Of a stretch of 32,554 bases of DNA, positions 1-32,554 are shown one piece after another. The notes beneath the pieces are model-generated. The model saw nothing but the letters and a program-made list of their open reading frames with translations, searched no databases and was not told where the DNA came from. The stretch comes from an uncultured Peptococcaceae bacterium. Lineage in GTDB: Bacteria > Bacillota > Desulfotomaculia > Desulfotomaculales > Desulfallaceae. Every line of letters begins with the position of its first letter. Positions within the stretch are counted from its first letter, which is position 1. The stretch spans positions 1 through 32,554 of the forward strand of contig CAJYBN010000003.1 in the NCBI GenBank assembly GCA_913064925.1, written 5' to 3'. Made by a program: the position numbers and the translations under genes.

Positions 1-157
1 AAATATCCAAATATAAATCTTCTCCCCCAAAAGTAGCCAGTGATGAATATAATGCACTTTCCAAGAGCCCCTTGTCCCTAATACCATAATTGCCACCGGT
101 TGATTTGATGATTCTATCGTAAATTTTTAATACAGTGTCTGTTTCCAACCATTTCAC
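1..157 (-). CDS. Doc/Fic-family toxin (death-on-curing-like), partial, runs off the left edge
   Basis: Reverse-strand translation from GTG at 157: VKWLETDTVLKIYDRIIKSTGGNYGIRDKGLLESALYSSLATFGGEDLYLDI..., matching the Doc N-terminal pattern (G-IRD-GLLESAL---ATFGGE-LY). GTGA overlap with the upstream antitoxin ORF. Confidence 0.8.
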   Translation of the reverse strand, partial: MKWLETDTVLKIYDRIIKSTGGNYGIRDKGLLESALYSSLATFGGEDLYLDI

Positions 158-321
158 TTGGCTAGCTCCTTTAACGCCGGTTTATATCTTTCAATAATTT
201 CTTCGGCAACTCTTAGCTGTTTGTTTTTTTCTAATCGTTTTTTTAAAGCCTCCAGAATACTTTCGAGCTCATCAGGGGACAAGCTGGCAAGTTGTTCGAC
301 AAGGTTATCATTGGTAGTCAA
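154..321 (-). CDS. Small antitoxin-like protein (55 aa) paired with the Doc-like toxin
   Basis: TTG start at 321 preceded by GGAGGTG; translation LTTNDNLVEQLASLSPDELESILEALKKRLEKNKQLRVAEEIIERYKPALKELAK; overlaps the toxin start by 4 bp (GTGA). Missed by the ORF track because of size and start codon. Confidence 0.7.
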   Translation of the reverse strand: MTTNDNLVEQLASLSPDELESILEALKKRLEKNKQLRVAEEIIERYKPALKELAK

Positions 322-468
322 GTATTACACCTCCCTTTTTGTGATGCAATTCTATAATAAGTTTACCAAAAAATAAAGCTTGGCTAGACATCGGCCGCAG
401 AAAGATTTGCTGAGAATGGCAAAAAAATTGTTACAAGAAAAAGGAAAAACCTTGAGGAGTGAGAATAT

Positions 469-822
469 ATGCGCAAAGCCGACTTTCAAGCGCGGATCAA
501 AAAAATCGAGATTGTGAACAGGGTGCCGGCCGACGGATGGTCCCAGTCCATCCGGGTGAACCTGGACGAAATCGAGCTGACCAACGAAAACTTACTGGAG
601 CTGCGGCAGTTCCGGCCCAACGAGCCGGTGAACGTGATTATCAAGCCCGCCGAGCCCAACCTGTTCGACGTAGCCGGTTCCCGCACCCAGGGTGTGGAAC
701 AGCCAAAACCCGCCAACGGCCGGGCGCCGACCCTGGACGACCCGGAGGACTTTTTAACCATTACGGAAGATGACGAGGATGTCCCGCCGCCCGGAAAAGT
801 AATTAAAGAATTCAAGGTGTAA
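469..822 (+). CDS. Hypothetical protein, 117 aa, acidic C-terminus
   Basis: Complete ORF with upstream GAGGAGTGA-like RBS; codon bias is more plausible than the overlapping frames at 459..773 (+) and 486..908 (-). Confidence 0.65.
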   Translation: MRKADFQARIKKIEIVNRVPADGWSQSIRVNLDEIELTNENLLELRQFRPNEPVNVIIKPAEPNLFDVAGSRTQGVEQPKPANGRAPTLDDPEDFLTITEDDEDVPPPGKVIKEFKV

Positions 823-910
823 AGAAAGCCGTAGGATATAACGGCCCCCCGGCCGGGCTGCCGCGTGATAAAAAAATCCAAGGCCAGGATATGAGAAAGG
901 AGCGGCATTT

Positions 911-1276
911 ATGAAGGTAGAGCTCACCCTGGAGGAAATCAACTGCCTGATGAACGCCCTGAACCTGGCCCGGCGTTTTTACGAAAAGACAAACCAGGTC
1001 GACCGGGCCAAGGAAGCGCAGCAGGTGCATGACCTGCTGGCAGGCGCCGGCGAAATCCACGCCCACGTGGCGCTGCAGCACATGACCGAGGCAGGACAGA
1101 AAGAATACCGGGAGCTGCTGCGCAAGCGGGAAGCCAGGCTTAAAGGCAATGGAAAGGTAATTGAGCTGTACCAGTTTGCGCCCGTTGACGAAGACGACCC
1201 CAACGAAGTTAGCGCGGATCGGGAGATAGGCAGGATAGCCCGGGATTGGGCCAGAGAAACAAAAGATAAAGACTAA
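911..1276 (+). CDS. Hypothetical protein, 121 aa, helical
   Basis: Complete ORF with AGAAAGGAG RBS just upstream; followed by a rho-independent terminator; same strand as 469..822. Confidence 0.65.
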   Translation: MKVELTLEEINCLMNALNLARRFYEKTNQVDRAKEAQQVHDLLAGAGEIHAHVALQHMTEAGQKEYRELLRKREARLKGNGKVIELYQFAPVDEDDPNEVSADREIGRIARDWARETKDKD

Positions 1277-1280
1277 AAAG

Positions 1281-1303
1281 CCCCTTATGGGGTTATTTTT
1301 TTG
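1281..1303 (+). terminator. Rho-independent terminator after the 911..1276 gene
   Basis: CCCC-TTAT-GGGG stem followed by TTATTTTTTT. Confidence 0.7.
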
Positions 1304-1317
1304 TCCCGCTCTCAAGG

Positions 1318-2238
1318 ATGATCCAAATGATTGAAGAGGCAGTTATGCACCTTCTTCGTAACAACTCGGACCTGCATGAGCCTTACACAATGCTGAGAAC
1401 TTATGTCGAACGCGATATGGATACGTTACCTGAGAAGTTTTGGGAAAATCTTAAGGCGCTAAAAGCTGCGGCTGTTAGTGAAAAAAACCAGACTTTTGCC
1501 AAAACCATTTGGTGCTTGGAGACGGCTGGCAAAGTGCAGGATTATTTCATCACAGCGTTCACTCTATGCCGTCAAGATAATTTCTACGGAGGTTGGTGTT
1601 ATTTTGAGCGGTGTGAGATTCAATTAGCATCACTTGACCGACATTTTCGAGAAGAGGACAGCGAATTTGGACTCAATTTCATCCGAGAGCATTACCCACG
1701 ATTCCAATTTCTGTTCCCTTACCGGTTGTTTATTAGTCCGGGTTTTATAGTGAAAGAGGCCCGTTGTTCGATTTGTGATGAAGTCATCAAGCTCCGTGGC
1801 GGATGTGGTCATATCAAGGGGGAAATTTACGACGGAGAGTTATGTGTATGGAAGATTACGGGGGCCGATTTCTTAGAGGTTTCATTAGTAGAAAACCCGG
1901 TCCAGAAGTATTCTGTGGTTTTTCCTCAGGACGGCTCATACAACTACGCTCTAATAAAATATGTAGTTGATGGGCTGCGTTCCCCGTGGCATGCATGGGA
2001 CTATGATAGGATCATGATTGAAACGGATGAGCCGCTGTACCCTGGTGTGGGTCAGAATGAACAATGTCCCTGCGGATCCGGCAACGAGTTTAGGCTATGC
2101 TGTATTAACAAAAGAAAATTTCGTGAGCACTACCAGGTGTTTTTCTCGGTTCCGCCGCCCAAAGAACTACCAAACTACGTTCCCACCGCAGATTATCGTA
2201 TACCAAATAAAAGGTATCTCCCTAATCGAAATAAATAG
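1318..2238 (+). CDS. SEC-C motif protein with an additional CxxC/CxH metal-binding-like cluster
   Basis: 306 aa; C-terminal NEQCPCGSGNEFRLCC (SEC-C signature) plus internal CSICDEVIKLRGGCGHIKGEIYDGELC. Confidence 0.75.
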   Translation: MIQMIEEAVMHLLRNNSDLHEPYTMLRTYVERDMDTLPEKFWENLKALKAAAVSEKNQTFAKTIWCLETAGKVQDYFITAFTLCRQDNFYGGWCYFERCEIQLASLDRHFREEDSEFGLNFIREHYPRFQFLFPYRLFISPGFIVKEARCSICDEVIKLRGGCGHIKGEIYDGELCVWKITGADFLEVSLVENPVQKYSVVFPQDGSYNYALIKYVVDGLRSPWHAWDYDRIMIETDEPLYPGVGQNEQCPCGSGNEFRLCCINKRKFREHYQVFFSVPPPKELPNYVPTADYRIPNKRYLPNRNK

Positions 2239-2912
2239 GTAATAATGTTATCAAGTGAAACATCGTCGGTATAATCTATATCGGCCCGGACCCGGTATTT
2301 TTCTATTTTGCCGATATCGTGCAGTAAGGCCCCCGTGACCAGCAGGTCCCGGTCAACCCGGGGATAAGCCGCCGCCACCCCTTCGGCGGCCTTGACCATA
2401 CCCATGCTGTGCTGCCACAGCCCGCCCAGCAGGGCGTGGTGATTGTGCTTGGCGGCCGGGCTCCCGGCCATAGCTTCCATCAGGTTGTGGTCATTGGCCA
2501 TCAGCAAAAGCAGCTGCTTTAAATGCGTTGTTTTGATGGTGGCCGCGATGTTGAGCCAGGTTTCCCGTACTTCTTCCCTGGTGACGCCGGTTGAAGGAAT
2601 AAACCTTTCCGGCACCACCTGGTCATCCGGGCACTTTTCCACGGACGCCAGGTTCAGCTGGATGGCCCCGTTGTATTCGGTGACGCGGCCGGTTACTTTG
2701 ACTACATCGCCGGCCCGGCAGCAGTTGTTGACTTCTTCCGCCTGTTCCCATACCAGGCCTTCCACCCGGCCCGTTTTGTCTGCCAGGGTAAGCCTGAGGA
2801 AAAACCCTGTTCCATCCCGGTAAGGCAGTAATTTCTTGCCGCGCAGTGCATAAGCGCCGTTTACCTCGTCCCCGAGCTGCAGGTTGTTAATACTTGTGCC
2901 GTCCACTGTCAT
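2193..2912 (-). pseudogene. YhaM-like OB-fold/HD-domain 3'-5' exoribonuclease, C-terminally truncated
   Basis: Start Met at 2912 with AGGGAGG; OB-fold region (GRVEGLVWE...VVKVTGRVTEYNGAIQLNL) then HHALLGGLWQHS and TGALLHDIGKIEKY (HD). Family similarity is lost after ...RADIDYTDD and the ORF ends about 20 codons later. Confidence 0.7.
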
Positions 2913-2988
2913 TCCCTCCCTTTGGAGTTTGCCCTTTGTAATTACATGGCCCTGGCGTAGGCTCCCATCTCCCAAATCTCAAATCAAA

Positions 2989-3720
2989 TCATCTTAATTC
3001 CACCACATCTACATCTAAACCCTGCCGGTTAACTTCAAATCTATCTGACGTTAGTAACTCCCCCAACTTTACATTTATATCAAAAGGAAACAAAGCCGGA
3101 GCGCTAATTAAGCTTTGATAGGTTATCGTTCTTTGGTCAATACAACGCAAATAGCATTCCAAAAGCCATAGTTTAAGTTCTTCATTTTCAATCACTATTT
3201 TATTAGCAGCAACATATTCACCTTTTACGTCAGTATCCTTAAGGGCCCCCCAAAGAGATAACGAACGGAGCAGTCGCTGCACTGCCCAATTTAATGAACT
3301 CCTGTCTCCCCAGCTTTCAATAATCCGTTTGTGCACCTGGGCCAGGGTTATTTCATCTTGCAGGGATAATAGCCGTCCGATTACAGTGGTAACATCCCTG
3401 AATAAGGGGTAAGCCAGTAAACACAAGCCCCAGTGCAACGCTAGCCGTTCTTCTGTTTTTACTTTGCGTAAAAACTGCAGAGCCTGATCCCGCAAGGAAA
3501 CATCTTCCTCAGGCACCGAAACCCATATTCTCATTAAAACATTGATATGTTTACGCCTCGATTCACCACCTTTTATTATGTCTGATAAATAACCATCCAT
3601 TTGTTCTTTTATACGTTTAGCATCTCTTTCATCGTTATATAAAAAAGCCAGTTTATCCAACCAATCCAGCTGGATTTTCTTTTCCATGCCTATTCGCTTC
3701 AATGCTGCTCTTCCTTCCAC
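2989..3720 (-). CDS. brxA: BrxA-like protein (BREX type 3, distal gene)
   Basis: 243 aa, last gene of the block, overlaps the pglZ stop by 22 bp; helical protein in the position expected for BrxA. Called mainly from position. Confidence 0.6.
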   Translation of the reverse strand: MEGRAALKRIGMEKKIQLDWLDKLAFLYNDERDAKRIKEQMDGYLSDIIKGGESRRKHINVLMRIWVSVPEEDVSLRDQALQFLRKVKTEERLALHWGLCLLAYPLFRDVTTVIGRLLSLQDEITLAQVHKRIIESWGDRSSLNWAVQRLLRSLSLWGALKDTDVKGEYVAANKIVIENEELKLWLLECYLRCIDQRTITYQSLISAPALFPFDINVKLGELLTSDRFEVNRQGLDVDVVELR

Positions 3721-5636
3721 AGTCTAATAAATGGCACAATAATTTCTTCAATACTTATACCACCGTGGCTTACAACACTCTTGCCCTTGGTAATATATGC
3801 AGTTTCATCTTCCGCCAGCAATATGTGAATATCTTCCGGTAAACCGTATTTATTTGGCCAGGCAATGGACTTTGTTTCTTCCATCGCTTCTCGCAAAAAC
3901 TCCTGGTTTTGATAAATTCTAAATCTTTCACCCTTACTATCTACCAATACCCCCTGGTTAAGCTTACCCTGGCCAACTGCCGCCACGTTTCCGTGATCCG
4001 AGGCTATATATACTTTAAAGTTATTTGCCAGTAATTTATCTAATAAACTTTGCAAGTACCCCCCCTGCATCCAAAGCTCTATATCTTGGTACATTCCTTT
4101 GGTACCCAGTTGCTGGCCGTGTACCATTTTGTCTACTTTATCAATAACCAGTCCCAGAATCTGTGTTTTAGGATCTGATAACAGTGAATCCAATTCTGAA
4201 CCGTCACCATCGCCCAATTCCTTAACCAGTTTTATATTAAAGGCTTTAAAACCTTCATTTTCCCAAAAACGCTTCCATAATTGATCCTCTTTATTAGTGG
4301 TAAATAAAGAGTCTTTAAAATATCTCGGCGGTTCCCCGGCGAAAATCGCCTGGCGGGATACCGAAGTCATGGTGGGCACCCAGGCAAAAGACGAGCCTTC
4401 TTCAAACCTAACCCCGGAAGCCTTCAACAAGTGCTTTTTAACCAGTAGCCACTGGTCCCAGGCCATACCGTCAAGAACCACTAAAGCCAACCTTTGCCAG
4501 CCATTTTTTCTCCCCTGATAACCAAGGAATTTCGGTATATGATGCACCATTACAGGATTTTTGATATAAGGTAAATTGCTTAGAGTACCATACTTAACCA
4601 GCAACCATTCTTTAAACAGCTTGCCAAGCTCACGATAAACCCCGTTAAATCTATCTTTAATCGCCCGGGGCAAATTTTCGACTTCATGCACTATTACCTT
4701 GGCCTCCGCCAAAACGGGAGCAACATTCAACCAGTGCTGGTAGGAAAGGTTTTCCTGGTGTAGTAATTTCTCCAACTTTTCAATGAGCAGTGTTAACCTT
4801 TGTTCCCCGTGGGTATCCTGATACCCGGCAATTCCCACTTTAGCCCAGCCGGGCAGATTGTCTGCTCCCTCAGTAACATCAACGGGCGTTAAAATACCTT
4901 CCAAGAAAAGGTTATCGATATATACCCGGATATCATTATGTTCAAAGGGTACCAGCGTTTGACCGCCGCCTTTAATTTTATTGTAGATAAAAAGTCTCCA
5001 CTGTTCTTGTAAAAAGCCCCAGAATTCCTCCCGGCCGGCTAATAATTTTGCTCCGTTTATACCTGTAAAAAATTCTTTGCCTTGCAGTTTTTCATTGATA
5101 AATTCAATTAAATCCTCTGATAATTGAACCTTACGATAATGTAAGGAAATTAATATCCTGATAAACTGTTCAATGTTTTTGATTAAACCGGGAACCAATT
5201 CGTAGACATGCTGTAACACAAACTCCCTGGTACCCTGATCCCCCAGCTTTCCTCCATCATATTCGGAATAAGCTTGGTATAAAGCACCTATTACATCCAT
5301 ATCCAATTGTTTCAGCACCGGGTAACTGAACCTGGGGAAAAACTCAGCCAAACTCAAGCTAACAGGTACCCCAACCTGCAGCACATCATAGGGCAAGACA
5401 TTTAAATTATGATCCCGCACTTGCACAATTAATTTGCGATCGGTTTGGTCTCGAAACTCAGCTTCATAAACATACCGGAAAGCAACCGGGTCGTTATATT
5501 CTACAACTTCAAAGCCCTGTCCGGTCAAATTACCCAGAATACTTTCCTCCTGAAGAATTCCATCAGGGTCCGCTACCAGAATAATTCTGTGCATTTCTAA
5601 ATTGAACTTTTCCAATACCCTTTGATACCAAAGCAT
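3699..5636 (-). CDS. pglZ: PglZ-domain protein (alkaline phosphatase superfamily), BREX type 3
   Basis: 645 aa; LVVLDGMAWDQW, WVPTMTSVSRQAIFAGEPP, VIDKVDKMVHG, VYIASDHGNVAAVG: metal-binding motifs typical of PglZ. Confidence 0.88.
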   Translation of the reverse strand: MLWYQRVLEKFNLEMHRIILVADPDGILQEESILGNLTGQGFEVVEYNDPVAFRYVYEAEFRDQTDRKLIVQVRDHNLNVLPYDVLQVGVPVSLSLAEFFPRFSYPVLKQLDMDVIGALYQAYSEYDGGKLGDQGTREFVLQHVYELVPGLIKNIEQFIRILISLHYRKVQLSEDLIEFINEKLQGKEFFTGINGAKLLAGREEFWGFLQEQWRLFIYNKIKGGGQTLVPFEHNDIRVYIDNLFLEGILTPVDVTEGADNLPGWAKVGIAGYQDTHGEQRLTLLIEKLEKLLHQENLSYQHWLNVAPVLAEAKVIVHEVENLPRAIKDRFNGVYRELGKLFKEWLLVKYGTLSNLPYIKNPVMVHHIPKFLGYQGRKNGWQRLALVVLDGMAWDQWLLVKKHLLKASGVRFEEGSSFAWVPTMTSVSRQAIFAGEPPRYFKDSLFTTNKEDQLWKRFWENEGFKAFNIKLVKELGDGDGSELDSLLSDPKTQILGLVIDKVDKMVHGQQLGTKGMYQDIELWMQGGYLQSLLDKLLANNFKVYIASDHGNVAAVGQGKLNQGVLVDSKGERFRIYQNQEFLREAMEETKSIAWPNKYGLPEDIHILLAEDETAYITKGKSVVSHGGISIEEIIVPFIRLWKEEQH

Positions 5637-7293
5637 TTAATAGCCCTCCACATAAACCAGGCATACCGGAGTTAATTCCGGAATAAAATTCTCCTTTTGA
5701 GCCATGCGCCCCCTCCAGAGATGTTCCTCCCGGTCCAGCTGTTTAAGCCGGTGCTCCCTTACCCCTTTAAGCCCCAAACGGGAAATTGCCTCCCGGCGCA
5801 AACGAAAAGCCAATTCACCTTTTTCTCTTTCCCGATTGAGCCTTTGCCGGTATAACTGCTCTATTTCTTTAAAAAGGCTATAGCCATGTTGTTTTATTTT
5901 TTCTTCCAAGGTTTCTAAAACATCGTCGCCCTTTTTAAAACCTATAAAATGTATCTCTTGTCCCTTATCCATAAACCTGTCCCAAATGTACTTGGCAGTT
6001 GGTAAATAAGACTTACCCTCTTCGGACAGAAAAACAGGAAACACCCTATCCATTCTCTGGTCCGTGCCATTAAGGCCAATTCCCCAAAGGGACCAGTACC
6101 CTTTAATGCCTTCCGGCAAATCTTTAAGCTGCAGAACTGGTACCGGCTCGCCCGGTACAAAAATATGCCGGGCCATTAATATTTTCAGTATTTTTTCTTC
6201 CTGGAGCGTCAATTTTTTACCAATACCCCAACCAGGCTCTTGCCCCCCGAAGGTTACATCTTCAACAACGATTCCATAGCATTTCCTGGCTGTCCAGTTC
6301 CCAAAAATCTATATCCGGGTCAACATCAATATCCGGTATTTGTTTTAAAACCTCCAAGCGTTTCTCCAGCGCTTCCCGTATAGCCCTGGTGCTGCTGGTC
6401 ACCATCCGCTGCATAAGCACCATTAAAAAGCCAATATAATTTTTCTTTTCCAGCAAAGCTTGATTGTAACCCTGCCTGACATACTCGGTAACCGCATGGT
6501 AAAGTTTTTGCTGTTCGGCATGGCGGGCTTCCCAGCTAACCGGCACCAGTTTGGTAATGCGGGGTTGGAAAAGTTTACGCCCATGTGCATCTATGGCTTC
6601 CCTTTTCTCTGTGCGAATAACATAAAGCGCTACCTGTTCTTTAACAATGGCACTGGCATTGGGAAAAGCATCTCTATCAATTAACGTCATCAGCCTGTAA
6701 AAGCCGTCTGTTTTACCCTGGTGTGGAGTGGCGGTAAGAAGCAATAAATATGGAGTTGCTTCTGATAACGCTTTGCCCAACTTATACCGGGCCACCACCT
6801 CGGTACTGCCGCCCATTCTGTGCGCCTCATCCACAACCACTAAATCCCAGCCGGCATTTATTACACTATAAAACCGCTCCTGGTTGTAACGGGCCAGTTG
6901 TTCTTTGCTCCAGCCCTTGCGCGACTCAACGGGCTTGATAGCGTCCATCGGGCACACTACCTGGTTGTACTGTTGCCAGGGGTTCGCTTGACCGGGTATA
7001 ATGCTCAAGGCACTTAATTCCCCGGGGATAAGCAAATGAAAATCTTCGTTAAAATGATTTTTCATTTCCTGCACCCACTGGGCTACCAAGCCTTTGGGGG
7101 CCACGATTAAAATTCTCTTTACCAGGCCACGCAGTTTTAGCTCCCGGATAATCAACCCCGCTTCAATGGTTTTACCTAAACCCACTTCATCAGCCAGTAA
7201 ATAACGCACCTGGTTCCCTGAAATAGCTCTGTTCAAAGCATATAACTGGTGAGGCAGGGGACCAAAAACCCAGTATCCATGCGGATTATTAAT
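5637..7293 (-). pseudogene. brxHII: BrxHII-like SNF2/DEAD-like helicase, disrupted (N-terminal truncation and internal deletion with frameshift)
   Basis: Fragment 1 (6262..7293): INNPHGYWVFGPLPHQLYALNRAISGNQVRYLLADEVGLGKTIEAG...VVVDEAHRMGG...LLLTATPHQGKTDG, ending ...DIDFWELDSQEMLWNRC*. Fragment 2 (5637..~6255, shifted frame): VVEDVTFGGQEPGWGIGKKLTLQEEKILK...GYWSLWGIGL...REREKGELAFRLRREAISRLGLKGVREHRLKQLDREEHLWRGRM...PELTPVCLVYVEGY, the C-terminal end typical of this helicase family. RecA2 motifs (IV-VI) are absent. Confidence 0.82.
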
Positions 7294-7384
7294 TTAGCGG
7301 TTTCCAAGGGTGCGAAAATTAAGTTTAAATTAAAACCCACGCAATATTTGCCGTGCTTTCCATTACTTATGACAAAAAAGATAA

Positions 7385-9937
7385 TTAAACTTCTGTTCTG
7401 GTAAGGGCGTTGTTATAGTACATTAACAGGGATGCGTCATCCTGGATAACAGATTCAGGGATACGCTGCGCCACTTTTACAATTGTATGGTAGTCTTTAT
7501 TTTTCCAGCAAGCTTTAAAGCCGGCCCGCACAGCCTCCGACCGGAACACCTTGAGCTTACCTTTACCTTCTTTGTACTGTTCAAATTCCCTCAGCAGAGC
7601 CTTTTCGCGCAGTTTTTCCAGGTCGGCCTGTTTGTTGGGGTCAGGCACATACCAGCGGCCTTCCTCGTCCTGCAAGAAATTTTGGTCCAGTATTTCTGAT
7701 AGCTCCAACTGTTTTTCCCACCGCACGTACTTGGCTTCCTTTAAAAATTGCGGGGTTAGTTCCTGTATAGTTTGTGGTTTATCCTCTAGTTTAGACCGCA
7801 CCCACTGAATGGCCGACCTTTCATCATGGATAAACAAGGACAGTTGGCCGATACCCTGGGCCAGCGCCCGCTTTCGCTCATACTCCGGTACCTGGTGGGG
7901 CAGGAAATACATACCGTCCCGTTCGGGGAACCTTTGGTGCAGTCCCTGGTAGAACTCTGCAGCACCCATTGGAATGGTGTAGCCGTTTTGAAGGTGGAAG
8001 GCCACCATTCGGTCGTAAAGCATGTAGTTTTGTCGTTCCGCGAGTACCTCTATTAAGTTATCCCTAGTTACCACTACCGGTAATTGCTCAAGATGCTGTT
8101 TGACAAATTCCCATACTCCTTCATCTGAACCTGCTTTGGTAACGAAATTATTTAAAAATGATGTGTTCGGTTTATATGCAGAAACTATTAAATCTTCCTT
8201 CATAGCCGAAGTAGTGGTAACCTGTTTAAAACTGCCTATCTTTTTGTTTAAAACTCTTACATCAGCTACCACAAAACCTGCTTTAAGTAATGCTTCCTGT
8301 ATAGCATTCCAAACGGCATTTTTGGAATTGTGAAATACCATTGTAAGCCATCGACCAGGTTTTAAAATGCGATACAATTCTTGGAAACAACGTTCCATAA
8401 TTATTTGATATTCATAGAGCCCTTTTCTTTGTGCTTTGTTAACAATAGCCTCTTGTTCGTTATTAGTAAAAACCCTTAACCAACCTTCCCATAAAAAATT
8501 TAACTCAGAATACATAATATTTCCACCAAAAGGTGGATCAGTAAAGATGTAGTCAATAGAATTATTTATAATTGACATTGTTGTTGACGATTGACAAGTT
8601 ACTATATTTTCGCGGGCATTTGTTGAAGAAAGAACTTTAATCTGCTTCTTATATTTTGTATCATAAAAATATAATGGATTATTTTCCCTACTTAAAGCAG
8701 GTATATACAACGTCCCAGTAAGGACGCTCATAGGGAATGACCAATTACCATGTTTTACCCTTTTACTTACTCCGTGATCAATAGAGTTGAGCCAATACTG
8801 TAATGATTTATTTTTTGATTGTTTTACACGGTTCCTTAATGCTCCTAATATCCATAAATTCCGTTTAGTATAAAAATGATGCACATGAGTTAATCCATGA
8901 GAATGTTTGGGTTGTTCGGTATTGTAACCGTCCGGCATCTTATCCGTCGGATACCAATAAGGAACATCCATGCTTTCGATCTTATTAATATTCTCATAGT
9001 CAAACCCATCTGGCTCTTTTTCATACCTCTCTCTTCCTACCGAATAATTAATCAGCACAGGTACTTGCTTGGCCTGGCGGATGGTTTCATTAATATCCTT
9101 ATCAAACTTGGTTACCCATGCCCGCTCCATATTGCGTTTGTTTAGTAAAGCGCTGCAGTGGGGGCACGGGAACTCTTTATTTACTTTGCCTGCTTTTTTA
9201 TCCACTGCCGCGTGCCAGAATACCACTTCTCCACTACACTGGGGACATACAAACACGTCGGACCAAACAGTATAGTTTATCCTCCCCATCACAGGATTAC
9301 CGTCCGCATCCTTTATTACTTTACCGTTTACGGTATGCTGGGTCTGGTACATCCACCCGCATTCTTTTTCCACTTCCGCCAGGATGCGTTTTGCTTCCCG
9401 CTCGAATTCCTCCACGTCCACCGGGTTGTTGTAGTTATAGGCAATGAAGGTGGCCGCCGGGGATAAATCGCACAAAATGGCTTTTCTGGCCCCCCATTTA
9501 ACCGGGCCCATTTCCTTTTCAATTTGCATCTTAAATTCAGGGTCGGGGTTGCCGCACATTTGAGCCGCCACCCCGGTCATACCCGTACCGCAAAAGCCGT
9601 CAAAGACAATATCTCCCGGCTCGGTATAGTGTAAAATGTAGCGCATAATTGCCTTGTGGGGCACTTTGGTATGGTAGGAGTGGGCGTTATAAATGGGGTC
9701 GTTTTTGCCCTCCGTCACGTCAGCCGCAAAAGGTTCCCGGTGATAATCATCAGTAGCCTCGTCATAAGGCTTGCCGTGTTCCTTGATGAAATCCTCGATA
9801 AACGGGTTGGGGCAGGCGGTATAATAGGGCGGGTCGGACAAGGCAATAATATCTTCGTCCCGCCCGATGGGAAAACCTTCTATATGCCTTACTTTGTCCA
9901 GTAATTCTTTGGTCAGCTTTTTCTTTTCCACGTCCAT
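7385..9937 (-). CDS. pglXI: Adenine-specific DNA methyltransferase with Zn-ribbon (COG1743-like; PglXI of BREX type 3)
   Basis: 850 aa; SAM-binding motif DIVFDGFCGTGMTGVAA, catalytic YIFTDPPFGGNIMYSELNFLWEGWL, and CPQC...CPHC zinc ribbon. Confidence 0.85.
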   Translation of the reverse strand: MDVEKKKLTKELLDKVRHIEGFPIGRDEDIIALSDPPYYTACPNPFIEDFIKEHGKPYDEATDDYHREPFAADVTEGKNDPIYNAHSYHTKVPHKAIMRYILHYTEPGDIVFDGFCGTGMTGVAAQMCGNPDPEFKMQIEKEMGPVKWGARKAILCDLSPAATFIAYNYNNPVDVEEFEREAKRILAEVEKECGWMYQTQHTVNGKVIKDADGNPVMGRINYTVWSDVFVCPQCSGEVVFWHAAVDKKAGKVNKEFPCPHCSALLNKRNMERAWVTKFDKDINETIRQAKQVPVLINYSVGRERYEKEPDGFDYENINKIESMDVPYWYPTDKMPDGYNTEQPKHSHGLTHVHHFYTKRNLWILGALRNRVKQSKNKSLQYWLNSIDHGVSKRVKHGNWSFPMSVLTGTLYIPALSRENNPLYFYDTKYKKQIKVLSSTNARENIVTCQSSTTMSIINNSIDYIFTDPPFGGNIMYSELNFLWEGWLRVFTNNEQEAIVNKAQRKGLYEYQIIMERCFQELYRILKPGRWLTMVFHNSKNAVWNAIQEALLKAGFVVADVRVLNKKIGSFKQVTTTSAMKEDLIVSAYKPNTSFLNNFVTKAGSDEGVWEFVKQHLEQLPVVVTRDNLIEVLAERQNYMLYDRMVAFHLQNGYTIPMGAAEFYQGLHQRFPERDGMYFLPHQVPEYERKRALAQGIGQLSLFIHDERSAIQWVRSKLEDKPQTIQELTPQFLKEAKYVRWEKQLELSEILDQNFLQDEEGRWYVPDPNKQADLEKLREKALLREFEQYKEGKGKLKVFRSEAVRAGFKACWKNKDYHTIVKVAQRIPESVIQDDASLLMYYNNALTRTEV

Positions 9938-9947
9938 CGCACCCCGT

Positions 9948-12900
9948 TTATTCTAATATTATTCTTACTTTAGCAGCGTCTTTGCCTGTTATGCTGCTAT
10001 CCAGGTATTTAATAAACCGGCTTTTTAATTCATCAATGGTACAGGGGCTGCCGCCGGCCAAAAGGGCTGATTTTATCTCATCCAGGGTCAGAGTTACCTT
10101 AATCAGGCCCCGCAGTACCTCCTGTACCGCTTTAATGAATTCGCTGTCCAAGTCATTCGGCAAAACCTTGGTGTTTAAAAATTCCTCCACCCTGGCTCGG
10201 GCGCTTTCTTTGGTTATCAGCGGTATATTATTCCGTACAACGGGATCCTCCAGGTTTTCCAGCAGCGTATTGGTCCATTCTGCTACCATTGTATCCAGGG
10301 CTTCTTCCAGCTGTTCCACCCGCCCGTGTACCGGCCTGTCGCCCGCTTCCCGGGCGGGATTAAAGGAACAGTGCGGGCATACCGGGGTATTTTGAAGATC
10401 TTCTTTGACCAGGCTGTAACATGGCTTCAACCTACCCAGCTCATCGGTCCATGCTTGTAACTGCCCCTTGGGCATCAACTCAATTTCCTTTAATTTGTTT
10501 AATTTCTTTAAGTCATCGTGCTGCAATAATTTTTTCTTTTTAGTATCATCATGGACATCCAGCCGAAACTTTTTGTGCAGGCCCAAGTATTCATTGATAT
10601 AGTTTTCTTTTATACTCTTTAAACGGGTGAGAATTTCCTTTTTGACGGTATTGTCTACTTCCCTGCCAACGACCAAACCGGCCAGTTCCCGGCGCTGGTC
10701 TTGCAGCTCCTGCACCCACGGGTGGTCGCCGGGCAGGGCCATTTCCGCCTGGGATATATAAGCGGCCAGGCTGTCGGTTTCCCTTTTCAAAGCCAGCAGT
10801 TCAGAAAGCCGGGCCATAATTTGCCTGGCGGTTTCTTGTTCCTTGATCTCCTTTATCGAATAGCGGAAATTTTTTAGCTTGGCAGGCGTTTTATAAACCT
10901 GCAGAGATTCAAGGAAGTTTTTAAGACTATCCAGTTTTTTCCTGGCTTTTTCCTTTTCCGATTCCGTTAAAAAGTTAATGCCGAAACTTTGGATACCGTT
11001 GGTTATTTGGGGCTGCAGGGTGGCCACAGTTTGTACTAAATTGGTTACTTCCTTTTGCATATTTTGCACAGCCTCATCCCTGGTAGCCGGGTTGACAATT
11101 TGCCCCGGAGGCAGCCCCAGAAATTCAAAGAGTTCCTTTAACTCAGGGAGCGGCAAATCTTTGGGCGGCTCGATATGTTTAAAATCAATAATATCTTTTA
11201 ATGGTTTTTTGGCCAATTCCTCAAGGTTGGAAGCGTCATACTTGCCGCCATGCAAAGCCAAGGTTACGGCTCCGTCATAAACCAGGGCCACCAGTAATAC
11301 CGCCACCCATTCGGGTTCCAGCCGGTAAGCCACGGCATAATCTATGGTATAAATGGGCTGGATTAACTCGTTCCGGTTAACCACCTGACCGGCGCCTTTT
11401 TTCTTTAACCGGTCTAAAATGAACTTGGTATAACGGGAATTTAGCGGCTTTAAGTTGTTTCCTTCCAAAAGCTCCAGGGAATCCAACATTTTGGCCCCGA
11501 TGTCGGTTTTAATATTGGTGGCAATCCAGCGAATAGCGTCCTGGGCATACTGGTCCCGGTTTTTTGAAGTAACTTGAACCGCAAAAATAGGGTAATCCGG
11601 CGCTTGCTCATGGAAATATGTGGACAGCAGGTTTGATGCGGCAGTGTTAATCAATTCCCTGGTATCTTTACCCGAACCGGCGCCTTTAAGCCAGTTGACA
11701 AACTTGTGTGTGACACCTTTATAAGTAATTTCAAAGGCCGAGGTTAAATTATTCTTAATCCAATTAGCTACATCCTTGCGGTGTTTGGCTGCTTTTTCGT
11801 TGTAGCTTCGCTTGCTTTCACCCTGGGATATGGTAGCCATTTCCACCGCACCGGCATATAGTTTTAAAGCAGTAACAAATTTTTCATCAAGCCGGGTTAA
11901 TTTGAAAAACACTTCATCTTGTTTTTTCTCATCTTCAAAACCGTTCTCGCCAAAGGGTTTTAAGAAATAGATATAAAAATCCCTGGGGGGCTGGGCAGTG
12001 GACCGTTCATTGGGTGCGCCAAAAAACAGCCAGCCGATGCGGGAAGTTTTCTTTTCTTTCCATTCCAGTTCATATTCCCAAACCCTGTGACCGGTAACCA
12101 TTGATTCGCCCAAATCCAGAATCTGGGTCAGGACACTAAAGTAATATCTATTTAAGGTGTCTTCGGAGAGATGTTCTGCTTTCTTTTCAATCTCGGAATC
12201 ATAATCTATATCCTTGTTTATATCAAGATAATACTGCTCATTTTCACTGTTTTGGGAAATAAACTGACCGCTAACGGTTCTGCGAATCTCCCTTAAAACG
12301 GTTACCAGAGTGGTGAGTAAAAAGTCCGCGTCCTTCTCGGGCATGGGCAAGTGGAGGCAAAGACCGTCCCTTAAATTAGCAGCAGTAAGCCCGACAGGTA
12401 AATTAATATCGCCGGTGGTCAAACGGTGCACGCTCAGAGCATGGATTATGCGTAAAGCGACGGGTTTATACAATGGCTGGGTAAAGGAAGTATTGATAAT
12501 ACTCTCCAGCCGCTGGCTTTTATCCACAACTGTCCGCACATCCGGTATGCTTCTAAGGGATGGGTTATCCAGAATAAATTCCCAGTATGAATCATAGGAA
12601 AAAATCCCGGGCTCATCTTCCGGCACCGGTTGATCAAGAAGCTTACTAATGGTTTGGCTTAATGTTTTTAACACTTCTCTTTTTTCAGCTACGTAAATGC
12701 TTTCGAATATTTTCAGGTATTCGGGATGCACCGGAAACAAGGCAACAAATTCTTCGGCCCGTTCGGCCATATTTTTATATAGCGGGTAAAATTTTTCCAG
12801 GTGGGAGCGAATTAAAGCCTTTTGCCGGTCATCCTTTTTTAATAGCCTGTTGGCAACCACAAAAGCCACGTCTTCCCGGGCAATGCGCAGCTGTTCAAAA

Positions 12901-13640
12901 CGGGCCTTAACCCGGTTTAGAGTTGCCGCAACAAATTGAAAGCTGCTGTTATCAAAAAGGGATTCCTGGACCCCGGCAATGAATCTAAACCTGGTGGATT
13001 TACATACTTCGCCTATTTCACGCAAAAAGTTCAGGTCTAAAATGACTTCCTGTTCTTTTCTGGTACGCAGGTAGTCCAGTAGCTCATCCACCACCACCAG
13101 GAACCCCTTGTCAGGGTACAGTTCTTCAAACCGGGCCATCATTTCCATTAGATAGTCTTTGGTATTAGATACCTGGTCCATCGGCGGAAAAACATATTCG
13201 ACATCGATGCTCTCCAGGTAGTTGGTCATGCCCTGGCAGATAATTTCCCGCAGCGGCATGGTGGAAGCGCCTATTTCGGTACGGAATACTTTAAACTTAC
13301 CAGCAATCCGGGCAGCGTATTCTTTTACTTTATCATGTTGAATTAAGTCCAGTGTATCGCCGTGCTCGCAAATGGCGGATACGACCGACATCAAGTGCGA
13401 TTTACCAGTACCGTAGTTACCTACAACCAAAATGGCTTTGTTGTCGCCGGGTTCGTCAAATTGCAAGTGAGGTAGAACAATATCCTGCAATTTTTCGGCC
13501 ATACGGTCGGAAATAACAAAGGTTTTAACCAGCCTTTGGGCCTCGGTATAATCATTTGCTTCTATTACCTGTACCACTGTTTCTATAGGGTCAAATTGCA
13601 CTAAATCACCGTACTTCAATTCCTTTTCCCCCTCAAACAT
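9948..13640 (-). CDS. brxC: BrxC/PglY-like large P-loop ATPase (DUF6079-like)
   Basis: 1230 aa; Walker A ILVVGNYGTGKSHLMSVV, Walker B-like GFLVVVDELLDYL; C-terminal CPHC; N-terminal LVQFDPIETVVQVIEAND. Confidence 0.87.
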   Translation of the reverse strand: MFEGEKELKYGDLVQFDPIETVVQVIEANDYTEAQRLVKTFVISDRMAEKLQDIVLPHLQFDEPGDNKAILVVGNYGTGKSHLMSVVSAICEHGDTLDLIQHDKVKEYAARIAGKFKVFRTEIGASTMPLREIICQGMTNYLESIDVEYVFPPMDQVSNTKDYLMEMMARFEELYPDKGFLVVVDELLDYLRTRKEQEVILDLNFLREIGEVCKSTRFRFIAGVQESLFDNSSFQFVAATLNRVKARFEQLRIAREDVAFVVANRLLKKDDRQKALIRSHLEKFYPLYKNMAERAEEFVALFPVHPEYLKIFESIYVAEKREVLKTLSQTISKLLDQPVPEDEPGIFSYDSYWEFILDNPSLRSIPDVRTVVDKSQRLESIINTSFTQPLYKPVALRIIHALSVHRLTTGDINLPVGLTAANLRDGLCLHLPMPEKDADFLLTTLVTVLREIRRTVSGQFISQNSENEQYYLDINKDIDYDSEIEKKAEHLSEDTLNRYYFSVLTQILDLGESMVTGHRVWEYELEWKEKKTSRIGWLFFGAPNERSTAQPPRDFYIYFLKPFGENGFEDEKKQDEVFFKLTRLDEKFVTALKLYAGAVEMATISQGESKRSYNEKAAKHRKDVANWIKNNLTSAFEITYKGVTHKFVNWLKGAGSGKDTRELINTAASNLLSTYFHEQAPDYPIFAVQVTSKNRDQYAQDAIRWIATNIKTDIGAKMLDSLELLEGNNLKPLNSRYTKFILDRLKKKGAGQVVNRNELIQPIYTIDYAVAYRLEPEWVAVLLVALVYDGAVTLALHGGKYDASNLEELAKKPLKDIIDFKHIEPPKDLPLPELKELFEFLGLPPGQIVNPATRDEAVQNMQKEVTNLVQTVATLQPQITNGIQSFGINFLTESEKEKARKKLDSLKNFLESLQVYKTPAKLKNFRYSIKEIKEQETARQIMARLSELLALKRETDSLAAYISQAEMALPGDHPWVQELQDQRRELAGLVVGREVDNTVKKEILTRLKSIKENYINEYLGLHKKFRLDVHDDTKKKKLLQHDDLKKLNKLKEIELMPKGQLQAWTDELGRLKPCYSLVKEDLQNTPVCPHCSFNPAREAGDRPVHGRVEQLEEALDTMVAEWTNTLLENLEDPVVRNNIPLITKESARARVEEFLNTKVLPNDLDSEFIKAVQEVLRGLIKVTLTLDEIKSALLAGGSPCTIDELKSRFIKYLDSSITGKDAAKVRIILE

Positions 13641-14097
13641 GCAAAATTGTGCAATCTTGTTCGGTTAAACCCTGGTAGCGCCTGAACTCCGGGTGTCCCT
13701 GGTTGGCATAGGTGAGCCTGCCGCCATCAAACTCTCCGGTCCAACCCACTACTACGGTTTTGTTGCGGCTAAGTAATTGTAACGCCTTTAGCGGATCTAC
13801 TTGCAGCTCGGGTAAAAATAAAATCTCAATATTATCAAGGAAAACTACGTCCTCATTGTAAGCTCTAATAATACCGTTCAATAAAGTCAAAACCTGGGAG
13901 GCCCTCTTGCGGGCGGGAATATCCACCAGTTTACCGGCTAAAGCCAGGCTGAGATTTATGTATGGGTAACCAAGAGACTCACTGGCCCGTTTTAAAAAAG
14001 TTGTTTTCGTTTCGGCAAAGAGGCTTAAAACCAGAACCAGCCTGAAATATTTACCCTTTGCTTCTTTAATTTTTTGGTTATATGCTTTTAGATTCAT
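13633..14097 (-). CDS. brxF: BrxF-like small P-loop protein (BREX type 3)
   Basis: 154 aa, first gene of the block, 8-bp overlap with brxC; Walker B-like DVVFLDNIEILF; degenerate Walker A region LSLFAETKTTFLKRA. Confidence 0.72.
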   Translation of the reverse strand: MNLKAYNQKIKEAKGKYFRLVLVLSLFAETKTTFLKRASESLGYPYINLSLALAGKLVDIPARKRASQVLTLLNGIIRAYNEDVVFLDNIEILFLPELQVDPLKALQLLSRNKTVVVGWTGEFDGGRLTYANQGHPEFRRYQGLTEQDCTILHV

Positions 14098-14151
14098 AAG
14101 TTTTTTTACCTCTATAGTAAATTATTTCAAGCTTTAATGTGTAAAAAGAGC

Positions 14152-14161
14152 ATTGATCAAT
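14152..14161. promoter_or_regulatory. Perfect 10-bp palindrome ATTGATCAAT in the brxF upstream region (possible operator)
   Basis: Self-complementary sequence about 55 bp upstream of the brxF start, in the AT-rich intergenic segment between terminator and gene. Confidence 0.25.
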
Positions 14162-14204
14162 CATAAGCATAAACCCATAATTCGACATTTTTTGCTATAT
14201 TGGC

Positions 14205-14236
14205 AAAAAACGGGGTGGCTATCTCAAGCTACCCCG
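14205..14236 (-). terminator. Rho-independent terminator (minus strand) between the helicase remnant and brxF
   Basis: Minus-strand CGGGGTAGC-TTGAGATA-GCCACCCCG followed by TTTTTTGCC. Confidence 0.75.
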
Positions 14237-14361
14237 TTATTGAAACAATATTTTTAAACAATTTGGTAAGCCCATACCAAACCACCCAAGAGAAAAGTTA
14301 TTGGTTAATTCGACAATTGTTACATTTTACCTTCATTTAATATTTTCCATATACACAATAT

Positions 14362-14703
14362 TTATTTTATACCTTTATAAATTATAGAATCTATGAGTTG
14401 TTCTATTTCTTTTGAACTTATGTCGCCTTTATCAGAATCCTTAGTTATTATAAGGGTACCATTTTCTCCCCCACCTTTTTCAATGGGTAAAATGTTTTGG
14501 TTTTTATACCATTCCAGTTTTCTTTCCCATCGCTTGGCGTAACCTTTATCATGAAGCATGCCCAGGTGTTCCCAGTAATAAGTAATCCCTGATTCGTCAT
14601 CTTCAATGGTGAAGTCGGGGTATCTTACAGTGCCGTCATTCCTTTTCCCTGGCGCACCCGGAGAAGACCGGATCTTTTCCGGATGATCCGGCGTATAAAC
14701 TTC
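14362..14703 (-). pseudogene. C-terminal remnant of a large helicase with nuclease-like C-terminal extension
   Basis: Open frame from after TAG at 14704: EVYTPDHPEKIRSSPGAPGKRNDGTVRYPDFTIEDDESGITYYWEHLGMLHDKGYAKRWERKLEWYKNQNILPIEKGGGENGTLIITKDSDKGDISSKEIEQLIDSIIYKGIK*. The RYPDFTIED...YYWEHLGML...RWERKLEWY pattern resembles C-terminal extensions of some helicases/nucleases; no helicase body is present. Confidence 0.55.
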
Positions 14704-14747
14704 CTAAATAAAAAACTGCATCTATTAAATAAGAAGTATAAAATTTA

Positions 14748-14860
14748 GCAACAAACAAAACTTTATAGAACAACTTGCTGGTTTATCCTCTGATAAACTC
14801 GAAAATGTTTTAGAGGCACGAAAAAAGTTTTCGCAGATGATAACGTTGAGACAGCAATGA
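14748..14860 (+). pseudogene. Antitoxin-like fragment homologous to the 154..321 antitoxin
   Basis: Plus-strand frame SNKQNFIEQLAGLSSDKLENVLEARKKFSQMITLRQQ* aligns with NDNLVEQLASLSPDELESILEALKKRLEK (15 of 28 identical by eye); no standard start codon and a different C-terminus. Confidence 0.55.
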
Positions 14861-14881
14861 AATGAAAAGAAGTCAACTCCC

Positions 14882-14939
14882 AAAGCTATGATAAAGCTAT
14901 GATAATATGATAATAAGAAAAAATATGATAATAAGAAAA
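14882..14939. repeat. Two adjacent tandem duplications: 11 bp x2 (aaagctatgat) then 18 bp x2 (aatatgataataagaaaa)
   Basis: Exact copies at 14882-14892/14893-14903 and 14904-14921/14922-14939. Confidence 0.9.
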
Positions 14940-14979
14940 CAAAAGCGCAGGAAAAGCGAAGAGCATGGAAAGCCTCACC

Positions 14980-15885
14980 TCAAAAACCTTTCTTGGCTTC
15001 ACTGGATTCCTTACCGGGTTGTTGAGCATTAACAAGCCATATCCCTGCTACAACGGCAATCAACCCTAAAACCAGTTTTAACGTCAAGTCTTCCCCCAGC
15101 AACCAAGTTGCAAACAAAACACCGCACACGGGGACTAAAAAAAGAAATACGCTGGCCCTACTTGCGCCCCATTGATCGAGCACAAAAAACCAGAGGGCAA
15201 ATGCCAGAGCTGACGCAAATACGGCAGTGAATAACAACACTGCCAAAGCTGTCAGGTTTAAGGTTAAGCTTATCCCACCTTCAACAAACGGTATAATTAA
15301 CAAGGTCAGTACACCGCCGAAAAGCATCTGCCATGCAGTTACCTGAAGCCTATTGCGCGTGGGAAAGCGAAGTTTGAAAAATATCGTTGCCGCAGCCCAG
15401 GAAACTGCCGCCAGAATAATCATTACTTTCCCGTAGATACTCCCCGAATGAAGATCACCGGTTGAAAATATTATAATTAAGCCTGTAAAGCCGGTAAAAA
15501 GGCCGAATATTTTTTTAAAATTTAGTTTTTCTGCCAATAAAAAATGCGCTAGCAAATTAACAATTATCGGGTAACTGTACAAAAGAATTGCAGTCATTCC
15601 CGCGGGTACAAATTGCATGGCAGAAAAAACCAAGCCAAAAGTTAAGGCAGTTTGCAATAAACCCAAAACAACCAGCGCCCACCAGTCTTCCTTGGCTGGA
15701 ACGGGTATATGTAATACCAGGGTAAAGCCAACCAACAAAACACCGCCAATTATAAACCGTATAGCAGAGAAAGTAAGTGGCGGTATGTAATCAATACCCA
15801 CTTTCATAACTGAAAAAGTAAGTCCCCAAATAACACATATGAAAAACAGGCTTATCGCTGTTTTAAATGTCATATCATTAAGCAA
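14980..15885 (-). CDS. EamA/DMT-family transporter
   Basis: 301 aa, 10 hydrophobic segments, two EamA-like repeats (FICVIWGLTFSVMKVGID...; ALAFALWFFVLDQWGASRASVFLFLVPVCGVLFATWLLGEDL). Confidence 0.85.
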   Translation of the reverse strand: MLNDMTFKTAISLFFICVIWGLTFSVMKVGIDYIPPLTFSAIRFIIGGVLLVGFTLVLHIPVPAKEDWWALVVLGLLQTALTFGLVFSAMQFVPAGMTAILLYSYPIIVNLLAHFLLAEKLNFKKIFGLFTGFTGLIIIFSTGDLHSGSIYGKVMIILAAVSWAAATIFFKLRFPTRNRLQVTAWQMLFGGVLTLLIIPFVEGGISLTLNLTALAVLLFTAVFASALAFALWFFVLDQWGASRASVFLFLVPVCGVLFATWLLGEDLTLKLVLGLIAVVAGIWLVNAQQPGKESSEAKKGF

Positions 15886-16135
15886 AATTTAACGTCCCTT
15901 TCAGGAGTGTATTTCAAAATACCAGGCAATCATACCGTCCTTTATACATAATACATCATAATACATTATGAAAATAAATTCCAACAGGACGCCGAGTTTT
16001 GGAGTCTGGTTCAATCGCCTTTGCACTAAAACCTATCCAGCCCTTTACATCTATATATCATATCTATTATGATCCTGGTAAATATAAATGTTTATCTCGA
16101 CTGGTTTGTTATAAGACGGCCGGTTGTAAAAAGAA

Positions 16136-16516
16136 TTGTTTAGCGGAAGCAAAAAAAGAGCGGAAGCAAAAAAAGGCAAGCGCCGCATCTACCTGGCACA
16201 ATTGGAGAAAATCGCCAATATTTTGCACAGGCCGATTGAATATTTTTTACAGCCGGTTGAGGATGAAGCAGTCAGAGCGGAAAGCCGGGCGGAACCGGCA
16301 GCTGATTTCACAAAACCCAAAACGGAACAGCATTGCTACCAGGAGATTGCCAATAAAAACCCGGCCCACCCCCCGGTTGCCGCAGGGCAAGAAGATAAAA
16401 CCCAGTTGAAAAACCTGCTGGCAGCATACAAAATGCTTTCTCCTGAGGGTAAAAGACTGGCTGTTAATTTCGTCGTCTGGCTGCAAAAAAGGGAAGTGGG
16501 GAATAATGGCTGATTT
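16136..16516 (+). pseudogene. XRE-family regulator remnant lacking its HTH domain
   Basis: GKRRIYLAQLEKIANILHRPIEYFLQP is the HTH-distal end of an XRE repressor; the N-terminal HTH is not found in any frame immediately upstream; ORF overlaps the ATG of the downstream acyl-CoA dehydrogenase remnant. Confidence 0.6.
16141..16174. repeat. 17-bp tandem duplication ([t/g]agcggaagcaaaaaaa x2)
   Basis: tagcggaagcaaaaaaa (16141-16157) followed by gagcggaagcaaaaaaa (16158-16174). Confidence 0.85.
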
Positions 16517-17191
16517 CACATTGCATTCCCGCTAAAAACAATTGGTGGAAGGGGTTCGCGCCTTGGCGCATGATAAGATAGCGCCCGTGGCAGCAAAACT
16601 TGATCAAGCCGGAGACAATCAGTTTGATATGGGGCCTGCCACAGCACTGGCCGAACATAATTTGCTAACGCCAACTGTCCCCCGGGAATACGGGGGACGG
16701 GGGTTGGATTACTTTTCTACCGCTCTCGTACTGGAGGAACTGGGAGCAGCGTGTGCCGGTGTAGCCGCCGTTGTCGCCGCCAATATTCATGCTGCCAGCC
16801 CCATCATCCTGGCCGGCACGGCCAAACAAAAAGAAAAGTACTTGGCACCGCTTGCTTCCCGTGAGCCAAAACTGGCGTCATTCGCCCTTACCGAGCCATT
16901 TCCTTTACCCTGGCCGAGTTGGCCATTAAAATTGAAGCCGCGCGACTACTGGTATGGAAAGCCTGTTGGCTTATCGACAACGATCTCGATTATACCATGG
17001 CTTCTTCGATGGCTAAGATCGCCGGAAGCCAGGTGGCTCAAGAAGTAACAGCCAAGGCCATGGATATCTGCGGCGGCCGCGGGTACCTGAAGGATTACCC
17101 GCTGGAAAAATACCTGCGCGACGCGAGGGTGCTTTCCTTGATTGAAGGAACAAACCATATCCAAAAAGCTGTTATTGCTTCCTTGCTTTAA
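16506..17191 (+). pseudogene. Acyl-CoA dehydrogenase, decayed (early stop, internal deletion, frameshift)
   Basis: MADFTLHSR*KQLVEGVRALAHDKIAP...VPREYGGRGLDYFSTALVLEELG...FALTEP then frame change to ISFTLAELAIKIEAARLLVWKACWLID...GGRGYLKDYPLEKYLRDARVLSLIEGTNHIQKAVIASLL*. The central segment after the FALTEP motif is missing. Confidence 0.85.
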
Positions 17192-17274
17192 ACGCTGCAT
17201 CAGGGAATCATAAAAAGCACCACATAGTAATATTATTCTCAAAACACAGCTTAATTGATGGAAGATGCTTTACC

Positions 17275-17766
17275 ATGAGGTATTGCCCGCTATGCCGAGC
17301 CGAGCTGGTAAAGTCTTATATTGACGGAATCCAGCGTCTTTGCTGCCCGTCCCCAACATGCAATTATGTATTCTGGGACAACCCGGTCCCCGTTGTAGCA
17401 GCCGTCGTAGAGCTGAACGGCGCCGTTGTTCTGGCAAGAAACAAATGTTGGCCCCCAAGGTATTTTGGTCTTATCACGGGGTTCCTGGAAAGGGGCGAAA
17501 CCCCGGAAGCCGCTGTTTTGCGTGAAGTAAAAGAAGAGTTGGGCCTACAGGGGAAAATTGAAAGTTTTATTGGATATTATTCTTTCATGGAAAGAAATCA
17601 ATTGATTCTGGCTTTTCATGTTACTGCACAGGGGGAAATAACCATGGGAGAAGAACTGGCCGAAGTCAAGCTGGTGCCACCGGAAAAATTGCGCCCCTGG
17701 CCTTCGGGCACAGGAATCGCCTTACAAGACTGGCTCAGGCAACGGATTGCCACTGGTCAACCATAA
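17275..17766 (+). CDS. NUDIX hydrolase with N-terminal zinc ribbon
   Basis: 163 aa; CPLC...CCPSPTC and Nudix box GFLERGETPEAAVLREVKEELGL. Confidence 0.9.
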   Translation: MRYCPLCRAELVKSYIDGIQRLCCPSPTCNYVFWDNPVPVVAAVVELNGAVVLARNKCWPPRYFGLITGFLERGETPEAAVLREVKEELGLQGKIESFIGYYSFMERNQLILAFHVTAQGEITMGEELAEVKLVPPEKLRPWPSGTGIALQDWLRQRIATGQP

Positions 17767-17795
17767 ATTTATATAACTATTAAACTACCCACATA

Positions 17796-17824
17796 AAAAC
17801 GGCGCTACCGGCAAGGCAGCACCG
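17796..17824 (-). terminator. Rho-independent terminator for the RidA gene (minus strand)
   Basis: Minus-strand CGGTGCTGCC-TTGCC-GGTAGCGCCG followed by TTTTTATG. Confidence 0.6.
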
Positions 17825-17929
17825 TTAATTTTACCTGCAATTTTTTACAGCAACATTACCACTAAACCGTGAAACCTCAAATTCTACACCTGAGCAGTGG
17901 TAACGCGTTATAGCTGTTTTAGCATTTTT

Positions 17930-18397
17930 TTATTTAACCTTAGCAATGATTTCCACTTCAACGGCGGCATTTAACGGAAGCTCGGCAACGCCCACCGCCG
18001 CCCTGGCATGACGACCTTTATCACCGAATATGTCAACCAATATTTCCGAAGCACCGTTAATCACACCGGGCTGGTTTGCAAAACCCGGGGCGCTATTTAC
18101 AAAACCGTTCACTTTAATAATTTGCTCGATATTATCTAGACTACCTACTAAATCTTTAATCACACTCAAGCAATTCAAAGCACACAACCTGGCAGCTTGG
18201 TAACCTTCGTCCTCTGATAGCTCGCTCCCCACCTTACCTTTGAACTTGAGTTCACCGTTTAAAACAGGAATTTGGCCCGAAGTATAAATAATGTTTCCCT
18301 CCTTGACAGCTGCAACATAGGCCGCTATTGGTTTGGGAGCCTTGGGCAACTCAAAACCCAGTTCCTTAATTTTGGCCTCATACATTTCCCAGAACAC
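17930..18397 (-). CDS. RidA family protein
   Basis: 155 aa; YTSGQIPVLNG...VIKVNGFVNSA...GRHARAAVGVAELPLNAAVEVEIIA. Confidence 0.9.
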   Translation of the reverse strand: MFWEMYEAKIKELGFELPKAPKPIAAYVAAVKEGNIIYTSGQIPVLNGELKFKGKVGSELSEDEGYQAARLCALNCLSVIKDLVGSLDNIEQIIKVNGFVNSAPGFANQPGVINGASEILVDIFGDKGRHARAAVGVAELPLNAAVEVEIIAKVK

Positions 18398-18518
18398 CTC
18401 TGTTAGCCTTTTCTAAATTTATAAGCTTTACATGAAATTGCTGTTCCTTATCCCTTTCTTATCCAAATATAGTGAAGCCCCCCTTCAGGCGCTTCACCTT
18501 GTATTATTTTATCCACCC

Positions 18519-20330
18519 TTAAACCAAGTCTTCCAACCCCATTTCGGTAATCTTTTCCTTGGTGGGCCTGCCGCTTGCCCAGTCCCAACCCCTGACTGCA
18601 TAGTAATCCTGCAAGTACTTGTCTATGTCGGGTACATAGCCCGCGTTCGAGCCGTCAGCATAAGGGCGCTTGACAATACCGGGCAAGCGGTCATCCTTCC
18701 TGGTAATGCCAAGCTTACAGTTAAGTAGTCGCTTAATGGTGGTGCTGCGCTCTCCTGCCTTCATCAGGTCCTGCACGCTGCGCGGCGTTCCGGTTGCTAA
18801 GCCAAAGAGCCCGGAAGTGATGTCCATGGGCAATGAAGCAAACGTACAGCGCAAGAAAGCGTTGTCCAGTTCTCTTATATCCTGCAGCTTAGCCACGTCA
18901 CCGACGCGCCCGTCCAGCGAAAACCTGTCCGGGCCGGGTTGAAGCCCCACGCACTGCTGTTTTACAAGACCAAGGTCCATCATGAAAAAGTCTGCCCGTT
19001 CGTGACAAGCGCCCCGGGGACCGGTAGCGTAAGACAGGGCCATGCCAGCAAAAGCACGCGGGTCGTGCATGGGCACCTCAAGTCCTTTGACTTCCGCCGC
19101 TAGCTCCGGGTCCACTTCCAGTTCAGCCGCCATGCGCTTCACCCCTTGGGATAACAGGGCACCCGGCCCTTCGTTTCTGGCTATCAATTCCAATAGCCGC
19201 TGGATACCCCCGTTGTCCCCCCAGGTAATGTCAAACCCCAGCTTTTCCGGCGTAACCAGCTTGTTATCCAGCAGGTACATGGCAAACGCAATAGCCACGC
19301 CCGCGGAAATGGTGTCCAGGCCATACTTGTTACAGAGGTGGTTGGCGTAAACAATCGGCTCCAGATCGTAGATGCCGCATAAGGGGCCCAGCGACACAAC
19401 ACTTTCGTATTCGGGGCCGTCTACGCTTATATTGTACTTGCCGCCCAGCCGAGTCTTCCTGCCGCAAGAAATGGCACAACCCAAGCACGACTCAAAAGTA
19501 ACGGTAAATTCCTCGCGTAGCCTTTTGCCAGTTACTTTTTCTGCCGGGAAAATGTTCTCCGTGAAATACTTGGCCGGCACATCCCCGAAATACATGCCCA
19601 CATCCAGGTAGCCAAGAGTACCGTACTGTTTGTTGAGAGCAGTGGCTTTTTTAACTTCTTCCAAAATAAATTTGTTCATGTTATTAAAATTGTCCTTATT
19701 GGCCAATTTAATCGTTTCCCTGCCTTCAACTGCCACTGCCTTTAAGTTTTTACTGCCCATTACGGCCCCCAGCCCGCACCTGCCAGCGGCCCTGCCCGCG
19801 TCATTCATAATTGCGGCCATGAGCACCTGGTTCTCCCCAGCTTGGCCGATACAGGCCACGCTGCAGTCACCCAATTTATCTTTTAGCAGCTGCTGGGTCT
19901 CGTAAGAATCTTTGCCCCACAGCGAAGAAGCATCCAGCAACTTCAACTCCCCGTCTTTAGCCCAAATGGCGGTGGGTTTTTCTGCCCGCCCTGTAATCAC
20001 CAAGCCGTCAAACCCGGCTCGCTTCATTTTGGGACCAAAGGAGCCCCCCGAGGTGGCTTCGCCCCAGATGCCAGTCAGGGGCGACCTGGCACAAACGGCA
20101 AAACGGGAACTGGAAGGTGCAGTTGTGCCTACAAACGGACCGGTCATGAACACCAGGGGATTATCCGGTCCCAGCGGGTCGGTATCCGGTCCGATCATAT
20201 CGTACACCAATCTGCAGGCCAAAGCGCTGCCGCCAATAAAATCCTGAGCCAATTTTTCGTCCAACTCCTTAACTTCCACGGTACCCGCGGTTAAATTTAT
20301 ATAACCAATTTTTCCGGCGTATGCGTACAT
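18519..20330 (-). CDS. Aldehyde:ferredoxin oxidoreductase (tungsten-containing AOR family)
   Basis: About 603 aa from MYAYAGKIGYINLT; GPFVGTTAPSSSRFAVCARSPLTGIWGEATSGGSFGPKMKRAGFDGLVITGRA, CLGCAISCGR, and DPRAFAGMALSYATGPRGACHERAD. Confidence 0.93.
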   Translation of the reverse strand: MYAYAGKIGYINLTAGTVEVKELDEKLAQDFIGGSALACRLVYDMIGPDTDPLGPDNPLVFMTGPFVGTTAPSSSRFAVCARSPLTGIWGEATSGGSFGPKMKRAGFDGLVITGRAEKPTAIWAKDGELKLLDASSLWGKDSYETQQLLKDKLGDCSVACIGQAGENQVLMAAIMNDAGRAAGRCGLGAVMGSKNLKAVAVEGRETIKLANKDNFNNMNKFILEEVKKATALNKQYGTLGYLDVGMYFGDVPAKYFTENIFPAEKVTGKRLREEFTVTFESCLGCAISCGRKTRLGGKYNISVDGPEYESVVSLGPLCGIYDLEPIVYANHLCNKYGLDTISAGVAIAFAMYLLDNKLVTPEKLGFDITWGDNGGIQRLLELIARNEGPGALLSQGVKRMAAELEVDPELAAEVKGLEVPMHDPRAFAGMALSYATGPRGACHERADFFMMDLGLVKQQCVGLQPGPDRFSLDGRVGDVAKLQDIRELDNAFLRCTFASLPMDITSGLFGLATGTPRSVQDLMKAGERSTTIKRLLNCKLGITRKDDRLPGIVKRPYADGSNAGYVPDIDKYLQDYYAVRGWDWASGRPTKEKITEMGLEDLV

Positions 20331-20346
20331 GTATATAAAACACCCC

Positions 20347-21630
20347 TTAAAAATCAACTTTTTCGCCCGTGAGAGCGCACAGGTAAAGCTTGCGGTAAAC
20401 TTCCCTGGTCATGGGCCTGATACTCAACAAGTTAACCGCGTCGGCCAGTGTATCGTCAAGCAACTCTTCAAAAACGCCGTCCAGCTGTTCGCGGCTTATC
20501 CCCAACTCCTGTATAGTAACCGGGCAATCTATGGACTTAATAAACGTTACGTATTTTTGTACTAAGTTGTCCAGGATTTCCCTTTTGCTTTTCCCACCGA
20601 CACCCAGGTTTTCGGCCAGGTCCAAAAACATCTCGGAATGCTTGGAAACGCACTGCATCATGTAAGGGGTGAAAAGGCCTACCGCGCAGCCGTGGTGCAC
20701 GTTGAACATTTTACCAAAGGCATGGCCCATGGCGTGCTCAATGCTGGGAGCGCCGTTGCCGAAAGCCATGCCGGCCATATTGGAGGCGATGGCCATTTTA
20801 TAGCGTGCCTCATAATCCGCACAGTTGGCCACCGCCCTGGGCAAGTACTTAAACACCAGTTTAATAGCCTGGTAGCCCAGGGGTAAAGTATATTCGTTCG
20901 CCCAGTGGGTTAAAACGGCTCCGGTGGCGTGTGCCAGCGCATCCAAACCTGTATAGGCGGTAAGCTTGGGCGGCAAGCCCACGGTGAACGCGGGGTCCAG
21001 GATGGCCAGGTCGGCCACAAATTCCGGGTGATTCAACACTTTTTTCTTGCCTTTGTCGGTAATCACGGCAGTGGCGGTGGTTTCGGATCCGGTGCCCGAG
21101 GTTGTTGGTATGGCTATAAAGTTGGCCTTGAACCTCAGTCCCAAGGGCATAACGTCCAGGGTTTCCGCGTCTACCGGCTTGCAATCCCGGATGTCCATGT
21201 CCGGCCTGGCGTATTTCAACCATATGGCTTTAGTGGCGTCCATCACCGAACCGCCGCCGACGGCTACGAGCAAATCGGCATCCAGCTTGTTGGCCACCTC
21301 AACACCTGCCATAATGTTTTCCAGCGGCGGCTCCGGTATAACTTCGTTCCAGACATCAACTTTAAAACCCGCCTTTTGCATGGCCTGCTTAACCTTTTCC
21401 GCCAGGTTTACAACTGACTTGTCAGTTATAATCAGCGCCGTCTTTTTCCTGGATAAAGTGGGCGCAACATTTTGCAACGCGTCCAGCCCGTTGGCACCCA
21501 AAAGCAGTTTCGGCGCAAAAAAGTAGCTGGACAAGCCCCTCAGACCCGTTGCCCCCGCAACGGAAAAAAGCATGCGGATTCTAGGGTCATCTGTCCACCA
21601 ACCCTGCCGATCAGCCGCCATATCGTTCAC
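20347..21630 (-). CDS. Iron-containing alcohol dehydrogenase
   Basis: 427 aa; LLVAVGGGSVMDATKA, FIAIPTTSGTGSETT, GLDALAHATGA, SIEHAMGHAFGKMFNVHHGCAVG. Confidence 0.93.
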   Translation of the reverse strand: MNDMAADRQGWWTDDPRIRMLFSVAGATGLRGLSSYFFAPKLLLGANGLDALQNVAPTLSRKKTALIITDKSVVNLAEKVKQAMQKAGFKVDVWNEVIPEPPLENIMAGVEVANKLDADLLVAVGGGSVMDATKAIWLKYARPDMDIRDCKPVDAETLDVMPLGLRFKANFIAIPTTSGTGSETTATAVITDKGKKKVLNHPEFVADLAILDPAFTVGLPPKLTAYTGLDALAHATGAVLTHWANEYTLPLGYQAIKLVFKYLPRAVANCADYEARYKMAIASNMAGMAFGNGAPSIEHAMGHAFGKMFNVHHGCAVGLFTPYMMQCVSKHSEMFLDLAENLGVGGKSKREILDNLVQKYVTFIKSIDCPVTIQELGISREQLDGVFEELLDDTLADAVNLLSIRPMTREVYRKLYLCALTGEKVDF

Positions 21631-21654
21631 CTCCGTAGATAAATAAACTGTTAT

Positions 21655-21691
21655 TGTATGTACTACCTAATTATGTATGTACTACCTAATT
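21655..21691. repeat. 18-bp direct repeat (tgtatgtactacctaatt) twice, 19-bp period, upstream of the iron ADH
   Basis: Copies at 21655-21672 and 21674-21691, just upstream of the ADH start at 21630. Confidence 0.85.
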
Positions 21692-21970
21692 TAAAATTTT
21701 AGCTTGTCCAACCTTAAAATAACGTAAAATTAAGAAAATAACAAATAATTCCTGTATCTGCGAAAAAATCTTTGATAACAGAGATACAGGTTATCCTTGC
21801 CCAAATCTCTATAATTTTAAGGAAAATTTCAAATGCAGGATTAAAGATACCATGAAATCCATATTTTATCAACTGTTTAAACTGTTGACAACAAGTTTTA
21901 CACCAAATCAATGTCTCTAACACCCAACCGTTGCTTGAGCAACTGAAAAATACACATCTCTATACCAAAG

Positions 21971-22000
21971 AAGCCAATAGTAACATTTTGCTATTGGCTT
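21971..22000. terminator. 10-bp perfect hairpin (AAGCCAATAG/CTATTGGCTT), terminator-like, orientation uncertain
   Basis: Stem 21971-21980/21991-22000, 10-nt loop, in the divergent intergenic region. Confidence 0.4.
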
Positions 22001-22072
22001 TCTTGACGTTGCATAAAAACAGCATGCAAGCTAAAAAATAGTATAAAAACCACGGGGAGATGTAGTGTAGCT

Positions 22073-24310
22073 ATGCGCCACAACGTAAGAATCCATTATG
22101 ATAATAGCAACGGGTTTATAGAACCGGTAATGTGGGTGTGGGTCAGTGACGGGGCAACCCTGGAAAGGGAAGTAATGCCCAGCGGCAAGGATAATTTCGG
22201 CGTATATTTTAATTTGGCCTATAACCGCAGCAGTTTTAACTTTATTTTTAAAGACGGTTTGGGGAAAGACGTCCGTTGGGAAGAAGACCGTTTAAACAGG
22301 TATTTTCATGCCCACCTGGGCAAAGAAGTCTGGACGATGGGGGACAGGCATCATATTTACAATGTTCGTCCGGCGGAACCCCAGGGGAATGTTAAAGATT
22401 ATTACAACCAAATCAGCCACCTAGTTCCCAAAGACAATTTTTACTTTCCCACCACCGATGTTTCTGGTTTAGGCATTCCCTCCATGCTGGGGGCAAATAC
22501 ATTAACCGATGGCTCCATTCTTTTCGGTTTTTTCCACCCTTACGCAGCCAGAGTCTACCTGGTCGGTAACTTTAACGATTGGCAGTGTCCCGGACACCCG
22601 TATCCCCAACCAGATAAGTTCATTGAAATGGAGCTTTACCGGGGCTTTTATTACCAACCCAATATCTGGCTGGCCAGAATTAAACCGCCGGAAACCGACT
22701 CACCCATAGAATATAAGTTTTACCTGCAGGGAGGTTCCACCGATACCGAACGCTACGTAAGCGACCCCTATACCAGGCTGTTCAGTGATGATTATAAATA
22801 TCGCAACTCCGTGGTGGTGAATCCCACGAAATTCAACTGGACCGATCATAACTGGAAAACTCCCGACGTCAAGGATTTGATTTTATACGAGCTGAACATT
22901 TACGGCTTCACCGACAATGATTCCGAAATACCGGAAGAAATCCAGGGGACTTTCAAAGGGGTAACACACCGGATAAAAAACGGCTACTTTGAAAAGCTGG
23001 GCGTCACAGCGCTTGCCTTAATGCCCACCGCGGAAGTGCCGTTGAAAAGAGGTTTGGGATACGAGCCGTGCACCTTTATGTCGGTGGAAAAGGATTTCGG
23101 CACCCCCAACGACTTCCGGGAAATGGTGAATGAAGCACACCGGCACGGGCTGGCCGTAATCATGGACCAAGTCTTCAACCATACTTCCAACGACTTTAAC
23201 CCATTGTGGAACCTGATTGACGACGGCTCCGGCGAAGGCGGTTTTTACTTTGCCGGCAAAACCATGTGGGGAAACAAAGTGGCCACGGGAAAAGATGAAG
23301 TGGACAATATGCTCATCGACTCTTGCAAATTGTTTATTAAAGAATACCATATCGACGGGTTTCGTTTTGACGCAACCCACAGCTATTTCTTAAACCATAA
23401 ATTATTGCACCGCATTGCCCACGAAATTAAAGATAAGGGGTTCAAACCCGATGCTATATTAATCGCCGAAAACTTACCCAACGAGCAGGACCTGAATTTG
23501 GATGGTTACAACGGGTACGCTCAGTGGTCCAACATTTTCCACGATAAAGTCAAGGCACTTTTGCGGGAAGGCACCTTTGAAGGCGTGGAGAACAATACGG
23601 ATGATCTGGGAACAGCGTTTTATTTCAGCAAAGACAGTTTTGCCGCCCATACAAATAATGTTATTAACTATATTGAGAGCCACGATGAAAACAGCGTCCA
23701 GTTTGAAGTGGGAACCGGCGGGGCGCACTTGCAAGACCCGGCGATAAAAAACAGAAAGGCCAGGCTGGGCTTAATGTCCACCATGGTGGCCCTGGGTCAG
23801 CCGATGATTTACATGGGACAGGAATTCGGCGTCGAAAGGGAAAGGAACAGGATAAAGGTTCCGTGGGATAAATATGACGAAGAAACCAACCGGTTTTATA
23901 ACTGGACCAGGGGGCTGATCAATTTAAGAAAAAGATATGAAGGCTTAAGGCTAAGCGGCTATAACCTCATTAACGAAGGCAAGTTCACATGGATCATCGG
24001 GCCCTGGATGAATGAAAAACGGGGCGGCCAAAAAAGGGTTATCGGCTGGAGAATAAACGACGCCGCTGACCCGGCGGAAAGAATGTTGGTAATGCTTAAT
24101 TTCGAAGGGCACGATGTGCCCGTGGAGGTGGATTGTAATACTCCGGGACGGTGGGTTAAACTAGCCGACATTGATAATATCAATGACCTTCCTCCTGCGG
24201 GCAATAAAAACCCGGAAGATCTCGACAGCATTATCACTGATGATGGCAAGTTCGATAATTTTGTTCTGCCGCCCTACAGCGGGTTTATTTACAAGTACGT
24301 TCCTGCTTAA
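22073..24310 (+). CDS. GH13 alpha-amylase-family glycosyl hydrolase / branching-enzyme-like
   Basis: 745 aa; CBM48-like YAARVYLVGNFNDW; GH13 motifs VIMDQVFNHT, DGFRFDATHSYF, LIAENLP, YIESHDEN; preceded by GGGGAGATG. Confidence 0.9.
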   Translation: MRHNVRIHYDNSNGFIEPVMWVWVSDGATLEREVMPSGKDNFGVYFNLAYNRSSFNFIFKDGLGKDVRWEEDRLNRYFHAHLGKEVWTMGDRHHIYNVRPAEPQGNVKDYYNQISHLVPKDNFYFPTTDVSGLGIPSMLGANTLTDGSILFGFFHPYAARVYLVGNFNDWQCPGHPYPQPDKFIEMELYRGFYYQPNIWLARIKPPETDSPIEYKFYLQGGSTDTERYVSDPYTRLFSDDYKYRNSVVVNPTKFNWTDHNWKTPDVKDLILYELNIYGFTDNDSEIPEEIQGTFKGVTHRIKNGYFEKLGVTALALMPTAEVPLKRGLGYEPCTFMSVEKDFGTPNDFREMVNEAHRHGLAVIMDQVFNHTSNDFNPLWNLIDDGSGEGGFYFAGKTMWGNKVATGKDEVDNMLIDSCKLFIKEYHIDGFRFDATHSYFLNHKLLHRIAHEIKDKGFKPDAILIAENLPNEQDLNLDGYNGYAQWSNIFHDKVKALLREGTFEGVENNTDDLGTAFYFSKDSFAAHTNNVINYIESHDENSVQFEVGTGGAHLQDPAIKNRKARLGLMSTMVALGQPMIYMGQEFGVERERNRIKVPWDKYDEETNRFYNWTRGLINLRKRYEGLRLSGYNLINEGKFTWIIGPWMNEKRGGQKRVIGWRINDAADPAERMLVMLNFEGHDVPVEVDCNTPGRWVKLADIDNINDLPPAGNKNPEDLDSIITDDGKFDNFVLPPYSGFIYKYVPA

Positions 24311-24340
24311 ACACGCTGGTTTCATAAACTATTATTAAAA

Positions 24341-24375
24341 ACGGCAAGGACTTCCTTAAACGGAAGCCTTGCCGT
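24341..24375 (-). terminator. Strong hairpin between convergent GH13 and dctM genes; U-tract on the minus strand, possibly bidirectional
   Basis: ACGGCAAGG-A-CTTCC-TTAAAC-GGAAG-CCTTGCCGT; minus-strand continuation TTTTTAATAA. Confidence 0.75.
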
Positions 24376-24447
24376 ACATTCATCTTTGGCAGGAGATCAG
24401 GCTGTTTCAACTCCCATACGCGCTGACTCCTCCATCTTCCCTTTCAC

Positions 24448-25758
24448 TCACTGCAAAAGCACATAGGGCAAGAAGGTGGCCAATTCTGGAAAAGCCATCA
24501 ATAATACCAAACAAAATATTAACGCCAGTAAAAAAGGCCAAATCCCTTTAAAAATTACTTCCAGTGGTATATCCTGGGCGACCCCTTTGATAACATATAC
24601 GTTCATACCCACCGGCGGTGTGATGACGCCCATGGCCACCACCATGACGATTATCACGCCAAACCATATCGGATCATACCCAAGAGTGGTAACCGCAACG
24701 GGAAAAAAAATGGGTATGGTAAGCAGAATCAGCGCCAACGCGTCAATAAAACAACCAAGAATTAAATAAATCAACATGACAATACCCATCACAACAAAAG
24801 ACGGCAGGGATAATGAACCGGCCCAGTTCGCCAACTCGAAGGGAACCCTGCTGATGGCCATAAAGCGGCCAAAAATAACGGCTCCGGCCACCATGAACAT
24901 GATCATAGCCGTGGTCCGCGTGGTATCCAAAAGGGATTGTTTAAACCCCTCCCAACTGAGGCGTCTTGCGACCAAGGCCACGCCTAAGACCCCCGCCGCA
25001 CCTACAGCACCCGCTTCCGTAGGAGTAAACCACCCGGCGAAAAGGCCCCCTATGGAAAGGGAAAACACAATTAATACTTCTCCCAGCCCCCCGCGGAGCG
25101 CATTGAGCCTCTCTTGCCAGCCGGCCCTGGGGCCGGCTGGCCCCAATTGGGGTTTGCGGGAAACCAGAATAAAAATAGCCGCCATGTAGAACAGCATCAG
25201 AAGAATCCCCGGTACAATTCCGGCCATAAAAAGCTTGCCTATTGATTGTTCCGTCGCCATACCGTAAACAATCAAAATAACGCTGGGCGGGATGAAGACG
25301 CCCAAAACTCCGCCGGCGGCCACGCTAGCCGTAGCGAGGGAATTATCATATTTGTATTTTCTCATCTCCGGCAGGGCAATGGCGCCCATAGTGGCGGCGG
25401 TAGCCGTGTTGGAGCCACAAATAGCCCCAAATACAGCGCATGCCGCCTGCGTTGCTATAGCGAGCCCGCCGGGATAATGCCCGATCATTTTATAGGCAAA
25501 AACATACAGCCTGGAGCCAATTCCCGAGTAATAAGCCAGAAACCCCATCCAAACAAACATGGCGATAACGCTCAGTGAATAAGAAGAAAAAGTTAAATAG
25601 GTTTCCTTGGCCACCATGCTAAAGGCTGCCGCGGGCGAAGACAAGACGCTAAACCCGGCAAAACCCACTAAAGCCATGGCAAAGGCGATGGGCATTCTCA
25701 TTATCAGGAGGGCGAAAAAAACCAGGATGCCCAGCACACCAACCAGTTCAGAACTCAT
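24448..25758 (-). CDS. dctM: TRAP transporter large permease (DctM-like)
   Basis: 436 aa polytopic protein; GAICGSNTATAATMGAIALPEM, GVLGVFIPPSVILIVYG, WFTPTEAGAVGA, ITPPVGMNVYVIKGVA. Confidence 0.93.
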   Translation of the reverse strand: MSSELVGVLGILVFFALLIMRMPIAFAMALVGFAGFSVLSSPAAAFSMVAKETYLTFSSYSLSVIAMFVWMGFLAYYSGIGSRLYVFAYKMIGHYPGGLAIATQAACAVFGAICGSNTATAATMGAIALPEMRKYKYDNSLATASVAAGGVLGVFIPPSVILIVYGMATEQSIGKLFMAGIVPGILLMLFYMAAIFILVSRKPQLGPAGPRAGWQERLNALRGGLGEVLIVFSLSIGGLFAGWFTPTEAGAVGAAGVLGVALVARRLSWEGFKQSLLDTTRTTAMIMFMVAGAVIFGRFMAISRVPFELANWAGSLSLPSFVVMGIVMLIYLILGCFIDALALILLTIPIFFPVAVTTLGYDPIWFGVIIVMVVAMGVITPPVGMNVYVIKGVAQDIPLEVIFKGIWPFLLALIFCLVLLMAFPELATFLPYVLLQ

Positions 25759-26246
25759 TTACCAAGTGCCGCCTTTTTTATGGAGTCCAGCAGCCTTACC
25801 AACAGCACCAGGCATAGCGCCAGCAGGCCGAAGGAAACAAAATATACAAAGGGGTAAAAGGGGGTTTGCGTCGTTGGAGAAACCACGCCGTTAACACTCA
25901 TACTATGGGCATATTTTCCGATGTACCAGGCAGACAGCCCCCAGAAACACAGGGCAAAAATGTTGGTTATGATTTCAACAATCGCCTGTACTCGGCAAGA
26001 AAAACGGTCTACCACAAAACTTACTGCAATGTGCCCGTTTTGCAGGGCGCAGGAAGCTAAAGCCAAGCCAATTGCCACTGCCGTCAAAAAGCCGACATAT
26101 TCATAAGTACCCAAAATGGGATGATTAAATACAGCGCGCAAAAGTACGTTGGCCACAACCAGCACCATAATGGATACTATACAAAAAGCGGCTATTCTGT
26201 CCAGCAATCGACAGAGCCATGCAACCAAACCCGATAATTGTTTCAT
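25755..26246 (-). CDS. dctQ: TRAP transporter small permease (DctQ-like)
   Basis: Start MKQLSGLVAWLCRLLDRI; four hydrophobic segments; overlaps dctM start (4 bp). Confidence 0.85.
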   Translation of the reverse strand: MKQLSGLVAWLCRLLDRIAAFCIVSIMVLVVANVLLRAVFNHPILGTYEYVGFLTAVAIGLALASCALQNGHIAVSFVVDRFSCRVQAIVEIITNIFALCFWGLSAWYIGKYAHSMSVNGVVSPTTQTPFYPFVYFVSFGLLALCLVLLVRLLDSIKKAALGK

Positions 26247-26381
26247 GATGGCAAAACCTCCAACCATCTTCTTGAAAATAAACTGCTTGCCGCCGGCACT
26301 TGTTCCCTCCATTGCGTGGCGTTTGCGTGGCGTTATTGAAGAGAACACAATTTGCCGCGGGAAACCACTTTTAAAAGGCGT

Positions 26382-27482
26382 CTACTGGTATTCTTGATTA
26401 TACTTTTCGGCTAGGCTTTTAACTGTATCTAAAATTTCCTGCCCATTGAGTCCTTTTTCGTTCATTTTAGCCACAAACTGGTCCTGGATAGGTTTAACGC
26501 GCTCTATCCAGCGTTCCTTTTCTTCCTCCGCAAGGGTAATAACCTCCATACCCATTTCTTCCACTGCCCACTTTAACGCGGATTCGTTTTGTTTATCCCA
26601 CAAGCCCATAGCTACTTCTTGGAAGTATTTCTCATTAACCTCTTCAATGGCCTTTTGCACGTCCGGGCTCAATGAGTTCCACTGATCCAGGTTCATGGTA
26701 ATAAAAAACAGTGTATTGTAGAGAAAGGGCGTCAGCGTCAAATAGTCGGTGACTTCAGCATGTCTCCAGCCCTTCAATACCTCAACGGGAGAAAGGTTGC
26801 CCTGGACAACCCCCTTAGATAAAGCTTCATAAGCTTCGGACTGGGGCATGGCTACCGGAGTTGCTCCCAGCATCTCCAAGGTTTTAGCACTCAACCCGGT
26901 AGCCCTTATCTCCAAACCTTGCAGGTCGTTAAGATTGCGAACCGGTACCTTGGTAAACAAATCACCCGGGCCGGTGGTGAGTACCATCATCAGCTTGGTA
27001 TCCTGAACCTCTTCAGGATTTAGCTGTTTAATGCCCTCCCAGGCAACCTTGCTGGCCACCTTTGAGTTATTGTAGGTAATACCCGGTAATTCAAACGCCT
27101 CCAGCACCGGAAAACGCCCCCGGGTATATGCGAAACAGGAAAGGCCGATGTCGGCAATGCCATTCACCACCCCATCATAAATCGCGTCTGCCTTAAGCAG
27201 GGTTTCACCGGGGTAGCTGGTAATTTTTACCTGCCCGTTGGTAGCCTTCTCAACAGCTTTGGCCCAGGGTTGTACCAATTCTGTTTCAGCCGGGTGAGTG
27301 CCGGGAAAAAAATGCGCCAATTTAAGTTCAATTGTTTGCGGCTTGCCCTGTTCCGGCGTAGATTCAGTCGATGAACAACCCGTCAAGGCAATAAGTAACA
27401 TAATTACTAAAAACACCAGCATATTTTTGTTTTTAAACCGTAAAATACTCCGCCACCCTTGACTACAACATGACCGTTTCAC
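26382..27482 (-). CDS. dctP: TRAP transporter solute-binding lipoprotein (DctP-like)
   Basis: 366 aa; lipobox LIALTGCSS; LAHFFPGTHPAETELVQPWAKAVEKATNGQVKI, LQGLEIRATGLSAKTLEMLGATPVAMPQSEAYEALSKGVVQGN. Confidence 0.92.
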   Translation of the reverse strand: MKRSCCSQGWRSILRFKNKNMLVFLVIMLLIALTGCSSTESTPEQGKPQTIELKLAHFFPGTHPAETELVQPWAKAVEKATNGQVKITSYPGETLLKADAIYDGVVNGIADIGLSCFAYTRGRFPVLEAFELPGITYNNSKVASKVAWEGIKQLNPEEVQDTKLMMVLTTGPGDLFTKVPVRNLNDLQGLEIRATGLSAKTLEMLGATPVAMPQSEAYEALSKGVVQGNLSPVEVLKGWRHAEVTDYLTLTPFLYNTLFFITMNLDQWNSLSPDVQKAIEEVNEKYFQEVAMGLWDKQNESALKWAVEEMGMEVITLAEEEKERWIERVKPIQDQFVAKMNEKGLNGQEILDTVKSLAEKYNQEYQ

Positions 27483-27518
27483 TGTTCTACCTCCTTAAAT
27501 TACTAATTAAATAGCAAT

Positions 27519-27700
27519 AAAAAAAACCCCCGTAGGAGTTTGCAAAGAAGAGCAGCAATTTCCCCTCTCCTTCACCTGCCGGTAACCACAAGCGTCCTTA
27601 CACGGGGAAATACCACTCCGCTTTTCCTACCGTCCTATCCGTCCAACCTTTTGTAACCAGTTATGTGTCCGTGCTACCCGTACCACCAATAACTCCATTA
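27519..27700 (-). promoter_or_regulatory. Candidate structured 5' leader with intrinsic terminator upstream of dctPQM
   Basis: Minus-strand AACTCC-TAC-GGGGGTT + T8 just before the dctP RBS; 8-bp stem ATTTCCCC/GGGGAAAT (27604-27611 with 27558-27565); upstream GGAGTT (27691-27696, minus) could pair with the terminator arm AACTCC (27535-27540). Confidence 0.5.
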
Positions 27701-27940
27701 TATGACAAACAGTACTATGGATAGCAAATCAATGAGTTTTTCTTTTTATTCTTTTTATAATTTATAAAATCATATTCAGCACGTAATAGCAAATTCCTCC
27801 CTACCGTGAAAATTTTTTTGAATAAATTTTGCAACCGGAATGCAGCAAGTACCGAGATCAAGTTAATGGTTTAGCTTAAGATCCATTGATTTAAGTAGTG
27901 ATCCCCGCCGGCGTAGCGCCCGCAGCGAAGACCAGCGGGC

Positions 27941-27971
27941 AAAAAACACCCCGCCCGGAATGCTGCGGGGT
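27941..27971 (-). terminator. Rho-independent terminator, minus strand
   Basis: Minus-strand ACCCCGC-AGCATTCCGG-GCGGGGT followed by GTTTTTTGCC. Confidence 0.6.
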
Positions 27972-28258
27972 CGGATTGTTTACATGAGGTACTTCTATCA
28001 CCTTCGCTTGCGCCAAGCTCCGCGCCGGGTAACTTAATTGCTTACTTCAAAGGAAACCAGCCCGTCCCGAGCTCAATGTCCTGCCCCGGCTCGGGCTGGT
28101 GCGCGTATCCGGAAGCGCGCCTGTCGATTTCACCTCCTTCGCTTCGCCAAAAATTTTACCCGGCGCTTCATACGCCCTTCGCCCTTGGAACAAAAATCGC
28201 CTGCTTCGGTTTGTCAACGACCTTCTGCGCGGTTTCTTGAGTATGCTGCGCAGGGCGT

Positions 28259-28429
28259 TTAAACGTTAATTCTAATGTCGTCTTCTTTGTTTTCGTTTTT
28301 CCTTTCCTTCTCCTTTTTACCGGGTTCAATTTCAATAGGCTCGGCCACTTCAAAATTCGGGTCGCGCAATGGCCTGTACAGGGGAATGTTATTATTTCCC
28401 TCTTTTCGTTCCTTTTTGTCGCGCGGCAT
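28259..28429 (-). CDS. Small highly charged hypothetical protein (56 aa)
   Basis: ATG at 28429 with AAGGAGATTTGAT RBS; MPRDKKERKEGNNNIPLYRPLRDPNFEVAEPIEIEPGKKEKERKNENKEDDIRINV*. Confidence 0.5.
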   Translation of the reverse strand: MPRDKKERKEGNNNIPLYRPLRDPNFEVAEPIEIEPGKKEKERKNENKEDDIRINV

Positions 28430-28509
28430 ATCAAATCTCCTTCCTTTCATTTTTTTTATTATGCGTCAATACATTAAAAAAATACAGGAAACCCGTATCC
28501 ATTAGCTAG

Positions 28510-28743
28510 TACTGGGAAGCAGCGGCGGTTACCCTGCTCTTCGCCCTGGGTTCCTTTCTGAAGGTCAAAACACTGAACAAGACCAGAAACGCCATCAAAC
28601 AACCAACGGAATTGGCACCGCTGCACGCCGTCATAAAAACGAAAACCGGGAAAAAGGAAATCCCGGCGGAAGAAATGGCGACGGTAGGCATAGTAACGAT
28701 AAAATCGGGTGGTAAAATACCTGTTGACGGCACCATATTTTAA
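28510..28743 (+). pseudogene. P1B-type (heavy metal) ATPase internal fragment
   Basis: Plus-strand frame after TAG: YWEAAAVTLLFALGSFLKVKTLNKTRNAIKQPTELAPLHAVIKTKTGKKEIPAEEMATVGIVTIKSGGKIPVDGTIF*, the actuator-domain-proximal region of CopA/ZntA-like ATPases; both ends missing. Confidence 0.75.
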
Positions 28744-29900
28744 CCGTAAGTTTTAAAAAATCGCTCCAGACGGTCCAGCCCTTCCTTTATGTTATCGAGC
28801 GAATTGGCGTAAGAAATGCGTATGTAACCGTTACAGTTTTGCCCAAAATCAATGCCCGGGGCTACGGCTACTTTGGCCTTTTCCAGAATTTCAAAGGCAA
28901 ATTTATAGGAATCGCTGCTGAACTTGGTTATATTGGCCAGAACATAATAAGCTCCTGTGGGCTCAACCCGGGTGGCAACACCCATTTCCCGCAAACGCGC
29001 GAGCAAATAGCGCCGGCGTTCATCGTATATCTTTACCATATCGGCTACGTGCCCGTCGCATTCCCGGAGAGCCGCTATTCCCGCGGCCTGCACAAAAGAA
29101 CCGGCGCAAATAAACAGGTTCTGCTGCAATTTTTGTATGGACCGTACGAATTGCGGCGGAGCGATAACGTAGCCCAGCCTCCAGCCGGTCATGGCGTACC
29201 GTTTGGAAAAACCGTTAATAACAAAGGCCCGGTCGGTATACTCCAGGATGGTATGTTCCTCACCCTCGTAAACGAGCCCGTGATATATCTCGTCAGATAT
29301 GATATAACAATCCAGGTTGCTTATGTTCCGCAGCTCTTCCCCGCTAAAAACGTTGCCCGTGGGGTTGGAGGGGGAGTTCACCATTACGGCCCTAGTCCTG
29401 GAACCGGTTTGTTTCTTAATGTCTTCCAACCTGTACTTGAATCCCTGTTCTTCGTACACGTTAATAAAGACGGGTTTGCCTTCTGTGTAGCGGATAAATT
29501 TAGGGTAGCAGGCGTAATGGGGGTCGGGGAGTATCACTTCGTCTCCCCTTTCCAGGAGTACGGAAAAAACCAGCAGCATAGCCGGGGATGTTCCCGAAGT
29601 GACGACAATTTGCTCGGGCGAAACGCGCACACCGTATTTGCGCCAGTAGTAATTGGCTATTTCCTCCCTTAACTCCAACTTGCCCAGGCTGTGTGTGTAA
29701 TGCGTATCACCGTCCCGCAACGCCTTTATGGCAGCTTCCTTGATCGGTTCCGGCGTTTCCAGGTCTGGTTCCCCTATTTCCAGGTGAATAATATCGTCTC
29801 CTCGAGACTGCAATTGTTGCGCCTTTTCCAGAACGTCCATCACTAAAAAGGGCTGAATATCACGGGCTTTTTGCGCTATTTCCTGCACATCGCTGGTCAT
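28740..29900 (-). CDS. PLP-dependent class I/II aminotransferase
   Basis: 386 aa; HLEIGEPDLETPEPIKEAA, VTSGTSPAMLLVF, VNSPSNPTGNVFS, ISDEIYHGLVY, NGFSKRYAMTGWRLGY. Confidence 0.93.
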   Translation of the reverse strand: MTSDVQEIAQKARDIQPFLVMDVLEKAQQLQSRGDDIIHLEIGEPDLETPEPIKEAAIKALRDGDTHYTHSLGKLELREEIANYYWRKYGVRVSPEQIVVTSGTSPAMLLVFSVLLERGDEVILPDPHYACYPKFIRYTEGKPVFINVYEEQGFKYRLEDIKKQTGSRTRAVMVNSPSNPTGNVFSGEELRNISNLDCYIISDEIYHGLVYEGEEHTILEYTDRAFVINGFSKRYAMTGWRLGYVIAPPQFVRSIQKLQQNLFICAGSFVQAAGIAALRECDGHVADMVKIYDERRRYLLARLREMGVATRVEPTGAYYVLANITKFSSDSYKFAFEILEKAKVAVAPGIDFGQNCNGYIRISYANSLDNIKEGLDRLERFFKTYG

Positions 29901-30045
29901 TTGGGCACCGCTCCTTCACAAAATAATTGTTGGCTGGCCTTCATACCTGGCTAAAAAGCCGGGCAACGCCGGCCGTGTGTTCCTTGCTGCCCGGTAATGT
30001 ATGTAGTTCCCGGCATTATGTCAATTAACTGAACCGTTTACCCAC

Positions 30046-30842
30046 TTGGCGCTGGTTTTTCTCCTCGTTTACCACCAGTTCAAATACGTCAGGCCTGGCA
30101 TAATGCCCCATCACGTCAAAATCGAAGGATTGTTTTTATTTTGTTGGCACGGTAATTTACAGCATTATATTCTTCAACTGGTGCTATTTTACCGCCATCA
30201 AGGAAACTTCCCTTTCCGTGGCCGTCATCCTATTATACACGTTATACACGGCCCCGGCGTTTGTCACGGTGATTTCCCGCGCGTTGTTCAAAGAGCAATT
30301 CACCGCCAGAAACTGCTGGCGCTGGCTCTTACCTTTGCGGGCTGCGTCCTGGTCACCGGTTACCTGCCCGGCACGGGGAACGCTATATCCGCTTTCGGGC
30401 TGCTGGTAAGGCTGGATTCGGGTCTTGGTTATTCCCTGTACAGCATTTTCGCAAGGCTGCCCTTGGTAAATACCAGACGCTCACCATTACCACCTCCACG
30501 TTTTTGTTTGCCAGTCTTTTCCTGCTGCCCGCCAGCAGGTTATGGGAATATGCCGGGCTGCTTAAGCACCCGGAAGCCTGGGGTTTGACTGCGGCTTTGG
30601 GCTTTTTCCCCACCGCCCTCACATACATCCTTTATACGAAAAGCCTGTCGTACGTGGAATCAAGCAGGGCGTCCATAACGGCCATCATCTAGCCTGTAGT
30701 GGCCACAACGTTGGGTATTTTAGTTTTCAAAGAAACACTAACCGCCTGGCAGCTGGTGGGAATTTTTTTGGTCCTCGCGGCCATCGTGCTGGTGCAGGAA
30801 AAGACCGGACAGGATGACCAAGAAACCGGGGTTACCTGTTAA
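30046..30842 (+). pseudogene. EamA/DMT-family transporter, decayed (frameshifts and in-frame stop)
   Basis: Piecewise frames: YSIIFFNWCYFTAIKETSLSVAVILLYTLYTAPAFVTVISRALFKEQFTAR / LLALALTFAGCVLVTGYLPGTG...GYSLYSIFAR / GKYQTLTITTSTFLFASLF...LTYILYTKSLSYVESSRASITAII*PVVATTLGILVFKETLTAWQLVGIFLVLAAIVLVQEK. Confidence 0.8.
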
Positions 30843-30986
30843 CGGCCGCTGCCTTTAAAAACAGCATCCCCCCGGCCGGCCCCTCAAGGCCGGGGATAAC
30901 CCGTCCGCAAGCATCATTTTTCGTCATTCCCATAAACCTGCTGCCGGAAAAACTGTTCCCCCTCCCGTTACATGTGCAAAGCGAAA

Positions 30987-32414
30987 TTACGACAACAAGG
31001 GTACGGCGGAAATCAGCGCCAACATAACGGCAGCATACAGCCAGTTGGAGCGAGCCACGGACAAGGAAGACTTGCGCATCAATCCAGACATTATAAGGGT
31101 TATGCCGGTAAAAGGCGAAGCCAGCACGCTGGTAGCCCAACCGCCCACCAGCACTAGAGAAAGCTGCTCGGTGGACAACCCCAGCAGGGCAGGCTGCAGT
31201 GAGGCGCAATAAGCTGTTACAGTAACCATGGGCATAATCCCCACCAACGACATAAGCACAATAGAAAATGCCAGCAAAAAGCAAAGCAGGCAGGGACTCA
31301 GACCCGCAAGCTGCCCAAATAACAGCGATATTTTTTCCCCGCTACCGGAATGCAATAATGCAGAGGCGAGGAAGCCGGCACCCAAAAACATAACTATTTC
31401 CGAAGCATAGCCGGGCAAAGCGGTGGTTACATAACTGCGGTAAGCGGAATAAATTACTTTTCCTTTACCGAGCAAGCCCAACCACAGAACCGGGTAAACC
31501 AGTGCCAGCAAGGGAACTACGTTGAAAACAGGTACCGTGGTCTCAACAGCTATAATAACAATAACACCAAGGAACAAACTGCAAAAAATAACTAATTCCA
31601 GTAACTTTTTTGCATTTAAAGTCGATTTTGGCTTATCTTTTCCGGAATAGGGTGTATTTTTGCGATTGAATACAATGTGGATTACCCAGCCTACCACCAA
31701 ACTCAGCAAGGTGAATATGAGACCGCCCCGGGCGAATATCGCCCATGGTAAGGCCAAGTAAGAGATTACCAGAGCCACGGAAACCATGTTCGGTGACCAG
31801 TAAATTGACGAGCAAAATCCCCTAACAATAGCAGCAGGCACGGCTCTAAAGGCAGAAGACCTGTTGCCGTGCATAATCAACTGATATACAATGGGAAGAG
31901 CGCCCATGTTCATCAAGGCGCCGAAGAAATGACCCAGCAAAGCGGGAACCCAGAACATTCTGTGGTTGTTGTTCATAAACCTGTCAACCAGGGCATCCAG
32001 CACTTTGTAATACCCGCCGTGCTCCAGGGGCAGTCCAAAAATGGGTACTAGCACTAACAGCGTTACCAGGTTGGCGTTTTTTGCCACGGCGCTAAGCCAC
32101 AGTCCCGCTTCCGCCTCGGATGAAAAAAATAATATCACGCCGGCCGCAAACAAAGCCAGGGCCACCACGCGGGTATTACCTTTTACAAAGGGTAAGCTTA
32201 TGATCACAGACAGCACGCATACTATGCTTAGGATAACGCCCAGCCAAGACCAAGCCAGGTATGCCTTGGCCAGGTAAATTATGGCTATACTCATACAAAA
32301 CACGGGTAGTGCTTTGTGTAATAAAATGCCTGGCACTGAATATTCTTTTTTGGCGTATACAAATGTCGTTTTCAATGCATACCCTCCGCCGGCTAACCCT
32401 ACATTCCGCAGCAT
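30987..32414 (-). CDS. Polytopic membrane permease, ion-transporter-superfamily-like (substrate unknown)
   Basis: 475 aa with more than 10 hydrophobic segments; exact family not recognised. Confidence 0.6.
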   Translation of the reverse strand: MLRNVGLAGGGYALKTTFVYAKKEYSVPGILLHKALPVFCMSIAIIYLAKAYLAWSWLGVILSIVCVLSVIISLPFVKGNTRVVALALFAAGVILFFSSEAEAGLWLSAVAKNANLVTLLVLVPIFGLPLEHGGYYKVLDALVDRFMNNNHRMFWVPALLGHFFGALMNMGALPIVYQLIMHGNRSSAFRAVPAAIVRGFCSSIYWSPNMVSVALVISYLALPWAIFARGGLIFTLLSLVVGWVIHIVFNRKNTPYSGKDKPKSTLNAKKLLELVIFCSLFLGVIVIIAVETTVPVFNVVPLLALVYPVLWLGLLGKGKVIYSAYRSYVTTALPGYASEIVMFLGAGFLASALLHSGSGEKISLLFGQLAGLSPCLLCFLLAFSIVLMSLVGIMPMVTVTAYCASLQPALLGLSTEQLSLVLVGGWATSVLASPFTGITLIMSGLMRKSSLSVARSNWLYAAVMLALISAVPLLS

Positions 32415-32430
32415 AATAGCCGTGATATTA

Positions 32431-32554
32431 TTAATAAATATCGCTGCTTAATTCCAATACATGGAGGACGGGCAGAGCCAGCCCGAAAGCATTTTCCCCG
32501 CGCAAAATGCCGAAAACCACTCCCACCACCCGGCCTTTCCCGTCAAAGACCGGA
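32431..32554 (-). CDS. Possible C-terminus of a trypsin-like serine protease (partial, runs off right edge)
   Basis: Reverse frame ...VFDGKGRVVGVVFGILRGENAFGLALPVLHVLELSSDIY*, resembling the ...G-VVG--- ...GLA-P segment of HtrA/trypsin-like proteases. Confidence 0.4.
   Translation of the reverse strand, partial: PVFDGKGRVVGVVFGILRGENAFGLALPVLHVLELSSDIY

Follow-up and report, generated by a model that had tools for sequence, protein, structure and literature searches.

A type-3 BREX operon with a probably recently destroyed BrxHII helicase gene, and the recurrent absence of this helicase among related loci

The DNA analysed here, called the window throughout, is a stretch of 32,554 nucleotides from an uncultured Peptococcaceae bacterium (GenBank assembly GCA_913064925.1, contig CAJYBN010000003.1). 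Its source is a single assembly of 305 contigs (G000), the sole genome of its genus in our comparison. Positions 2989–14097 of the minus strand are occupied by a type-3 BREX operon, in which the genes are ordered brxF, brxC, pglXI, a broken brxHII, pglZ and brxA, each matching its own PADLOC model (Table 1). A functional BREX system methylates adenines of the host DNA at a non-palindromic 6-bp site and restricts phages. The six genes and their order are those of type-3 BREX; the nearest intact operon that we found is that of Desulfotomaculum MAG BL5_bin.2 (L033), where the helicase is a single 925-aa ORF, whereas the window has its BrxHII in two non-functional pieces.

Table 1. Features of the type-3 BREX operon in the window, and related loci in which no helicase lies between pglX and pglZ
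Feature	Position or loci	Strand	Remarks
brxF	13633..14097	-	154 aa, intact; PADLOC BrxF E 8e-46; 6/6 near-invariant columns
brxC (DUF6079 AAA+ ATPase)	9948..13640	-	1230 aa, intact; Pfam DUF6079 and PADLOC BrxC full length
pglXI (adenine methyltransferase)	7385..9937	-	850 aa, intact; PADLOC PglXI E 0
128-bp stretch, no relative found	7257..7384	-	corresponds in position to the start codon and first ~94 codons of L033 brxHII (TUDOR region)
brxHII fragment 1, RecA1 half (DEVGLGKT, DEAH)	6262..7293	-	343 codons; homologous part ~6278-7257
Deletion junction	6277..6278	-	L033 8960-9834 (~875 bp) gone; blastn and alignment
brxHII fragment 2, C-terminal domain, other frame	5637..6277	-	ORF 5637-6212, open back to 6308
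pglZ	3699..5636	-	645 aa, intact; PADLOC PglZ E 4e-215; 19/19 near-invariant columns
brxA	2989..3720	-	243 aa, intact; PADLOC BrxA E 4e-83; 6/6 near-invariant columns
No helicase between pglX and pglZ	L092, L094, L095, L096, L111, L119, L120, L121, L122, L123, L135		
Divergent loci without a helicase between pglX and pglZ	L103, L104, L145		

All five non-helicase genes are present, in order and, judged by their PADLOC models, full length; together they keep 441 of 443 near-invariant residues, the columns being defined among helicase-bearing operons. BrxC retains 196 of its 198 such columns, with the Walker A motif GNYGTGKS at residue 74, and PglXI retains all 214, with its DPPF motif. What the type-3 set lacks here is an intact BrxHII helicase. 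A preliminary description of this DNA had noted that the frames neighbouring the helicase stay open over long lengths, which is confirmed, and had proposed that decay is limited to the helicase, which the five full-length genes support. Within pglXI, window positions 8565–8937 show no DNA-level alignment to L033, and both flanks align. This segment may be a target-recognition insert, in which case the window and L033 systems may methylate different sites. Adjoining brxA (window 2193–2975, minus strand) is a gene for a YhaM-like protein with an OB fold and an HD domain; the gene looks truncated at its 3′ end, since the HD domain stops after about 40 of 116 positions.

Both helicase fragments match a single BrxHII model, PADLOC PDLC02500 (933 positions). 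Fragment 1 corresponds to model positions 91–425 (E 8e-180) and fragment 2 to positions 740–929 (E 5e-51), and model positions 1–90 and 426–739 have no counterpart in the window. Present are RecA1 with its Walker A and B motifs (DEVGLGKT and DEAH) and the C-terminal alpha+beta domain, though in a different frame; missing are RecA2 with motifs IV–VI and the N-terminal TUDOR domain with the start codon. These results agree with the preliminary description, which had recognized an SNF2 N-terminal half and a C-terminal tail in another frame, and had proposed the loss of the RecA2 half. The domain map given in the text of a 2026 survey (PMC12839542) places TUDOR at residues 1–75 and Swi2/Snf2 at 75–670, followed by an inactive REase and the C-terminal alpha+beta domain; by this map, the window retains RecA1 together with the greater part of the C-terminal portion. 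The survey also describes a domain order of BrxHII that parallels that of the RapA-like Swi2/Snf2 helicases. RapA, however, is a partner of RNA polymerase with two TUDOR domains, whereas the window BrxHII is without TUDOR and RecA2.

In blastn comparisons with L033, to whose helicase fragment 1 is 89% identical in amino acid sequence, the window aligned on both sides of two breaks. At one of these, window position 6277 aligns to both L033 8960 and L033 9835, which sizes the deletion at ~875 bp; as this is not a multiple of three, the frame changes. Lost with it are RecA2 (motifs IV–VI) and the start of the following domain, and the L033 counterpart of the lost part carries motif V (STEAGGEGLNLQF) and motif VI (RIGRVDRIGQ). 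The alignment with L033 revealed no long repeat at the deletion ends, and the missing RecA2 half is absent from all other contigs of G000. The junction is tight, with the homology of fragment 2 starting ~2 nt from the end of that of fragment 1. The tail had earlier been placed ~50 nt away in another frame; the change of frame stands, but the 50 nt are the out-of-frame tail of fragment 1. The 3′ end of fragment 2 carries the ribosome-binding site of pglZ (GGAGG; pglZ start context TGGAGGGCTATTAAATG), which may explain why this end of brxHII has survived. A scan for promoters and terminators near the lesions found no excess of note.

The other break lies at the 5′ end of the gene, where the 128-bp stretch replaces the L033 segment from 7698 to ~7979. 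Helicase homology starts at PLPHQ (window ~7257), the in-frame stop at 7294–7296 is real and, as had been proposed, the true N-terminus is missing. The segment INNPHGYWVFG, previously read as helicase sequence, belongs to the foreign stretch. Over a short length, its GYWVFG resembles GQWVWS of the helicase N-terminus, but homology would require an additional internal deletion and is unsupported. No second copy of the 128-bp stretch was found in G000 or in the 113 genomes of the order, which gave only two chance-like matches of 22–24 bp; these sit among housekeeping genes, not transposons. Neither direct nor inverted repeats surround the stretch, and it does not resemble the ~1.6-kb insert that separates pglX from brxHII in L034.

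In a rate test with the Pelotomaculum operon (L034/L091) as the outgroup, the fragments showed 24 amino acid and 44 synonymous changes on the window branch, compared with 30 and 49, respectively, on the L033 branch. Their dN/dS values against L033 were 0.06 and 0.15, and those of the intact genes were 0.08–0.15. A simple bound, which assumes ~3.4 nonsynonymous changes per synonymous change if unconstrained, puts the neutral share of the window branch at no more than ~6%. These values suggest that the lesions are recent or that the fragments are still under selection, as an equally low rate of amino acid change would be expected of pieces still selected as proteins. A start-codon scan found no ATG, GTG or TTG with a ribosome-binding site near the beginning of fragment 1; since this fragment has no credible start codon, the sequence data favour recent lesions over selection on the fragments.

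We consider it likely that the window carries an ordinary type-3 BREX system in which brxHII was destroyed recently by two lesions, the operon now being in effect a five-gene set. An out-of-frame deletion of ~875 bp would have removed RecA2, the 5′ end of the gene, start codon included, would have been replaced, and the operon would have been left as BrxF-BrxC-PglXI-PglZ-BrxA. An SF2 helicase motor requires both RecA halves, so that no helicase activity would be expected to remain. A draft genome of many contigs and 128 bp without a match might instead suggest that variants of different strains were misjoined in this contig and that the true gene is whole. Such a misjoin, however, would need two separate lesions in one gene, the assembler would have had no long repeat to collapse, the missing half has not been left on another contig, and one and the same relative is the best match for the genes on either side of the lesions; an assembly error is therefore unlikely. 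The preliminary description had also raised the possibility that the two pieces are made as separate proteins; the RecA1 piece might, for example, bind DNA as a decoy, or the C-terminal one might act in regulation. Consistent with this idea, neither fragment shows an excess of amino acid changes, and the BrxHII of a Rokubacteria MAG (L037, 7665–9245) has lost ~400 codons (RecA2 and the following domains) by an independent in-frame deletion, while RecA1 is kept and the rest of the operon is open. We nevertheless judge it highly improbable: fragment 1 has neither a start codon nor a ribosome site, neither piece alone is an SF2 helicase, and the lesions are too young for the rate test to separate selection from youth. 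The L037 deletion is also young, since L037 is nearly identical to L050, which retains RecA2 and is intact where read. Nor was the same split found under selection in the intact relatives, in all of which the helicase is one ORF of ~890–1030 codons; L037, the one similar case, has a single, internally deleted ORF in frame, not a split gene.

To place the broken brxHII among related operons, we searched with a type-3 BrxC model in 113 genomes from the order and 399 from the phylum, and the regions were retrieved and compared with models built here. The BrxC tree carried 49 labelled loci, namely the window plus 48 surveyed or reference loci, which include a single plasmid not belonging to the phylum. 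BrxHII was present in 32 and absent from 14; two further loci have, in its stead, a DrmD-like SNF2 gene on the downstream side of brxA, and in the window the gene is broken; between pglX and pglZ, the helicase is thus absent from 16 of the 49 loci. Its absence requires no fewer than 7 changes on starred branches of the BrxC tree, 6 on those of the PglZ tree and 7 on those of the PglX tree; all three are quick trees, and some of their branches are long. Two clades, L092/L094/L095/L096 and L119/L120/L122/L123, are wholly helicase-free, and the pglX-pglZ gaps of L096, L111, L119 and L120 measure 3–18 bp. No BrxHII-like gene was detected genome-wide at E 1e-30 in G056, G210 and G402, each a single contig, or in G376; G309 and G222 have a helicase-free locus plus a second, helicase-bearing system. 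Helicase-free operons keep 92–100% of the near-invariant BrxC columns, and likewise those of PglX except for the split PglX of L122; the pglX of L104 is degenerate. In helicase-free pairs, the dN/dS values of the remaining genes were 0.05–0.30. These results, with repeated absence and purifying selection on what remains, support at the level of the type-3 family the earlier suggestion that the system tolerates loss of its helicase. The many repeats of its loss, and the persistence of a helicase-free five-gene form in some lineages, make BrxHII look like a part that can be separated from the others; at least two lineages appear to have long kept this form with the other genes under selection. 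The choice between decay and a helicase-less BREX, as first posed for this locus, would then be partly a false one.

Neither type-3 BREX nor its occurrence without BrxHII is new: the survey mentioned above reports the helicase in only 77% of type-3 systems (702 taxa, 77%), from which it follows that 23% are without it (PMC12839542). The window is a decayed member of this known type. The helicase-free loci of the survey have the same five genes in the same order as the window; in those the gene is wholly gone, whereas the window keeps about half of it, as at an early stage. In the text of the survey we found no treatment of the helicase-free operons collectively, of how many times the loss occurred independently or of recent deletion cases. 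A recent case among our loci is L111 (G210), sister to the helicase-bearing L112, L113 and L087, with a BrxC 94% identical to that of L112. Its pglX-pglZ junction keeps the sequence that follows pglX, plus the last helicase codons with the pglZ ribosome site (TACGTAGAAGGTGTAG), which marks this as a recent clean deletion. The event in the window would be one more case of recurrent BrxHII loss from type-3 operons whose other genes are kept under selection.

No conserved substitute gene was found beside L092, L095, L096, L111 and L119–L123. Downstream genes include a LevR-like regulator in L119 and L120, a subtilase in L096, an OLD-like nuclease with a HEPN-like gene in L111 and, in L094, a TOTE-type primase-helicase. 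A DrmD-like SNF2 gene lies directly downstream of brxA only in L129 (10496–12865) and L134 (10556–13774), the sister group of one helicase-free clade, where it possibly replaced BrxHII. With these neighbours, and the DrmD-like gene in these two loci alone, no general substitute helicase emerges. At the place of brxHII in the pglX-pglZ gap, L094 (10204–10569) and L095 (9749–10467) have a nucleotidyltransferase-like ORF, and L095 a HEPN-like ORF too; by eye, these ORFs resemble an MNT/HEPN toxin-antitoxin pair.

Among the papers searched, none was an experimental study of BrxHII. In type-1 BREX, BrxL, which is proposed to take the part of the helicase in that type, is dispensable for methylation and needed for restriction (PMC9122589). 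The survey regards DNA unwinding as the common role of BrxL and BrxHII, and proposes PglZ as the principal BREX nuclease effector (PMC12839542). As in the type-1 brxL deletions, one non-methylation component with a proposed helicase role has been lost from the window and the rest is intact. Unlike the Swi2/Snf2 helicase BrxHII, which was lost naturally, BrxL is an AAA+ protein (MCM/Lon-like) and its loss was engineered; carrying the BrxL phenotype over to BrxHII is an analogy between different proteins. By this analogy, PglXI with BrxC, BrxF, PglZ and BrxA would still methylate the host DNA, and helicase-dependent restriction would be lost or weakened while PglZ, the proposed effector, is still made. 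Methylation retained with restriction weakened or lost is thus the most likely state of the window system, unless PglZ alone suffices for restriction, as the repeated, selected five-gene operons leave possible.

That a helicase encoded elsewhere in the genome acts in trans is very unlikely. G000 does encode two large SNF2-type helicases, C185 (1251 aa) and C74 (1276 aa), but these match generic motifs only and are other kinds of protein, and the four helicase-free genomes searched have no BrxHII-like gene. It is possible, though somewhat doubtful, that the operon in the window works as a BREX without the helicase, PglZ restricting phages together with BrxC and BrxF. The frequency of helicase-free operons, their conserved BrxC and PglX under purifying selection, the lack of a shared substitute and the proposed effector role of PglZ all speak for it, and the long-lived lineages may work in this way. 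Methylation alone, however, could account for selection on the five genes, and the window lineage has been helicase-free too briefly for selection in that state to show. We hold a little less tentatively the broader view that BrxHII is a detachable module, that five-gene operons working with a PglZ effector arose repeatedly, and that the window is seen soon after such a transition. The reading that we prefer for the window itself remains the recent destruction of brxHII by two lesions in an ordinary type-3 system.

Type 3 is the least explored major BREX type. The repeated natural losses of BrxHII offer ready comparisons that bear on how BREX stops phages and on which components serve methylation and which serve restriction, including whether either activity, or both, depends on the helicase; the best such comparison is that of L111, with its clean deletion, and the near-identical, intact L112. 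A five-gene operon would be labelled incomplete by annotation tools for which BrxHII is obligatory. Disruption is not special to the helicase, since several type-3 loci have other genes split by stops or frameshifts, namely brxC in L100, L110, L125, L144 and L049, and pglX in L100, L110, L122 and L124. In L087, L088, L089/L105, L113, L114, L118 and L034, large gene modules interrupt the operon, either in the brxC-pglX or in the pglX-brxHII interval, and partial copies of the pglX 3′ end occur near such insertion spots in L088, L089 and L095.
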